Source: Saprospiraceae bacterium
GTDB lineage: Bacteria > Bacteroidota > Bacteroidia > Chitinophagales > Saprospiraceae
Length of the DNA stretch: 64,000 bases
Reading direction: 5' to 3'
Assembly (NCBI GenBank): GCA_028279185.1
Contig: JANQSS010000027.1
Span: 1 to 64,000, forward strand
Under the pieces are notes generated by a model. The model worked only from the letters and a program-made list of their open reading frames with translations. It did no database searches and was not told where the DNA came from. Below, piece by piece: positions 1-64,000 of the stretch (positions within the stretch are counted from its first letter, which is position 1; each line of letters starts with the position of its first letter). Made by a program: the position numbers and the translations under genes.

Positions 1-2241
1 TATGTAGTATTGAAGAGATTGTAAGGCATTGAATAAAAAATGTGGATTCATTTGAGCATGAAGAGCATTTAATCGTTGTTGGAGCAAGGCCGTTTTGGCC
101 TTTTGTCTATTACGCGACTGTAGAAAATAATAGTAGAGTATGCCTGAAAAGAATAGTATTACCAAAGTAATAAACCACCACGTTTTCCAGAATACAGGCG
201 GAAGATTAATAGGTAATGTTATTCTTTGTGAAATGGGCTTTCCTCCAACAAATGCCTGAGCGGAAAATGAATAGCTTCCGGAAGGTAAATTTCTAAGTCT
301 AATTACCCGGTCATTCGTTGTGAGATAGTGATCATCTATACCCACCAATTTGTAGTGAATAGTCGGTGGTTTTTGTGAAAAATAAGGGGTACTTAATTCG
401 ATGTCCAAATTGTTTTGTAAAGCGGTTAATTTTGATGGATCAACGGTTACTTCGTTACTTGATACGTTTATGATATGCATCTCGGCCTTTGGTATTTGAG
501 AAGAGATAGTGCCTTGGTATACTTGGGTAACATCTTTACCGGCAATTAACAATTTGTCTTCTTTTTGAAAAATGTATTGTATTGGTCCGCTGCCATTTGT
601 CTCGATAAAATCTATGAACCTTAGATCTGGAAGAGATAGACGGTGAAGCCCTTTATTGGAGAGTGCCAGAAGCGTTTTGTCGTCACGGGTAATTTGCTTT
701 ATAAAGTCATTGCTCGGATGCCAATGACTTGTTTCGCTTAGCCCTCTTTCTTGCAAGTGAAAACATTTTATTCCAAAAGCATCAGAAGAAACACAAAATC
801 GATCTTCAGCTATGCCAGCAATGTGGCTAATAGGGTCTCGTAAATAGGATTGATAGTTAGAAAGTGAATTATTATCAGCATTATATTTAATTATATGAAA
901 CCCCGAAAGCGTTCCTACAAGAATTATAGAATCAGAAAGGCGATATCTGCAGAGCGTCCGAACATCAGGTGAATAACGAATTGTATCAATGCAATTATAA
1001 TTGTTATAAAATAAAATGCGATTGGAAAATGCGCAGAAATGATTTTCGGTTAATTCTAGAATATGCTTCACAATATCTTCACTCGTAAAACTGTCTACTT
1101 GTGTAAGCACCTGGTTTGGTTTTATTTGGTATAAGACTGAGCCCGATAGTAGTAAGTGTAGTTCGGATCCTCGAATTGTGAAATCCGAAATATTATCAAC
1201 GGAAAATTTGGCCAATATCAATTGTTGTTGGCTATTTAAGTCTATAGAATGAAATTCATGGTTTTTATTGAAAAAAAAGACAGATGAGTTTGCTCGAGGA
1301 CTATCCTTAAATAATAGGCTGCCATCTGTTTGGTATGTCTTAATCAAACCTGCACTACTTTTGATTATTTTGTCTTCAATAATGTACAGCCCATCGTTCT
1401 TTGTTCCAACCAGTAATCTATCGTGCCAATCGCGATCCAATCCAAAAATGTCAGCATGGTTCAAATATGTTTTAGAAAGCTGTAAATCTTTCAATGTGAA
1501 AATTAAAAGTCCGTTTGTAGATCGTGCATAAAGGAGAGAGTCCCGCTCAATACATTTGCCTCCTTTGAATGGCCCGTATGTTTCTATATATGGTATTACA
1601 TCAGCGAAAATGGGTGACCAACTGTATTCATTAGGAGTGATGGAAAAGTATCGTTTGTTATAATATTGAATTAGCTCGTCCTTCAATCGCATATTAATGC
1701 GACTGTCATTCAAGAAACTGAAATAGGAGAGTGTGTTTATCGCTCCAAGTATTCTGGAATTCAATTTCACAATTTTGTGAAGCGAGAGTGAGTAAATATC
1801 CAGATAAAACGCCTGCGATTTAGTGTAAGCCACGAGCGTATCCGGTTCGATAAATCCATAGCTAAAAATAGTTGGGTTTTGTTTAGGCACGGTTGATACA
1901 ACATGCAAAGAGTCACGGTAAAGAAAAAGTGGCCACTCGCTAAAAGAGCTAATCCAGATTCGATCTTTTTTATCAAGATATAGCGCCAATATTTCCAGGT
2001 TTGGAAGACCTGATTCGTATCCGAAATAATCGAATGAAACACCATCAAATTTACACAGCCCTTTATCCGTACCTATATATAAATATCCTTCTTCGTTTTG
2101 AATAACGGAATAAATACGATTAGATGGTAAGCCATCTTGAATAGTATAGTTTAAATAATGCGATGACTCCTGCCCAATTCCCAGATAGTAAGCGAAAAGT
2201 AAAAGTGCCACAATTGGAATTCCCTTCAGAATAATTAGCAT
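1..2241 (-). CDS. Two-component propeller sensor histidine kinase, LytS/YehU type (C-terminus cut by window edge)
   Basis: The reading frame is open from the start codon to base 1, so the kinase catalytic end lies outside the window. Seen: an N-terminal hydrophobic signal segment, a first propeller repeat with the pattern IQDGLPSNRIYSVIQNEEG and a following FDG, many beta-propeller-like repeats, a Y_Y_Y-like domain, one transmembrane helix near base 170-120, then a coiled linker and the His-kinase box MNPHFLFNALQSLQYY at the edge. Such proteins sense periplasmic or extracellular glycans or other cues and signal through a LytTR-type regulator, but no regulator is visible here. It is a tandem paralogue of the next gene. 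I chose the start at 2241 because it leaves a signal peptide of about 25 residues, like the neighbour's; an ATG at 2277 would add 12 residues. Confidence 0.85.
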   Translation of the reverse strand, partial: MLIILKGIPIVALLLFAYYLGIGQESSHYLNYTIQDGLPSNRIYSVIQNEEGYLYIGTDKGLCKFDGVSFDYFGYESGLPNLEILALYLDKKDRIWISSFSEWPLFLYRDSLHVVSTVPKQNPTIFSYGFIEPDTLVAYTKSQAFYLDIYSLSLHKIVKLNSRILGAINTLSYFSFLNDSRINMRLKDELIQYYNKRYFSITPNEYSWSPIFADVIPYIETYGPFKGGKCIERDSLLYARSTNGLLIFTLKDLQLSKTYLNHADIFGLDRDWHDRLLVGTKNDGLYIIEDKIIKSSAGLIKTYQTDGSLLFKDSPRANSSVFFFNKNHEFHSIDLNSQQQLILAKFSVDNISDFTIRGSELHLLLSGSVLYQIKPNQVLTQVDSFTSEDIVKHILELTENHFCAFSNRILFYNNYNCIDTIRYSPDVRTLCRYRLSDSIILVGTLSGFHIIKYNADNNSLSNYQSYLRDPISHIAGIAEDRFCVSSDAFGIKCFHLQERGLSETSHWHPSNDFIKQITRDDKTLLALSNKGLHRLSLPDLRFIDFIETNGSGPIQYIFQKEDKLLIAGKDVTQVYQGTISSQIPKAEMHIINVSSNEVTVDPSKLTALQNNLDIELSTPYFSQKPPTIHYKLVGIDDHYLTTNDRVIRLRNLPSGSYSFSAQAFVGGKPISQRITLPINLPPVFWKTWWFITLVILFFSGILYYYFLQSRNRQKAKTALLQQRLNALHAQMNPHFLFNALQSLQYYI

Positions 2242-2557
2242 AAAGGTTGGGTCGGTATGGCGCTTTCTCACACCCATAAATGTATAAAAAAGAATCGTTA
2301 AAGTCTTATCTAAAGCTTCGGACAAGTACAGCTTCGATTCGGACAGTATAAGGCTAAATTCGGCAGTTTTAGCTTTTTGGAGATGGGGTTTTACACATCT
2401 TTGAGGTGCGCACGAAAAACACCTATTATATTCAGAGGCCGACACTAATAGAATTCCTATTAACAAACGCAAATTGGGTTTTTGTGGCGTAGGATTATGT
2501 TCCAGCCACAGAAATCTAATTTACATAAATAAACCTTGACATTGCACTTTTCCTTGA

Positions 2558-5329
2558 TCATGGTGACGCCTGAATACAGGGTAATGTAAGTCGCACGGTT
2601 GTGCCCTCCTCAAATACCGATCGAGCATCCGCATTTGATAAAATTTGAATGCCAGTTTTATTTTTGGAAGGCGAAGTTTTATGCAACTGATGTAGTAATT
2701 TGATACGCTTTTCAACCGCCTTACTGGAGAAAGATTTATGACCACTTTTGGGCGTATTAGGTGGGTTGAACCTGCCATTGTCAGTAATTTCACAACGGAT
2801 TTCTTTCGAAGTTGTTTTTTCAAAGAAGATTTGGATATGATTACGTACGGATCGAGAACCGAACCCATGCACGATCGAGTTTTCGACAAAAGGTTGAATG
2901 ATCATCGTTGGTATCATTGTCGATGCTTTCAAGTTTTGGTTATATAAGAATTCATAATTCAGATTTCCATCCAATTTTTCCTTTTCCATCTCTAAATAAC
3001 TTGTCAAATAATCAATCTCATCTTCCAGTAAAATATACTCCTGAGCCGAACTTTCCAATGTCTTTCGAACTAATGTTGCGAATATAGTTAGATACGAACT
3101 GGCGCGCTTCCTATCATTTTTGCTTATGTAGTATTGAAGAGATTGTAATGCATTGAATAAAAAATGAGGATTCATTTGAGCCTGTAGTGCGCTTAGCCGC
3201 TCTTGCAACAATGAATACCGTGCCTGTGAGCGTTCTTCATTTTGTCGATATAAATAATATATGACTAATAAAATGAAGCAGATGCTTAAAATATAAAACC
3301 ATGTTGATCGCCACCATGGAGGTCGAATATCAAATTGAAGCGAAACGGGGTCAGAATTTAATCCTAAATTAGTTTTAGCCGAAATAGTAAATGTATATTG
3401 ACCTGGTTGAAGACTGGAAAAATAGACCGAAGATTCATTGGTTTGAATGGTATCTTGTGACTTTCCTGCCGTAAGAACATATTGAAAGTATGGTCTTTCC
3501 AAACTAAAAAATGGACAACTGTAAGATATGCGAATGTTGTTCTTTGAATGGTGTAATACAGGTTTGGTCGTAAATGAGCTGAACGAATCATTAATAAAAA
3601 ACGCATCGAAATGTAGATTTAGCTTGTCGTGATTCTGTACAGCGTCATGCTGAAGTTTGAGTATTTTCGATTTTGTACCCATGACTAAATTTTCTTGGAA
3701 CTTATCTACAAATAGGACATCTTCATGTTGTAGGTATTCATTAAACTCTGAAAAGCCATCTATTTCAAGACTAAACGGGTTAACATATATAACACCATTT
3801 GGGGTGGCCAAAAATATTTTTTCTTGAATGAGTACGTCAGTGACTAACGTATTTCTCAAAGTTTGTGATTTGATTATTTTATTTGTTTTGCTGTTGTACT
3901 TGTCAATTCTTCCGTTTGAAGTAATAATGATTGCCTCATCATTGGCTAATTTGAATATGGCATGGATGGCAAAACCGCGAATTTCTTTTATTTTTTCAGG
4001 AGGAGTCTTCAATGCAAAATTGTATGAATACAATTCGTCACTTGTGGCATACCATAACATTGAGTCACTTACTACACCGGAAACTAGAATTTTTTGATTT
4101 GGAAAATAATCCAATACGAGTGGTTCTTCATTTTTTCGTATATGAAGAAATTCCGACCCAATTATGAGCAATTCGTCATTGGGCAATTCATGAAGATGTT
4201 TGAAGATGCCCGCACTCGTACGAGGGGTCTTCGTGCCAATTTTTTTAGTTTGGAGATTGTAACTCATCAATTCTTTATTGCACAGCGTGTATAAATTCTC
4301 TCCTTGCTTTACGATGTTGTAAACAATGTCGCCTTTACCAACAAGAAAGTGATGAGTCAATTCAAATCTTGAATTATAAACGAATACATTTCTTCTATTT
4401 ACAGCCAGGCATATAATTGAATCAAATGAAAATACATTGTCAACGTTTTTGATATCAAAAAGTAATGGATTGGTATGGGTAGCAGACAGAAGTTGACTTC
4501 TGGATACATGGTATAAGCCGGAATTTTTGGAGCCCAACCAAAAATTACCATCACGATCGGAGGTTAACCTATAGGGTATAATAGAGTCCATGATTCTTGT
4601 TAAATCATGAAACTTTTTTGAAATCGTCCCGTGATACAATCCGTCCGATGTACAAATCCAGACATTGTCAAATTCTTGGTAGCAAGAGTGAATACTAAGT
4701 TGTTCTAATTTTTTATGACTTTTAGAATCAATTGATGTTACAGTTGAATCGCTGTGATTGAAAATCGTTAGCGGCTGTTTTTTGTAACCGAGTAGAATAG
4801 TTTGATCGTCATATAAGGCGTTTTTTGTGGATGATATGATGTCATATTGCAGTTGGTTAATGGAGGAGGATTCGATCACATTATTATCTTCATCTACTAC
4901 ATAAAGACTTCTGCGATGAGTTATGCCAATTTTGTTGTCCTGGCGCTCATGGTATGAATTGTATTTTCGACTAATTTTTCGAGAAATTGATTCTATTCGA
5001 TGTACAGTACCATCTGCGTAATATTCAGGATGTTCATTGTCAAGAGAAGACCAAATGCGATCTTTGGAGTCTACCATGATTTGCAGGATCGCTTTTGAGT
5101 GCCAAGCCGCATCCTCTATGGACACGAAGGTACGCCCGTCAAATCGACACAATCCTTCCTCGGTCGCGACCCACAAGTATCCCTTAGAGTCCTGTTTGAT
5201 ATCGTATATAGTCAAGCTGGGTAGACCGTCTTTGAGGGAGTAACGTCTAAGAATGGAGATTTCCTGACCATATAGAATTGCCATCAGCGTTGGCCACAAC
5301 ACTATAATTATGATAGTTCGGATCATCAT
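2558..5329 (-). CDS. Two-component propeller sensor histidine kinase, LytS/YehU type
   Basis: 923 residues. Order seen: signal peptide (about 1-21), propeller repeats beginning with the SLKDGLPSLTIYDIKQD pattern, a Y_Y_Y-like beta-sandwich at about 590-680, one transmembrane helix at about 690-710 (WFYILSICFILLVIYYLY), a coiled linker, the His_kinase box QMNPHFLFNALQSLQYY with its phospho-acceptor histidine, then an ATPase domain with the N-box IIQPFVENSIVHGF. The G-box is reduced to ITDNG. A family member of this type autophosphorylates on His in response to an extracytoplasmic ligand; the ligand is unknown. It follows a paralogue in the same direction (about 300 bases between them) and no response regulator is adjacent, so signalling probably goes to an unlinked LytTR regulator. 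Family assignment is firm, ligand and pathway are not. Confidence 0.92.
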   Translation of the reverse strand: MMIRTIIIIVLWPTLMAILYGQEISILRRYSLKDGLPSLTIYDIKQDSKGYLWVATEEGLCRFDGRTFVSIEDAAWHSKAILQIMVDSKDRIWSSLDNEHPEYYADGTVHRIESISRKISRKYNSYHERQDNKIGITHRRSLYVVDEDNNVIESSSINQLQYDIISSTKNALYDDQTILLGYKKQPLTIFNHSDSTVTSIDSKSHKKLEQLSIHSCYQEFDNVWICTSDGLYHGTISKKFHDLTRIMDSIIPYRLTSDRDGNFWLGSKNSGLYHVSRSQLLSATHTNPLLFDIKNVDNVFSFDSIICLAVNRRNVFVYNSRFELTHHFLVGKGDIVYNIVKQGENLYTLCNKELMSYNLQTKKIGTKTPRTSAGIFKHLHELPNDELLIIGSEFLHIRKNEEPLVLDYFPNQKILVSGVVSDSMLWYATSDELYSYNFALKTPPEKIKEIRGFAIHAIFKLANDEAIIITSNGRIDKYNSKTNKIIKSQTLRNTLVTDVLIQEKIFLATPNGVIYVNPFSLEIDGFSEFNEYLQHEDVLFVDKFQENLVMGTKSKILKLQHDAVQNHDKLNLHFDAFFINDSFSSFTTKPVLHHSKNNIRISYSCPFFSLERPYFQYVLTAGKSQDTIQTNESSVYFSSLQPGQYTFTISAKTNLGLNSDPVSLQFDIRPPWWRSTWFYILSICFILLVIYYLYRQNEERSQARYSLLQERLSALQAQMNPHFLFNALQSLQYYISKNDRKRASSYLTIFATLVRKTLESSAQEYILLEDEIDYLTSYLEMEKEKLDGNLNYEFLYNQNLKASTMIPTMIIQPFVENSIVHGFGSRSVRNHIQIFFEKTTSKEIRCEITDNGRFNPPNTPKSGHKSFSSKAVEKRIKLLHQLHKTSPSKNKTGIQILSNADARSVFEEGTTVRLTLPCIQASP

Positions 5330-5637
5330 TTACTCTAGCAAACCTTCATCTCAAAATAAGAATATTTTCAAACCAATGGCCCACCATATTTACTTACGTT
5401 TTCATTAGTGGCGAAGTTCGGCGTAATGATCTAAATGGCAAAATAGTACGAAACATAGCGCTAGGCAAGAGTGAATGTTATGGTGAGAAATCAGACCAAC
5501 GAAACGACCTTGTATACCGAATTACTATCTTCGCTGTGCCGGGATAAAATGGAGAAATTACTGACTATAGGAACAAGGTGTGAAACAAATTGGTTGTATA
5601 GCTTTCATGTTAAAGATTCAAGAACCATATTTTCGCT
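5330..5637. other. Intergenic region between sensor kinase and smpB
   Basis: 308 bases separating two divergently transcribed genes. The only open frame is short (from about 5471), runs into smpB in another frame and has no recognisable sequence, so I do not call a gene. A TATTTTCG element at 5628-5635 lies directly before the smpB start and resembles the Bacteroidota -7 element TANNTTTG with one change, but I see no matching upstream TTTG at the right spacing. Confidence 0.5.
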
Positions 5638-6099
5638 ATGGCAGATAGATTGAGGCTAATTGAAATAAAGAATAAAAAAGCTTACTTCGAGTACATTATC
5701 GTTGAGGAATTCGAAGCTGGAATTGTATTGTCCGGTACGGAGATAAAATCGGTGAAGAATGGTGAGGTCAACTTGAGCGATGCGTATTGTATTTTCAAGG
5801 GGAAAGAGCTTTTTCTTAAAAACGCCTTTATCGCCACGTATAAATTTGGAAACAATCAAAATCATCTTGAACGTCGGGACCGGAAACTTCTATTGAAGAA
5901 GCAAGAGTTGAAGAAGCTAAAACGAAAGTTAGATGAACGCGGTTTGACGATTGTGCCGTTGTTATTTTTTGTTAACGAACGTGGATTGGCAAAGGTGATT
6001 ATTGCGTTAACAAAAGGCAAAAAGAGTTACGATAAGCGCGCTTCCATTCGAGATAAGGATCAAAAAAGAGATTTAGAACGTCTTAATAAGTACAGGTAA
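5638..6099 (+). CDS. smpB: SsrA-binding protein SmpB
   Basis: 153 residues, the usual length. SmpB binds the tRNA-like part of tmRNA and brings it to stalled ribosomes for trans-translation. Seen: the conserved beta-barrel segment LSGTEIKSVKNGEVNL at residues 31-46, the central SDAY/LFLKNAFI stretch, and the basic C-terminal tail KGKKSYDKRASIRDKD that enters the ribosomal A site. The ATG at 5638 gives the expected N-terminus. The tmRNA gene (ssrA) is not in the window. Transcribed away from the kinase pair; the GH3 gene follows on the same strand after 56 bases. Confidence 0.97.
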   Translation: MADRLRLIEIKNKKAYFEYIIVEEFEAGIVLSGTEIKSVKNGEVNLSDAYCIFKGKELFLKNAFIATYKFGNNQNHLERRDRKLLLKKQELKKLKRKLDERGLTIVPLLFFVNERGLAKVIIALTKGKKSYDKRASIRDKDQKRDLERLNKYR

Positions 6100-6155
6100 T
6101 TTATTTTACGCTAGAAAATTGACGATTGATTGAAAATTGCCAAAAGCAATAAACA

Positions 6156-7649
6156 TTGGGAATTAAAAGCGCATTGATAAAACCTTTGGCTCGACGCATT
6201 GCCGCGAAAGTGCGAAAAGACAGCCTACTCGCTGTTCGTCACCAACAAATTATTTTTCAGCATTTAGTGACTAAAGCAAAAGCCACAAAATTTGGAGTCG
6301 ACCACAACTATACTTCAATTGAGAATCATAGGGATTTTATTGATCAAGTCCCTATACGCGATTATGAGGTGTTGAAACCCTACATAGACATGGTTACTGC
6401 GGGGCAGCGCGATATCCTATGGCCCGGGCGTCCAAAGTACTTTGCTAAGACTTCTGGAACGACCTCAGGTGCTAAATTTATTCCAATAACCAAGCAAAGC
6501 ATGCCAAATCATTTTAATTCGGCTAGAAATGCGTTGTTCTGTCAGGCGAGTCGGTTAAATGATTTTTCATTTTTCAATGGGAAGATGATATTTTTATCAG
6601 GCTCACCAGAATTGGATCTATTAAATGGAATTCCAACCGGTAGACTATCCGGCATTGTAAACCATGCGGTGCCTTCATGGTTACGCAAAAATCAATTACC
6701 GTCATACGATACGAATTGCCTGGAGGATTGGGAGATTAAAATAGATCGAATCATCGATGAAACAGTTTCGGCAAACATGACATTAATAAGTGGAATACCA
6801 CCCTGGGTTAAGGATTATTTTGAAAGATTAATTGATCGCGCCAAAGCCAGATCAGTAGGTGAATTGTTTCCAAATCTTCAATTTATCGTTCACGGCGGTG
6901 TTAATTTTGAACCATATCGTCGCGCCTTTAATGATTTAATTGGAAGGCCTTTTCATAGCGTAGAAACTTACCCTGCCTCCGAAGGGTTCATCGCTTTTCA
7001 AGATAATAAAGAAGAAGATGGTCTTTTGCTCAATACGAACTCCGGTATTTTTTATGAATTTGTCCCTGTTGATGAAATATTTCATGAAAAACCAACCCGC
7101 TTAACAATTTCTGAAGTGCAGATTGGCGTTAACTATGCCATCATTCTATCCTCGAATGCTGGTCTATGGGCGTATAATATTGGCGACACGGTCGAATTTA
7201 CCTCACGGAATCCATATCGAATACGCGTAACCGGCCGTATTAAGCATTTTATTTCAGCATTTGGTGAACACGTCATTTCAAAGGAAATCGAAGATGCACT
7301 TACGAATATGACAACTACCCTCGGATTGAGTATCGCTGCATTTACAGTTGCACCTATGATCGAAGATACAGACGGCTTGTCTTATCATGAATATTTACTT
7401 GAATTGGAATCTGGTCCAGCTGATGAAATCAAAATGGCCACCATACTGGATCAATCGGTTCAGGAGGCGAATAGTTATTACCGTGACCTGAGGCAAAGTG
7501 CAATGTTAGCGACGCCAAAAATTACGCTACTCGACACGGGCACATTCTCCGCCTATATGCGACGGCAGGGAAAGCAGGGAGGTCAGAACAAGGTTCCCAT
7601 TTTGTCCAACAATCGAATTATTGCAGATGGCTTAAGAGAGATAGAATAG
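6156..7649 (+). CDS. GH3 family acyl-adenylate-forming protein
   Basis: 497 residues, close to the usual GH3 length. Plant GH3 enzymes adenylate a carboxylic acid and conjugate it to an amino acid; bacterial members are common in Bacteroidota but their substrates are largely unknown. Seen: the AMP/phosphate-binding motif KTSGTTSGAKFIPIT (residues 98-112), a VETYPASEGFIAFQ segment that matches the second adenylation motif, and a C-terminal region with YNIGDTVEFTS and TGRIKHFISAFGEH, the hinge and lid typical of the family. The start is TTG at 6156: an in-frame stop (TAA at 6150) lies just upstream and there is no ATG near the conserved N-terminus. It stands alone between smpB and bamD, so context does not reveal a substrate. 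Confidence 0.9.
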   Translation: MGIKSALIKPLARRIAAKVRKDSLLAVRHQQIIFQHLVTKAKATKFGVDHNYTSIENHRDFIDQVPIRDYEVLKPYIDMVTAGQRDILWPGRPKYFAKTSGTTSGAKFIPITKQSMPNHFNSARNALFCQASRLNDFSFFNGKMIFLSGSPELDLLNGIPTGRLSGIVNHAVPSWLRKNQLPSYDTNCLEDWEIKIDRIIDETVSANMTLISGIPPWVKDYFERLIDRAKARSVGELFPNLQFIVHGGVNFEPYRRAFNDLIGRPFHSVETYPASEGFIAFQDNKEEDGLLLNTNSGIFYEFVPVDEIFHEKPTRLTISEVQIGVNYAIILSSNAGLWAYNIGDTVEFTSRNPYRIRVTGRIKHFISAFGEHVISKEIEDALTNMTTTLGLSIAAFTVAPMIEDTDGLSYHEYLLELESGPADEIKMATILDQSVQEANSYYRDLRQSAMLATPKITLLDTGTFSAYMRRQGKQGGQNKVPILSNNRIIADGLREIE

Positions 7650-7893
7650 CAGGCCCAAGGCAATGTAAAAAGGGATAACCCTATACGAATTGAGTACATT
7701 GGCCGTTTGTATAAGACGAGGCGGTGGTGTCTCAATCCAAGATAGGATAATTGTAAGTTCCTGTTTAAGCTCAAGTTGTAGTCATAACAAGAGGCCCAGG
7801 TCTTTGAGACGGGATTGAAATGGTGCTTCTAACCCAAACTTGAGCAGCGAATTTTAATAGTGAATCACTATGACAACTTTAGAAACATCTCCT

Positions 7894-7901
7894 TACCTTT
7901 G
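7894..7901 (+). promoter_or_regulatory. Possible -7 element TACCTTTG before bamD
   Basis: TACCTTTG matches the Bacteroidota -7 consensus TANNTTTG and lies 7 bases before the ATG at 7909. No clean TTTG occurs 19 bases upstream. If real, transcription would begin almost at the ATG, giving a nearly leaderless message, and would exclude the further-upstream ATG at 7870. Confidence 0.35.
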
Positions 7902-7908
7902 CGGCCTC

Positions 7909-8721
7909 ATGAGAGGAGCTATAAATCAAGTAGTTATACTGGCAATATTGACATTCATGTTGGCTTCTTGCAAAAGCCAATTTGAAAAGGTGCGCGAGAG
8001 TGGTGATCCAACAGAGGTCTATGAGCAAGCCAATGTCTACTATGACGAAGGTGATTACCTCAAAGCAAATACGCTTTTTGAACTTGTCCTTACACATTAT
8101 CGTGGCAAGAAGGAAGGTGAACAGCTCTATTATAGGTACGCTGACACGCAGTTTAAACTAGCCCGCTATTTGACAGCTGCTTATTACTTCGAACGCTTCT
8201 CAGCCACATACGCGAATAGTGAAAAAAGAGAAGATGCCGATTTCATGACGGCGCATTCATACTATCAGTTGAGCCCTTCTTTTCGATTGGAACAACAATA
8301 CACCGAAAAGGCAATTGACGCCTATCAAAAGTTTGTAAACTTTCATCCTCAAAGCGAGAAGGTTGCGGAGTGTAATGATTTAATTGATGAGTTACGGAGA
8401 AAGCTGGAAAAGAAAGCTTTTAATAGTGCCGAGCTCTATTATAATATGGCTAATTATAAATCTGCTTTGCACTCATTTGAAAACTTACTTAAAGACTATC
8501 CTGAGACACCTGATGCAGAGAACATACGCTATTTAATTACGAAGGCGGCTTATAACTTAGCCGTCGATAGCTACTATGAAAAAAAGAAACCTCGATTCAT
8601 CAAAGCAGTTGAATATTATGAGGAATTTATAAAACGGTATCCAACAAGCAAGTACAAAAAAGAACTTGATGTGTTGAATAGCAAATCCATTCAAGAAATA
8701 AAAATACTATCCAATGTCTGA
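7909..8721 (+). CDS. bamD: Outer membrane protein assembly factor BamD
   Basis: 270 residues. A lipoprotein subunit of the BAM complex that inserts beta-barrel proteins into the outer membrane. Seen: a signal peptide ending in the lipobox LASC (Cys 21), then TPR-like helical repeats throughout (YEQANVYYDEGDYLKANTLF, YYFERFSATYANSEKREDA, YYNMANYKSALHSFENLL, AVEYYEEFIKRYPTSKYKK), which are diagnostic. I chose ATG 7909 because it gives a normal lipoprotein signal; an in-frame ATG at 7870 would add 13 residues that do not fit a signal peptide. It overlaps rpoZ by 8 bases and opens the conserved Bacteroidota block bamD-rpoZ-coaBC-porD. Confidence 0.95.
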   Translation: MRGAINQVVILAILTFMLASCKSQFEKVRESGDPTEVYEQANVYYDEGDYLKANTLFELVLTHYRGKKEGEQLYYRYADTQFKLARYLTAAYYFERFSATYANSEKREDADFMTAHSYYQLSPSFRLEQQYTEKAIDAYQKFVNFHPQSEKVAECNDLIDELRRKLEKKAFNSAELYYNMANYKSALHSFENLLKDYPETPDAENIRYLITKAAYNLAVDSYYEKKKPRFIKAVEYYEEFIKRYPTSKYKKELDVLNSKSIQEIKILSNV

Positions 8722-9067
8722 TATTAAATCCAAAGTTCAGAATGTCGATCCAAATGTCCAGGCCCGCGACATGAGTGCCATGACTAGTCAAACGGACAAC
8801 GTGTACAAGTCGCTCAATGTAATCGCTTCACGCGCAAGAAACTTAAACGATCAAATTAAATCTGAACTTTACGCTAAGTTGGAAGAGTTCGCATCCGTAA
8901 CCGATGCGATTGAAGAAGTAATGGAAAATAAAGAGCAAATCGAAATTTCCAAGTTTTATGAACGTCTTCCCAACCCTTCAGTAATAGCTACCGAAGAATT
9001 TTTACACGAAGAATTGGAATTTAGAAATCGCGATGAAACAGAAAGCGATTCTGAAAACGAGGAGTAG
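8714..9067 (+). CDS. rpoZ: DNA-directed RNA polymerase omega subunit (Rpb6-like)
   Basis: 117 residues, the length of the divergent Bacteroidota omega subunit. Omega clamps the beta-prime subunit and helps core polymerase assembly. Seen: the Rpb6/omega helix NVYKSLNVIASRARNLNDQI (residues 29-48) followed by a helical KSELYAKLEEFASV and an acidic C-terminus. The start overlaps the end of bamD by 8 bases, and coaBC follows 15 bases later, so it is co-translated within the operon. Sequence alone is weakly conserved; position in the block makes the call secure. Confidence 0.88.
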   Translation: MSDIKSKVQNVDPNVQARDMSAMTSQTDNVYKSLNVIASRARNLNDQIKSELYAKLEEFASVTDAIEEVMENKEQIEISKFYERLPNPSVIATEEFLHEELEFRNRDETESDSENEE

Positions 9068-9082
9068 GAACAACTTAACTGC

Positions 9083-10285
9083 GTGAAAAAACGACGCATT
9101 TTACTTGCTGTTACAGGCAGCATAGCGGCTTATAAGGCTGTTTTTTTACTTCGCCTATTGCGAAAGGCACATTGCGATGTCAAAATTCTCATGACACAGG
9201 CCGCTAAGGACTTTGTAAATCCACTAACCTTTTCTGTGCTCTCCGAAAAACCTGTTGATTCAGATATAAGTAGTGATGCAGAATGGAATAATCATGTGGA
9301 GAGTGGCTTGTGGGCAGATGCACTTATTGTCGCCCCGTGCACAGCCAACACAATGGCCAAAATGGCATCTGGAATTGCTGACAATATCGTACTGGCCACA
9401 TATCTTTCCGCGCGATGTCCTGTTTTCATATCGCCAGCGATGGATGTTGATATGTATCATCATCCCAGTACGCAAAAAAATATTGAGACATTGATCGGTT
9501 TCGGAGTCCACGTAATTCCAGTTGAATACGGGGAATTAGCTTCCGGACTAGTAGGAGAGGGTCGTATGGCTGAGCCCGAGCATATTCGCGATTTTGTATT
9601 CAGTGCTCTGGACCAAAACGTTAACAATGATTTAGGCGACAAACGAGTTATGATTACCGCTGGTCCGACGTACGAAGCTATCGACCCAGTACGTTATATC
9701 GGCAACAGAAGTAGTGGAAAGATGGGTATAGCGCTGGCAAAGGAATGTGCGCAAAGAGGAGCTCAAGTTGATTTAATACTCGGACCAACGCATTTATCTT
9801 GCGAAAGCAACGGGGTGCGGGTCCATCGGGTTGAATCGGCATCCGAAATGTTTCAGGAGGCAAAAGCATTCTTTGCCGAAAGTGATGTTGCAATTATGGC
9901 TGCCGCGGTCGCTGACTATCGACCAAAGTCGGCTGCAGAACAAAAAATTAAGAAATCCGTAGATGATGAGTTGAAATTGGAGTTGACTGAAACAAATGAC
10001 ATCGCAGCTTCTCTTGGAGGGGTTAAAAAATCAAATCAATTGCTTGTCGGGTTTGCGCTGGAAACAAATAATGAAATGGCCTATGCGGCTAAAAAATTAA
10101 AAAAGAAGAATTTTGATTTTATTGTTTTGAATTCGCTACAAGATAAAGGAGCCGGATTTGCACATGACACAAATAAAATTACCATTCTTCGAGCAGATGG
10201 AACGCATAAGGCATACGAATTGAAGTTAAAAACGGCCGTCGCAACGGACATTGTCGATGAAATTGTTGATAGGTTGAATAAATGA
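9083..10285 (+). CDS. coaBC: Bifunctional phosphopantothenoylcysteine decarboxylase / phosphopantothenate-cysteine ligase
   Basis: 400 residues. Catalyses two steps of coenzyme A synthesis: ligation of cysteine to 4'-phosphopantothenate, then flavin-dependent decarboxylation. Seen: N-terminal flavoprotein domain with AVTGSIAAYKA (residues 9-19), active-site His 71 in NNHVESGLWAD, and PAMDVDMY (118-125), where the classic motif has Asn instead of the first Asp. The C-terminal ligase domain has ITAGPTYEAIDPVRYIGNRS and AAAVADYRPK. The start codon is GTG at 9083. The stop overlaps the start of the next gene (ATGA), indicating translational coupling to porD. Confidence 0.96.
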   Translation: MKKRRILLAVTGSIAAYKAVFLLRLLRKAHCDVKILMTQAAKDFVNPLTFSVLSEKPVDSDISSDAEWNNHVESGLWADALIVAPCTANTMAKMASGIADNIVLATYLSARCPVFISPAMDVDMYHHPSTQKNIETLIGFGVHVIPVEYGELASGLVGEGRMAEPEHIRDFVFSALDQNVNNDLGDKRVMITAGPTYEAIDPVRYIGNRSSGKMGIALAKECAQRGAQVDLILGPTHLSCESNGVRVHRVESASEMFQEAKAFFAESDVAIMAAAVADYRPKSAAEQKIKKSVDDELKLELTETNDIAASLGGVKKSNQLLVGFALETNNEMAYAAKKLKKKNFDFIVLNSLQDKGAGFAHDTNKITILRADGTHKAYELKLKTAVATDIVDEIVDRLNK

Positions 10286-11193
10286 TGAATATGTATAAAC
10301 AAATCACTTTTCTTTTTGTGTTTTTATTGTTGCAATCTTTTGCCAAGGCGCAAGAATTAAATGCTATTGTTTCAGTAAATACACCACAACTACAGAAAAC
10401 TGATCCTAGAATATTTCAGGAATTAGAACGAGACCTACAGAATTTTTTAAATAATCAGGCTTTTACAAATGAACAATATGAGGAGCATGAACGGATAGAT
10501 TGTAATTTTCAGCTCACAATTCGAGATGAAATAGGCGGTAGTACATTTACGGCAGACCTGGCCATTCAATCCACGAGACCTGTATATGGCAGTGAATACA
10601 AATCCGTATTACTGGCCTTTGTCGATAGCGATTTAAAATTTCAATATGCTAATGGGACAATACTTCAATTTGCACCAGATGGATATATTAATAATCTATC
10701 GAGTATAATGTCTTATTGGGCGCTCATGATCATTGGTGTTGACTATGATTCATTCGCCCCGAAAGGAGGCAGCCCTTATTTTCAGATGGCACAGAACATA
10801 GTTACGGCAGTACCCACAGGAGTGGCAGAGGATGTTGGAGGTTGGCAAGGAATAGATAGTGACCGCAATCGTTTTTGGCTCGTGGAAAATTTGCTCAACC
10901 CTAAAGTTGAAGATTATAGATTAGCTATGTATCGCTATCATCTACAAGGATTGGATGTTATGCATAAAAATGTGTATGCAGGACAAAATTCACTGAATGA
11001 GGCTCTGAATATTGTAAAATCAACACGAGACGCCTATCCTAATAACATGGTTGTACAGCTGTTTTCTGTTGCCAAGTCAGAAGAAATCATGGAAGTGATG
11101 GCAAAAGCAAATCGAACTATTCAGAAGAATGTGTACGCTGTTATGTCATCGATCGATCCATCTAATAGAGCATCATACATTAAATTGCGTTAG
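10282..11193 (+). CDS. porD: DUF4835 / PorD-type type IX secretion protein
   Basis: 303 residues. Seen: an N-terminal signal peptide ending at about AKAQ (residue 24), a mixed alpha/beta body with the segments DCNFQLTIRDE, YWALMIIGVDYDSFAPKGG and GWQGIDSDRNRFWLVENLL, which I recognise as the DUF4835 family, later linked to T9SS (PorD). It would act in the periplasm. The start overlaps the coaBC stop by 4 bases; ATG 10291 is an alternative. In many Bacteroidota this gene is followed by recN; here it is followed by a DNA glycosylase instead. The family call is good; the exact role in secretion rests on literature I recall rather than on anything visible. Confidence 0.82.
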   Translation: MMNMYKQITFLFVFLLLQSFAKAQELNAIVSVNTPQLQKTDPRIFQELERDLQNFLNNQAFTNEQYEEHERIDCNFQLTIRDEIGGSTFTADLAIQSTRPVYGSEYKSVLLAFVDSDLKFQYANGTILQFAPDGYINNLSSIMSYWALMIIGVDYDSFAPKGGSPYFQMAQNIVTAVPTGVAEDVGGWQGIDSDRNRFWLVENLLNPKVEDYRLAMYRYHLQGLDVMHKNVYAGQNSLNEALNIVKSTRDAYPNNMVVQLFSVAKSEEIMEVMAKANRTIQKNVYAVMSSIDPSNRASYIKLR

Positions 11194-11240
11194 AAGGCTT
11201 TTCACAACTTTCTCTTTCGTACATTCAGCGCCAACAAAAT

Positions 11241-11936
11241 ATGTTTTATATGTCGGCTTGGATGAAAGATTGGCTACCCTTTATATATAGCTGCAGCAAA
11301 CGGTTAAATCCTCCAAGCACCATTCAATTGTTGGACCCTTATGCAAGACAGGATGTCCGGGCTGTTTGCGATCAATTCTACAACAAATATTATAACGATA
11401 AAAAAGAACGATCGGTAATTCTTGGAATTAACCCTGGTAGGTTAGGTGCTGGTATAACCGGAATATCGTTTACAGATCCTGAGAAACTGGAAAACTACTG
11501 CGGCATTCCGAATTCATTCGATAAAAAGGAAGAGCTTTCATCGCGATTCATATATGCATGGATAACACGCACAAATAGTGTTAGGGAATTCTATAAGCAA
11601 TTTATTATTCTATCCGTCTGTCCGCTTGGTTTCGTGGCACAAGGAAAAAACATCAATTACTATGACGATAGGGAACTAACGCAAAAATCAGAAGGGCTTA
11701 TCGTTGAGCAACAAGACTTACTTCAGGCTAAATGTTCCGTTCGCAAAACGGCATTTATGTTAGGAAAGGGAAAAAATTTCAAGTACTTTCAACGGCTAAA
11801 CGAAAAACATAAGTGGTATCAACAGATAGTTCCTCTCTTACATCCGCGCTATGTTATGCAGTATAAATATAAGACTCGCTTTACCCACATGGATGAGATG
11901 ATGGATCAGTTGTATAAAGGTGTAGAAAATGAATAA
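11241..11936 (+). CDS. SMUG2-type uracil-DNA glycosylase family protein (DUF4918)
   Basis: 231 residues. A base-excision repair glycosylase expected to remove uracil or deaminated bases from DNA. Seen: the active-site loop LGINPGRLGAGITGISFTDP (residues 61-80), in the position of the GxNPG motif of the uracil-DNA glycosylase superfamily. Near the C-terminus LLHPRYVMQYK fits the second motif with its catalytic-site histidine. Several ATGs lie close together (residues 1, 4, 8), so the start is uncertain by up to 7 residues. It overlaps the following cyclase gene by 8 bases, so the two are probably co-translated. Confidence 0.85.
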   Translation: MFYMSAWMKDWLPFIYSCSKRLNPPSTIQLLDPYARQDVRAVCDQFYNKYYNDKKERSVILGINPGRLGAGITGISFTDPEKLENYCGIPNSFDKKEELSSRFIYAWITRTNSVREFYKQFIILSVCPLGFVAQGKNINYYDDRELTQKSEGLIVEQQDLLQAKCSVRKTAFMLGKGKNFKYFQRLNEKHKWYQQIVPLLHPRYVMQYKYKTRFTHMDEMMDQLYKGVENE

Positions 11937-12990
11937 GAGGTTACGCAATCATTTTTTGCTAAATGTCTTTTGGTGGGGAAATCTCATCTTTATTTGGATG
12001 ACGATTGCTTCGCCTGATTACAAACATGAACATTTTAATTATGAACACACGCACTCGTTTCGTATGTCTTTTTCGATTTTAATCACATTCGTCCTGGCCA
12101 CATTGAATACAGTAGCGGAATGGCGCTGGAATATGAAAGGGTTTCGCAATAAAATATCATTTCGCAAAAAATTAATTATCCTTTTTATTCAACAATTGGT
12201 TTTTACTATGTTCGCGGCTTTCGTATTATATGTGCTGGTTCGGTTCGTGGCACAGCTTGAGGTTGCCGATGATTTTCGAACATTCATTCAACGATTCAAG
12301 GTCATTAAATTTTGGATGTTTGCAGGGGTGGCGGCCTACGCGCTAGAGATGGTGAAGGCGATAGATCAGAAGTTAGGGCCAGGTAACTTATGGAAAATGG
12401 TCAAAGGAGAATTTAGAGAGCCAAAAGAAATGGAGCGCATATTCATGTTTCTTGATTTAAAAAGCGCGACGACATTGGCTGAGCGACTTGGGAACATTAA
12501 ATATAGTCAACTGTTGCAAGATTGTTTTCATGACGTTTCTGTTGTTCAAAAATACGGTGCCGAAGTATTTCAATATGTTGGTGACGAAGTGGTGTTGGTA
12601 TGGAAGAAAAAAACTGGTGTGACATCATTTAATTGTATCGAAGCATATTTCGCATTTATGGAACGGTTGAATTCGAAAAGTGAGTATTATATGGATAAAT
12701 TCGGTGTCGTACCATTTTTCAAAGCTGGAATACACATTGGAAAAGTTGTTCTCGCTGAAGTCGGCGAAATTAAAAGAGAAATTGCGTATCACGGCGATAC
12801 AATTAATACAGCCTCGCGTATTCAGGGCAAGTGCAATGAGTTTGATCAACAATTAATTGTAAGTGAAGACTTGGTTCAGGAATTTAAACAGGAGCAGACT
12901 GAAATAAAATATGAATTTACCAATCTGGGTATAGTAACGCTAAAAGGTAAAGATAAAGAGGTGAAGATACTTGGTGTCGAACGCGTGTGA
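11929..12990 (+). CDS. Membrane class III adenylate/guanylate cyclase
   Basis: 353 residues. Seen: four predicted membrane helices in the first 140 residues (about 10-28, 48-63, 82-105, 126-141), then a single cyclase catalytic domain. All key residues are present: metal-binding Asp 176 (FLDLKSA) and Asp 219 (YVGDEVV), purine-recognising Lys 282 and Asp 290 (KREIAYHGDTIN), and transition-state Asn 293 and Arg 297 (NTASRIQ). The Lys/Asp pair predicts ATP rather than GTP as substrate. It is likely an active homodimeric adenylate cyclase in the inner membrane, with the membrane part acting as sensor. It is coupled by overlap to a DNA glycosylase gene, an odd pairing. No cAMP-binding protein is nearby. 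Confidence 0.88.
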   Translation: MNKRLRNHFLLNVFWWGNLIFIWMTIASPDYKHEHFNYEHTHSFRMSFSILITFVLATLNTVAEWRWNMKGFRNKISFRKKLIILFIQQLVFTMFAAFVLYVLVRFVAQLEVADDFRTFIQRFKVIKFWMFAGVAAYALEMVKAIDQKLGPGNLWKMVKGEFREPKEMERIFMFLDLKSATTLAERLGNIKYSQLLQDCFHDVSVVQKYGAEVFQYVGDEVVLVWKKKTGVTSFNCIEAYFAFMERLNSKSEYYMDKFGVVPFFKAGIHIGKVVLAEVGEIKREIAYHGDTINTASRIQGKCNEFDQQLIVSEDLVQEFKQEQTEIKYEFTNLGIVTLKGKDKEVKILGVERV

Positions 12991-13021
12991 AAAGGGGCCT
13001 TAGCTAATAATGGAAAGATTT

Positions 13022-14239
13022 TTAACGTTTGTAGTTTTCATCAATAGCGGCGAGCCCTGGCATGGATCCACCTTCCAATAATGTCAGCATAGCACCACCC
13101 CCAGTTGAAATGAAACTGACCTCATCTGCAAGCCCTGATTGATTAATGGCAGCTACAGAATCTCCTCCACCGATCAATGAATATGCACCACTTTTTGTTG
13201 CTGTGGCTACGGCCTGAGCTACTGCCAGCGTCCCATTTGCAAATCCCGGAAATTCGAAAACACCCATTGGTCCATTCCAAAAAATAGTCTTGGCTTCACT
13301 GATAACTTGCCGGGCTCGTTCGATTGCTTTTGGTCCAATATCCAGTCCCATCGAATCAGTTGGTATCGCATCGGAAGGATATGATGGTGGATCATCAAGG
13401 TTGGCAAAGGAAGTAGCGCAGAGCGAATCTTCCGGAAGAATTATTTCTGTATTCGCATGCTTCGCTTTTTCCATTAAAGTCTTGGCCAATTCAACTTTGT
13501 CTTCCTCGACCAGTGAATTTCCAACATGTCCACCCATTGCTTTAAAGAATGTATAGGCCATACCACCACCAACAATGATTGTATCCACTTTGTCCACAAG
13601 CCTTTCGATCAAGAGTATTTTATCACTGACCTTCGCACCTCCTAATATACTTACAAAAGGCTGTGACGGATCGACCAATAATTTATTCGCATTTTCCAAT
13701 TCTTTGTTAATCAATCGCCCGAAGGTCTTGTTTTGAGGTTCGAAAAATTCTGCTACTATTGAGGTGGAGGCATGTGCACGGTGCGCCGTTCCGAAAGCAT
13801 CATTGATATATATATCTGCCAAGTTAGCAAGGGATTTAGCAAAGGTTTTATCCCCGCGTTTTTCTTCTGAATAAAATCGCGTATTTTCTAAAATTAGGAT
13901 TTCTCCTGGCTTCAAGGCACCAGCAGCATAAATAACACCCTGTCCTTTTGTATCATCGACAAAATGAACGGGGCAGTTTAGTAATTTTTGTAGTCGATCT
14001 ACGACATGAACAAGTGAATATTTATGTCTTTTAATCCGCCCATTATCGTCCTTATCTTTTTCGGGTCGCCCGAGGTGAGAAGTCAATAGTACGCTACCTC
14101 CTTCTTTGATAATGTGTCGCAAAGTTGGCAATGCGGCACGAATTCGTGTGTCATCTATGATTTGCAGGTTTTCATCAAGTGGAACATTAAAATCGACTCT
14201 TATGAGAACACGTTTATCTTTAAATTCTAGATGCTGCAT
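13022..14239 (-). CDS. pgk: Phosphoglycerate kinase
   Basis: 405 residues. Glycolysis/gluconeogenesis: transfers phosphate between 1,3-bisphosphoglycerate and ADP. Seen: RVLIRVDFNVPLDENLQ at the N-terminus, the substrate segment LTSHLGRPEKD, hinge region GGAKVSDKILLIERLVDKVD, WNGPMGVFEFPGF and the nucleotide loop GGGDSVAAINQSG near the C-terminus. I use the ATG at 14239 because MQHLEFKDKRVLIRVDF is the conserved N-terminus; an ATG at 14281 would add 14 residues with no family match. It ends 31 bases from the convergent cyclase gene. The glycolytic partner gap lies about 1 kb away, divergently transcribed, with a tRNA between them. Confidence 0.97.
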   Translation of the reverse strand: MQHLEFKDKRVLIRVDFNVPLDENLQIIDDTRIRAALPTLRHIIKEGGSVLLTSHLGRPEKDKDDNGRIKRHKYSLVHVVDRLQKLLNCPVHFVDDTKGQGVIYAAGALKPGEILILENTRFYSEEKRGDKTFAKSLANLADIYINDAFGTAHRAHASTSIVAEFFEPQNKTFGRLINKELENANKLLVDPSQPFVSILGGAKVSDKILLIERLVDKVDTIIVGGGMAYTFFKAMGGHVGNSLVEEDKVELAKTLMEKAKHANTEIILPEDSLCATSFANLDDPPSYPSDAIPTDSMGLDIGPKAIERARQVISEAKTIFWNGPMGVFEFPGFANGTLAVAQAVATATKSGAYSLIGGGDSVAAINQSGLADEVSFISTGGGAMLTLLEGGSMPGLAAIDENYKR

Positions 14240-14912
14240 GGTATAGATATGAGTACTTAATGAAAAAGTAAATGTAGTCAATCAGGGCGTATGAATAAAA
14301 AAAATGCAGCGTAACCTCAGATGTTGATGCCTATGGGTTCCCATATTTAAGTAAACGATTGATCAATTCATGGTTTTGCTGCAGACCGGTAATTTATACC
14401 ACGCATTAAGTTCTATCGTCTAGACTTAATGCTAAAGAGGGATAAACTAATTTCCATTTTCTGCTGGATTGGGGTATAATTTCGAAAAGGCAAAATCCCA
14501 TAAAATTTCATACGATTGCGCAGGGTGTAAATTAGCATAACTTCCCTATTCATGTAAATTCGATCCTATTTATAGGGCCACGGTTAGATCAAATCAATAC
14601 ATTTTGTAGCCAAATGATTTACGCGATTGGATACACACTATATATTTTTCCTAGGCAAACCTTGGGGCTTTATCAGGTCATGGACGTCGAGTTAATTTTG
14701 AGTAAAACTTCGGGCGGGCAAGATGGAAAACACAGGTGCCCACCCGTCCGTCAAGCAGGTGGCCGGAGATACATCGCGTATTTCTAACGAAGTACAGGCT
14801 GAAATTTCACCAAAAGCGGCAGTCAAATAGTCTTGCTGCAGTACCCGTAAGGTTCGTCGTGTTAAATGTCCGTATAATTTACAAAGGAGGTGGGTTAGGT
14901 CTTTCTCGAAAC
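14240..14912. other. Long intergenic region between pgk and the tRNA-Glu terminator
   Basis: About 670 bases with no recognisable gene on either strand. Stops are frequent up to about 14690. Short open frames between 14692 and 14960 run through the terminator and into the tRNA, which argues against coding. Seen: TACATTTA (minus strand, 14269-14276), a near match to the -7 element that could serve pgk, and an imperfect inverted repeat with 10-base arms at 14711-14720 and 14737-14746 in a locally GC-richer patch. I cannot assign a function. Confidence 0.5.
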
Positions 14913-14942
14913 AAAAAAGGCTCGTCGAAATCCGACGAGCCC
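14913..14942 (-). terminator. Rho-independent terminator of tRNA-Glu
   Basis: On the minus strand, GGCTCGTCG and CGACGAGCC form a perfect 9-bp stem with a 5-base loop, followed by a run of six T. It lies 8 bases downstream of the tRNA-Glu 3' end, so it ends that transcript. Confidence 0.9.
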
Positions 14943-14950
14943 CCATTTCG

Positions 14951-15022
14951 TAGCCCCTAGGGGAATCGAACCCCTCTTTCCAGGATGAAAACCTGGCGTC
15001 CTAGCCGATAGACGAAGGGGCC
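14951..15022 (-). tRNA. tRNA-Glu (anticodon TTC)
   Basis: 72 bases without an encoded CCA. The acceptor arms are GGCCCCT and AGGGGCT (first pair G-U) with discriminator A. The D arm contains TCGGCTAGGA, the anticodon stem is CCAGG/CCTGG around the loop TTTTCAT, which places TTC at positions 34-36, and the T arm is GAGGGGTTCGATTCCCCT. It is a single tRNA with its own terminator. It lies between the divergent pgk and gap genes. Confidence 0.96.
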
Positions 15023-15268
15023 TGATGAAATTGCTAAATTTTATCAGTAGATAACTTTTCAGCAAGTTCATCTTTGACTCCAGTTCGTCTTCAGGTCAGA
15101 CAATCATGAGGACGTACGCCGTTTTGTTAAACGGATCGCAAATATATTAAAATTCCAATTTCCAGCATCTTTCTGGACTTAAAATTGTTCTGGCTTATTG
15201 TAGACTTTACACTAAGATCATAAAGATTGTATATATTCGACCCTCTTAAAAATTTAAACTCATAGAAT

Positions 15269-16267
15269 ATGCGGATTGCAATAAATGGATTTGGACGAAT
15301 TGGACGTTTGACCTTTCGCCGGCTAATTAAGCGAGCAGGAGTTGAAGTGGTTGCCATAAATGACTTAACTGATAATAGAACGTTGGCTCATTTGCTGAAG
15401 TATGATTCGTCTCAGGGGGCTTTCGAAGGAACAGTTGACTATACGGATGACAAACTTATCGTAAACGGTACGGCTATTGCCGCTTTCTCCGAACGAGATC
15501 CTGCTCAGCTTCCTTGGAAGGCTTTAGGAGTGGACCTCGTACTTGAATGTACAGGTGTTTTTCGGACCAAGGAGAAAGCAAGCTTACATCTTAAAGCCGG
15601 AGCACGCGATGTTTTGCTCTCGGCTCCAGCGAAAAGCGATGGAGTACAAACGATTGTGTTAGGGGTTAATGATCACGAAATTGATCGACGACATAATGTT
15701 TTTTCAAATGCATCATGTACGACGAATTGCCTGGCACCGGTATTGAAAGTAATACATGAAAACTATGATATCCAGGCCGGGTATATGACAACCGTGCACG
15801 CATATACGGCAGATCAGCGGTTGCAGGATGCCCCACATCGCGATTTACGTAGAGCACGAGCTGGGGCCTTTAACATCGTTCCAACTACAACAGGTGCGGC
15901 TACAGCAGCGTCAATCGTATACCCACCGGTCAAAGGAAAACTATCAGCAATAGCGATACGTGTTCCTGTTATTACCGGAAGCCTCATAGAACTGGATGTA
16001 CGTGTGAATAATGTTCCCTCTTCCCGAGACGAAGTCAATGAAACATTCAAGAAGGCTGCAGAAGGACAGTTAAGAGGAATATTGGCATATACCGAGGATC
16101 CCATTGTGTCGAGTGACATAGTCCGTAGCCCATATTCTTCCATTTTTGACTCTTTGATGACGGATGTAAATCAGGATTTAATCAAAGTTGTGAGCTGGTA
16201 TGATAATGAAGCAGGTTACTCGGCCCGCCTCTGTGATTTGGCCTGTCGAATTTTGAGCGTTGAGTAA
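15269..16267 (+). CDS. gap: Glyceraldehyde-3-phosphate dehydrogenase, type I
   Basis: 332 residues, normal length. Converts glyceraldehyde-3-phosphate to 1,3-bisphosphoglycerate with NAD. Seen: Rossmann motif INGFGRIGR (residues 5-13), Asp 32 after the second strand (NAD preference), catalytic Cys 150 in SNASCTTNCLAP, catalytic His 177 in TTVHAYTADQ, the HRDLRRARAGAFNI substrate loop and the C-terminal SWYDNEAGYS. Divergent from tRNA-Glu and pgk. A lipoprotein gene follows on the same strand after 60 bases. Confidence 0.97.
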   Translation: MRIAINGFGRIGRLTFRRLIKRAGVEVVAINDLTDNRTLAHLLKYDSSQGAFEGTVDYTDDKLIVNGTAIAAFSERDPAQLPWKALGVDLVLECTGVFRTKEKASLHLKAGARDVLLSAPAKSDGVQTIVLGVNDHEIDRRHNVFSNASCTTNCLAPVLKVIHENYDIQAGYMTTVHAYTADQRLQDAPHRDLRRARAGAFNIVPTTTGAATAASIVYPPVKGKLSAIAIRVPVITGSLIELDVRVNNVPSSRDEVNETFKKAAEGQLRGILAYTEDPIVSSDIVRSPYSSIFDSLMTDVNQDLIKVVSWYDNEAGYSARLCDLACRILSVE

Positions 16268-16327
16268 AAAATGTAAATTTTATTAACAGCACGTAAATTT
16301 ATAAATTGAGTTTTGCTTTATTGCACG

Positions 16328-17143
16328 ATGCATGTTAACCGATATTTGATCTTCTTTTTGTTCTTCATTCTTCTAATTAGTTGTGAAGGAAAAGTTGAAA
16401 AATGCGATTTACAGGGTGTACTTGAATATCGAAAAATTGTCAAAACAGAATCAAATGATGAACAACAAATTTCGATTATATCTATTCCTAAAACAGCGTT
16501 AAAAGACTATTATTGGTCTATTGGTCATGACCTCCTTAATTCAAAGACAACGAGTGAATTTGGAAAAGAGGCAGGAGCTGTAGTGGCTATGAATGGCAGC
16601 TATTTTGATGTTGATAATGGAGGAAGCGTGACCTATTTCGAAGAAGAAGATAGGCGCATCTTTGGATCAAGAAAAAAAGGACAGCCTTGGTATATTAATG
16701 AGGCCATTCTCAATGGCGCGATTGTGATCAAAAAAGACGGCAATATTTCAATAAAAAAAAATAGGAAGGAAAAGTTTTTTATCAAATCGAAAAATGAGCA
16801 ATTTGTCCTGGTCGCTGGCCCTATTTTAGTCGAAAATGGGAAAAGAAAAAAATTGCCCCAAACTTCCTTTGTTTCAGATAGGCATCCGCGTACCTGTCTT
16901 TGTATAACGAAGGATGAAGTCAAGCTTGTTGTTGTAGATGGTCGACGTTCGGATGCAGATGGAATGCCATTGTCAACCCTGCAAGAACTTGTTAAAAAAA
17001 TGAAATGTCGGGATGCGATTAATTTTGATGGGGGTGGATCATCCACGTTATGGTCAAAATCTTGTGGGATTCTTAACAATCCGAGTGACTGGAATGGCGA
17101 AAGAAAAATAGCAAATGCCTTGCTACTCATTCCAAAAAAGTGA
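16328..17143 (+). CDS. Phosphodiester glycosidase (NAGPA-like) family lipoprotein
   Basis: 271 residues. The family hydrolyses sugar-phosphodiester bonds or related glycosidic bonds; substrates of bacterial members are mostly unknown. Seen: signal peptide with lipobox LLISC, then the NAGPA domain with AMNGSYFD, a DRHPRTCLCI segment, VVVDGRRSDADGMPLSTLQE and NFDGGGSSTLW, which are the conserved blocks around the active site. I chose the ATG at 16328 because it puts a normal signal peptide at the N-terminus; a TTG at 16313 would add five residues. It is predicted to be membrane-anchored in the periplasm or outer membrane. It follows gap but is probably not functionally linked to it. Confidence 0.85.
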   Translation: MHVNRYLIFFLFFILLISCEGKVEKCDLQGVLEYRKIVKTESNDEQQISIISIPKTALKDYYWSIGHDLLNSKTTSEFGKEAGAVVAMNGSYFDVDNGGSVTYFEEEDRRIFGSRKKGQPWYINEAILNGAIVIKKDGNISIKKNRKEKFFIKSKNEQFVLVAGPILVENGKRKKLPQTSFVSDRHPRTCLCITKDEVKLVVVDGRRSDADGMPLSTLQELVKKMKCRDAINFDGGGSSTLWSKSCGILNNPSDWNGERKIANALLLIPKK

Positions 17144-17158
17144 CCCTAAGTTACCTGT

Positions 17159-17198
17159 AAAAAAAGAGCCACATAATTATATACTAACTATGTGGCTC
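17159..17198 (-). terminator. Rho-independent terminator of yceD-rpmF
   Basis: GAGCCACATA (17166-17175) and TATGTGGCTC (17189-17198) form a 10-bp stem with a 13-base loop. On the minus strand it is followed by seven T, and it lies 22 bases after the rpmF stop. No T-run follows it on the plus strand. Confidence 0.85.
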
Positions 17199-17220
17199 GA
17201 TGTATAGCAAACCCTGGAAT

Positions 17221-17418
17221 TTAATTTTCATCTTCATCCAACATCTTCACGAGCATCTTTCCACGGTAATATAAATTACCATCATGCCAATAAGCACGAT
17301 GATATAAATGCGGCTCACCCGTATTCGGACAAACAGCCACCTGAGGAGCTGTAGCTTTGTAATGCGTTCTTCTTTTTCGCTTACGTTGTTTTGAAATTTT
17401 ACTCTTTGGATGTGCCAT
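17221..17418 (-). CDS. rpmF: 50S ribosomal protein L32
   Basis: 65 residues. Seen: the typical N-terminus [20 protein letters not shown] and the region [19 protein letters not shown]. The four zinc-binding cysteines of classic L32 are not there: only one Cys remains, so this is the zinc-independent form, usual in Bacteroidota. It is directly downstream of the yceD gene (17 bases apart), the standard yceD-rpmF arrangement, and both end at the terminator at 17159-17198. Confidence 0.96.
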
Positions 17419-17435
17419 GATCCTAAATTTTAATA

Positions 17436-17957
17436 TTAAGTTATTTGTTTTTTCAATTCATCCCATATGGACGACCCGCTTTCTGTTTTAGAATCTAATC
17501 CTTCATCAAGTTTATCAAGTACCGAGTTATCACAAGGTGGTTCGATTTCATTTTCACAGTCATATGTTTTCTGAAGTGGAATGGTGATTAAAAACAAATC
17601 ATACAATAAGTCAGAAATGTCAAATGACGTTTGATTGAAATCAATAAAAATTACATCATCGGTTTTGCTGATAACATCCGATTTTGTTTTTAAGTATACC
17701 TGATACGCTCCCTTTATCGGCAAATTTAAAGGTGCGGTACAACGATCACAGGGACAATGTACCTTGCCTTTGATCTCGATGTTAAGTGCAATCAAATTTT
17801 CCTGTTTATCCGCAAAAACACGAGCTGAGACTTGTGCTTGCTTATATGGACATTGCTCATAATGACTTAGAAAGTATTCATCAACAACGAACATATAGTT
17901 GTGCATGCCCACGCCCATTCCGCGTATCGGAAGAACATAACTAGCCAAAGGATCCAT
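17436..17957 (-). CDS. yceD: YceD/DUF177 family protein
   Basis: 173 residues. YceD-family proteins are encoded next to rpmF in most bacteria and have been linked to 23S rRNA accumulation. Seen: the central cysteine cluster [10 protein letters not shown] (Cys 68, 70, 73), the hallmark of the family, preceded by beta-strand sequence and followed by the [19 protein letters not shown] segment and an acidic tail ending in [10 protein letters not shown]. Transcribed from the strong promoter at 17986-18016, first gene of a two-gene operon with rpmF. Confidence 0.92.
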
Positions 17958-17985
17958 GATTCAATGAACGTTTTTAAACGGGCGG

Positions 17986-18016
17986 CAAAGGTACGTGTAA
18001 TCCAGCGTATTGCAAA
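17986..18016 (-). promoter_or_regulatory. Promoter of yceD-rpmF (TTTG-N19-TACCTTTG)
   Basis: On the minus strand TTTG (18013-18016) and TACCTTTG (17986-17993) are separated by exactly 19 bases, a full match to the Bacteroidota housekeeping sigma consensus TTTG-N19-TANNTTTG. The yceD ATG begins 29 bases downstream. Confidence 0.8.
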
Positions 18017-18170
18017 ATTAAGGGCAACAGAATCTTACACTTCCAACATCGGTTGTTGGAATATAAGATACTACACTATGCAATATGTTCAGTATCAAGC
18101 TGTACTATGTTACTAAGTAGTTGGCCTTCAGCAAATTGAGTAGGCAAGTCACCAAAATTCAGCTTTTGTT

Positions 18171-19559
18171 TTACCGTCCTATCATTTTTTCCGGCCGAAC
18201 CCATAGGTCAAACTCTTCTTCTGTAAGATATTCTAAGGCCAAAGCCGCGTCTTTTAAGGTGGTTCCTTCTTTGAAGGCCTTTTTAGCTATCTCTGCAGCT
18301 TTGTCATAGCCGATGTGTGTATTCAAAGCTGTCACTAGCATGAGCGAGTTGTATAAGTTTTGGTGGATACGAGATTCGTTCGGCTTTAACCCTGCTATGC
18401 AATTGACGTTAAAGCTATCTACTGCCGTCGTGATCAGGTCGGCAGATTCAATAAAATTGTGAATCATCAGGGGTTTAAAAACATTCAACTCGAAATGGCC
18501 GCTCATGCCACCAACGCTTATAGCCACGTCATTTCCAATTACCTGTGCCATAGCCATGGTCAAAGCCTCTGCCTGCGTAGGATTTACCTTACCTGGCATG
18601 ATAGATGATCCCGGTTCATTTGCAGGTATCATCAATTCACCAATTCCGCTTCGTGGGCCGGAAGCCAACATGCGTATGTCATTAGCAATTTTCATTAGTG
18701 AACAGGCAACTGTTTTTAAAGCACCATGCGACGCAACTAAGGCATCATGCGCCGCCAATGCCTCAAATTTGTTGTCTGCCGTCTGAAAGGGGAGTCCAGA
18801 TATACGTTTAATTTCAACGGCGACATTTTCTGCGTAATCTTTAGGCGTGTTTAGGCCTGTACCGACAGCGGTGCCACCCAATGCTAACTCGGCCAGGTGT
18901 CCCATTGATGCTCGAATTGACTTAATACCATGCGCCAATTGACTTACGTAGCCGCTCAACTCCTGACCAACAGTTAATGGGGTAGCATCCATCATATGTG
19001 TTCGCCCAATTTTGACAACGTCGTCAAATGCCTCCGACTTTTCTTTCAACATATCATGCAATCGCGTGATGGCCGGCAAACATCTATTTTCCAAAACTGT
19101 ATAAGCCGCTATGTGCATAGCAGTCGGGAATGTGTCGTTGGAAGATTGTGATTTGTTCACGTCATCATTTGGATGCAAAAACTTCGTTTTATCAGTCAGC
19201 TTTCCGCCGTTAAGTACATGTCCTCGGTTGGCAATGACTTCATTCACATTCATGTTAGTCTGTGTGCCACTGCCTGTTTGCCACACAACTAGCGGAAATT
19301 GATCGTCCAATTCACCATTTCGTATTTCGTCGCAGACGCGTCCGATCAATTCTGATTTTTCCGGTGATAAAATACCCGCTTTTTGGTTAGTTATTGCAGC
19401 TGCCTTTTTCAATATTGCATATGCTCGGATTACCTCCGTTGGCATCGCGTGCCTGCCAATTTGAAAGTTCTGTTTTGATCGCTGAGTTTGAGCACCCCAA
19501 TATTTTTCAACTGGTACCTCAATGTATCCGATGCTATCCCGTTCTTGTCTGGTCTTCAT
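18171..19559 (-). CDS. fumC: Class II fumarate hydratase
   Basis: 462 residues. TCA cycle: reversible hydration of fumarate to malate, oxygen-stable and iron-free. Seen: the substrate loop [45 protein letters not shown] with its catalytic-region His, and the fumarase/aspartase signature [14 protein letters not shown] use the ATG at 19559 ([16 protein letters not shown]) because the conserved N-terminus begins there; an ATG at 19601 adds 14 residues. It stands alone, divergent from sod. Confidence 0.97.
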
Positions 19560-19757
19560 ACAATTGAACTTTGATTCTAGAATAAAATGCGAAAGTAGCA
19601 TTTTGGTTTGGCGGTAGCTTTTTACATCAAATCAATAAATGATCACTTTCGCCTATTTGGTTTCATAACTCTGGCCACAAGACATCATCAATGAAAATCG
19701 ACTCAACTTATTATCTTTACTTCTGTTTCATTTCAAAACAAATAAAATTTAAATACT

Positions 19758-20372
19758 ATGGCATTTCAACTACCGGATTTACCGTATGCGTTTGATGCGC
19801 TGGAACCGCATCTTGATGCGCGGACAATGGAGATACATCACGATAAACATCATGCTGGATACACAAAAAAATTAAATGCGGCGATCGAAGGGACGGAGCT
19901 GGAAGGAAAGTCCATTGAAGAAATATTGGCGAATGTATCCGCGCATTCAAGTGGTGTAAGAAACAACGGTGGAGGATACTATAATCACGACTTATTTTGG
20001 AAGGTAATGTCACCAAATGGCGGTGGAAGCCCAACAGGAGAAGTGGCCGAGGCCATTGACAAAGCCTTCGGATCATATGAATCGTTTAAAGAAAAATTCA
20101 GCTCTGCGGCAGGTACTCGGTTTGGCTCCGGATGGGCTTGGCTATGCGTCAAAGATGGCGAATTAAATGTTTGCTCTACTGCAAATCAAGATAATCCATT
20201 GATGGATATCGAACAAGAAAATGGCTGTGGCGGCACACCAATACTCGGTTTGGATGTCTGGGAACATGCATACTACCTAAACTATCAGAATCGCCGCCCT
20301 GACTATGTTAACGCTTTCTTCAATGTAATTAATTGGGATGAAGTGAATCGTCGTTATGCGGCAGCTAAATAA
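19758..20372 (+). CDS. sodA: Superoxide dismutase, Mn/Fe family (Mn-type residues)
   Basis: 204 residues. Dismutates superoxide in the cytoplasm. Metal ligands are all present: His 27 (EIHHDKHH), His 77 ([11 protein letters not shown]), Asp 166 and His 170 ([12 protein letters not shown]). The outer-sphere glutamine is Gln 144 in [10 protein letters not shown], the position typical of Mn enzymes, with GGG rather than AAQ before the second ligand, so I favour manganese or cambialistic use. No signal peptide. It is ended by the hairpin at 20402-20440. Metal choice is inference. Confidence 0.96.
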
Positions 20373-20401
20373 GTAAATGGTCAATATGACAAAAAAATTA
20401 G

Positions 20402-20440
20402 GTGAATGCGACAGGTAGAACCGCCGCATTCACTTTTTTT
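20402..20440 (+). terminator. Rho-independent terminator after sod
   Basis: GTGAATGCG (20402-20410) and CGCATTCAC (20424-20432) form a perfect 9-bp stem followed by seven T, 30 bases after the sod stop. It also argues against an upstream start (ATG 20406, inside the stem) for the TolC gene. Confidence 0.9.
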
Positions 20441-20558
20441 GTTTAGGACATTACCGAATAATAGCGAACTTCATTTTGTCCGATTTCACCCTTCCTTTAT
20501 AGATTTATTTATCTTTCGATCGATCTTACACTTACTATTGTATAATCATTTACTACTC

Positions 20559-21992
20559 ATGAAAGATCGTATTGTACATGTTTTCTTACTGCTCTTTTTT
20601 GTTTGCTGCTGTGAAGTATTATCCGCACAACGTACACTGAACCTTCAGCAATGTGTTGACATAGCATACGCAAAAAGTCTTCAAATTCAGAATGCAGACT
20701 TGAATATTGAAATGGCTAACGTAAATGCGCTACAAGCCAAACATAATCGCTATCCTTCTCTGAACGGGTCGACAACATACGGGTACAATGTCGGAAGGAC
20801 CATCGACCCAACCACAAACGTTTTTGCAAACCAAACTTCATCATTTCAGAGGGCTCAACTCAACACTTCAGTGACCTTATTTCAAGGCGGTGTTATTAAT
20901 AATTCGATAGAGCAATCCGGTATTCGTCAGATAGCTGCAAAGTATCGTAAGGACGCATTGCTTGATAATATTGGATTACAAGTAGCTCAAAATTATTTAA
21001 ATGCGCTTTTGGCAGATGAGTCTAGGGCTTTGGCAGAAATACAAATTGAATTAACACGTACACAAATTGAACGTTTGGATAAATTAATTAATGCCGGCAC
21101 CGTTCCTGCAAATGATCGTCTTGAATTAGAGGCACAATCTGCCCGAGATCAGCAGCAATTAATCAACTCAGAAAACACCTATGAAATAGCTATTCTAAAT
21201 CTGAAAAACCTCTTGCTCATCGATGTTGGCGAAAGTATAAATCTAAAAAAACTAGATCCAAACCTAGTCGAGATTGATGATGCCATTTTAGATATGCCAC
21301 TTGAGGAGGTTTATTATCGAGCTTTAAACTATCAGCCATCTATCAGAGCGGATTCAATGGATCTGATTGCTGCAGATTTTGATACGAAAATAAGCGAAGG
21401 TCGTTTGCTACCTTCACTTTCTATTGGAGGGTCAGTTTCAACTAATTTTTCCTCACTTTCAAGGGAAGTGGTTGGTGCCGAAGATGTTATTAATACAACT
21501 CCGGTTGTAATAAACGGAATGTCAGTAGATGTGGGTTTTCCTGGTACTAATTTCCTTTTCGATGATACCCCTTATTTTGACCAGTTGGACAATAACTTAG
21601 GGTATGGCTTTGGGCTGACATTGAGTCTTCCAATTTACAATAATTATGCAAGCAGGATTAATGTTGAGCGATCTGAGATTGGATTTAAACAAGTTCATAC
21701 ACAAAATGAAATTAATCGTCAAACCTTAAAGGCTACAATTCAGAATGCAGTCGCACAAGCCAGGGCTGCGAGAGAGGTTTATTTAGCCGCTCAAAAATCC
21801 GTGGGTGCACAAGAAAACAGTTTTAATAACCTCGAAAAAAAATTAGCCGTAGGAGCTGCTAATAACTTTGAATTTATAACGGCAAAAAATAATCTGAGTA
21901 TTAGTGAGAACTCCCTGACTCAGGCAAAATACGATTACATATTTAAATTAAAAGTAATCGATTACTATCTCGGAAACCCATTGAAATTATAA
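20559..21992 (+). CDS. TolC family outer membrane efflux protein
   Basis: 477 residues. Outer-membrane channel of a tripartite efflux or export system. Seen: signal peptide (about 1-23, ending VLSAQ), the start of the first coiled helix LNLQQCVDIAYAKSLQIQNA, repeated helical segments with LNALLADESRALAEIQIELT and RLELEAQSARDQQQLINSE, and the second half-repeat with SEIGFKQ and FEFITAKNNLSISENSLTQAKYDY, typical of the OEP fold. I use the ATG at 20559 since it gives a clean signal peptide; the frame stays open upstream but enters the sod terminator. The periplasmic adaptor gene starts 6 bases after its stop, so the two form an operon. Confidence 0.93.
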   Translation: MKDRIVHVFLLLFFVCCCEVLSAQRTLNLQQCVDIAYAKSLQIQNADLNIEMANVNALQAKHNRYPSLNGSTTYGYNVGRTIDPTTNVFANQTSSFQRAQLNTSVTLFQGGVINNSIEQSGIRQIAAKYRKDALLDNIGLQVAQNYLNALLADESRALAEIQIELTRTQIERLDKLINAGTVPANDRLELEAQSARDQQQLINSENTYEIAILNLKNLLLIDVGESINLKKLDPNLVEIDDAILDMPLEEVYYRALNYQPSIRADSMDLIAADFDTKISEGRLLPSLSIGGSVSTNFSSLSREVVGAEDVINTTPVVINGMSVDVGFPGTNFLFDDTPYFDQLDNNLGYGFGLTLSLPIYNNYASRINVERSEIGFKQVHTQNEINRQTLKATIQNAVAQARAAREVYLAAQKSVGAQENSFNNLEKKLAVGAANNFEFITAKNNLSISENSLTQAKYDYIFKLKVIDYYLGNPLKL

Positions 21993-21998
21993 TTGATC

Positions 21999-23378
21999 AT
22001 GGCCAAAAAGAAAAAAAGTAATAAGTGGATGTATATTATGGGCGGGCTCCTGCTTCTGCTTCTTTTAATTGCAGTCATAAAAGGCCAAAATGCCGAAACT
22101 GGAGAAGAAGTCGAATCCGAAAAAGTGGTTAATCGAACGATCGTTGAACGCGTGAGTGCCAGCGGCAAAATATTTCCTGAAAAGGAGGTGAAAATTAGTT
22201 CAGATGTTAGTGGTGAAATTGTCGAGTTGTATGTGAAAGAAGGCGATAGCGTACGAGTAGGCCAAATTCTTGCCAGAATAGATCCTGAGGCTTACACATC
22301 GGCTGTAGAACGAGGACAAGCAGGATTGGACAATACAAAAGCACAGCTAGCGGTAAGTAAGTCATCTGTGAAAAATGCCGAAGCCCAAAAGGCGCAAATC
22401 GAGGCCCAGTTGGGCAACGCACAAGAGATCCTAAAACGGAACCAAAAACTATTTGAAGATGGGGTTATCGCAAAGCAAGATTTAGAAGCCGCGGAGACAA
22501 ATGTTCGTTCTCTAATGGCAAATTTAAGAGCAGCTGATGCAAGCATTGAATCCGGACAAGAAAGTGTAAAAGCTTCGGAATATTCGGTTAAAAGTATGGC
22601 TGCATCGTTAAAAGAATTGCGAACCAACTTAAACAGGACCTCCATTTCTTCTCCTACAAATGGAATCGTCAGTATGCTGAATGTTGAAGAAGGAGAACGC
22701 GTAGTTGGCACAATTCAAATGGCTGGAACGGAAATGATGCGCATCTCAAACTTTTCATCAATGGAGGTTCGAGTCGAAGTCAGTGAAAATGACATTTTAC
22801 GCGTAGATGTGGGGGACGACGTTGAAATCGAGCTCGACGCATACATCGACAGAAAATTCAAGGGAACTGTATCTGAGATAGCAAGTTCCGCGGCTAATGC
22901 AGCAATGGCAGCCGTGGCTTTGACAACGGAACAGGTCACTAACTTCATCGTGAAAATTCGCGTCGATCCGTCATCTTACGCTGACCTTATCAACCCCAAT
23001 AAAATATTTCCTTTACGGCCTGGTATGTCCGCTAGTGTTGACATCCTCACAGAGCGCGTTTCGGATGTTCCTACTGTGCCAATTCAATGCGTTACTGCTC
23101 GCGAACGTGATGAGGATTCTGATAAAAAGAGATCAGAATTGGAAGATGAAGACCTCATGGAAGTTGTTTTCGTTATTAAAGGAGATACCGTTGACATGGT
23201 TGAGGTGACAACTGGTATTCAGGATCCGGACTATATTCAAGTGCTTACTGGTTTGAAAGAGGGTGACGCAATTGTTTCAGGACCGTACAATACAATTATT
23301 AAGGAATTGGAGCAGGGCGACGAAATTCGAATTAAAAAAGATGACGATAAAAAGAAAAAGAGAAAACGAAATAAATAG
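21999..23378 (+). CDS. Efflux periplasmic adaptor subunit (HlyD/MFP family)
   Basis: 459 residues. Joins an inner-membrane transporter to the TolC channel. Seen: a short basic cytoplasmic N-terminus, one membrane anchor (about residues 11-29), a split lipoyl domain (VEGDSVRVGQILARID-like half at about 80-95 and TSISSPTNGIVSMLNVEEGE at about 215-234), a long coiled-coil hairpin between them, a beta-barrel domain and a highly charged Lys-rich C-terminus. The ATG at 21999 is preferred over a TTG six bases upstream. No ABC or RND permease follows; instead the next gene overlaps its end by 38 bases. The transporter partner must therefore be encoded elsewhere. Confidence 0.92.
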   Translation: MAKKKKSNKWMYIMGGLLLLLLLIAVIKGQNAETGEEVESEKVVNRTIVERVSASGKIFPEKEVKISSDVSGEIVELYVKEGDSVRVGQILARIDPEAYTSAVERGQAGLDNTKAQLAVSKSSVKNAEAQKAQIEAQLGNAQEILKRNQKLFEDGVIAKQDLEAAETNVRSLMANLRAADASIESGQESVKASEYSVKSMAASLKELRTNLNRTSISSPTNGIVSMLNVEEGERVVGTIQMAGTEMMRISNFSSMEVRVEVSENDILRVDVGDDVEIELDAYIDRKFKGTVSEIASSAANAAMAAVALTTEQVTNFIVKIRVDPSSYADLINPNKIFPLRPGMSASVDILTERVSDVPTVPIQCVTARERDEDSDKKRSELEDEDLMEVVFVIKGDTVDMVEVTTGIQDPDYIQVLTGLKEGDAIVSGPYNTIIKELEQGDEIRIKKDDDKKKKRKRNK

Positions 23379-23961
23379 TACTGCACTCGTTGTCTTAACT
23401 AAAAACCCAATTCTAGGATTTGCAAAAACACGTATCGCAAAAAAAGTAGGAAATATTCAGGCATTGAATATTTATGAAGAATTAATACATATAACACAAG
23501 ACCACTCTGGAAGTGTTGATTTTAATTTGCATGTATTTTATTCAAACTTTATAGACACATTTGATCGTTGGCCTGCTACAGCCATAAAACATTTGCAACT
23601 ACAGTCAAGCGATTTAGGTGAGCGCATTGCCCATGCCATATCCACTGCTTTGCTTTCAAGTAAAAAAGTACTTGTTATTGGATCGGATTGTCCATACATT
23701 TCTCCAGAGCTTTTGACAAGAGCGAGATCAAAACTGGATGACAATGACATCGTTATCGGGCCCTCCTTTGATGGTGGTTTTTATCTGCTAGGATTAAAAA
23801 TGATGCATTCAAACCTGTTCGAGGATGTAGCCTGGAGTACATCAAATGTGTGCGCACAACTCCTGTCAAACTGTAATGGCCTATCACTTACCACCATGCT
23901 TCTGGAGCGACTTCATGATATAGACGAAATTGAAGATTGGGATCGATATCAAAAAAAATGA
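23341..23961 (+). CDS. TIGR04282-type small glycosyltransferase (DUF2064)
   Basis: 206 residues. Seen: ALVVLTKNPILGFAKTRIAK near the N-terminus (nucleotide-sugar binding), LVIGSDCPYISPELL with the acidic metal-binding motif, and IGPSFDGGFYLLGL, the three blocks of this GT-A-like family; some members act in arsenosugar synthesis. The substrate here is unknown. The ATG at 23341 fits the family N-terminus and overlaps the adaptor gene by 38 bases, so it is probably read as the third gene of the TolC-adaptor operon. An upstream start at 23263 would lie deep in the adaptor gene and is not supported. Confidence 0.85.
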   Translation: MTIKRKRENEINSTALVVLTKNPILGFAKTRIAKKVGNIQALNIYEELIHITQDHSGSVDFNLHVFYSNFIDTFDRWPATAIKHLQLQSSDLGERIAHAISTALLSSKKVLVIGSDCPYISPELLTRARSKLDDNDIVIGPSFDGGFYLLGLKMMHSNLFEDVAWSTSNVCAQLLSNCNGLSLTTMLLERLHDIDEIEDWDRYQKK

Positions 23962-24174
23962 AGTTAAAGGAGTATGACAACACCGAAAAGCTGATATATA
24001 TTTGTCGCTAATTTGCAGTTCGTTCAACGTGCAAGAAAAAGGCGTCAAATCAAGCATAACAAGGTTTCTAGCCGAAATACCGCTGGACACCTAAAGGAGC
24101 CTGGCGACTCCACGCATTTTGAATTAAACTTTTGCCGTTTTTTTTGCATTTACTAAAAAGAAAAAAATAACAAA

Positions 24175-24591
24175 ATGTATCCTCCAGAACTTACAGCTCC
24201 GATGGCTAAAGAATTAAACGATAAAGGGGTCGAGAGCCTGCAATCAGCAGCAGAAGTCGATGCTATACTTGGTCAAAAAGAAGGCACGACTATGGTTGTG
24301 GTTAACTCTGTTTGCGGTTGCGCGGCTGCCAACGCCCGACCTGCTGTTATGAAAGCGCTTGGCCATGATCATGCACCGGACAAGAGCGTGACTGTTTTTG
24401 CTGGAGTTGATCGCGAGGCTACCGACAAAGCTCGGGCCTATATGAGACCTTATCCACCCTCATCACCATCCATAGCCTTGTTCAAAGACGGTCGTTTGGT
24501 GCACATGCTCGAAAGACATCATATTGAAGGTGCCTCGGCTGATATGATTGCTGGAAATCTTATTGCGGCTTTTGACCAATATTGCCAGTAA
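24175..24591 (+). CDS. BrxA/BrxB family bacilliredoxin
   Basis: 138 residues, the family's normal length. Bacilliredoxins remove bacillithiol from S-bacillithiolated proteins. Seen: the diagnostic active site VCGCAAANARP with Cys 47 and Cys 49 (CGC), MYPPEL at the N-terminus, VFAGVDREATDKAR and the PPSSPSIALFKDG segment. Its presence suggests the organism uses bacillithiol, as many Bacteroidota do; no bsh genes are in the window. The SCO gene overlaps its end by 20 bases. A TATATTTG at 23997-24004 lies 170 bases upstream and may be part of the promoter. Confidence 0.95.
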   Translation: MYPPELTAPMAKELNDKGVESLQSAAEVDAILGQKEGTTMVVVNSVCGCAAANARPAVMKALGHDHAPDKSVTVFAGVDREATDKARAYMRPYPPSSPSIALFKDGRLVHMLERHHIEGASADMIAGNLIAAFDQYCQ

Positions 24592-25195
24592 ATATTACCA
24601 CCTTTTTGTATTTGCATTACTTGTGCTGACCTCTTGTCAGCAGGATGCACCATTACCTATTCTAGGACAACCCGATATTGATGAAAAAGGCAATGAACTA
24701 CCACACGTTGTTGACGACTTCTCATTTATCGATCACTCCGGAAATGAACGGGTATCTACCAAAGAAGATGGTCAAATAATGGTGATGAACTATTTCTTTA
24801 CGTCATGCCCGACAATTTGTCCTCTCATGACGGATAATCTTGCCGAGGTATTTAAAGAATATGTAGATAACGAAAATATCATTTTTTATTCGGCCAGTGT
24901 CGATCCCAAACGTGATCAACCAGACCGTTTGCGACAATTCATGACATCGCATAAAATCCCCCATGATAAAAACTGGTATTTCTTAACTGGGAATAAAAAG
25001 GAGCTTTATCATTTCGCACGGTACGAGTTGTTTTTGTCCGCCATGGAAGTCGTGGAAAATATTGATGATGATTTCATTCACTCGGAAAAGGTCGTTTTGA
25101 TTGACCCGAATCGGAATATTCGAGGATTTTATACGGGTACCGATAAAAAAGAAATGCAGCGTCTGAGATCAGACATAAAGAAATTGAAACGGTAA
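24572..25195 (+). CDS. SCO1/SenC family lipoprotein
   Basis: About 207 residues. SCO proteins are membrane-anchored thioredoxin-fold proteins that deliver copper to the Cu-A site of cytochrome oxidase or act as thiol reductases. Seen: signal peptide with lipobox LTSC, the copper-binding motif SCPTICPLM with its two cysteines, and the third ligand His in DDFIHSEKVVLID; all three copper ligands are present. There is no ATG near the N-terminus. Possible starts are TTG at 24548, 24563 or 24572, all inside the end of the bacilliredoxin gene. I chose 24572 because it gives a compact signal peptide. The overlap implies coupled translation. Confidence 0.9.
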   Translation: MTNIASKYYHLFVFALLVLTSCQQDAPLPILGQPDIDEKGNELPHVVDDFSFIDHSGNERVSTKEDGQIMVMNYFFTSCPTICPLMTDNLAEVFKEYVDNENIIFYSASVDPKRDQPDRLRQFMTSHKIPHDKNWYFLTGNKKELYHFARYELFLSAMEVVENIDDDFIHSEKVVLIDPNRNIRGFYTGTDKKEMQRLRSDIKKLKR

Positions 25196-25288
25196 TCGAC
25201 GATTTCAAATTCATTTTATGACCTCTATTGAAGTTAATGTAGAGTTTTAACGTTTGATCTTTGAAATACAATTAATCCCGGTGGTCTT

Positions 25289-25834
25289 TTATTGAATAAC
25301 CCCGAATGTAATTGAGAAGCGTGCCTCCATGGGAACAACTATCGTTCGCCGCTGTGTCAAGACTAACTCCATATTGAAAAAGTCTTTTGTCAACACTTCT
25401 TTGAGATTTGTGAGCGATGGCACAATGTCCAACTGGTCCGTGAACCGATCTCGAATTTCAATCGTATAGGCAGCCTCAAATGGATTGGCTGAGGGGTTAG
25501 GACCTAAGTATACATTTACGATAGCTTCTTGTAAGTCGCTAAAGTCACCATCAAATCCGAGTAAGTCAAGTCGCGATCTTGTCGTGTGGATGGATGTTAT
25601 ATCCGCTTCCGTTAGCCCTCGACTCGACAATTGCTGGACGATTTGAGACGCCAAATGCTCAAATGGAAATACCAAGGACAAAGCAGGATTCTGCCCTGTC
25701 GGCACTGTGATGGTAAAAGCATAATCCACCTCAAACAAGTAGTCTTGGTCATCATCGCCACAAGATGATATGGGCAGTAGACATATCAATAGCGCCAAAC
25801 TCAACAATATATTTTGGAATGATTTGTGCTTCAT
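25289..25834 (-). CDS. Hypothetical lipoprotein
   Basis: 181 residues. I do not recognise the family. Seen: an N-terminal signal peptide ending in the lipobox ISSC, followed by an acidic CGDDDQD stretch, which in Bacteroidota can serve as a surface-export tether, and then a mostly beta-strand body with no obvious motif (FTITVPTGQN, YTIEIRDRFTDQ). It sits alone between a convergent SCO gene and the divergent GCS2-CBS gene. Likely an envelope protein, function unknown. Confidence 0.75.
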   Translation of the reverse strand: MKHKSFQNILLSLALLICLLPISSCGDDDQDYLFEVDYAFTITVPTGQNPALSLVFPFEHLASQIVQQLSSRGLTEADITSIHTTRSRLDLLGFDGDFSDLQEAIVNVYLGPNPSANPFEAAYTIEIRDRFTDQLDIVPSLTNLKEVLTKDFFNMELVLTQRRTIVVPMEARFSITFGVIQ

Positions 25835-25891
25835 GTGTCAGTAGAACGCCAAATTTTTCTTAACATTATTACGAAATAAGACAAAAAACCG

Positions 25892-27817
25892 ATGGGAGAG
25901 CAGAAAGTTACTTTGTTATCCGAACAACGCAATATGAAACGCTTCGTTCGCATGTTGTTAGACGACGTTGAAGCGATGGATTATATGCTCACAAATGATT
26001 GGTTCGAATCAGATGTTACACGCATAGGCGCTGAACAAGAAATGGTTCTGGTTGATCGGAAAACCTATAAACCAGCCTCCAAAGCTGTGGAGGCCCTTGA
26101 CATGATGAAGGATTTGGAATGGGTGGAATCAGAACTTGCAAAGTTTAATTTGGAAATTAATCTCGAACCCAGAGTATTTACAGGATCTGGTCTAGCAGAC
26201 ATGGAACATGAAATTCGGGAGAAGCTTGGTATTATGGCCGGCCATCTCGGAGAACTGGATACGTCAATTTTATTAACCGGTATACTGCCTACACTTCGTA
26301 AATACGACCTGGAAAGCCACAACCTGACACCCAAAAAGCGCTATAAAGCGCTAATGGATGCAATAAAAAGCCAAAATCTTGGTCGTTTTCATGAATTACG
26401 ATTGCTGGGCATTGATGAGTTGATTGTCAAGCACAGTACACCATTTATCGAAGCTTGTAATACGAGTTTTCAAGTACACTTGCAAATTGCGCCACAGGAG
26501 TTTGTCCAGATGTACAATATAGCCCAATGTCTAGCCGCTCCGGTTTTGGCGATTGCAGCCAATTCGCCCATCGTTTTTGGTCGCAGACTTTGGCATGAAA
26601 CGCGCATTGCCATGTTTCAACAGTCGCTCGACACCCGGTCATCTACCGAACACATGCGCGAACGTTCGGCTCGCGTGAGTTTTGGTAATGACTGGATTAG
26701 TAATAGCATACTGGACATCTATAAAGAAGATATAGCGCGTTTTAGACCGATCATCAGTGGTGATCAGGAGGAGCACTCACTGGATCTTATTAAAAAAGGG
26801 GAGGTGCCGAAACTACGTGCGCTGCAAGTGCATAATTCGACAATATACAGGTGGAATCGCCCATGCTATGGTATAAGCTCAAATGGAAAACCTCATCTAC
26901 GGATCGAAAATCGTGTCTTGGCGTCCGGGCCATCGGTTATAGATGAAATGGCAAATGCAGCGTTATGGCTGGGTGCGATGAAAGGTTACCAAAATCGGAT
27001 GAAGGATGTACGGGAATTTGTTAGCTTTTCCGACGTCAAAGATAATTTTGCAAAGGCAGCCAGGTATGGTATCGATACAAAGTTTTCGTGGATGAACGAT
27101 CGGAAAGTAAGTGCTGTCGAATTGATCCGGTCTGAAATCATTGATGTAGCCCGGGAAGGTTTGGAGTCGATGAAAATTGATAAAACTGATATTGACCGTT
27201 ATTTAAATGTCATTACCGGTCGAGCTGAAGAACATATGACCGGCGCTCGTTGGATGCTCCGCACTTTTACACATTTAATTGAGCAAGTTCCTCGGGATGA
27301 AGCTATAACAAAACTAACCGCCGCTATCTATGATAACCAATCACAAAGCCGGCCGGTGCACACCTGGGCCAGTCCGGATGAAAAAGATTTTACATCATAT
27401 AGGCCTTCGGCTTTACGCGTAGACGAATTTATGGACGCTGATTTATTTACAGTTAACGGCGATGATCTCATAGATCTCGTGGGGGAAATGATGGTATGGA
27501 AAAAGTTACGTTATGTGGCCGTGGAAAATGAAATGGGTGAATTAATGGGCCTCGTGACAGAACGCACATTATTAAATCACCTACTAAAATTGCGCACTCA
27601 AAAGAGTACGAAACACTTGTCTGCGGCTGATATTATGATCAAAGATGTGCATACCATTGACCCGGAAGCTTCTATTGGTGAAGCGATGGAAAAGTTTCGA
27701 GAACATAGAGTACGATGTCTACCGGTGGTTCGAGAAAAACAATTAATCGGAATGATTACGGAGCAAAATTTTCTGAACATTTCATCCCGATTAATAGGGC
27801 GATTGGATCAGTCATAG
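25892..27817 (+). CDS. Glutamate-cysteine-ligase-like (GCS2) protein fused to a CBS pair
   Basis: 641 residues. Seen: a GCS2-like ATP-dependent carboxylate-amine ligase domain over about residues 40-500, with the family's first motif RIGAEQEMVLVD (45-56), NLEINLEP, FQVHLQI and HLRIENRVLASGPSVIDE; then two CBS motifs over about 510-635 (RVDEFMDADLFTVNGD and AADIMIKDVHTIDPEAS, each followed by an LxGMxTExx-like stretch). CBS pairs bind adenosine nucleotides, so the ligase is probably controlled by AMP, ATP or a similar molecule. The amine acceptor is unknown; glutamate plus an amino compound is the likeliest type of reaction. The downstream DinB gene follows after 5 bases. Confidence 0.87.
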   Translation: MGEQKVTLLSEQRNMKRFVRMLLDDVEAMDYMLTNDWFESDVTRIGAEQEMVLVDRKTYKPASKAVEALDMMKDLEWVESELAKFNLEINLEPRVFTGSGLADMEHEIREKLGIMAGHLGELDTSILLTGILPTLRKYDLESHNLTPKKRYKALMDAIKSQNLGRFHELRLLGIDELIVKHSTPFIEACNTSFQVHLQIAPQEFVQMYNIAQCLAAPVLAIAANSPIVFGRRLWHETRIAMFQQSLDTRSSTEHMRERSARVSFGNDWISNSILDIYKEDIARFRPIISGDQEEHSLDLIKKGEVPKLRALQVHNSTIYRWNRPCYGISSNGKPHLRIENRVLASGPSVIDEMANAALWLGAMKGYQNRMKDVREFVSFSDVKDNFAKAARYGIDTKFSWMNDRKVSAVELIRSEIIDVAREGLESMKIDKTDIDRYLNVITGRAEEHMTGARWMLRTFTHLIEQVPRDEAITKLTAAIYDNQSQSRPVHTWASPDEKDFTSYRPSALRVDEFMDADLFTVNGDDLIDLVGEMMVWKKLRYVAVENEMGELMGLVTERTLLNHLLKLRTQKSTKHLSAADIMIKDVHTIDPEASIGEAMEKFREHRVRCLPVVREKQLIGMITEQNFLNISSRLIGRLDQS

Positions 27818-27822
27818 TTGTA

Positions 27823-28365
27823 ATGGATAAGAAGTCAATTTTTTCAAAACATAGAAAAAACTATAAAAACTTTGCACACCTTCTAGCATCAATGCCTGAA
27901 GAGGACTATTTGTATAATCATCATGGTGAAAAATGGGATTGTGGGCAACAGCTGGACCACATAAATCGCACTGTTGCCGTACTCGCCAAGGCAAGTACGA
28001 TGCCAAGGTTTCTAATACGATTAAAATTTGGAAAAGCAAATCGGCCATCGCGGTCATACGATGAGGTAGTTGCATTTTATCGAAAGGGAATTGAAGACGG
28101 ATTTAAGGCAACAGGTCCGTTTATTCCTGAAGCCATTTCGTACGTGGATCGTCAATTTCATATTGACAAAATGATGAAAAACATTCATAAAATCGAACGT
28201 AACATTGGAAAATATTCGGAGAGAAACTTAGACGAAATAATCGTACCTCATCCAGCCTTGGGAATATTAACCATGCGTGAAATAATGTATTTTACGACTT
28301 ATCATGTCGAAGATCATATTCGCCAAATAAAACGAAATTTAAGCTACAGAAAAAGCGAGACCTAA
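27823..28365 (+). CDS. DinB family protein
   Basis: 180 residues. A four-helix-bundle protein with a likely metal site. Seen: LDHINRT with His 46, and TTYHVEDHIRQI with His 161 and His 165 near the C-terminus, in the spacing expected for the three-histidine DinB site. Many DinB-like proteins are thiol S-transferases that use bacillithiol or mycothiol; with a bacilliredoxin gene 3 kb upstream that is a reasonable guess, not shown. The ATG at 27823 follows the GCS2-CBS stop by 5 bases; an upstream frame start at 27715 would overlap that gene by 100 bases and is unlikely. The pair is probably one operon. Confidence 0.82.
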   Translation: MDKKSIFSKHRKNYKNFAHLLASMPEEDYLYNHHGEKWDCGQQLDHINRTVAVLAKASTMPRFLIRLKFGKANRPSRSYDEVVAFYRKGIEDGFKATGPFIPEAISYVDRQFHIDKMMKNIHKIERNIGKYSERNLDEIIVPHPALGILTMREIMYFTTYHVEDHIRQIKRNLSYRKSET

Positions 28366-28430
28366 AAGTCGCCACATTGCCAATTAATTGTTACTCCGGC
28401 TTGTTTAATTGACGCGTATTAAAATGTAAA

Positions 28431-31400
28431 TTATTTCATGAGGGTAATATCTCCCTCTATCATAACTTGCAAGGGCTCTCCCCGACAAGAAACTAAATTG
28501 ATCAAGCTATAATAGGCGTAAACGGCAACAGCTTCCGGTTGATTGAAATCGACACCATCCCAACCAATATTTTGGTTATAAGATTCAAAAACCTTTTGCC
28601 CCCAGCGATTAAATATGTGTAATTCGTAACCGAGAACAATTACTAAATCGCTAAAATAAGGCCGAAACGTCTCATTTATTCCATCGTTATTCGGTGAAAA
28701 GGCATTGGGAAAATAAATGTCATTTTCATCAATGACCGGAAAGGCTTGTACGGCATATCGATTCGTATATGGACATACGCGATTAAAATCGGTTACTACT
28801 TCAAATAGTCCGCTTTCGCCAACCTCGATGGTGGGAGTAGTCTCGCCGGTATTCCAAATATAGGTCGCTCCATCTTGGACCTGTTTACTTGATAAGACAA
28901 AATTGTCGTCCTCGCAGATTCGTATACTGTCCAATGTTATAGGATTTATGGTATCCGCCATAACAATGAAAGAGTCGGTCAGCGGACATTCATCAGGATA
29001 TGTAGTTACCACAATGTATGTGCCCGGACCGTCGATTGTAATCTGCTCACTCGTTGTTCCATCAGACCATAGGTGGGTTAATCCAGGAGATGTGTCACTG
29101 GCCCTTAATGTTGTTGTCTTACCCGGACAAAGATCAAATCGTTCAACGATAGGATCCTTCAAGGGATATTCATCGATGATGAATGAATCGATACGATCGC
29201 AGTTGTTTGGGTCGAGCGTTTGTACCCAGTAAATGCCTGCATCGCGCGCAGTCAAGGACGTACCCGTACTTCCGTCTTGCCATAGAAATTGCAAAGGAGG
29301 ATTGATATCTGGTGGTCCGAGTACGTAATCCTCGGGTTCACATCCCTCTACGGGCACGGAAGAAGAAGGTATAGGAAAGTTGTTAATCTGAAAACTGTCA
29401 ACGAAACAGCCAGCACCTGAAATGGTCTTTACATAATAGATTCCCGGATCTATTACGGTTATTGAAGAGGAAGTTGTACCATCTTGCCACTCGTAGTCGG
29501 CGCCAACCATAATATGTTTTGACTCAAGCGTTAAGGGATCTTCAGCGCATTTAGACATGACTTCATTTGTGGTCTCATCCGGATCGACAACTTCAATCGT
29601 AAGAAATGCTGTATCGGGATCGACGCAGGCAAATTCTGAAAGCCCGATTAGCATAACCTGGTGCGTTCCAACATCATAGGTATGGCGCGGTGATACTTCG
29701 TCGCTCACCGTTCCGTCGCCAAAAGTCCATTCATATATGTCGATTGGACCACGGCTAAAGTTTGTAAACTGAACGTCAAATGGCGCGCAGCCGCTTAAAG
29801 CTGGTGTAACGCTGGCGTTCACCACAATTTCATCTAATTGAAAGTCGAATTTCACGAGTGCCTGATTGCAAGAACCAAATGTTCCCTGTCCCGTTTGACC
29901 TTCCATTCCATTTCTCGTAGCGTAAGCTGTACCGGACACGGGTAAGTCACTTTGACCACGACAACCGGCACAGATAGCCTGATAAATAATTCCTCGTCTA
30001 TCAAATCGACTTGTACCTCCATCTACGTGTTCTCCAACGCCCCCGTCAAAATCTTGTACTCCGCCAAAAAAAGTCCCATATTGAATGTCGCTCACATTTG
30101 GCTTAAGAACAAGAAAATAGAAATCTGAGCCGTCAGTTACGGATTGAAATGCATCAGAAGTCGTAGGAAAGCCGAGGACACTAGTAGTAGAGGGACTCAT
30201 AGGATCCAACGTATTTGTGGTGCCACCCCAACCGGACAGATAGATGCGGTAGCAGTCGTCGATCATAAAAGCATTGAGCGCAAGTACACCAGAAGTGAAA
30301 CCACTGCCAATAACCGTTGAAAAAAAAGTGGAGTCTAAATTTGGCTTCATCTTATGGATAAAATGCGTGCTCCCCGGGATGCTATAGCGACCAGATGTGA
30401 TCGGGTAGTTTCCACTTCGTGCATCTCCAAGTACATAAACTTGATCTTCAGGGTCAACTTCAATAAAATAACATTGATCAGGACCGGATGTCCCCATATA
30501 GGTAGAGGCAAGAAGAGCGGACCCATTATTATTGAATTTACCTAAAAAGCCATCCGATATGCCTCCATGATAACTCGGTCCTTCGGCGTTAGCCGTGGTA
30601 GGAATATTCGAACTCGTAGTACCGCCGGCGAAATATAGATCTCCACTCCCGTCAATTTTCATGGAGTAGGCAACGTCATTTCCTGATCCTCCAAAATAGG
30701 TTGACCACAACAGGTTGGATAGGTTCGAATTAAATTTAAGTATAATGCCGTCATACGTTCCACCATTGTGGGTCTCGCTGAACGCACCGGGCGTGGTTGG
30801 AAAATCAGTGGATGTGGTTGTACTCGCCACATAAATATTATCAGCATCATCTACAATTACCTCGCCTCTAAATTGATCTGCATAATTTACGACTAAATCG
30901 GGGTCATCGTTCACACCATCATTTCTGCTTCCTCCAATAAATGTTGAGCCAATCAATGCACTTCCATCACTTGCAAAAGCAGAAATAAATATATCTGATC
31001 CATTGTTGAATAGTTGGCCATTTGGATTGAACATATTTCCACCATTGAACAAATTATCATATGCCCCCGGGCTAGTTGGAAAATTGCCGGATGAGGTTGA
31101 CCCAAACACAATTAATTCGTCGTTTGAGTTGACTATTAAACTGTGCGGTATGTCGCGTTGATTACCTCCTAAATATGTCGAATATATTAACCCTGTACCG
31201 GTAGAATTGAATTTTGAAATACTCACATCTACGCCGCCCTCAATTGCACCAATGTTTGGATCGTTGTAAGAAATGTCAAAAGCCCCAAAAGTTGTCGGAT
31301 ACCCCGGACCATACGCAATTCCCGCAGCGAATCCGTTGCCACCGGAGTCAAACGCCGCACTGGCACCAAAATTACTGGATGTTGATCCCGTATATGTGGA

Positions 31401-32162
31401 GAAAACAAGTACAGGATCAATGATCAATTCAAAAGCTGTATTGTATCCTTTCGGAAATGAGAATGTAACCGAATTTTTATTCAATTTAAATGAACAGGGA
31501 ACAACAACTTTTTCGTCTCCTAAATATTGGTAGGCATATGGTTTTTTTTCTATGACGGTTCCAATAGATGTTTCAATTATTAATTCTCCATTCTTTATTT
31601 TAATATTATCCACGCCATTATATGTCATTTTAATGTCAGCGGCGTTATGGCCGGGGTAGACGATAAAATCATATTTCAATGCACCGTTGGATTGATAAAC
31701 TTTCATGTCGATGCCTTGATATAAATCTCGGTACAAAACATAATTGTAAAGCGGGACATGTGAATGCCATTTTGAAGCATCACTGCCTAAATAGTAATTG
31801 TTATAGGTTTCCTTCGGCTTTTTTCCTATAACTTCAGTACTCTCCAAAGCACCATCAAATGCAACTTTATATGCGTGGGCTTTGATTCGGGCATCTGAAT
31901 CAAATGCTTCATTTGGGTGATGGTGGACAGGGTTGTTCTTTTCATCAATTAGCAAATACGTGAGGGCATGCTTTTCCGTAAACAGTTTTGAAATGCCAAG
32001 GCTGGCTTCGAATGAATGTGGGCCTTCCCACTGTCCCAGATTTGGTATGAAATGAAGATTTGGAAATTGGCCCTGAACATCTTGATCTCCATAGCCAGCG
32101 TCCGTCCATGCAAGTGCTGACAGGAGCGTAAAAAGAGGGAGTAACAAGTAGTTTCGTTTCAT
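28431..32162 (-). CDS. T9SS cargo with SBBP-like repeats, PKD domain and gliding-motility type C-terminal domain
   Basis: 1243 residues. Order seen: signal peptide; an N-terminal domain starting FIPNLGQWEG (DUF7948-like); a long series of SBBP-type beta-propeller repeats with FSTYTGSTSSN, IYSTYLGGNQRD, LWSTYFGGSGNDVAY and ASTYMGTSGPDQCY; a PKD domain with YEWTFGDGTVSDEVSPRHTY; four Ig-like repeats of about 80 residues, each with a W-x-DG-T-S/T core and paired Cys; then the C-terminal gliding-motility domain with PNAFSPNNDGINETF, FNRWGQKVFES and WDG, which is the type B T9SS signal. It is exported by T9SS and held at or released from the cell surface, probably as an adhesin. Single gene. Ligand unknown. 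Confidence 0.93.
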   Translation of the reverse strand: MKRNYLLLPLFTLLSALAWTDAGYGDQDVQGQFPNLHFIPNLGQWEGPHSFEASLGISKLFTEKHALTYLLIDEKNNPVHHHPNEAFDSDARIKAHAYKVAFDGALESTEVIGKKPKETYNNYYLGSDASKWHSHVPLYNYVLYRDLYQGIDMKVYQSNGALKYDFIVYPGHNAADIKMTYNGVDNIKIKNGELIIETSIGTVIEKKPYAYQYLGDEKVVVPCSFKLNKNSVTFSFPKGYNTAFELIIDPVLVFSTYTGSTSSNFGASAAFDSGGNGFAAGIAYGPGYPTTFGAFDISYNDPNIGAIEGGVDVSISKFNSTGTGLIYSTYLGGNQRDIPHSLIVNSNDELIVFGSTSSGNFPTSPGAYDNLFNGGNMFNPNGQLFNNGSDIFISAFASDGSALIGSTFIGGSRNDGVNDDPDLVVNYADQFRGEVIVDDADNIYVASTTTSTDFPTTPGAFSETHNGGTYDGIILKFNSNLSNLLWSTYFGGSGNDVAYSMKIDGSGDLYFAGGTTSSNIPTTANAEGPSYHGGISDGFLGKFNNNGSALLASTYMGTSGPDQCYFIEVDPEDQVYVLGDARSGNYPITSGRYSIPGSTHFIHKMKPNLDSTFFSTVIGSGFTSGVLALNAFMIDDCYRIYLSGWGGTTNTLDPMSPSTTSVLGFPTTSDAFQSVTDGSDFYFLVLKPNVSDIQYGTFFGGVQDFDGGVGEHVDGGTSRFDRRGIIYQAICAGCRGQSDLPVSGTAYATRNGMEGQTGQGTFGSCNQALVKFDFQLDEIVVNASVTPALSGCAPFDVQFTNFSRGPIDIYEWTFGDGTVSDEVSPRHTYDVGTHQVMLIGLSEFACVDPDTAFLTIEVVDPDETTNEVMSKCAEDPLTLESKHIMVGADYEWQDGTTSSSITVIDPGIYYVKTISGAGCFVDSFQINNFPIPSSSVPVEGCEPEDYVLGPPDINPPLQFLWQDGSTGTSLTARDAGIYWVQTLDPNNCDRIDSFIIDEYPLKDPIVERFDLCPGKTTTLRASDTSPGLTHLWSDGTTSEQITIDGPGTYIVVTTYPDECPLTDSFIVMADTINPITLDSIRICEDDNFVLSSKQVQDGATYIWNTGETTPTIEVGESGLFEVVTDFNRVCPYTNRYAVQAFPVIDENDIYFPNAFSPNNDGINETFRPYFSDLVIVLGYELHIFNRWGQKVFESYNQNIGWDGVDFNQPEAVAVYAYYSLINLVSCRGEPLQVMIEGDITLMK

Positions 32163-32558
32163 ATATTTTTTACGGTTAAATCATTCTTCAGGTCAAGAAA
32201 GCCAGAGCATATGATGACATTGCTATTTGTATACAGTTCTTTCATTTTATTGTTCAAGACGTGAACCATAGTTTCCGACCTTGGCCCGTGTATCTATATA
32301 GATTTCCTCACCTTGAGGAGTAAATTCCTTTATACAAACGTTGCGTACGCCTAAAGCGATGTAAAGGTTGTCATAAAATTTGATGAAAAATGATAAAGAT
32401 GGACCTATCTGGCCTCATTTCACTTTGAGTGTGAATCTACTGGTATAAAAGATGGCTTTGCCACTGTATTGTCTATCTTTGCGTATCGATATTGGGCTGC
32501 TCAAGTCCGGTCAAACAGCAGCTGTAAACCTATAAATGAAACGAAATACGTTATTCTG
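32163..32558. other. Intergenic region before the ATP-grasp trio
   Basis: About 395 bases between divergent genes. A TATCTTTG at 32474-32481 matches the -7 element TANNTTTG on the plus strand, 78 bases before the ATG of the ATP-grasp gene, but no TTTG lies 19 bases upstream of it. The frame of the ATP-grasp gene is open upstream to 32469 and overlaps this element, which argues for the later ATG. Nothing else recognisable. Confidence 0.45.
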
Positions 32559-33521
32559 ATGAACGAAAAGAAGATTGGAATTTTATTTGGAAAAGAACGC
32601 ACCTTCCCGGAAGCCTTTGTCGCACGGGTTAATGAGAAAAATGAGGCCAACATAAGCGCAGAATTTGTGCATGTCGACGAAGTAATACAAGGCAAAGCGA
32701 CTCAATATGCTGTCATCATTGATCGAATATCGCAGGATGTCCCCTTCTACAGATCCTATCTTAAGAATGCAGCCCTTACAGGTACAAAAGTGATCAATAA
32801 CCCATTTTGGTGGAGCGCTGACGAGAAATTCTTCAATAACTGCCTTTGTGAGCATATTGATATTCCAGTGCCGAAAACCGTCTTACTGCCTAGCAATAAA
32901 ATGCCAGATGATACCAGTGGGGAATCGTTTTCGAACCTTAAGTTTCCGTTAGATTGGGAAAAGATCATCGAATATCTGGGAGGTTTCCCTATGTACTTCA
33001 AACCACATGCAGGAGGAGGATGGAAAAGCGTGTATAAGGTGAAGAGCCTCGAACATCTATGGCAGTGTTACAATGAGACGGAGCAACTCGTCATGATGCT
33101 TCAAGAAAATATAGACTTTTCTAGCTATTGGCGATGCTATTATCTGGGCGGTGATCGAGTTCATATTATGCCATATGAACCACGAAATCCGCATCATCTG
33201 CGATACATAGATGAACCAGCGGATGATGATCCTAAATTGTTAGCAACGATTAAAGACTATGTGATCAGAATTAATCATGCGCTGGGCTATGATTTCAATA
33301 CTGTAGAATTTGCTGTTCGTGATGGTGTGCCTATCGCCATCGACTTCTGTAATCCAGCACCTGACGCAGATGTGAATTCAGTTGGAGAAAAAAACTTCGA
33401 ATGGATCGTCGAGAATGCAGCTAATATGGCCATTGACTTTGCCAAAAAACAGGATTTTGACAAAGTCAATGTCAGTTGGGGCAACTTTATCAAAAGCGGT
33501 GTAAAAGGTAGTCGACCGTAA
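32559..33521 (+). CDS. ATP-grasp domain ligase, RimK-like
   Basis: 320 residues. Seen: an N-terminal small domain (KKIGILFGKERTFPEAF), then an ATP-grasp fold with FPMYFKPHAGGGWKSVYKV (ATP-binding lysine and glycine-rich loop), the VMMLQENIDFSSYWRCYYLG strand pair, and the metal site NTVEFAVRDGVPIAIDFCNP with a conserved Glu and Asp/Asn. The reaction would be ATP-dependent amide or peptide bond formation through an acyl phosphate; substrates are unknown. I use the ATG at 32559 because earlier codons have no family match. It is the first gene of a tight trio, followed after 31 bases by an amidotransferase. Confidence 0.85.
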   Translation: MNEKKIGILFGKERTFPEAFVARVNEKNEANISAEFVHVDEVIQGKATQYAVIIDRISQDVPFYRSYLKNAALTGTKVINNPFWWSADEKFFNNCLCEHIDIPVPKTVLLPSNKMPDDTSGESFSNLKFPLDWEKIIEYLGGFPMYFKPHAGGGWKSVYKVKSLEHLWQCYNETEQLVMMLQENIDFSSYWRCYYLGGDRVHIMPYEPRNPHHLRYIDEPADDDPKLLATIKDYVIRINHALGYDFNTVEFAVRDGVPIAIDFCNPAPDADVNSVGEKNFEWIVENAANMAIDFAKKQDFDKVNVSWGNFIKSGVKGSRP

Positions 33522-33552
33522 TTAAAGTAATGGATAAGAAATAACGAATAAA

Positions 33553-34365
33553 ATGAAAGTAGCCATACTTGACATGTACGACGGTACCGAGAATTTAGGT
33601 ATGTCGTCAATATTAAATATCGTTGATCGGTTTCCGCATTTACAACCGGCAATATTCGATGTAAGAGGAAAATGCGAATTACCCGACCTCGAATATGACT
33701 TGTATATTTTAAGCGGAGGACCGGGTAGTCCGCTTGAAGGAGATGGTGTATGGGATCGCGCATTTTACTATTTCCTTGATAAATTATGGAAGCACAATCA
33801 GCGCGAAACCAATAAAAAGTACGCCTTTTTTATTTGCCATTCTTTTCAAATGGCATGTAATTTTTTAAGCCTCGGTGATATTGTTTTACGCAAAACACCT
33901 TCTTTGGGAATATTGCCTGTACACATGACAGAACATGGAAAAAATGAAGAGGTTTTTGATGGCCTGAACGATATTTTCTATGTGGGTGATTTCAGGGCTT
34001 GGCAAGTAATTCAACCCATGCAAGAGCGAATTGATCGCATCGGTTGTAAAGTATTGGCTCTTGAAAAAATCAGACCCCATGTTGACCTGGAAAGAGCAAT
34101 GATGGCAATACGATTTTCACCTGAATGGATAGGTACACAGTTTCACCCAGAAGCGGATCCGGAAGGAATGCTTAAACATTTTAGTGATCCATCGAAGAAA
34201 CTTGATATAATCGATAAACGAGGTGTCGAGCGATATAATAAAATGGTAGCATTGGCCGAGGATCCTACAAAATTAAAAGTTACATTTGATGCTATCCTTC
34301 CCAATTTTATAGCATGGGCAACTGAGCGAATACAATCGCGTCAGAAAGAAAATTGTACAATATAA
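33553..34365 (+). CDS. Class I glutamine amidotransferase-like protein
   Basis: 270 residues. Seen: the oxyanion-hole segment YILSGGPGSP (51-60), the nucleophile Cys 95 in FFICHSFQMAC, and the His 198/Glu 200 pair in GTQFHPEAD. The triad is complete, so it should release ammonia from glutamine; the CHSFQ motif replaces the usual CxGxQ with C-H-S-F-Q. It is not a GuaA, as no synthetase domain follows. The extra 60 C-terminal residues are unassigned. It sits between two ATP-grasp genes, and its stop overlaps the next ATG by one base (TAATG). I infer it supplies ammonia to one of them. Confidence 0.88.
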   Translation: MKVAILDMYDGTENLGMSSILNIVDRFPHLQPAIFDVRGKCELPDLEYDLYILSGGPGSPLEGDGVWDRAFYYFLDKLWKHNQRETNKKYAFFICHSFQMACNFLSLGDIVLRKTPSLGILPVHMTEHGKNEEVFDGLNDIFYVGDFRAWQVIQPMQERIDRIGCKVLALEKIRPHVDLERAMMAIRFSPEWIGTQFHPEADPEGMLKHFSDPSKKLDIIDKRGVERYNKMVALAEDPTKLKVTFDAILPNFIAWATERIQSRQKENCTI

Positions 34366-35558
34366 TGGAGAAAAATGCGCGTTCCATATTTAATGCAAAT
34401 TTTACAGATCAACGCTATACTAATTTCCTGAATGATATAGAACGAGAGTTTAATCACCGACCTACTTTCCGCATCGCCGAAACACCCGTTTTCATTGACC
34501 TCGATTTAAAGGCTAAAGTCTTTGATGCGTGCAATCAAATTACTGATACAATTATTCGTCCTGATTTTAAGGAATTAACAGCCAAAGCGATTCGGCCGGA
34601 GTTTGTTGTTCCCAATGAAACCGAACACAGCCTATTTCTGCAGTATGATTTCGGTGTTTGCGAGGAAGATGGTGAATTGATTCCGAAACTCATCGAAGTG
34701 CAGGGATTTCCAACGTTATACTTTTACCAGGATCTGATAGCAAAAAAGTATCGAGAACATTTTGAAATTGCCGAAAATTATTCGCACTTGGCTAAAGGCT
34801 TGACATCAGAGGAATACAAAGCTTTATTACGTCGGGTTATTGTAGGTTCACACGATCCAAAAAATGTTATATTACTCGAAACCGAACCCGAAATTCAACC
34901 GACACAAATTGACTTCTTATGTACATCTCGCGAGCTTGGTATTAAGACAATTTGTGTTTCTGATTTAAAAAAGGAAGGAAAGGATGTTTATTACGAGCAT
35001 GATGGAAAAAAAATAGGTGTCCATCGTATTTATAATCGTGTGATCTTCGATGAGCTTATCGGTCGCAAGGACTTGAAACGCGAATTTAGATTTAATGATG
35101 AGGCAGATGTAGAATGGGCTGGACATCCGCATTGGTTTTTTAGGATAAGTAAGTTTTCTATTCCTCTGTTTCGAAATAAATACGTTCCGCGTACATATTT
35201 TCTTGATCAGTTGGATCGCATGCCGGAAGACTTGGAAAATTTTGTATTGAAACCATTGTATTCCTTTTCAGGGTCTGGTGTTGTGTTCAATGTAAAGCCA
35301 GAACATTTCAATGCTATTGAAGATCCTTCCAATTTTATTTTGCAGGAAAAGGTGAAATATTCACCAGTCGTTCAAGGACTTGATGACAAAATAAAATGTG
35401 AAATTCGCATGCTTTTGATTTGGGAGCCTGGGGAACCAAGACCGCGTATTGTCAATAATCTGGCTCGCCTAAGCCGAGGTGAAATGATCGGAGTGAAATA
35501 CAATAAAGATAAAACCTGGGTGGGCGGTTCAGTAGCCTTTTTTCAACAAGACAGATAA
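34365..35558 (+). CDS. ATP-grasp-like protein (third gene of the trio)
   Basis: 397 residues. I do not recognise a named family. Seen: LIPKLIEVQGFPTLYFYQD (a metal-site-like Glu block), a central ILLETEPEIQPTQIDFL and IGVHRIYNRVIFDEL region, then FVLKPLYSFSGSGVVF with a lysine before a glycine-rich loop, as in ATP-grasp phosphate binding, and FILQEKVKYSPV plus CEIRMLLIWEP. The order suggests a rearranged or circularly permuted ATP-grasp fold. No signal peptide. The ATG overlaps the amidotransferase stop by one base; a TTG at 34353 is an alternative. Co-translation implies joint action with the two genes before it. Confidence 0.7.
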   Translation: MEKNARSIFNANFTDQRYTNFLNDIEREFNHRPTFRIAETPVFIDLDLKAKVFDACNQITDTIIRPDFKELTAKAIRPEFVVPNETEHSLFLQYDFGVCEEDGELIPKLIEVQGFPTLYFYQDLIAKKYREHFEIAENYSHLAKGLTSEEYKALLRRVIVGSHDPKNVILLETEPEIQPTQIDFLCTSRELGIKTICVSDLKKEGKDVYYEHDGKKIGVHRIYNRVIFDELIGRKDLKREFRFNDEADVEWAGHPHWFFRISKFSIPLFRNKYVPRTYFLDQLDRMPEDLENFVLKPLYSFSGSGVVFNVKPEHFNAIEDPSNFILQEKVKYSPVVQGLDDKIKCEIRMLLIWEPGEPRPRIVNNLARLSRGEMIGVKYNKDKTWVGGSVAFFQQDR

Positions 35559-35595
35559 ATTAGACAATTAAGTAGATCTGTACGTCGGCTCCAAA

Positions 35596-38043
35596 TTATT
35601 CCACTGTCTTTAAAAATGACTCGCTCGCAAAGCGGCCATCATACAATTGAACCTTCAAGACATAGGATCCCTCAACCAATCCACTAACATCTATCGTGTT
35701 TTCGGAAGGTTGCGTGATTCTACGCATACATTTGCCCGCTATATTGTATACACCAATCCGACTAATTTCTGATGCCTCCAGATTTGCAATTCTAATTCTA
35801 TCCATGGCTGGATTAGGAAAAACCGTGAATATTTTTTCGTGCGAAATTTCATTTTTGTTGTTGACAAAGTCTCGCATTTTGGCTGAAAATATTCCTCTTC
35901 CATGTGTAAAGATATTGAGTGTGCCGTCATCATGCAGTGTGAGTTGAAAAATGACGGTTTGGGGTATGTCGCGTTCAAGTTGCCACTGATCACCTGCATC
36001 ACGTGTGGTGAATAATCCAAAATCGGTTCCAACAGCCATTACATCTGTGTTTTTTGGATTTACTATGATTGTATTCGCTGGAACGAATTCGGGTAAATCA
36101 CCCGATACAGAATGCCAAATAGGGCTCTCACCAAAAATATCCGTGATTTTCCATACCCGGTCTTCGTCGGAGAATGAACTGAAAACAGCAAAGAGTGCAT
36201 CTTCAGTAGGATGGGGGACAAGCTCTCTTAAAAATGCGCTTGTCACAGCATTCGGAACGGACCCACTTAAATCGATTTCGTCACCAGAGAAATGCGTTTC
36301 TAAATTATTTATTCGATAAAAGCTTGCGCCGGATCCTCCGATAAATAATGATGTCGTGTCATTTTTTAAAAATGGTGTAACTCTATAGGGAGAGATATCT
36401 TCCGTAAGTGGTGACCAGAATTCGCCGAAATCATTGCTAAACCAAATGCGTTGTCTCGTGGCATGAAATAATTGCGAAGGATTGTATTTATTTAACTGAA
36501 ATGGAGCTATAAAATATTGCGAATCATCGCTATCTTGAATTATTGAAGAAATATAATTAAACGACGGGTTGTTATAGAATGGATAAAGTCGATACACATT
36601 TCCACGTTGATAGGAAATATAGACATCGTTTGAGTCCTGCGGGTTCACAGCACAATACGAACCATCCGCTCCGAAAATTTTGTCAAAGTTGCTTCCATCT
36701 TTTGTAGCAAACCAAGTTCCATTATCCTGTGTGCCACCAATTACATCTCCATTTGGAAAGACTGCACCCGTGTAGAATTGCGTGATATTTATACCGTTGT
36801 TTAGATTTTCGTAGAAGGCCAGGTCGAAGTCCATATACCGTTCAAAACGGTCTAATCCGCCGTCAGATGTCATAACAACTTGTAAGTTGTTTTCCGGATT
36901 CCACTGGCCGGAGTGAATGTCAGCATGAATATCGGTTAGTTTTTGCCATTGAACTCCTCGATCAAAAGTGTAAGCCCCATCAGAAGCCCCATAAATAATA
37001 AAGTCCGGATCTTCAGGATGCACCAGTAATGTATGACAGTACCAGGCAAAACTTGTATTCAAAATGGTCTCACGGGGATTGCGTAATTCAATCCATGACT
37101 GACCTTTGTTTTGTGAGTAGTAGATCCCGCCAAGAGTTCCCTCTTCGACATCCTCTAACGCAGCTACTATTACATTTTTGTTTTCCTCGGAAATGGCCAA
37201 CTCCACACGACCGTACTCGAACGGTAGATCTTGATCAACGAGGCCAAAAGATCCATCAGAGCCATCGCTAGAATAAAATATGCCATCACCATCTGTACCA
37301 ACATACATTTCTCCATTGGAGTGGATTTCAATATCGGTACAGCTTTCAAAAAGTAATTGATCCATGAATTTGCCCGCATCCCGACTGACAAACAATCCAC
37401 TCGGTGAGGCTACGTAAAATGTATTTGTATCCGTACGCGAGTGCACAATACGCCATGTTCGAAAAAATGGTGTGACCTCGGTTCCCGGGAGCAGATCGAA
37501 TGTATATCCCCCGTCTGTACTTTTGAATAATCCGGCTCCGGAAATGCCAGCGCTATTCCCCGCAGCTTCACCCGTGGAAAAATAAAATGTATTAGGGTCA
37601 AAAGGAGATTGAGTTAGACCGGTAATATTTAAAAAAGCACCGTCAGGCATTAAATTCGTCCACGAATGGCCCTGGTCGAGTGATTCCCATAGGCCCCCTG
37701 AAACACCGGCCGCCAAATATCGATTAGTATTGGCCCAATCGATGATGAAAGCACGAATTCGCCCCGCGACTGAGTTTGGTCCAATTTCTTTGATGTTTTC
37801 GATGTTGGATACGATGTTTCGATTTGCTTGTCGACCATGAAATTGCGCGTATAACCGAGCCGTTAAGTCTTCCGGAATTTGCTTTCCATCTTCTATTTTC
37901 ATCAATTGCCAATCTTCTTGCCAGCCCGGATGTTCGTCGGCTTGAATTTTATCCGAGGTGCGCTCCTGGAATTCCTTAGTTAGTCTCGTCAGTGCAAAGG
38001 CTAGAAGACCCAGTACAGGTATAATGAGTAGGCTGCGTTTCAT
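35596..38043 (-). CDS. T9SS-exported VPS10/BNR-repeat protein with type A sorting domain
   Basis: 815 residues. Seen: an N-terminal hydrophobic signal (LLIIPVLGLLAFALT), then repeated sialidase/VPS10-type blades with Asp-box motifs such as SLDQGHSWTNL, STDGGYTFDLL, SQNKGQSWIEL and TRDAGDQWQLE, forming one or two beta-propellers, and a C-terminal type A sorting domain with FTVFPNPAMDRIRI, IGVYNIAGK and SGLVEGSYVLKVQ. It is secreted by T9SS. No catalytic residues are obvious, so a binding role is as likely as an enzymatic one. The plus-strand ATP-grasp trio converges on it, with 37 bases between. Confidence 0.92.
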   Translation of the reverse strand: MKRSLLIIPVLGLLAFALTRLTKEFQERTSDKIQADEHPGWQEDWQLMKIEDGKQIPEDLTARLYAQFHGRQANRNIVSNIENIKEIGPNSVAGRIRAFIIDWANTNRYLAAGVSGGLWESLDQGHSWTNLMPDGAFLNITGLTQSPFDPNTFYFSTGEAAGNSAGISGAGLFKSTDGGYTFDLLPGTEVTPFFRTWRIVHSRTDTNTFYVASPSGLFVSRDAGKFMDQLLFESCTDIEIHSNGEMYVGTDGDGIFYSSDGSDGSFGLVDQDLPFEYGRVELAISEENKNVIVAALEDVEEGTLGGIYYSQNKGQSWIELRNPRETILNTSFAWYCHTLLVHPEDPDFIIYGASDGAYTFDRGVQWQKLTDIHADIHSGQWNPENNLQVVMTSDGGLDRFERYMDFDLAFYENLNNGINITQFYTGAVFPNGDVIGGTQDNGTWFATKDGSNFDKIFGADGSYCAVNPQDSNDVYISYQRGNVYRLYPFYNNPSFNYISSIIQDSDDSQYFIAPFQLNKYNPSQLFHATRQRIWFSNDFGEFWSPLTEDISPYRVTPFLKNDTTSLFIGGSGASFYRINNLETHFSGDEIDLSGSVPNAVTSAFLRELVPHPTEDALFAVFSSFSDEDRVWKITDIFGESPIWHSVSGDLPEFVPANTIIVNPKNTDVMAVGTDFGLFTTRDAGDQWQLERDIPQTVIFQLTLHDDGTLNIFTHGRGIFSAKMRDFVNNKNEISHEKIFTVFPNPAMDRIRIANLEASEISRIGVYNIAGKCMRRITQPSENTIDVSGLVEGSYVLKVQLYDGRFASESFLKTVE

Positions 38044-38168
38044 AATTCTGGCAATGATTTACTCTAAAGATACAATGTACATTGATCAATACACTCAATG
38101 GCGGCATTTTTTAACCGTGCATTTGAAGGTCTGTCAATCCGACTGCCCTATACCTGTCGCTAACTCTT

Positions 38169-39371
38169 TTATTCTACAAGTGGTACAGAAGAGTGATAAT
38201 CGGCAAAAATTTTGTCAGTAAATTGATTGAGAAGGTCAAATACTTCATCGCTATCATCCCGTTGCACAATCAAACCGACATGATACTTTTTGTCCAATGT
38301 CCACCACACAGCTGGATGCTGAAGTGGGCCGTAGTCTGGTGTTTCGAACTTACTTAAGGTAACGATGATTCCTGCATTTGAGTTACTTGGTTTTGGTGGC
38401 GTGTAGGATTGTCCAAGTAGCATGGCGGACTCAATTTTTGCCCACTCTGCCCAAAGATTGATTCCGCTGGCTGCTTCCACCATTTCGGCAAGGTGGGCAC
38501 CGCCAACACGGGCTGATGTTTCCAGAAAATAAAATTCGCCGTCAGCCTCTCCTTTTATAAATTCTGAATGAGAAGCACCGAAATTTAATCCAAAAGCCTT
38601 TAACAATCTTTCATTCAATTGTACCAGCGTCTTGCTTTCATCTGAATTTTCCGGCAAGCTTTGAGATCGAAATACACCACCACCATGAGCAATTTCAAAT
38701 GGTGGTTGCAAATATCGAGATGAGCGGGTAAAAAGTGCTTTATAATTCGTAAACAGGGAATCGACATGATAGACGTGACCCGGTTTAAATTCTTCTATTA
38801 AATAGGTGTGTCTAATATCTTGATGCTCATCATTCCATTTCCAAAAATCCGCCGCACTATTGAGTTTTCGAATTCCCAATGCACCCGCGTCGGACCGGGG
38901 TTTTACAACATATGGGCCCTCGCTATTTTCAAAAAACTTATTTATTTCTTCGTTATTAAATAAAGCCGTAAAACCCGGGATTTTGATTTTATTTTCCTCT
39001 GCAATCATACGCATGGCCAACTTATCGTAGAAGTGCCGAGCCGTTGTATCGCCCATTCCAGGTGACCGGAATTCTTCCCGCAACATGGCTACTTTTTTTA
39101 CATCGTAATCATCGAGTGCAATTATTTTGTCGATGTTGTGTTCCCTGAAGATGTAGGCCGTTCCAGCCATGAATGTCTCCATGTCCCAATGCCGACCATC
39201 ATTTTGAGGCATAAAAAAAATATCTTGAAGACATTCACGTGGCCAGGGTTCGGATTCAGTTTTTTGCGAAGAAACTAAGAAGACTTTATGTCCCAATTCA
39301 TGCAGCGCTATGAGAAATTCTTTGCCTTTAAAATCACATGCGACGCAGAGAAATGTTAACTGTTTGGCCAT
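38169..39371 (-). CDS. ATP-grasp carboxylate-amine ligase
   Basis: 400 residues. Seen: an N-terminal Rossmann-like domain (LTFLCVACDFKGKEFLIAL), ATP-grasp lysine segment YVVKPRSDAGALGIRKL, the IEEFKPGHVYHVDSLF strand, and the metal/catalytic block FYFLETSARVGGAHLAEMVE, where the usual ExNxRxGG is read as ETSARVGG. Members of this broad family make dipeptides or attach amino acids to small acids. Substrates are unknown. The ATG at 39371 follows the M17 peptidase stop by 10 bases; a start at 39467 would overlap that gene. It is the last gene of a three-gene operon with an esterase and a peptidase. Confidence 0.87.
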   Translation of the reverse strand: MAKQLTFLCVACDFKGKEFLIALHELGHKVFLVSSQKTESEPWPRECLQDIFFMPQNDGRHWDMETFMAGTAYIFREHNIDKIIALDDYDVKKVAMLREEFRSPGMGDTTARHFYDKLAMRMIAEENKIKIPGFTALFNNEEINKFFENSEGPYVVKPRSDAGALGIRKLNSAADFWKWNDEHQDIRHTYLIEEFKPGHVYHVDSLFTNYKALFTRSSRYLQPPFEIAHGGGVFRSQSLPENSDESKTLVQLNERLLKAFGLNFGASHSEFIKGEADGEFYFLETSARVGGAHLAEMVEAASGINLWAEWAKIESAMLLGQSYTPPKPSNSNAGIIVTLSKFETPDYGPLQHPAVWWTLDKKYHVGLIVQRDDSDEVFDLLNQFTDKIFADYHSSVPLVE

Positions 39372-39381
39372 AATATTTTCT

Positions 39382-40857
39382 TTAGGTAAGGTTTTCAACC
39401 CAAGATAATAATAATAATATTCCAAATCCAGTAGCGCTATAACCTTTTGCATAGGTCGTATTGCCAAAAGCCGTACCAGCTATATCCAGGTGTGCCCAAT
39501 TTGCGTGCGCATCTGTAAAATGCTCTAAAAATTTGGCTGCAGTTATGGCGCCACCGATTGGCTTCGTACTTAAATTTCGAATGTCTGCAACATCAGAGAC
39601 CAGGTATTGATCGTAATCATCCCATAATGGTAGTTGCCAAATTCGATCTCCACTTTTTTCTCCGGCGACAATTAAAGCTTCCGCTAGTTTATCGCTTTTT
39701 GTCATAAGACCGGCGGCGTGTGATCCAAGTGTACGTACTATACTTCCGGTTAAAGTTGCCAAGTCGACCACATAGTCAGGCTTGTATTGCGTAATAGCAT
39801 AATTGAGGCCATCCGCAAGAATTAATCGCCCTTCGGCATCCGTGTCGATCACTTCAATTGTACTTCCCTTAAAGCTGCCAATCACATCTCCGGGTTTGAT
39901 AGCGTATTTGTCAACGCTATTGTCTGTGCAGGGAACGACTGCAACGATGTTTGCCTTGATCTTTAGCCGGGCGGCTAATTCAATCGCACCAATAACAGCA
40001 GCAGCCCCACCCATATCACTTTTCATGTAATGCATGTTTTGTGATGGTTTGATTGACATGCCTCCAGTATCGAATGTAACGCCCTTACCTACGATGGCAA
40101 CTGTGGGAGTATCTTTAGAGCCAGCACCTGTGTATTCAGCAATTATGCATTGGGCTGGATCTTCACTACCTCGATTTACCGCTAATAAGGCCTTAAACCC
40201 CTTTTCTTCCAGTTGCTCTTTATCGAAGACCGTTACCTTATATCCATACTTTTTGCCAGAATCTACAACATGACGGGCTAAGTCTTGAGGCCGCTTATGA
40301 TTGGCAGGTGCATCGACCAATGACATCGACGAAATTATGGCCTCGGCTTCGTGTTTAACACGTTCGAACAATTGGTCTAATTCTACTTGCTTTATGCTAT
40401 CTGACACAACGCAGATTGAATTTATTTCGTGTTGTGTGCACGATGGCTCCGTTTTTAATTTGCCAACGTTATGCAAACTGAGTAAATGCGAACGCAAGAG
40501 GGTGGTCAGCAATTGACGGTGTTTATCATTTTTCAGTAATCGCAAATCAATAGTCAAACTATCACTGATTGTCCTACCATGTTTTTTAATAAATTCGGCG
40601 GCGCTATGATTTAATGCTGCTTGATTATTGAATTTTATCGACCACAAAATCGAGGCTATGGTTTTGCCGTTCTCCGAATTAAAACTCTCAATCGATTTGT
40701 TCTTCGAATTCTCAAGAATTGAGAGCATCCGGCCTATAGCAGGTATGCTGACATCCTCAGGTGGCTGAAAAGAAGATATTTCTTGGCTGTTGAATGGTAA
40801 TATTAAAGTTGTGTGCTCTGAACTATTTTGGTAGGAAGTTGATATTTGTAAATTCAA
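39382..40857 (-). CDS. pepA: M17 family leucyl aminopeptidase
   Basis: 491 residues, normal length. A two-metal aminopeptidase that removes N-terminal residues from peptides in the cytoplasm. Seen: GKGVTFDTGGMSIKP with metal-binding Lys and Asp and the catalytic Lys, MKSDMGGAAAV with the second Asp, and IDTDAEGRLILADGL with the Asp/Glu ligands and the catalytic Arg; the first residue of the usual NTDAEGRL signature is Asp here. An N-terminal M17 cap domain covers about the first 150 residues. It lies between an esterase gene (11 bases upstream) and an ATP-grasp ligase gene (10 bases downstream), all in one direction. Confidence 0.95.
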   Translation of the reverse strand: MNLQISTSYQNSSEHTTLILPFNSQEISSFQPPEDVSIPAIGRMLSILENSKNKSIESFNSENGKTIASILWSIKFNNQAALNHSAAEFIKKHGRTISDSLTIDLRLLKNDKHRQLLTTLLRSHLLSLHNVGKLKTEPSCTQHEINSICVVSDSIKQVELDQLFERVKHEAEAIISSMSLVDAPANHKRPQDLARHVVDSGKKYGYKVTVFDKEQLEEKGFKALLAVNRGSEDPAQCIIAEYTGAGSKDTPTVAIVGKGVTFDTGGMSIKPSQNMHYMKSDMGGAAAVIGAIELAARLKIKANIVAVVPCTDNSVDKYAIKPGDVIGSFKGSTIEVIDTDAEGRLILADGLNYAITQYKPDYVVDLATLTGSIVRTLGSHAAGLMTKSDKLAEALIVAGEKSGDRIWQLPLWDDYDQYLVSDVADIRNLSTKPIGGAITAAKFLEHFTDAHANWAHLDIAGTAFGNTTYAKGYSATGFGILLLLSWVENLT

Positions 40858-40868
40858 AATTATATAAA

Positions 40869-41672
40869 TTACTTTTTATTAAAATAAAGCCATTCTACGG
40901 CCTTCGGAAAAATCTTACTCCAATCCGATTCTGTATGTTGTCCTTCCGGGTTTATCACAATTTTCCATTCATTATACAGTCCTGTTTTTCGTTCGACCTG
41001 AACGGCAGATTTGAACTGATGAATGTGACGAGACATGTATTCAGATTCTTGTTCCCCGCCATATAAAAATATGCGTGAAGGAAACGTATAATCGTATTTA
41101 AATGCATCAAAATATATCTCATCGGAAAACCAAAACGACGGACTGAAAATCATCATTTTGCTGAAATATTCAGCATGTACGAGACCTATGTAGGCGCTTA
41201 TTAAACCACCCATGGAGCTGCCACCAATGCCATTATTTTCGCGATCTGTTTTGGTCCGAAAATGACCATCAACATATGGTTTGAGCGTGTTGATAATGAA
41301 GTTAGCATACTTCACACCTTTTCCTTTCCCAAACTTACGATGGAAATAAGGGCTATACTCACTTATTCGTTCCTTCCCACCGTGATCGATAGCGATGATA
41401 ATTAAGCCGCCATTACCTTCTGATGCAAGGGCCTCCATATGCTTGTCAATGGCCCAGTTTCCAAACGGAGCGGCATCATCAAATAAGTTTTGAGCATCTT
41501 GCAGATACAAGACCGGATATGACTTATCGCTTGTATAATAATCATGAGGAAGTAGTGCCCAGATACGACGACGTTGTTTCAATTGAGGAATTTCAAATGA
41601 ATTGGAAATCAATTGAATAGTGGGCTTGTAAGCCGAAGTGTCTATGACCGTATGTTGCCTGCGTGACTTCAT
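40869..41672 (-). CDS. Alpha/beta hydrolase, Fes/esterase-D-like
   Basis: 267 residues. Seen: RRIWALLPHDY, YPVLYLQDAQNLFDD, and the nucleophile elbow GIGGSSMGGLISAY with Ser 153; a C-terminal His in NPEGQHTESDW is a good candidate for the triad, and an Asp lies before it. The fold matches the enterochelin-esterase/COG2819 type. No signal peptide, so it acts in the cytoplasm. Its substrate is not evident; it heads an operon with the M17 peptidase and the ATP-grasp ligase. A TATATTTG -7 element lies 18 bases upstream of the start. Confidence 0.88.
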   Translation of the reverse strand: MKSRRQHTVIDTSAYKPTIQLISNSFEIPQLKQRRRIWALLPHDYYTSDKSYPVLYLQDAQNLFDDAAPFGNWAIDKHMEALASEGNGGLIIIAIDHGGKERISEYSPYFHRKFGKGKGVKYANFIINTLKPYVDGHFRTKTDRENNGIGGSSMGGLISAYIGLVHAEYFSKMMIFSPSFWFSDEIYFDAFKYDYTFPSRIFLYGGEQESEYMSRHIHQFKSAVQVERKTGLYNEWKIVINPEGQHTESDWSKIFPKAVEWLYFNKK

Positions 41673-41690
41673 TTTTTATATCAGGGGGCG

Positions 41691-41721
41691 CAAATATAGG
41701 CAGATGAATGGCGGAATTCAA
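41691..41721 (-). promoter_or_regulatory. Promoter before the esterase-pepA-ligase operon (TTG-N20-TATATTTG)
   Basis: On the minus strand TTG (41719-41721) and TATATTTG (41691-41698) are 20 bases apart, one more than the ideal Bacteroidota spacing. It lies between scpA and the esterase start. Confidence 0.55.
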
Positions 41722-41739
41722 TGCTGACGATAGATCAAA

Positions 41740-42537
41740 TTACTCTTCTTCCGTCGATGTACGTGCTGAGAGGATTTCATCACGCTTTTCAAAACTAACT
41801 CCTTTTTCGATCCAAAACTGATTCACTTGATCTCCTGTGACAACGTAGATGATCTGTTGGTTGGCCAGTTCTAAAAGAGCAAGAAAGTTAACAATGGCAT
41901 GTATGCGATTTTCCATCTCTTCGAAAATCTCCTCGAAGGATGGCCTGTCATATTGCAGGATCCGATGAAATATCACAGATTGCTGGCTGCGGATCGTATA
42001 GTTGTATCGGACAATTGTATGGACTGACTTTTTGGCTTTTTCCTTTTGTCGTTCCAATACTTTTTGAAAAGCCTTGAACAAGTTAAACAGAGTGAGCGAC
42101 TCAAGCTCAATGTCAACGAGGGCACGATTAGCCTGGATTTGCAGTTCATCCGATACATTGCCACGGCGGAAAATATTATTACGCCTGTCCTCCATTTGAC
42201 GCAAGTCGACGATGACCTCTTTGTAACGCTTGTACTCCATGAGGCGGGCCACCAATTCTTCGCGCGGATCTATTTCCTCGCCCTCCTCGTTTACCTGTTT
42301 GCGAGGCAACAACATCTTCGCTTTGATGCGCATCAGCGTTGCCGCCACAACGATGAACTCCGATGCAAGCTCTATGTTGAGCTTTTCCATCTGCCTCATA
42401 TAGGACAGGAAATCATCGGTGATCTTAGCTATGGGGATATCGTATATGTCAATTTCATCGCGGTGGATGAAAAAGAGGAGTAGGTCGAATGGACCTTCAA
42501 AATGCTCAAGTTGTATCGTATAGGTCGATGACTGCAT
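41740..42537 (-). CDS. scpA: Segregation and condensation protein A
   Basis: 265 residues. ScpA is the kleisin that joins the two SMC heads in the chromosome-condensing complex. Seen: the N-terminal block YTIQLEHFEGPFDLLLFFIHRDEIDIYDIPI, which binds the SMC neck, LNIELASEFIVVAATLMRIKAKMLLP, a helical middle, and a C-terminal winged-helix region ending in NQFWIEKGVSFEKRDEI. Complete length. scpB and smc are not in the window. Single gene upstream of the esterase operon in the same direction. Confidence 0.95.
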   Translation of the reverse strand: MQSSTYTIQLEHFEGPFDLLLFFIHRDEIDIYDIPIAKITDDFLSYMRQMEKLNIELASEFIVVAATLMRIKAKMLLPRKQVNEEGEEIDPREELVARLMEYKRYKEVIVDLRQMEDRRNNIFRRGNVSDELQIQANRALVDIELESLTLFNLFKAFQKVLERQKEKAKKSVHTIVRYNYTIRSQQSVIFHRILQYDRPSFEEIFEEMENRIHAIVNFLALLELANQQIIYVVTGDQVNQFWIEKGVSFEKRDEILSARTSTEEE

Positions 42538-42971
42538 TGGGAACGCAATATTAGCGTATTTTAGGATAAGTCATTCCAATATTGTGATGTCTTAGACAAT
42601 TGATAGAAGAACAGGCTTATGAAAAAGCCGCTGTCGATTATTAGTGAATTGTAATCGCACTAATGGATCTACCAACTATGTTATCATATTGAGACAAACA
42701 TTGTTGAGTCGAGAGTGCGTATAATAATCCACATTCATTGCAAAAAATCATTCATTCGAAATGTCATCTTCATGTTTCGAGTTATCGGTCCTTGTCTTTC
42801 TCGATCGAATGTATTCTCTTCCAAAAACCAATTATTTTTTGGTAATACAAATTACTGAAAATTCTAAAAATTTCCGACAATATAATTGAAACGAAATGTC
42901 GGATTTAGAGATTATCGATGCAATATTAAAAGAAGATAATAATTGTGATATTTATTAACGAAATATTTTCA
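42538..42971. other. Intergenic region between scpA and a T9SS-like gene
   Basis: 434 AT-rich bases, no credible coding frame on either strand. An inverted repeat TCCGACA (42873-42879) / TGTCGGA (42897-42903) has a 17-base loop without a T-run, so it is not a terminator. A TAATATTG element near 42546-42553 (minus strand) is a weak candidate for the scpA -7 box. Nothing further seen. Confidence 0.45.
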
Positions 42972-44153
42972 TTAAAAAATAATTATTTTCCGTTGGCTTG
43001 ATCTACCTTTTTGATCAAGCAATAAAAGGATGTACATGCCTGAAGAATAGGATGATGCATCTATCACCGTCCGGTTTTCTTTAATCGAATATTCGTTCAT
43101 CCGCAGACTATTAATGCCAAAGACGACAAGTTTTAATTCTTCGCCGTCATAATTTTTTATCACTTGAAAAGAAACGTCTTTTGAGTCATACCATATATCT
43201 CCAATCTCATAATTATTGTGCTCTGTCACATTTACATGATTTGATAAGTATAGGACGTAATCGCGTCTTGATTCTGCGATTACTTCGTCATTCAGATACT
43301 CTTTTACACAGACGCCATAAGCGTACGTGCCTGAGGTACTGCCATTCAGTGAGAGTTGACCCGAAACTGAATCCAAAGTAAACGTGGACGTTTCGCCCAG
43401 TGGATTAAAGTAGGTGTAGTGAGGTGCAGTAAATGCTAATTCTTCATAGGGTGGAGGTAAATCAGGATTGGGCGCGACGCCATCAGGTTGCTCATGACCT
43501 GTTCCGCCTAGAGCTCCTATAGGTCCTCCACCGATCTTTGGAGTGCACAGCAAATAACGTAGTGAAGTAGCGACTGTGTCGGAATTCGTACAAGAGTGAT
43601 CAAGTACGTAATTCGTATTTAAACATGCCTCAAATAGAGGATCTGCAGCAAATTTTGGCCCGGAATTTCCGACATGCTGTGCCAAAGGCGAAATTTGTAC
43701 ATAAATGGTCGTTCCAACAATATCAGGCATGAAGACATTTGTCAGTCCAGCATTTCGACAGCATCGTTGATAAACGATCGAATATACATTTTGGGAAATA
43801 GGCAATGAAATAGTAAATGTGTAGATACCTTTTTCAATACATAAATTTTGATCACATGTCGAATTTTCAATTGCACTTACCACAGGAGGCAGCAAAGGAA
43901 GAGATCCATATGGGGCATAAATCTGTTGTCCGTTATAGACCGTGATTCTCCCAAGCAGTGCCATAGGTTCTGAATCGAAATTGGCACCGCCAGATTGACA
44001 ATCACGATATAGAGTCATGGTTATTTGATACTCACCAACCCCTATGTTTTCATATGTCATATCTCCGCCGATGATATGAGCTGCATTCAATTGTGAATTG
44101 TCGCATAGCAACAAGCCTAGAATAAAATTCAGCATGAAAATTGTGTTCTTCAT
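42972..44153 (-). CDS. Secreted protein with probable T9SS type A-like C-terminus
   Basis: 393 residues. Seen: signal peptide (MKNTIFMLNFILGLLLC...), then HIIGGDMTYENIGVGEYQITMTLYRDC, a block I know from many Bacteroidota surface proteins, further Cys-rich segments with SIVYQRCCRNAG and FEACLNTNYVLDHSC, and a C-terminal 80-residue domain ending MYILLLLDQKGRSSQRKIIIF, similar to the type A sorting domain. The ATG at 44153 is preferred since it gives a normal signal peptide; 44180 would add a basic nine-residue extension. Function unknown; probably exported and surface-exposed. Confidence 0.78.
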   Translation of the reverse strand: MKNTIFMLNFILGLLLCDNSQLNAAHIIGGDMTYENIGVGEYQITMTLYRDCQSGGANFDSEPMALLGRITVYNGQQIYAPYGSLPLLPPVVSAIENSTCDQNLCIEKGIYTFTISLPISQNVYSIVYQRCCRNAGLTNVFMPDIVGTTIYVQISPLAQHVGNSGPKFAADPLFEACLNTNYVLDHSCTNSDTVATSLRYLLCTPKIGGGPIGALGGTGHEQPDGVAPNPDLPPPYEELAFTAPHYTYFNPLGETSTFTLDSVSGQLSLNGSTSGTYAYGVCVKEYLNDEVIAESRRDYVLYLSNHVNVTEHNNYEIGDIWYDSKDVSFQVIKNYDGEELKLVVFGINSLRMNEYSIKENRTVIDASSYSSGMYILLLLDQKGRSSQRKIIIF

Positions 44154-44313
44154 TCTTCCAATACTTTTCTTTTTAACCAAGATAATGAAAGTTTCCAGTG
44201 ATTTTTCAATATCAGTTGTAATTATTGTGTGAAAACCCTTGAATATATGCCCAAAGCATAGATGTACTTATACAAGCAAAATGATGATAAGCTATAAGAT
44301 TAAATCCATTGTA

Positions 44314-45873
44314 TCACCCAATCTCATTCATCAACTCCTCTAATGAAATAACATCCTCCTGTGATTTGTCCTTCTCCCAGGAGAGAAATAGTGGATTCTT
44401 CAATTTCAATCCACACTTATGTCGTCGAGAAGGTTCGACACCGTCAAACGAAATTTTAATAATTATAGATGCTCGAACACTGTAAACCGGGCCGAATCGC
44501 TCAATCAGATTTTCACGGATGAAGGCACGAATTGCCAACCTTTCTTCTTCTTCCAGATTAGGAATGACCTTGGTGAAGGGTATTAAATTGGAGCCTTGTC
44601 TTGCACCCAACGTCAACTCCACAAATTCATTTGACCGATAGCCCTCTCCTCTCCGAGCGTATAACAATACGCCACATGTCGTCTGTGCTTTTGCACTATA
44701 TTTGATCCAATGAGTTGCTGTATTGTAGGCATCGTTTTTAGCTTTAATGATCAAGGCGCGACTGTTCATTGTTTTAGCCGATTCCCAAATTTCTTGAATA
44801 GTTAAAAATTCTGAGTCCAATAGATTTTCTGCCAATTGTAGTCGATCTGTGTTGGACATTTCAGCGAATAAGTTTTGAAGAAATACTAGTCGCTCTTCTA
44901 ATGTAAGGCCGGTAACATCCTGACCTGCAGATCGCATGATATCGAAAGCTAAAAAAGACATCGTTAGTTTTTCGAGGTCTTTTTTGGTGATTCGTTTACG
45001 ATCAATCCGTTTACGAACTTCTGATTTAGGCAATATTTTTCCGTTGGAAATAGCGATTATTACACCGTCCAGAATCGTATTTTTTGGTAATGAAATATGG
45101 TTGAATTCTGGAAATTTGTCTGTAATTAATTCCAATCGTCTCGACCATATTTCATGTCCGTTGTCATGTGTTAGTAATTGGCAGCGAACGCCGTTCCACT
45201 GATATGATATAAAATGGTTCTCCCATGTTGTACTATTTAAATCAAGATTGTTTTCTACCGGTTCGATAATAGGAATGGGTAACACATTATGTTTGTCCTT
45301 TATTTCACTTCTTAACTTCGACACTCGTAGAGGCGTTTTATCCTGCACATAATGAAAATTGTATGTGGTAGCATCCAAAGGTTGATTTAAATATTGAGCT
45401 AATGCCGCACATAGTACGGAAGAGGAAACGGGGCTGCGAAATGTACTCGTAATGATTTTATTAAAGTAATAGCGTTGCGTTAGGGCTAATTTCTGCCAGC
45501 TACTTATAATAAAATGATCGATTTCTTCTTTATTACTTCGAACCAGTTCTACCTCTTTTAATATTACTGCCAATTCTATAGAAATTGCTTTACCGGGCTT
45601 CGGGTACGATAGACTGATGGCTTCAAGGATGTCACCCGTGGCATCAATGCATTGCTCAAAAATGTGCTCAGAAAATTCAATATGGTTTATAAATAATGTT
45701 ACTAGTTCTTTCTTCGAGCATAGTCGCTTGAATGGATGACCTCGCAGTAAGTGGACAGACCAATTCAGCGATTCTTCATCACAATGGGATAAATAGGCAT
45801 GTACTTTTTGTATTTGATCTTCTTGAGAGGACGGCACACCTAACTCATCAATCAACCGGGCGAATTTCTCCAT
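44314..45873 (-). CDS. ATP-dependent DNA ligase-like protein, catalytic motifs degenerate
   Basis: 519 residues, the normal length of the ligases that pair with an MBL-fold exonuclease. Domain order is intact: N-terminal helical domain (1-200), nucleotidyltransferase core (215-395) and OB domain (400-510). But the adenylated lysine is missing: motif I, normally K-x-D-G-x-R, reads YQWNGVR (Gln 225, Asn 227). Motif III begins LDGV rather than LDGE, motif IV SRALIIK lacks the EG pair, and motif V WIKYSAK has lost its second Lys. FLAFDIMRS and EIWSRR are kept. Unless another residue can be adenylated, it cannot join DNA. The exonuclease gene ends 3 bases before it, so the pair is co-translated. 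It may act as a DNA-binding partner. Confidence 0.88.
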   Translation of the reverse strand: MEKFARLIDELGVPSSQEDQIQKVHAYLSHCDEESLNWSVHLLRGHPFKRLCSKKELVTLFINHIEFSEHIFEQCIDATGDILEAISLSYPKPGKAISIELAVILKEVELVRSNKEEIDHFIISSWQKLALTQRYYFNKIITSTFRSPVSSSVLCAALAQYLNQPLDATTYNFHYVQDKTPLRVSKLRSEIKDKHNVLPIPIIEPVENNLDLNSTTWENHFISYQWNGVRCQLLTHDNGHEIWSRRLELITDKFPEFNHISLPKNTILDGVIIAISNGKILPKSEVRKRIDRKRITKKDLEKLTMSFLAFDIMRSAGQDVTGLTLEERLVFLQNLFAEMSNTDRLQLAENLLDSEFLTIQEIWESAKTMNSRALIIKAKNDAYNTATHWIKYSAKAQTTCGVLLYARRGEGYRSNEFVELTLGARQGSNLIPFTKVIPNLEEEERLAIRAFIRENLIERFGPVYSVRASIIIKISFDGVEPSRRHKCGLKLKNPLFLSWEKDKSQEDVISLEELMNEIG

Positions 45874-45876
45874 TTT

Positions 45877-46860
45877 CTATTTCGGTTGTTGGTTAAGGCG
45901 ATGTGATACTGTCTTAGCATTGTAGCCGAGGTCACGTAAATGTTGGCCAAACGTTTCGGTAAACCCATGCATCACATAAATATTATCGGCTCCGGTTTCT
46001 TCAACTGTTTGAATTAATTCAGACCAATCGGCGTGATCTGAAACAACAAAATGCCGTTCCGGTCCACCAAGTCGTCTTTTTTTCGTTTGATTCCAGCCAC
46101 TGGCTGACGCGGAAGAGAAGTCGCCTAAACTGTTTGCCCATTCACTTCGTGCTGCAGAGGGTGACCCAATTATTAGCGCATTCGATAAGTCCATTTCACT
46201 TTCCAATCCTTCATACAACTCGTATGGATGAAAATCTATTCCTGCCTGACGCAAAACTTCATTTGTTTTATAAATAGTCGGATCACAATAAATCGGACCT
46301 ATGGGTTCTTTCACCATTTGCATTAGTCGCTGTGCCTTGCCAAGTGAATAACCCATGAGCAAACTAGCCCGTTTTTTTTGCCGATTTTCCTGCCACCATA
46401 ATTTTATTTCTTCTGCCAACTCCTCTTCGGATTTCCATTGATAAATCGGTAGACCGAATGTACATTCGGTAACAAAATGATCGCAGGGAACAACTTCGAA
46501 AGGACGACAGACATTATCTATTGCTCGTTTGTAATCTCCTGTAATTACCCATGTTTCTCCTTTGTAAGAAATACGAACTTGTGCCGAACCCGGGACATGA
46601 CCTGCCGGATGAAAACTAAATGCTACACCGTTTAATTCAAAAACTTCATTAAAATCGAATGTCGTACAATTTTTAATACGATACCGATGATCCATGATGA
46701 TTGCGGTAAGTGGCGTCGCAAAATAATGACCGCAGCCCTTACGCGCATGATCTGAATGTCCGTGGGTAATAATAGCACGTTCTACTTTTTTCTCCGGATC
46801 CACATAGCAATCAGCCTGTGGCACATAAAATCCTTTATTGGTAAATTCGACGAGAGGCAT
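45877..46860 (-). CDS. Ligase-associated DNA exonuclease (MBL fold)
   Basis: 327 residues. Metallo-beta-lactamase/beta-CASP-like nuclease of the bacterial family found next to an ATP-dependent DNA ligase and a ligase-associated helicase, thought to act in DNA repair. Seen: THGHSDHARKG with His 33, His 35, Asp 37 and His 38, FHPAGHVPGSAQV, ITGDYKRA with a metal-binding Asp and VVSDHADWSEL with the late His, so the nuclease site looks intact. Three bases separate it from the ligase-like gene. The helicase of the usual three-gene set is not here. Confidence 0.92.
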   Translation of the reverse strand: MPLVEFTNKGFYVPQADCYVDPEKKVERAIITHGHSDHARKGCGHYFATPLTAIIMDHRYRIKNCTTFDFNEVFELNGVAFSFHPAGHVPGSAQVRISYKGETWVITGDYKRAIDNVCRPFEVVPCDHFVTECTFGLPIYQWKSEEELAEEIKLWWQENRQKKRASLLMGYSLGKAQRLMQMVKEPIGPIYCDPTIYKTNEVLRQAGIDFHPYELYEGLESEMDLSNALIIGSPSAARSEWANSLGDFSSASASGWNQTKKRRLGGPERHFVVSDHADWSELIQTVEETGADNIYVMHGFTETFGQHLRDLGYNAKTVSHRLNQQPK

Positions 46861-46976
46861 CAGGCAATTTCATTCCGCGTAAGTATAGTAAATCCATCAA
46901 GAAAATCATGCTTAATTTCAGTAAAATAATTTCTCGTAACAGAATGATCCCAAAACAAGATTTAATTAAACCAGAA

Positions 46977-47681
46977 TTATAGCAAGTACATTATTAATCC
47001 CATGACGACCATGGCAACATCCTCTACGATGGTCACAGTACTCATGGGTAGATTAAAAGCCGTTCCAAGACAAGCACATTTTATTTTTTCCTTTTTTGAC
47101 ACAGCACGAATAACACCGATAGAGCTGAAGGACATTAAAATAATCATTGCAGGTAATACAAATGACAGTTTATAAGAAGCGATGAGTGCAAGCCCTATTC
47201 CCAGTTCTAAAAAGGGGTACATGAATCCGTAAGCTGGCCATTTGGAGGCCAATAAATCATATGTCGAATAACTGTCGGCGAATCCCGAAAGATCAATCAG
47301 CTTAAACGAGGCAAAGAATACAAAGAACATACCCATGAAGTAGCGCATGCCAGATTTTAATCCGGGGTTGCCTGTGGATAATGACAGAACTAGGGCAAGG
47401 AGGCTGGCTACAAGAACAATTACTAATACAGGCTGATAAATTTTATACCAGGGATCCAGGTAAACTTTGGTCTGAGGTTGTTCGAGGTGATATGGACCCA
47501 GTGTTGAAACAGCGGTAGCCAGGTTTTCATTTGAGATTGTCGTATCACTTTCGAGGGTGATCAGCCCACTCGACAAGTCGATATCGATAGATTGAATTGG
47601 CAATGAATCAAGCAGGCCAGTACGAATTTTTGTTACGCAGCCTGGACATGTCATGCCCGATATATGGTATGTCGTTTTCAT
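46977..47681 (-). CDS. HMA heavy-metal domain fused to MauE/DoxX-like membrane protein
   Basis: 234 residues. Seen: an N-terminal heavy-metal-associated domain (about 1-65) with GMTCPGC (Cys 12, Cys 15), then four predicted membrane helices at about 85-105, 115-135, 155-180 and 185-205 with a KCACLG segment in the last third, as in MauE-like proteins. The HMA domain binds Cu or another soft metal. The MauE-like part may handle thiols or electrons. It is probably an inner-membrane metal transport or delivery protein. The ATG at 47681 fits the HMA start; an ATG at 47738 adds 19 residues. Divergent from atpD. Metal is inferred. Confidence 0.85.
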   Translation of the reverse strand: MKTTYHISGMTCPGCVTKIRTGLLDSLPIQSIDIDLSSGLITLESDTTISNENLATAVSTLGPYHLEQPQTKVYLDPWYKIYQPVLVIVLVASLLALVLSLSTGNPGLKSGMRYFMGMFFVFFASFKLIDLSGFADSYSTYDLLASKWPAYGFMYPFLELGIGLALIASYKLSFVLPAMIILMSFSSIGVIRAVSKKEKIKCACLGTAFNLPMSTVTIVEDVAMVVMGLIMYLL

Positions 47682-47816
47682 AAATAACCAATGCTCATCT
47701 GTCTCATAAACCCAATCGCACAATTTTAGTTTGTACATTTATCAAATAGCTCATTTTTTATTGGTTATTCGTCATTTCAATGATTGAAAGAATATGGTCA
47801 ATATTCGGCTGTGGCC

Positions 47817-47847
47817 TTTGTTTTTAAAGGGTAAAGAGCTACATTTG
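47817..47847 (+). promoter_or_regulatory. Promoter of atpD (TTTG-N19-TACATTTG)
   Basis: TTTG (47817-47820) and TACATTTG (47840-47847) with exactly 19 bases between match the Bacteroidota sigma-70-like consensus fully. The atpD ATG is 64 bases downstream. Confidence 0.85.
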
Positions 47848-47911
47848 CGGTCTCAAAATGAGGGTCATTTCAGGCCGAATTTTTATTGTAAAACCATAAG
47901 CAAAAAGTTAG

Positions 47912-49426
<1,515 letters not shown>

Positions 49427-49470
49427 TTTTGAATTCTAATTTTTATTAAACATTTTAATCAAGAATCGAA

Positions 49471-49725
49471 ATGTTATTATCTGTTTTGACACCAGGTCGT
49501 GAAGTATTTCAGGGGGCAGTAAAATCAATAAAAGTTCCGGGAATTACGGGTCAATTTGAGATTTTGGACAATCACGCTCCAATTGTTTCTGCGCTTGGAT
49601 CGGGACAGGTTCGGCTCTTGACGGAAGAAAATGAAACCATCTTATACACGATATCAAAGGGATTCGTAGAAGTCTTGAATAATGAAGTTTCACTTCTCGT
49701 TCAAGGGTTGACGGATTCGGAATGA
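49471..49725 (+). CDS. atpC: ATP synthase F1 subunit epsilon (short form)
   Basis: 84 residues. Only the N-terminal beta-sandwich is present, with TPGREVFQGAVKSIKVPG and GQFEILDNHAPIVSALGSG; the C-terminal two-helix inhibitory domain of the usual 130-140-residue epsilon is absent. This short form is known from Bacteroidota and implies that epsilon does not inhibit ATP hydrolysis through that domain. Co-transcribed with atpD, ended by the hairpin at 49750-49781. Confidence 0.95.
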   Translation: MLLSVLTPGREVFQGAVKSIKVPGITGQFEILDNHAPIVSALGSGQVRLLTEENETILYTISKGFVEVLNNEVSLLVQGLTDSE

Positions 49726-49749
49726 TATAGGCTACAGAACGAAAAGTAA

Positions 49750-49781
49750 AAATGCCTTCTTTTTAGAAGAGGGCATTTTTT
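49750..49781 (+). terminator. Rho-independent terminator of atpDC
   Basis: AAATGCC (49750-49756) pairs with GGCATTT (49772-49778), extended by TTCT/AGAA with a small bulge, and is followed by a T-run. The opposite strand also shows a T-run, so it may serve the convergent polysaccharide deacetylase gene too. Confidence 0.82.
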
Positions 49782-49825
49782 ATTTGCTTCATTAAATACG
49801 GCGTATTCCCTTTGTTATCATGAAA

Positions 49826-50485
49826 TCAAGCTATTTGAAGCTTCAGATCTGACGCAGTCGGATTTAAAACGGTTTCATCGATTCTTTTAAAGGTATAGCC
49901 CAGAGCTGAAAAATGCTCTAACGTAGCAGTTAATGCGTACTTCATATTTCGCTGTGCCTTCAGGCTATCGTGAAATACAACAATGGATCCCGGACCACCT
50001 TTTAATATGACATTGGCTGCACATTCTTCTCGTGTTAGATTTTCATCAAAATCACCACTCAAAACATCCCACATAATGATATTATAGTGACGTGTTAAAA
50101 ACTGAGCCTGACTAGGACGAATACGGCCATATGGAGGTCTGAAGAGGTCGGTTTTTGCGAGATGTGCGCACTTTCGCACATTGTGAAAATAACGGATGTT
50201 CTCCGTTGACCAACCGGCTAAATGATTAAATGTATGATTGCCGATACTGTGCTCAGCATCAAGCACCATTTTAAAGATATCCGGATGTTTTTGGATGTTG
50301 TCTCCCACACAAAAGAATGTCGCCTTGGCATTATAGTTTTCCAAGGTTTCCAACACCCAAGGTGTAACTTCAGGAATGGGACCATCATCGAATGTTAGAA
50401 AGATTTCATTGGCGTTCGTGTCCATATTCCAAATAAAATTTGGAAAAAGTGTTTGAATAAATTTAGGTGTTTTGATTAAATACAT
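49826..50485 (-). CDS. Polysaccharide deacetylase (NodB domain)
   Basis: 219 residues. Removes acetyl groups from a polysaccharide or peptidoglycan sugar. Seen: catalytic TFDDGPIPEV (residues 31-40) with Asp 33 and Asp 34, metal-binding His 84 and His 88 in GNHTFNHLAG, FRPPYGRIRPSQ, the IMWDVLSGDFDE segment and VVFHDSLKA with the late His. All NodB motifs are present. No clear signal peptide, but an N-terminal FIQTLFPNFIWNM stretch could be a weak anchor. Convergent with atpC. Confidence 0.93.
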   Translation of the reverse strand: MYLIKTPKFIQTLFPNFIWNMDTNANEIFLTFDDGPIPEVTPWVLETLENYNAKATFFCVGDNIQKHPDIFKMVLDAEHSIGNHTFNHLAGWSTENIRYFHNVRKCAHLAKTDLFRPPYGRIRPSQAQFLTRHYNIIMWDVLSGDFDENLTREECAANVILKGGPGSIVVFHDSLKAQRNMKYALTATLEHFSALGYTFKRIDETVLNPTASDLKLQIA

Positions 50486-50719
50486 TATTAAAGTATATTA
50501 CCTCGCTGGTGCAAATACTGTGCCAACCTTGTCAATAAAAAAGAGTTCGATTTATAACGCTTTACCGCTAGAAATCGCTGTCTATAAGCGTTTCAAAGCG
50601 GCATTTATTTTATTCAATGACCTACATCTTATAGGAAATTGCCTTGACAATCGCCAACATTTACATTTTCGTATACATACGACAACGTACTTTTGCACGA
50701 TCAATTAATTACTATTTCA

Positions 50720-52255
50720 ATGAATCCAGTTCGAGTTAGATTTGCTCCTAGTCCAACAGGTCCTCTTCACATCGGGGGGTTACGTACGGCGCTTTACAAC
50801 TATCTCTATGCAAAAAACAAAGGTGGGGCCTTCATTCTTCGGGTCGAAGATACGGATCAAAACCGATATGTGGAAGGTGCTGAAGACTACATTCGAGAAG
50901 CGCTCAATTGGGCCGGTTTAAAGCTCGATGAAGGGCCAGATGTCGGTGGAGATTACGGACCATATCGGCAGTCGGAGCGAAGGAAAATCTACCAAAGTCA
51001 CATACAAACATTAATAGATAATGGGCAGGCTTATTATGCTTTCGATTCTGCGGCGGAAATTGAGAACATGCGAACTCAACTTGAACAAAAGGGCGTGCAC
51101 TCACCGAAGTATAACTTTGAAACACGCATGCAGATGCGCAATAGCATTACATTATCTGATGCTGAAGTGAAAACCTTGATGGATGCTTCGGCTGCATACA
51201 CGATTCGCCTGCGGGTGGAACCACAGCAAGAAATTGGATTTGAGGATATTATTAGAGGACGAGTAGTATTTAATTCTTCTGAACTGGATGATAAGGTTTT
51301 GATGAAAAGTGATGGCCTACCCACGTATCATCTTGCTAATGTCATTGATGACCATGAAATGAAAATAAGTCATGTGATTCGGGGTGAAGAATGGTTGAGC
51401 AGTACGGCCCATCATGTTTTGCTGTATCGTGCTTTTGGTTGGGAATCGTCCATGCCAAAATTCGCGCACCTCCCCCTCATATTAAAGCCTACCGGAAAAG
51501 GAAAATTGAGTAAGCGAGACGGACAAAAAATGGGAATCCCTGTATTTCCAATACAATGGAATGGATCCGATGAAATGTTCGGTGGATTCCGAGAAATGGG
51601 ATTTTTGCCAGAAGCTGTTGTTAACTTTCTTGCATTTCTTGGATGGAATCCTGGTAGTGACCAGGAAATATTTACATTGGAAGAATTAATGAAAGCTTTC
51701 AAGCTCACTGATGTGAGCAAGGGTGGAGCACGATTTGATTTTGAGAAGGCAAAATGGTTTAATCAGCAATATATTCTTACGTCCGATGCTTCGATTCTCG
51801 TGGAAGAATTGAAAAAGCAATTGAAAGAAGTAAATATTGAACGATCGGAAGATTTTTTAAATGCGTATGTAGAGCTTTTTCGCCCCAGAATCGAAAGGTT
51901 GGCAGATTTGTTTGAAGCAGGGAAATATTTTTTTCAAAAAGTCGACCAATACAACAACAAAATGATTCGAAAAAAATGGAAGGAAAATGGAATTATTACG
52001 TACAATTTTATAACCGAAAACTTAGCACAAGTTTCGCAATGGAATGCTGCTAATTGCAAGTCGGTTATTGAAGATGGAATCGCCGCATGCGACTCTTCTT
52101 TTGGTGAAGTGCTACCGCTTTTACGTCTCGCCTTAAGCGGTGATGTAAAAGGACCAGATCTCTTTGATACAATGAAGTGCATGGGTAAGTTGTTTGTCAT
52201 CGATAGGTTGAAGTCTGCTCCAAATGTATTCGATCAATTAATTGCCGAGTCATGA
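50720..52255 (+). CDS. gltX: Glutamyl-tRNA synthetase
   Basis: 511 residues, class I. Charges tRNA-Glu with glutamate. Seen: HIGH-like motif PSPTGPLHIGGLRTALYNY, the KMSKS-like loop GKLSKRDG, and the class I connecting region VIRGEEWLSSTAHHVLLYRA. The C-terminal anticodon-binding domain is complete. I use the ATG at 50720 because MNPVRVRFAPSPTG is the conserved N-terminus; a TTG at 50693 would add nine residues. A TACTTTTG element at 50688-50695 resembles the -7 box. The next gene overlaps its stop by 4 bases (ATGA). Confidence 0.97.
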   Translation: MNPVRVRFAPSPTGPLHIGGLRTALYNYLYAKNKGGAFILRVEDTDQNRYVEGAEDYIREALNWAGLKLDEGPDVGGDYGPYRQSERRKIYQSHIQTLIDNGQAYYAFDSAAEIENMRTQLEQKGVHSPKYNFETRMQMRNSITLSDAEVKTLMDASAAYTIRLRVEPQQEIGFEDIIRGRVVFNSSELDDKVLMKSDGLPTYHLANVIDDHEMKISHVIRGEEWLSSTAHHVLLYRAFGWESSMPKFAHLPLILKPTGKGKLSKRDGQKMGIPVFPIQWNGSDEMFGGFREMGFLPEAVVNFLAFLGWNPGSDQEIFTLEELMKAFKLTDVSKGGARFDFEKAKWFNQQYILTSDASILVEELKKQLKEVNIERSEDFLNAYVELFRPRIERLADLFEAGKYFFQKVDQYNNKMIRKKWKENGIITYNFITENLAQVSQWNAANCKSVIEDGIAACDSSFGEVLPLLRLALSGDVKGPDLFDTMKCMGKLFVIDRLKSAPNVFDQLIAES

Positions 52256-53319
52256 AATTAATTGCTATAATATTTTTATTTGCTCTTTGCTTCACAACAA
52301 CATTTGCGCAGCACAAAGAGCAACTTTTTTTTAAGGAATTTCCGGCCGAAAAATTTAATCATTTAATGGTAAGTACTGGATATGGCCGGGTCTTTTTAAC
52401 CTCTTCAGTTGATCAATTGGGTGCCCAGGTAATGTTTTTATTTAGCGAAGAAGATGCACCAAAGGCTGTTGGAATAATGGATAAAATTTCTATAACACAT
52501 GTAACGAGAAACGACAGCCTTTTTATCACAACGAATTTTAATGAAAAATTATTAAAAGAGGATAGTGATTTAATGGATTTGGCTAATGATGTCGTAATTG
52601 AATATCGGGTGAAAATCCCTCCTCATATCACACCTCATGTGCATCAGCATCATGGGCAAGTGTTCACCGGAAGTATTCAGAATCACATACATGTAGATTT
52701 AGTAGATGCGGCCCTATACGCAAAGATGTCGCAAAAAATAACAGCAAAGGGTGATCAATTTCTAATTGATGCGTCGGGAGTAAAAACACTGGAGGTAGGA
52801 GGTGAGCATGGATATTTAGTGCTGTCAAATGTTGGGACGGGGATATTTGACCTGAAGCGCTCATCGCTGGAATCAATTGGATTTGAAACGGTTGAAGCGC
52901 AGCTCTCAAATTGTAGTTTTAGTTCGGGAACAACGCAGCGCGCGAATGTGAAGGCGGTTCGATCTTCCGTCGAATTTACCGATATCCGCGAAATCGCTTC
53001 ATTCCATTTAACCGATGTTTTATTTGTTCTTCAAAAAATACCATATCGGATGACATTGAGTTCTTTACGTGGAAGTAATGACTTAAGTTTAATGGCTGGT
53101 CGATCTGTTCAGGTTCAACATCAAATGGAATCGAGTAACACCTCAATCAATCTGCGAGGTGGTTCTGTGCGGGCAACTTTTGTTGCAAAGAAGACACAAT
53201 TATCATTTCCGGATGAATCTTGGGTTAAAAAGAAAGAAGCTGAATATACTCAAGATTCAGATCATGGTTTGCAGTTGAGTGCGGAACTAAAGAAAGGAAC
53301 TATGAGCATAAAAAAATAG
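52252..53319 (+). CDS. Exported His-rich repeat-like protein of unknown function
   Basis: 355 residues. I do not recognise the family. Seen: signal peptide (about 1-19, ending TTFAQ), no lipobox, a mostly beta-strand body with a DUF4097-like look (short strands separated by turns: VEAQLSNCSFSSG, VKAVRSSVEFTD, MTLSSLRGSNDLSL), and a His cluster at residues 125-147 with seven His (125, 129, 131, 133, 134, 145, 147). The cluster could bind metal. Its start overlaps the gltX stop by four bases, so translation is coupled to a tRNA synthetase, probably a matter of arrangement rather than function. Confidence 0.7.
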   Translation: MKLIAIIFLFALCFTTTFAQHKEQLFFKEFPAEKFNHLMVSTGYGRVFLTSSVDQLGAQVMFLFSEEDAPKAVGIMDKISITHVTRNDSLFITTNFNEKLLKEDSDLMDLANDVVIEYRVKIPPHITPHVHQHHGQVFTGSIQNHIHVDLVDAALYAKMSQKITAKGDQFLIDASGVKTLEVGGEHGYLVLSNVGTGIFDLKRSSLESIGFETVEAQLSNCSFSSGTTQRANVKAVRSSVEFTDIREIASFHLTDVLFVLQKIPYRMTLSSLRGSNDLSLMAGRSVQVQHQMESSNTSINLRGGSVRATFVAKKTQLSFPDESWVKKKEAEYTQDSDHGLQLSAELKKGTMSIKK

Positions 53320-53345
53320 TGAATAGACTTTGTCTATTCACTATT
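53311..53345 (-). terminator. Rho-independent terminator of the Omp28-like gene, overlapping the end of the convergent gene
   Basis: AATAGTGAATAGAC (53315-53328) and its exact complement (53332-53345) form a perfect 14-bp stem with a 3-base loop; on the minus strand a T-run follows. The stem includes the stop codon of the plus-strand gene (53317-53319). Confidence 0.82.
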
Positions 53346-53373
53346 AAATTTGTAGAAGAATTAGTCCTTCTAA

Positions 53374-54393
53374 TTACTTTTTGGTAAAAGATGATTGTAC
53401 TAATGAGCCATTACTGCCATCCGCTATTAAAACGTATTGGCCCGATGCGAGTGAAGCAACGGATATTGCCGATCCGCCATCAGCAGTTAACATGAGTCTT
53501 CCTTTGGTGTCGTAAATATTTACACTCTCTAACTCAAAATCCGAAGGCGTATCGAGCGTAAGTATGTCGACAACAGGATTAGGATAGACGGATACCTTTT
53601 CAGCCTTTCTTAAATTAGACGTACTTGAAAACGGCTCATCGAATCGTGTTCCGCTATTGATGACTGTTTCGCTGGAGGCATCTTCAACCCAGGCCAACGC
53701 ATACATTTCATCCTCATTCCATTCACTATCGATTGTATATGTATAGGATAGTAACTGGTCGTTTTGCGAAAGATCTACTGCAATTCCTTCTTGCGGGGTG
53801 ATGAATTTACGAAAGACATTATGATGTTCATCTTCCCAATTACCAGGAGCATTTGGAATATTGTATTCTCGTTCGACTGCAGCTACAAAAAGACGACCCG
53901 AAGTAGCAGTTGGGGTATCAAAGGTTTGTAATTGAACATCGACTGAGCGTGTTGCTGTTCCAGATTCTTCGACCTTTACATAGAGAAAACTTTCTGCGCC
54001 GGTCTCCTGATTCATCCTGGCGGCATTAACACTCCCTGAGTTAGTGGGGTTTGCACCATTGAAAAAGACTTGAGGCGTAAAAATGTTGTTACGACGTGAT
54101 TTATGGTGCTGGTTCTCTGACATGTTTCCTTGGTATATTGGACAACTTGAATAAGGACTCCCTGGGTAAAAGCTAATCAGGTGAACATCTCCGCTATACC
54201 CGGATAACAGGCTTATAAACCCGGGGTTTTGGTTTTGGCAATTGCCACATGGCGTATTTGTAAATAGTTCGATAGTAGCATATCGTTTTGGCATATTCTG
54301 CGCCTGAAGGTGTGCGCACATGCAGATAAATAATGAAAGTATAAGTGGCGTGATAACTTTTGTCATAATATTATTCATTTTCTCGTTTGACAT
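53374..54393 (-). CDS. Omp28-related T9SS cargo protein (type A sorting domain)
   Basis: 339 residues. Seen: signal peptide (hydrophobic core about residues 12-28), a thioredoxin-like Omp28 domain with IELFTNTPCGNCQNQNP (a CxxC pair) and FTPQVFFNG, an extracellular beta region with FVAAVEREYN, and a type A sorting domain at the end (VSVYPNPVVDILTL, VNIYDTKGRL, ASGQYVLIADG). Exported by T9SS and probably surface-bound. The CxxC could be redox-active, but Omp28-family function is not well known. Starts at 54393 or 54378 are both possible; upstream codons to 54546 do not match a signal peptide. Confidence 0.9.
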   Translation of the reverse strand: MSNEKMNNIMTKVITPLILSLFICMCAHLQAQNMPKRYATIELFTNTPCGNCQNQNPGFISLLSGYSGDVHLISFYPGSPYSSCPIYQGNMSENQHHKSRRNNIFTPQVFFNGANPTNSGSVNAARMNQETGAESFLYVKVEESGTATRSVDVQLQTFDTPTATSGRLFVAAVEREYNIPNAPGNWEDEHHNVFRKFITPQEGIAVDLSQNDQLLSYTYTIDSEWNEDEMYALAWVEDASSETVINSGTRFDEPFSSTSNLRKAEKVSVYPNPVVDILTLDTPSDFELESVNIYDTKGRLMLTADGGSAISVASLASGQYVLIADGSNGSLVQSSFTKK

Positions 54394-54624
54394 TGTAAAT
54401 ATATAGTATATGATGAAACGGTACGAAAAGTTGCTTTGTGAGTAGGCAATTCGTGACACAGAATCCACGACAAATGACGGATTACGTTTTTTCACCTTGA
54501 GTTGCGACCAATATGGTTGAAATAATATTCCTTTCGGGCAGTACATAGTGGTCGTGATACAACCATGATGGCGCCTTGTTTCTTATCTTCGCAACCTATT
54601 TCACATCAATTATTTCGAAAGTAT

Positions 54625-55767
54625 ATGGACACAATGACTGTTAATGATATGGATATAATCCGAGCCAGTGCACGTGATTTTGCCGAGACATATGTGCGCC
54701 CGCACGTCATGGACTGGGATGAAAGACAACATTTTCCTATTGATGTCATGAAGAAGCTTGGTGAACATGGTTTTCTGGGGGTGCTGGTGCCTGAAGAGTA
54801 TGGTGGTTCCGGGTTGGGTTATCAGGAGTATATTACGATCATTGAGGAAATAGCAAAAGTTGATTCATCGCTTGGACTTTCGGTTGCAGCGCATAATTCG
54901 TTGTGCACTGGGCACATCTTGCAGTTTGGATCAGAAGAACAAAAGAGAAGGTATCTTCCAAAACTTGCCTCTGGCGAGTGGATTGGAGCTTGGGGATTGA
55001 CAGAGGCAAATACGGGTTCCGATGCCGGTCGAATGCAATGTGTCGCTGAAAAGAAGGGTGATGAATACATAATTAATGGAAGCAAGAACTGGATTACACA
55101 TGGAATTAGCGGCGACATTGCTGTTGTAATAGTTCGGACCGGAGAGCTTTTAGATTCACATGGTATGTCGGCATTTATCGTGGAACGGACTGATGCGGGA
55201 TTTCGAGGAGGTAAAAAAGAAGACAAACTCGGGATGCGATGTTCGGAAACTGCCGAATTGATTTTCGAAGATTGTACTGTTTCATCGGATAGAATGATGG
55301 GTAATGAAGGTGACGGCTTTATACAAGCGATGAAAGTCCTTGATGGAGGTCGAATCTCCATTGCTGCGCTGTCATTGGGAATAGCTAAAGGATCATATGA
55401 GGCATCTGTTGCCTATGCAAAGGAGCGTCAGCAGTTTGGGAAACCTATAGCAGAATTTCAAGCGATTTCATTCAAGTTAGCTGATATGCTGACAAAAATA
55501 GAGGCCGCGGAACTGCTCACTCGTCGTGCGGCCGACATTAAAAATAATGGACAAAAGGTTATTAAGGAATCGGCTATAGCTAAATATTACGCCTCCGAAA
55601 TCTGCGTTGAAATAGCTACGGATGCTGTTCAAATCCATGGCGGCTATGGTTATACGAAGGAATTTCCAGTTGAGAAATTTTTCAGGGATTCTAAACTTTG
55701 CACGATTGGAGAAGGGACTTCGGAGATTCAAAAACTCGTTATCAGCCGAGAATTACTTAAAGAGTAG
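54625..55767 (+). CDS. Acyl-CoA dehydrogenase
   Basis: 380 residues. FAD-dependent first step of beta-oxidation or of branched/amino acid acyl-CoA breakdown. Seen: FLGVLVPEEYGGSGLGY, the FAD-binding WGLTEANTGSDAGRM, ERQQFGKPIAEFQAISF, QIHGGYGYTKEFPVEKFFRD, and catalytic Glu in CTIGEGTSEIQKLV, where the family's active-site Glu precedes GTxxIQ. All parts are present. The ATG at 54625 (MDTMTVNDMD) is preferred over one at 54565, which adds 20 residues. A TATCTTCG upstream may be a variant -7 element. Chain-length preference is not visible. Confidence 0.96.
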   Translation: MDTMTVNDMDIIRASARDFAETYVRPHVMDWDERQHFPIDVMKKLGEHGFLGVLVPEEYGGSGLGYQEYITIIEEIAKVDSSLGLSVAAHNSLCTGHILQFGSEEQKRRYLPKLASGEWIGAWGLTEANTGSDAGRMQCVAEKKGDEYIINGSKNWITHGISGDIAVVIVRTGELLDSHGMSAFIVERTDAGFRGGKKEDKLGMRCSETAELIFEDCTVSSDRMMGNEGDGFIQAMKVLDGGRISIAALSLGIAKGSYEASVAYAKERQQFGKPIAEFQAISFKLADMLTKIEAAELLTRRAADIKNNGQKVIKESAIAKYYASEICVEIATDAVQIHGGYGYTKEFPVEKFFRDSKLCTIGEGTSEIQKLVISRELLKE

Positions 55768-55781
55768 GCATACTTGATAAC

Positions 55782-56429
55782 TCATTTGTTCTTGCAAATT
55801 CTCGATAGATAATTTTGAACGGTCTCTTCAATATTTTTATAGATGGGACTACAATTAGCTAAAAAGACTTTTGGATTCATCCAAACAGCTTTTTCTATAT
55901 CTTCTTCAATTTGCGGTGCTAATCTTTGTTTTTTAGTGGACATTAAATAGAAATTTGTCAATTTCAATATCCGATTGCCGTTTTTTTCTCGATAGACGTG
56001 TCGCGCACGAAGTATTTTTTCTTTGCGAATAACTCCCTGAATACCAGTTTCTTCTATTACTTCCCTCACTGCGGCAGTCTTATAATTCTCCCCTGGATCT
56101 AATTTACCTTTTGGTAAATCCCAATGACCTCTTCGGAAAATGAATAGTGCTTCTCCATTTTCATTCATAACCAACCCGCCACCGGCCTTAATAATCTTAA
56201 ATACACTTCGAACAGCGCTTTTTAATTCTTTCAGCCTTGGATAATGTAAGATGATACCATCATATGGACCTCCTTTTTCAAGGACATCAATGCATTGGAA
56301 TATTGATTTTTGACCACCCGAGTAGCGGACAAACAAATAAGACTCCGAACCGAGTTTGAACTTTTCAATATCGTCAGTTTTGGCTAAAATTAATGGCGCT
56401 TCGTTTATGTATATTTTATAAATTTGCAT
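55782..56429 (-). CDS. NUDIX hydrolase
   Basis: 215 residues. Seen: the full NUDIX box, beginning GKLDPGENYKTAAVREVIEE and continuing TGI, at about residues 125-147, with the metal-binding REVIEE core, in a C-terminal half that looks like the NUDIX fold (ALFIFRRGHWDLP before it). The N-terminal ~85 residues (YKIYINEAPLILAKTDD) are an unassigned added domain, seen in other Bacteroidota. Substrate is unknown: nucleoside diphosphate derivatives are the family's type. It is convergent with the acyl-CoA dehydrogenase gene and divergent from pyrE. Confidence 0.92.
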   Translation of the reverse strand: MQIYKIYINEAPLILAKTDDIEKFKLGSESYLFVRYSGGQKSIFQCIDVLEKGGPYDGIILHYPRLKELKSAVRSVFKIIKAGGGLVMNENGEALFIFRRGHWDLPKGKLDPGENYKTAAVREVIEETGIQGVIRKEKILRARHVYREKNGNRILKLTNFYLMSTKKQRLAPQIEEDIEKAVWMNPKVFLANCSPIYKNIEETVQNYLSRICKNK

Positions 56430-56461
56430 GCTCTTGAATTTGTTTTATCCCAACAATTTAG

Positions 56462-57106
56462 ATGTCAACCACACACCACAAAATAGCGAGCCATTTATTG
56501 CGCATAGGAGCAGTCAAAATTAATGCCAAAAATCCATTTACATGGAGTTCGGGCATGAAATCACCAATGTATTGTGATAATCGACTTTTGTTATCTTATC
56601 CTGCAGTGCGTGGAGCTGTCCGACAGGCTTTTGTAGAGGCGGCATTAAATTGGCATGAATTTGATGTTGTAGGTGGAGTAGCAACCGCAGGTATTCCACA
56701 TGGCGTGCTGCTGGCGGATGCTTTAGAAAAGCCATTCATTTATGTCAGATCGAAAGCGAAAGCGCATGGACGCCAGAATCAAATCGAAGGCCAGCTAAAA
56801 GAAGGCGCCTCAGTTTTGCTGATAGAAGACTTGATCTCCACAGGTGGAAGCAGTATACGCGCTGCTCAGGCCATCGAGGCCACTGGAGCGCACGTGATCG
56901 GAGTATTGGCCATTTTTTCCTACGGTTTCGACGAAGCGCAAAAGGCATTTGACGACGCTGGTATTCCTTTTCGAACTTTGATCACTTTGGATGATTTGCT
57001 AAAGCAAGCTTTGCACACCGGAATGTCGTCCGAGGACGTAGAATTGGTTCGCACCTGGCGATTAAATCCGAAATCATGGGAAACACAAACACGATCAAAT
57101 AATTAA
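56462..57106 (+). CDS. pyrE: Orotate phosphoribosyltransferase
   Basis: 214 residues. Pyrimidine synthesis: orotate plus PRPP gives OMP. Seen: FTWSSGMKSPMYCDNR, VVGGVATAGIPHGVLLAD, the RSKAKAHGRQNQIEGQLKEG flexible loop with catalytic Lys/His, and the PRPP motif VLLIEDLISTGGSSIRAAQ. Normal length. It is divergent from the NUDIX gene; an M42 peptidase gene follows 29 bases later. Confidence 0.96.
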   Translation: MSTTHHKIASHLLRIGAVKINAKNPFTWSSGMKSPMYCDNRLLLSYPAVRGAVRQAFVEAALNWHEFDVVGGVATAGIPHGVLLADALEKPFIYVRSKAKAHGRQNQIEGQLKEGASVLLIEDLISTGGSSIRAAQAIEATGAHVIGVLAIFSYGFDEAQKAFDDAGIPFRTLITLDDLLKQALHTGMSSEDVELVRTWRLNPKSWETQTRSNN

Positions 57107-57135
57107 AATTTATAAACCATCAGAATACGCGTTGA

Positions 57136-58212
57136 ATGAAAATTTTCGATAAAAAAGCAACTGACTTTCTAAATAAATATTTAAACAATTCCTCACCAAC
57201 GGGATTTGAAGCATCCGGACAGAAAATTTGGATGGATTACTTAGAACCATATGTGGACAAATTTGATACGGATAATTATGGAACGGCTTACGCTATTATT
57301 AATCCGGAAAAAGAGTATAAGGTAGTCATTGAAGCACACGCCGATGAAATATCTTGGTTTGTCAATTATATTGGTAAAGATGGTATGATTCGTGTAATTC
57401 GGAATGGCGGCTCAGATCATGCAATCGCACCTTCGAAACGTGTTGATATTCATACAGATAAGGGCATCGTAAAGGGTGTTTTTGGATGGCCTGCCATCCA
57501 TACCCGAAAGGGAAAGGATGCTAATATGAGCCCGACTTTGGATAAAATATTTATTGATGTAGGCGCAAGTACGAAGGATGAGGTATTAAAATTGGGAATC
57601 GAAGTTGGTAATGTAATTACATACGAAGATGAATTAATGAAGATGGGCAATTTCTATGTTGGACGTGCTTTAGATAATAAAATGGGAGGATTTTGTATAG
57701 CTCAAGTAGTACGGATGCTGCACGCTAAGAAGAAGAAACTACCTTTTGGTCTTTACATCGTCAATTCAGTTCAAGAAGAAATTGGGTTGCGTGGAGCTCA
57801 AATGATAGCAAATACAATACAACCTGATGTAGCTATAGTTACGGATGTCACGCATGACACGTCCACTCCGCATATCGAACCTAAGAAATTTGGTGATACG
57901 AAATGTGGGAATGGTCCTGCAATTACCTTCGCACCATCGGTTCATAATAATTTACTCAATCTTATTATTAAAACGGCCAAAACAAAAAAAATAAACTTGC
58001 AACGCGAGGTGGCTTCGCGTTCAACGGGTACAGATACAGATGCATTTGCATATACAGGTCGTGGAATTCCATCTGCACTAATTTCTTTACCACTACGCTA
58101 TATGCATACTACAGTAGAAATGGCACATACATCAGATATCGAAGACGTCATCAATTTAATTTATGAAACAGTAATTCGCATCAAAAACGGTCAGACGTTT
58201 AAATATATATAA
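57136..58212 (+). CDS. M42 family metallopeptidase
   Basis: 358 residues. A co-catalytic two-metal aminopeptidase, also annotated as endoglucanase-like in old databases. Seen: the metal-binding VIEAHADEISW, the bridging Asp in GRALDNKMGGFC, catalytic Glu pair in NSVQEEIGLRGAQ, TDVTHDTSTPHIEP and the late His in PLRYMHTTVEMAH. Complete. Cytoplasmic, likely acting on short peptides and forming a large self-compartmentalised complex as family members do. It follows pyrE on the same strand. Confidence 0.94.
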   Translation: MKIFDKKATDFLNKYLNNSSPTGFEASGQKIWMDYLEPYVDKFDTDNYGTAYAIINPEKEYKVVIEAHADEISWFVNYIGKDGMIRVIRNGGSDHAIAPSKRVDIHTDKGIVKGVFGWPAIHTRKGKDANMSPTLDKIFIDVGASTKDEVLKLGIEVGNVITYEDELMKMGNFYVGRALDNKMGGFCIAQVVRMLHAKKKKLPFGLYIVNSVQEEIGLRGAQMIANTIQPDVAIVTDVTHDTSTPHIEPKKFGDTKCGNGPAITFAPSVHNNLLNLIIKTAKTKKINLQREVASRSTGTDTDAFAYTGRGIPSALISLPLRYMHTTVEMAHTSDIEDVINLIYETVIRIKNGQTFKYI

Positions 58213-58249
58213 TTCTATTTCAACTTTTCTTAGTAGAGTCATCCAATTC

Positions 58250-59059
58250 TTGGATGCAAGCCATTTACTTATTGGTTTAGCCGCGTTTTCATTGTGTGCC
58301 GAAACCTACGTTGTTTTATCGAAATCAGTTAATATCGAATTGTGCTTTTTAATTGGATTGGCGACGATTCAGTTCTACGGCATCCATCGCATAATTCAAT
58401 TAAAGATGTACAGTGGAGTTCGCTCAAAGCGAATGGAATTTCTCAATAGATATAGGAGTCTTATTTATAGTTCCGTGGTTGTGGCTTTCATAATAGGTAG
58501 TATCGTAATCGTATACTATTTTTTGTCGAATATTTGGATAATTTTTCTCTTGGGAGTCCTATCTGCATTATACCTTTTACCAGTATTTAAAAGTCGACGA
58601 ATTCGCGATTTATCTTATTTTAAAATATGGGCGATTGCAAGTGTCTGGGCGATTGTATCTACGCTGGCTCCATATGTGATTGATGGAAATTGGACTACAT
58701 ACTACCCGGGATTGATGATGGAGCGATTTTTATTTTTTGTACTTATTACGATACCGTTTGATGCACGAGATGTGCATGAGGATAGAGCTATTCATGTCAA
58801 AACCTTGGCAACTGCCATGAGTTATAGATCATTGAAAATACTTGCTGTTGCAATCTTCCTTATTCATTCAATTACGCTTTGGTTGCTCAATTTTGATTTT
58901 GCCTATAGCATTTCGATTCAACTCGTTGCAACAGCCGCGATTTTAGGTTTTGTGATTCCAATGGCGAATAGACCATTGTCGTTTTATTCTATATTCCTGG
59001 ATGGGTTGATTATAATCCGGTTACTCGTATACCTGTTGATTTTAAAAATTTTGATTTAG
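58250..59059 (+). CDS. UbiA-like prenyltransferase-family membrane protein
   Basis: 269 residues from a TTG start. Seen: seven or eight predicted membrane helices and the segment DARDVHEDRAIHVKTLATA, which fits the second Asp-rich motif of the UbiA superfamily; the first Asp-rich motif (usually NDxxDxxxD) is not clear, with IHRIIQLKMYSGVRSKR in its place. So activity as a prenyltransferase is doubtful. The start is uncertain: the frame is open back to the preceding gene without ATG, GTG or TTG, and an ATT at 58217 would add 11 residues that look like a family N-terminus. Same strand as the M42 gene, 37 bases later. Confidence 0.7.
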   Translation: MDASHLLIGLAAFSLCAETYVVLSKSVNIELCFLIGLATIQFYGIHRIIQLKMYSGVRSKRMEFLNRYRSLIYSSVVVAFIIGSIVIVYYFLSNIWIIFLLGVLSALYLLPVFKSRRIRDLSYFKIWAIASVWAIVSTLAPYVIDGNWTTYYPGLMMERFLFFVLITIPFDARDVHEDRAIHVKTLATAMSYRSLKILAVAIFLIHSITLWLLNFDFAYSISIQLVATAAILGFVIPMANRPLSFYSIFLDGLIIIRLLVYLLILKILI

Positions 59060-59321
59060 TAGAGGCCTTATCTAGCGTCCAGACTGGAACCGGATGAGAC
59101 AACACCCTACTTAAGGCAGCATGCTTTGCGTATATGCTATTTAAATCCATTGCGCTACCAGTATGGCCTTATTTTTCTTACCGAAATCGGATGGCTGAAT
59201 TACGGAGAGCTTCCAGGGTTTGATTTTAATTGAAGATGTACAGACTTCCTCTTAAGTAGGGCATGAATCATTTGCAACAAAGCTAAATATGTCCGTTATT
59301 TGTGCCTTAAAGTACAAATAC

Positions 59322-59462
59322 ATGTCTGAAGAAATAATCAACAAAGGCGCCAAGGGTAAAGCAATCATGTGGTTCTTTATTTCACTTATCCTTTTCATCA
59401 TGCTGGTCGTTTACTTGTACAACCAGAATGACAGCGGCATTCCTGCGAACCCTTTTGGATAA
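59322..59462 (+). CDS. Small single-pass membrane protein (46 residues)
   Basis: Reads MSEEIINKGAKGKAIMWFFI and continues as one transmembrane helix (about residues 15-33), then a short polar tail YNQNDSGIPANPFG. The start ATG at 59322 and stop at 59460-59462 frame a compact, well-formed protein: basic stretch before the helix, helix of normal length, polar end. I know no family for it. It lies between the UbiA-like gene and the convergent pntB. The preceding 262 bases hold no other gene that I can see. Confidence 0.6.
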   Translation: MSEEIINKGAKGKAIMWFFISLILFIMLVVYLYNQNDSGIPANPFG

Positions 59463-59523
59463 GCTTCATTTGCACAAGGGAGTGATTGTGATGAACTTTT
59501 TAAAGTCGGATATGGCCCCAGAG

Positions 59524-60912
59524 CTAGCCTAAGTTTTTAATTTCATCTATTATAGCGGAGAGAGTATCCGCAGCATCACCAAACAACATTTTTGTATTCG
59601 GTTTGAAGAACAATGGATTTTGAATGCCGGCATATCCTGGCTTCATACTTCGTTTGAAAACGACCACTTGCTTAGCATTCCAGACTTCGAGAACGGGCAT
59701 ACCGTAGATTGAACTCCCCGGGTCATCCAGAGCCGATGGATTGACCACATCGTTGGCTCCTACTACAAGAACAACGTCTGTTTCGTCGAGCTCACTGTTA
59801 CATTTTTCAAGATCAAGGAGCTTGTCGTAGTTAATGTCAACTTCGGCCAACAAGACATTCATATGACCGGGCATTCGCCCAGCAACGGGGTGAATTCCGA
59901 AGGACATGTCGATGTCTTTACCGGCCAATATTTCTTCCAATTCCTTGGCTTGCTTTTGGGCTCTGGCGACTGCCATTCCATAGCCAGGTACCAATATGAC
60001 TCGAGAAGCATAATTCAATAGAATAGCGACGTCGACAGCCTGTACAGATTGAACAGTGCCTTGGTCACCGCCTACTGGACCCGCGGAACTCACATTTGAT
60101 GATCCAAAGCCGCCCATAATTACGTTGAACAAAGATCTATTCATCGCTTGACACATCAGGACTGTGAGGATAGTTCCTGATGCTCCGACTAGAATTCCAC
60201 CCAAAATCATGATCTGGTTGTCATATAAAAAACCAGCCGTCGCAGCGGAAATACCCGTAACAGAATTTAGTAGAGAAATGACCACTGGCATATCAGCTCC
60301 GCCAATTGGAGCTACAAATGAGAACCCATAAACGAGAAAAATGATTGTTGCAATAAGTAATAATTGAGGACTTGGGTTCAATACTAAAAAGAGGAAAAGC
60401 ACTAGGCAACCAACAAGAAATATCGAATTGATAAATTGGTGTTTTGGTAGTATTACATTTTTATCCTTAACCTTTCCATCAAGTTTTAAATACGCAAGAA
60501 TGCTTCCTGAAAAAGAGATAGCGCCAACTAATAGTGTAAAAACGATGACGACTAATCCTAGCGAACCAGCGTTATTTGTAGATTTATAAAATTCTAAAAT
60601 TGCTAAAAGCATAGCACTGCCACCTCCCAAACCGTTGAATATGGATACCAGTTGTGGCATTCCCGTCATTTGCACGCGGGCCGCGCTGATCCAGCCAATA
60701 ATGGAGCCAATAAGCAATGCACCAAAAATCCAAACAAAATTATTTGGAACATTTTCCAGTGGATAAAATAAAGAGGCGAGGATAGCAATACCCATTCCCC
60801 ACGCTGCGATTAAATTTCCTCGCCTGGCTGTTTTTGGATGACTAAGACCCCGAAGACCAAGAATGAAACAAATAGCACCGACCAAATAGGCAATTTGACA
60901 AATTACTTCCAT
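59524..60912 (-). CDS. pntB: NAD(P) transhydrogenase subunit beta
   Basis: 462 residues. Proton-translocating transhydrogenase: transfers hydride between NADH and NADP, driven by the proton gradient. Seen: multiple membrane helices (about 1-260), FNGLGGGSAMLLAILEF in the first third, and the soluble NADP-binding domain with VILVPGYGMAVARAQ, FGIHPVAGRMPGHMNVLLAE, LVVGANDVVNPSA and VVFKRSMKPGYAGIQNPLF. Complete. Its start directly abuts the pntAB stop, so the three pnt genes form one operon. Confidence 0.97.
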   Translation of the reverse strand: MEVICQIAYLVGAICFILGLRGLSHPKTARRGNLIAAWGMGIAILASLFYPLENVPNNFVWIFGALLIGSIIGWISAARVQMTGMPQLVSIFNGLGGGSAMLLAILEFYKSTNNAGSLGLVVIVFTLLVGAISFSGSILAYLKLDGKVKDKNVILPKHQFINSIFLVGCLVLFLFLVLNPSPQLLLIATIIFLVYGFSFVAPIGGADMPVVISLLNSVTGISAATAGFLYDNQIMILGGILVGASGTILTVLMCQAMNRSLFNVIMGGFGSSNVSSAGPVGGDQGTVQSVQAVDVAILLNYASRVILVPGYGMAVARAQKQAKELEEILAGKDIDMSFGIHPVAGRMPGHMNVLLAEVDINYDKLLDLEKCNSELDETDVVLVVGANDVVNPSALDDPGSSIYGMPVLEVWNAKQVVVFKRSMKPGYAGIQNPLFFKPNTKMLFGDAADTLSAIIDEIKNLG

Positions 60913-61224
60913 TTATTGCTTTTTATTCTTGAACATAGACAACATCCGATTCGTTACCGCAAATCCGCCAACAATATTAACGGCTGCCATGATAAGTGCT
61001 ATAGAACCTATGGCTAACGAAAAATAGTCTTGCGGATCTGCTGTGCGTAAAAAGAAGATGGAACCGACCAATACAATTCCACTAATTGCGTTTGCTCCGG
61101 ACATGAGGGGCGTATGTAATACGGAAGGAACCTTGGATATTAACTCGAAGCCTAAGAAAATTGCAAAAACGAGTAAATAAATACTCAATATATTTTCAGA
61201 AATAAATTGCATCAAATCCGCCAT
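60913..61224 (-). CDS. pntAB: NAD(P) transhydrogenase subunit alpha part 2 (membrane)
   Basis: 103 residues, three or four predicted membrane helices (SIYLLVFAIFLGFELI, GIVLVGSIFFLRT, IGSIALIMAAVNIVGGFAV), and the conserved VPSVLHTPLMSGANAISG segment, which lines the proton channel. It is the part that in E. coli is fused to the end of PntA; here it is a separate gene, 3 bases after pntAA and directly followed by pntB. Confidence 0.96.
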   Translation of the reverse strand: MADLMQFISENILSIYLLVFAIFLGFELISKVPSVLHTPLMSGANAISGIVLVGSIFFLRTADPQDYFSLAIGSIALIMAAVNIVGGFAVTNRMLSMFKNKKQ

Positions 61225-61227
61225 ACA

Positions 61228-62292
61228 TTATGCTTTTGGATGTATTAAAGAACTTGTTAAAATAGGATTTTCTTCATCTATTTTTATTTGACCTTCACGG
61301 ATAAATTGGCTCACATAATTGTAAAATATGTTTGCTAGTAAATCACTGGCATCACGTTTAGCATACAAATACAAATGCGAGTCACCAATGAGCATTACAC
61401 CGTGCTTTATGACCTCCGCCTTATCCTCAATCAATTCGACGTTGCCACCTGTCGATGAAGCCATGTCGATGATTACTGATCCAGGTGACATAGCTTTTAT
61501 CATATCTTCAGTTACTAATATAGGTGCAGTTCGTCCACGTATTTGGGCTGTTGTAATGACAACATCTGCCTTTTTAACACTTGCAGCAATCGCTTCTTTT
61601 TGCTTCCGTTTGTATTCTTCAGTTTGCTCTACCGCATACCCACCGGCTGCTTTATCCTCAGTTGCTCCCTCGACCTCAACAAATTTTGCGCCCAAGCTTT
61701 TTACTTCTTCTCGGACGGCCGACCGAACATCAAATGCTTCAACACGAGCCCCTAGTCGTCTGGCCGTGGCAATGGCCTGTAAGCCCGCGACACCCGCACC
61801 GAGAATTAAGACATTGGCTGGTCGTATCGCTCCACTTGCCGTCATCATCATTGGAAACAGGCGGGGCAATTTCTCAGCAGCGAGCAAGACAGCCTTGTAG
61901 CCGGCAAGTGATGCCATCGCAGACAAAGCATCCATCGATTGAGCTAAGGTGGATCTGGGAATCATATCCAAACTAAATATTTTGGCTTGAACATGGGAGA
62001 ATTGATCAGAATCAAAATTAGGGACATAGGGTTGGTAGAATGAAACCACTATCATATTGGACCTTGCCTTGCCTTGGATGACTTCAGGAATTGGGCTGAC
62101 AGAACAGATAATATCGGCAGTCGAAAGGATGAGTTCACGATCAACTTCAATACTTGGAAATGAAATACCTATTGATGTGCCCAGTCCTCGTTCTACATGG
62201 ACTTCAAAACCGAGCTTCTCAAATTTAGTCAAGGCCATGGTCGATAAGGGACATCGACTATCATCTGGACTACGCAAAAAACCAATCTTCAT
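61228..62292 (-). CDS. pntAA: NAD(P) transhydrogenase subunit alpha part 1 (NAD domain)
   Basis: 354 residues. NAD-binding soluble domain. Seen: the N-terminal alanine-dehydrogenase-like half (IGFLRSPDDSRCPLSTMALT), VLILGAGVAGLQAIATARRLGA with the Rossmann GxGxxG, VEAFDVRSAVREEVKSLGAKF, the AGGYAVEQTEEYKRKQKEAI loop and VITTAQIRGRTAPILVTEDM. The ATG at 62292 is preferred to one at 62301. First gene of the pntAA-pntAB-pntB operon, the split arrangement common outside enterobacteria. Confidence 0.96.
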   Translation of the reverse strand: MKIGFLRSPDDSRCPLSTMALTKFEKLGFEVHVERGLGTSIGISFPSIEVDRELILSTADIICSVSPIPEVIQGKARSNMIVVSFYQPYVPNFDSDQFSHVQAKIFSLDMIPRSTLAQSMDALSAMASLAGYKAVLLAAEKLPRLFPMMMTASGAIRPANVLILGAGVAGLQAIATARRLGARVEAFDVRSAVREEVKSLGAKFVEVEGATEDKAAGGYAVEQTEEYKRKQKEAIAASVKKADVVITTAQIRGRTAPILVTEDMIKAMSPGSVIIDMASSTGGNVELIEDKAEVIKHGVMLIGDSHLYLYAKRDASDLLANIFYNYVSQFIREGQIKIDEENPILTSSLIHPKA

Positions 62293-62440
62293 GGGCAGCA
62301 AATGTTAGCGCCGTAAGATAGAACAAATGGATTAATAATCGATATTGTTCCATGTTCGAATTGATCCGTGCTGAGTTTTCCGTACATCAGTAGGTAGTCA
62401 GATGGGTTGATAAAATAAGTTCTTATCTTTTGCCGGCGTC

Positions 62441-63238
62441 GTGAAAATATTTAGAATTCAGACATTTAAATCAAAAATTAGGAGACAAAATCCTAAAATA
62501 TTGGTATCGAACGATATTGATTTAGCTATCTTTTGGTCTGCGAAATCTGCGAGTACCTTCGTTCTCAAGTGGTTTTTTTACCAGCTTGGTTTGCTTGATG
62601 AAGTGCTCAAATATCATCACTTTCCACACAAGTATCGACAAAAGATATTCATGCACTCGTCCGAATATCAACAAGCTGTTAATGCATTTATAAAATCACG
62701 CGGTAGAGGATATTACAAAGTAAAGGTGGTACGAGATCCATATGAAAGAGCGGTAAGTTCATATATACATTTGCTCGTCGGATTAAAACGGAATCATGAA
62801 ATATTTTATATGGATTTTCCTTCACTCAAAGGTCGGACTGGACTGTCTTTTGAATACTTCGTTACACTCCTTGAGCAATTGGACATACAAAAATGCAACC
62901 CACACTGGCGAGCTCAATTCTCACCTTCAATTAAAAATAGTTTTTACGACCAAATTGTGTTGGCGAAGGCCTTGCAATTAGAAATTCCAAAAATCGAAAA
63001 GAAGTTAGGTCTTAAGAGCTCAATAGCCGTATTTGATGAACTTCAGAAGTCAATTCATCATTCCAAGGTTGATAAGTCTAACAATACGGATAAATATGTT
63101 GGTAATATAAAATTTGATGCAAATGTTCGCCAGAGTCGCCCAGCGTATAGTCAGTTTTATTCTCCTGAATTAAAATTACGCGTTAAGATTATTTATCAAA
63201 ATGATTTTGACGCTTTTAGGATAAGCGAACAACTTTGA
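62441..63238 (+). CDS. Sulfotransferase family protein
   Basis: 265 residues. Transfers a sulfonate from PAPS to an acceptor, probably a carbohydrate or lipid. Seen: the 5'-phosphosulfate-binding loop FWSAKSASTFVLKWF (residues 31-45) and the 3'-phosphate-binding motif KVVRDPYERAVSSY (95-108), in the right order and distance. Start is GTG at 62441, 12 bases after a TATCTTTTG-like element. No signal peptide. It stands alone between the divergent pnt operon and the convergent oxidoreductase gene, so the acceptor is not shown by context. Confidence 0.83.
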   Translation: MKIFRIQTFKSKIRRQNPKILVSNDIDLAIFWSAKSASTFVLKWFFYQLGLLDEVLKYHHFPHKYRQKIFMHSSEYQQAVNAFIKSRGRGYYKVKVVRDPYERAVSSYIHLLVGLKRNHEIFYMDFPSLKGRTGLSFEYFVTLLEQLDIQKCNPHWRAQFSPSIKNSFYDQIVLAKALQLEIPKIEKKLGLKSSIAVFDELQKSIHHSKVDKSNNTDKYVGNIKFDANVRQSRPAYSQFYSPELKLRVKIIYQNDFDAFRISEQL

Positions 63239-63292
63239 CATCAGATCCTATTAAATTTCCGGAATATTAATTTTAAGATATGGGTGAGATTA

Positions 63293-64000
63293 TTAGAAAT
63301 AGTAGGCCGATTCATCCGGTTTTAATGGCCGTTTGAACCATAGTGGTCGACGTAAACCATTGGGTCCAGGTGCGGGCCTGGTTAATTTCAACCAGGTACG
63401 ATAATTTTCCATCGATTTATTTGTGTCGACCAGGATGTCCCCATATTTGTCTTGAGGCCCGGGAGCTTCAATTCGCACTCTTTGATGCCAGCAATGCATA
63501 CCACTAATTGGGTCTGGATGCACAGCATGCGTAATGTTTTGATGAACACCTCCATCAGCCCAAAAAATCCGTTTGCTATCCTTGTCAGCGCTTTCAAATG
63601 GCATGATTCCTGATTTCGTATTCATCTTCCACTGGCCATTGCCCATGTTTTGGATGGCAACAGTATTAGTCGCCCAACGGTTTCCTTGATCTTGTTCACG
63701 TCTCCATCGGCCCAGATGATGTGAACATGCAACTACGCCGGGCCGCATCCCTTGGGTAACCCAAACTTTGTCTACAAAGTAGCCTATGTCCGTATTCATT
63801 TTCACAAGATCGCCTGTTTTAAAATTCCATCGCTTGGCATCTTCGGGATGCATCCAAATTGGATTTCTATTGCTTATTTCGGTAAGCCACTTTGCGTTTC
63901 CTGATCGTGAATGAATAAGCGTAGGAAGTCTAAATGTTGGGACAAGCACGTATTCACCATTTTCCTTATTAAGCTTTTCTTGGTGAATATGACTTTTAAT
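63293..64000 (-). CDS. Molybdopterin oxidoreductase, C-terminal part (cut by window edge)
   Basis: At least 235 residues; the frame is open to base 64000, so the N-terminal and central parts lie beyond the window. Seen: the molybdopterin-dinucleotide-binding domain with PTLIHSRSGNAKWLTEISNR, NPIWMHPEDAKRWNFKTGDL and VKVWVTQGMRPGVVACSHHL-like sequence (DKVWVTQGMRPGVVACSHHL), typical of the DMSO reductase/formate dehydrogenase superfamily. The C-terminus, with NYRTWLKLTRPAPGPNG, resembles subunits of membrane-associated molybdo-enzymes. Substrate cannot be told from this part. Confidence 0.85.
   Translation of the reverse strand: MKSHIHQEKLNKENGEYVLVPTFRLPTLIHSRSGNAKWLTEISNRNPIWMHPEDAKRWNFKTGDLVKMNTDIGYFVDKVWVTQGMRPGVVACSHHLGRWRREQDQGNRWATNTVAIQNMGNGQWKMNTKSGIMPFESADKDSKRIFWADGGVHQNITHAVHPDPISGMHCWHQRVRIEAPGPQDKYGDILVDTNKSMENYRTWLKLTRPAPGPNGLRRPLWFKRPLKPDESAYYF

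Follow-up and report, generated by a model that had tools for sequence, protein, structure and literature searches.

A LigB-type DNA ligase homologue without its catalytic residues, kept beside an exonuclease in Saprospiraceae: a candidate non-catalytic DNA-binding protein

The window considered here (the whole stretch of DNA that was analysed, 64,000 nucleotides from a Saprospiraceae bacterium) carries on its reverse strand an exonuclease gene followed by a gene related to ATP-dependent DNA ligases, with 3 bases between the stop codon of the first and the ATG of the second. The two genes, and the features of the second that matter to the argument, are these:

45877..46860, reverse strand: TIGR04122 ligase-associated exonuclease of the MBL/beta-CASP fold, 327 aa, first gene of a presumed two-gene unit
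44314..45873, reverse strand: pseudo-ligase, a catalytically degenerate homologue of LigB/TIGR04120-type ATP-dependent DNA ligases, 519 aa, with domains DBD (residues 1-200), NTase (201-392) and OBD (393-519)
45184..45204, reverse strand: motif I, YQWNGVR, residues 224-230 (canonical YKWDGIR); the catalytic Lys225 is replaced by Gln (codon 45199-45201) and Asp227 by Asn
45061..45063, reverse strand: motif III, Glu271 replaced by Val (LDGV)
44755..44760, reverse strand: motif IV, Glu372-Gly373 replaced by Arg-Ala, so that the metal-site Glu is gone
44695..44697, reverse strand: motif V, second Lys393 replaced by Ser, first Lys391 retained
44410..44424, reverse strand: RHK(S/C)G loop of the OB domain, residues 484-488

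The exonuclease scores 388 bits against the TIGR04122 profile, above the cut-off of 325, and its structural model matches the MBL/beta-CASP proteins CPSF73, INTS11, SNM1A and Apollo with Z up to 30. HGHSDH, H88, D109, H276 and H298 are all kept, and they are invariant in 13 aligned relatives, including those that lie beside degenerate ligases. A reading of the sequence alone had described an exonuclease with all its metal ligands 3 bases from a full-length, undamaged ligase frame. Spacing and ligands are confirmed, and the 519-codon ligase frame is indeed intact, with no internal stop.

The pseudo-ligase finds its closest sequence homologues, at about 30% identity, in the LigB-type ligases (TIGR04120, NF006701), which belong to a cluster with an Lhr helicase, an MBL nuclease and a phosphoesterase. 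According to PMC10140301, what the LigB/Lhr helicase/MBL nuclease cluster does in bacteria has yet to be established. Likeness to these ligases is global: the exonuclease neighbour, the full-length alignment (positions 3-515 against TIGR04120) and the DBD-NTase-OB architecture, seen in that alignment and in an AlphaFold model of residues 1-519, are all shared. Nonetheless the protein falls below the cut-offs of both profiles (275 bits where TIGR04120 demands 400; 299 where NF006701 demands 543), while it exceeds the Pfam gathering cut-off for PF01068 (78.2 bits, cut-off 26.2). The helicase associated with such ligases, TIGR04121, is found above cut-off elsewhere in the genome, as an Lhr-type 810-aa open reading frame on another contig, and NAD-dependent LigA is present as a 731-aa open frame. 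A genome-wide search found no other PF01068 protein, so the idea that a second active ATP-dependent ligase in the same genome complements the pseudo-ligase was rejected.

The AlphaFold2 model is confident over all three domains (pLDDT 90.1, pTM 0.82). Closest to it in shape is human LIG1 in its closed, DNA-encircling form (5.4 Å over 504 residues, Z 24). Free archaeal ligases give similar Z with rmsd of 12-21 Å, a gap presumably due to domain rotation. The closed shape of the model may simply follow from the active relatives in its alignment, and so is not evidence of its own.

What separates the window protein from intact LigB-type ligases is its active site. In 127 intact homologues, Lys and Asp of motif I, Glu of motif III, Glu of motif IV and both Lys of motif V are each invariant. 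The window protein has Q225, N227, V271, R372 and S393 in their places, keeping only the first Lys of motif V. The losses that the sequence-only reading had listed in motifs I, III, IV and V are all correct on this comparison, and two may be added: both Arg of motif VI are gone (S498/E500), and motif Ia carries E247L. As judged from these motifs, the residues required for self-adenylation and nick sealing are absent.

Could this be an artefact of sequencing, assembly or frame? The assembly is fragmented (324 contigs) and the genus is represented by one genome, which is the most that can be said for the idea. There are many separate substitutions with no frameshift or stop, and like losses occur in many genomes of independent assemblies. 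Because five to six separate motifs are lost, and the same ones are lost in many other genomes, chance or assembly error is scarcely credible.

Those other genomes came to light in a set of 153 aligned homologues, deliberately enriched for low scorers, of which 26 (the window included) are degenerate. Twenty of these lack the Lys of motif I, having Q, L, M, N, F, W, Y, G, E or H in its place, and some others retain the Lys and have lost the neighbouring Asp. The 25 besides the window have lost the same active-site residues to varying extent, and the Glu of motif IV is missing from 25 of the 26. In a first draw of 150 genomes, less biased than this set, a normal motif I is missing from 12 of the 67 ligase rows aligned, the window again among them. 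Gln in place of Lys is thus no strain-specific error, and the possibility, raised with the sequence-only reading, that close relatives all have Lys fails, since many members of the family lack it; the window has no congener in the set. A DNA-pattern scan of genome contigs with the window protein, whose genus is represented by one genome, found no close relatives. For pattern scanning the exonuclease alignment was used, the mixed ligase alignment having no stretch conserved enough.

Degenerate versions span at least 14 genera of one family, and most likely nearly all of them belong to Saprospiraceae. In a sample of 80 named exonuclease loci, drawn from several phyla, motif I reads KWDG in all of the approximately 68 readable ligases outside Saprospiraceae. 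An order-wide survey added two degenerate cases outside the family (L242 and L243), one of which has lost only the Glu of motif IV; scores pointed to none in f21, a large family.

Then there is the phylogenetic evidence that catalysis has been lost repeatedly. Losses were counted on the exonuclease tree, assuming that exonuclease and ligase are inherited together. The ligase gene tree was not used, because its degenerate members form very long, mutually attracting branches. Mapped on the exonuclease tree, degeneracy requires eight changes. Active and degenerate loci stand as sisters within a genus three times (L120 with L076, support 99; L043 and L123 with L128, support 99; L050 with L057, support 94), and a tree that places all degenerate loci in a single clade fails the AU test (delta lnL 98.7, p-AU 0.004). 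This makes three independent losses well supported, and ten or more likely, though the higher count depends on weak branches. The window locus itself is a long branch on this tree, without a resolved position.

The degenerate frames are under purifying selection. Six pairs in which both ligases are degenerate give dN/dS values (YN00, for pairs whose dS is usable and not saturated) of 0.17 to 0.26, with upper 95% bounds for the whole gene no higher than 0.35. Single domains, the nucleotidyltransferase domain among them, are also low, with upper bounds no higher than 0.51. In each such pair both ligases have the same active-site residues missing, so what is measured is constraint on a protein that has already lost them. 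It is weaker than the constraint on active pairs, whose values run from 0.06 to 0.14. These measurements were made in relatives; for the window protein the evidence is its intact frame and its confident fold. The earlier suggestion of selection for a non-catalytic role stands, therefore, for the relatives, which are full-length, recurrent and constrained, and for the window itself it goes as far as frame and fold carry it. Put in terms of pseudoenzymes, the degenerate relatives combine an intact frame with dN/dS clearly below 1, and the window offers the intact frame only.

An alternative view is that these genes are decaying slowly, that ligation by the pathway has become dispensable in Saprospiraceae, and that what we see are relics under residual constraint only. 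It is true that evolution accelerated once catalysis was lost: at 45-55% exonuclease identity, mean identity is 57% between two active ligases, 36% between a degenerate and an active one, and 31% between two degenerate ones, while the rate of the exonuclease stays normal. It is also true that dN/dS exceeds that of active ligases, that exonuclease genes with no ligase beside them are common, and that genus g18 includes genomes whose pseudo-ligase is detached from the exonuclease as well as genomes with an exonuclease and no ligase at all. Against decay stand the dN/dS values, whose upper bounds lie far under 1 for all unsaturated degenerate pairs and for every domain, and the frames that persist at full length through very long branches. 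The gene still adjoins the exonuclease in most degenerate lineages, and residues outside the pocket are selectively retained. Slow decay is, on these grounds, unlikely, though it is still a main rival.

The pattern of retention bears closer inspection. At 17 positions of the nucleotide pocket and motifs, retention among the degenerate ligases is 0.26, compared with 0.58 at other invariant positions (p 1e-5). By domain, the DBD is best retained (0.65, compared with 0.50-0.52 in the others; p 0.007). The retention result is similar with one sequence per genus. Retention of at least 0.85 is seen at W70, E84, W126, G143, the FGPV turn (460-463) and R484, K486, S487 and G488, the last four lying in the OB-fold loop. 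A basic residue (R or K) is kept at 484 in all 26 degenerate homologues, and K486 in 25, with Arg in the remaining one. Not everything outside the pocket is spared. R871 and F872 of LIG1 are nick-contacting residues, and the positions presumed from the alignment to correspond to them are mostly lost in the degenerate ligases (retention 0.15). Because of this, nick recognition has probably changed, at least.

Might some ligase activity survive? Ligases without the Lys of motif I can in principle use pre-adenylated ends, as exemplified by T4 Rnl2 K227Q, and on that precedent the degenerate proteins might seal only pre-adenylated DNA (step 3), or else work through another lysine. Against this, the Glu of motif III, the Glu of motif IV, the second Lys of motif V and the Arg of motif VI are gone as well, and the homologue alignment reveals no new conserved lysine among the degenerate members. 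Reduced activity is very improbable. With the Glu of motif IV almost universally lost, and other motifs lost besides, none of the three steps of ligation is to be expected.

I propose, with belief and doubt evenly balanced, that the pseudo-ligase is a non-catalytic DNA-binding or scaffold protein, preserved by purifying selection, which would act as partner of the adjacent MBL/beta-CASP exonuclease. A three-domain ligase of LigB type would no longer adenylate itself, coordinate metal or seal DNA. What remains, a clamp of ligase fold made of DBD and OB fold, would hold duplex DNA or DNA ends, and might position or recruit the exonuclease in a physical complex, perhaps also the Lhr-type helicase. 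Sealing would be left to LigA, by a hand-off from the clamp.

The physical pairing of pseudo-ligase and exonuclease, which the sequence-only reading had raised in the form of a possible DNA-binding or regulatory subunit of the nuclease, is suggested by three things. The first is gene adjacency: of the first 12 degenerate ligases, the window included, 10 have the exonuclease beside them (in one case within 1.3 kb). The second is the existence of natural exonuclease-ligase fusions, which are mentioned in PMC10140301, citing Ejaz and Shuman 2018. The third is an analogy. Artemis (SNM1C), whose fold is also MBL/beta-CASP, makes contact with the N-terminal, first helices of ligase IV (PDB 3W1B/3W1G; PMC4037875), so that there too a DNA nuclease of this fold is paired with a ligase, the bacterial pair being known here by the adjacency of its genes. 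The contact on the Artemis side, however, is made by a long C-terminal tail, which the 327-aa bacterial exonuclease does not have.

Other observations count against the partnership. Exonuclease genes without a ligase neighbour occur in many genomes, and, such loci being common, the exonuclease does not always need a partner. In genera g18 and g3 the degenerate ligase lies apart from the exonuclease. Of 21 degenerate genomes only 12 give a complete match to the helicase, and two more give partial matches, some of the absences being due to contig ends. One may ask, then, whether the scaffold serves mainly a partner other than the exonuclease, such as the Lhr-type helicase or LigA. The helicase open reading frame in the window's genome, its complete counterparts in just over half of the degenerate genomes and the pseudo-ligases of g18 and g3 speak for this. 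It is nevertheless improbable, given that most degenerate loci, the window's among them, adjoin the exonuclease and that several degenerate genomes give no full-length match to the helicase.

Ligases that serve without catalysis have precedents. Poxvirus A20 contains an inactive ligase and works as a processivity factor (PMC11142717); a ligase fold without catalysis is there put to structural use in DNA metabolism, as that of the pseudo-ligase would be. It differs in being viral, in having only the catalytic and OB subdomains and in working within a DNA polymerase holoenzyme, with an unrelated partner. Human ligase IV inactivated by K273A still promotes repair, through another ligase (PMC9638927, PMC10858965). 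Holding DNA ends and promoting repair without catalysis is what the analogy would lend to the pseudo-ligase, but K273A is an engineered mutant of an active enzyme, whereas the loss in Saprospiraceae is natural, recurrent and extends to nearly all motifs. Among the open-access papers searched, which do not include the main primary papers on the P. putida cluster, no earlier description of such a bacterial pseudo-ligase was found.

A broader statement is that in Saprospiraceae the ligase of the LigB pathway has become, repeatedly and in perhaps ten lineages or more, a clamp without catalysis, dedicated to holding DNA ends for an Artemis-like nuclease. This is plausible, with doubt somewhat the stronger. 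If the clamp reading is true, then the essential output of this uncharacterised repair pathway would be the processing or holding of ends and not ligation. Ligases that have died several times and yet been kept beside an unchanged nuclease amount to a natural separation-of-function experiment, in which the ligase fold would matter and sealing would not. The few known non-catalytic ligases, poxvirus A20 and ligase IV in its structural role, would be joined by a natural and recurrent bacterial case.

The loci vary a good deal in their arrangement. In L053 (genome G009), about 1.3 kb of other sequence lies between the degenerate ligase and the exonuclease. The two g18 ligases L150 and L151 look like an early stage, with Lys replaced by Leu, Glu of motif IV replaced by Thr or Ile, and motifs III and V canonical; the exonuclease sits elsewhere in the genome. 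In g3, L046, L127 and L115 are very remote ligase homologues with nearly all motifs gone and no exonuclease beside them. Two of these three, compared with each other, still give dN/dS of about 0.17, and other members of the genus carry an active ligase. In many Saprospiraceae a TIGR04122 exonuclease stands without an adjoining ligase homologue (L130-L140, L142, L143, L145-L149), and genomes G129, G201 and G248 have a second copy of the exonuclease, with no ligase beside it.

Within the window, the gene just upstream of the exonuclease and on the same strand (46977-47738, reverse) encodes an HMA (heavy-metal-associated) domain with MTCPGC, fused to a MauE-type membrane domain. Further along the reverse strand, an M17 aminopeptidase frame (39382-40857) overlaps by 86 bases a downstream ATP-grasp-like frame (38169-39467), which begins at TTG; its true start is probably further in.
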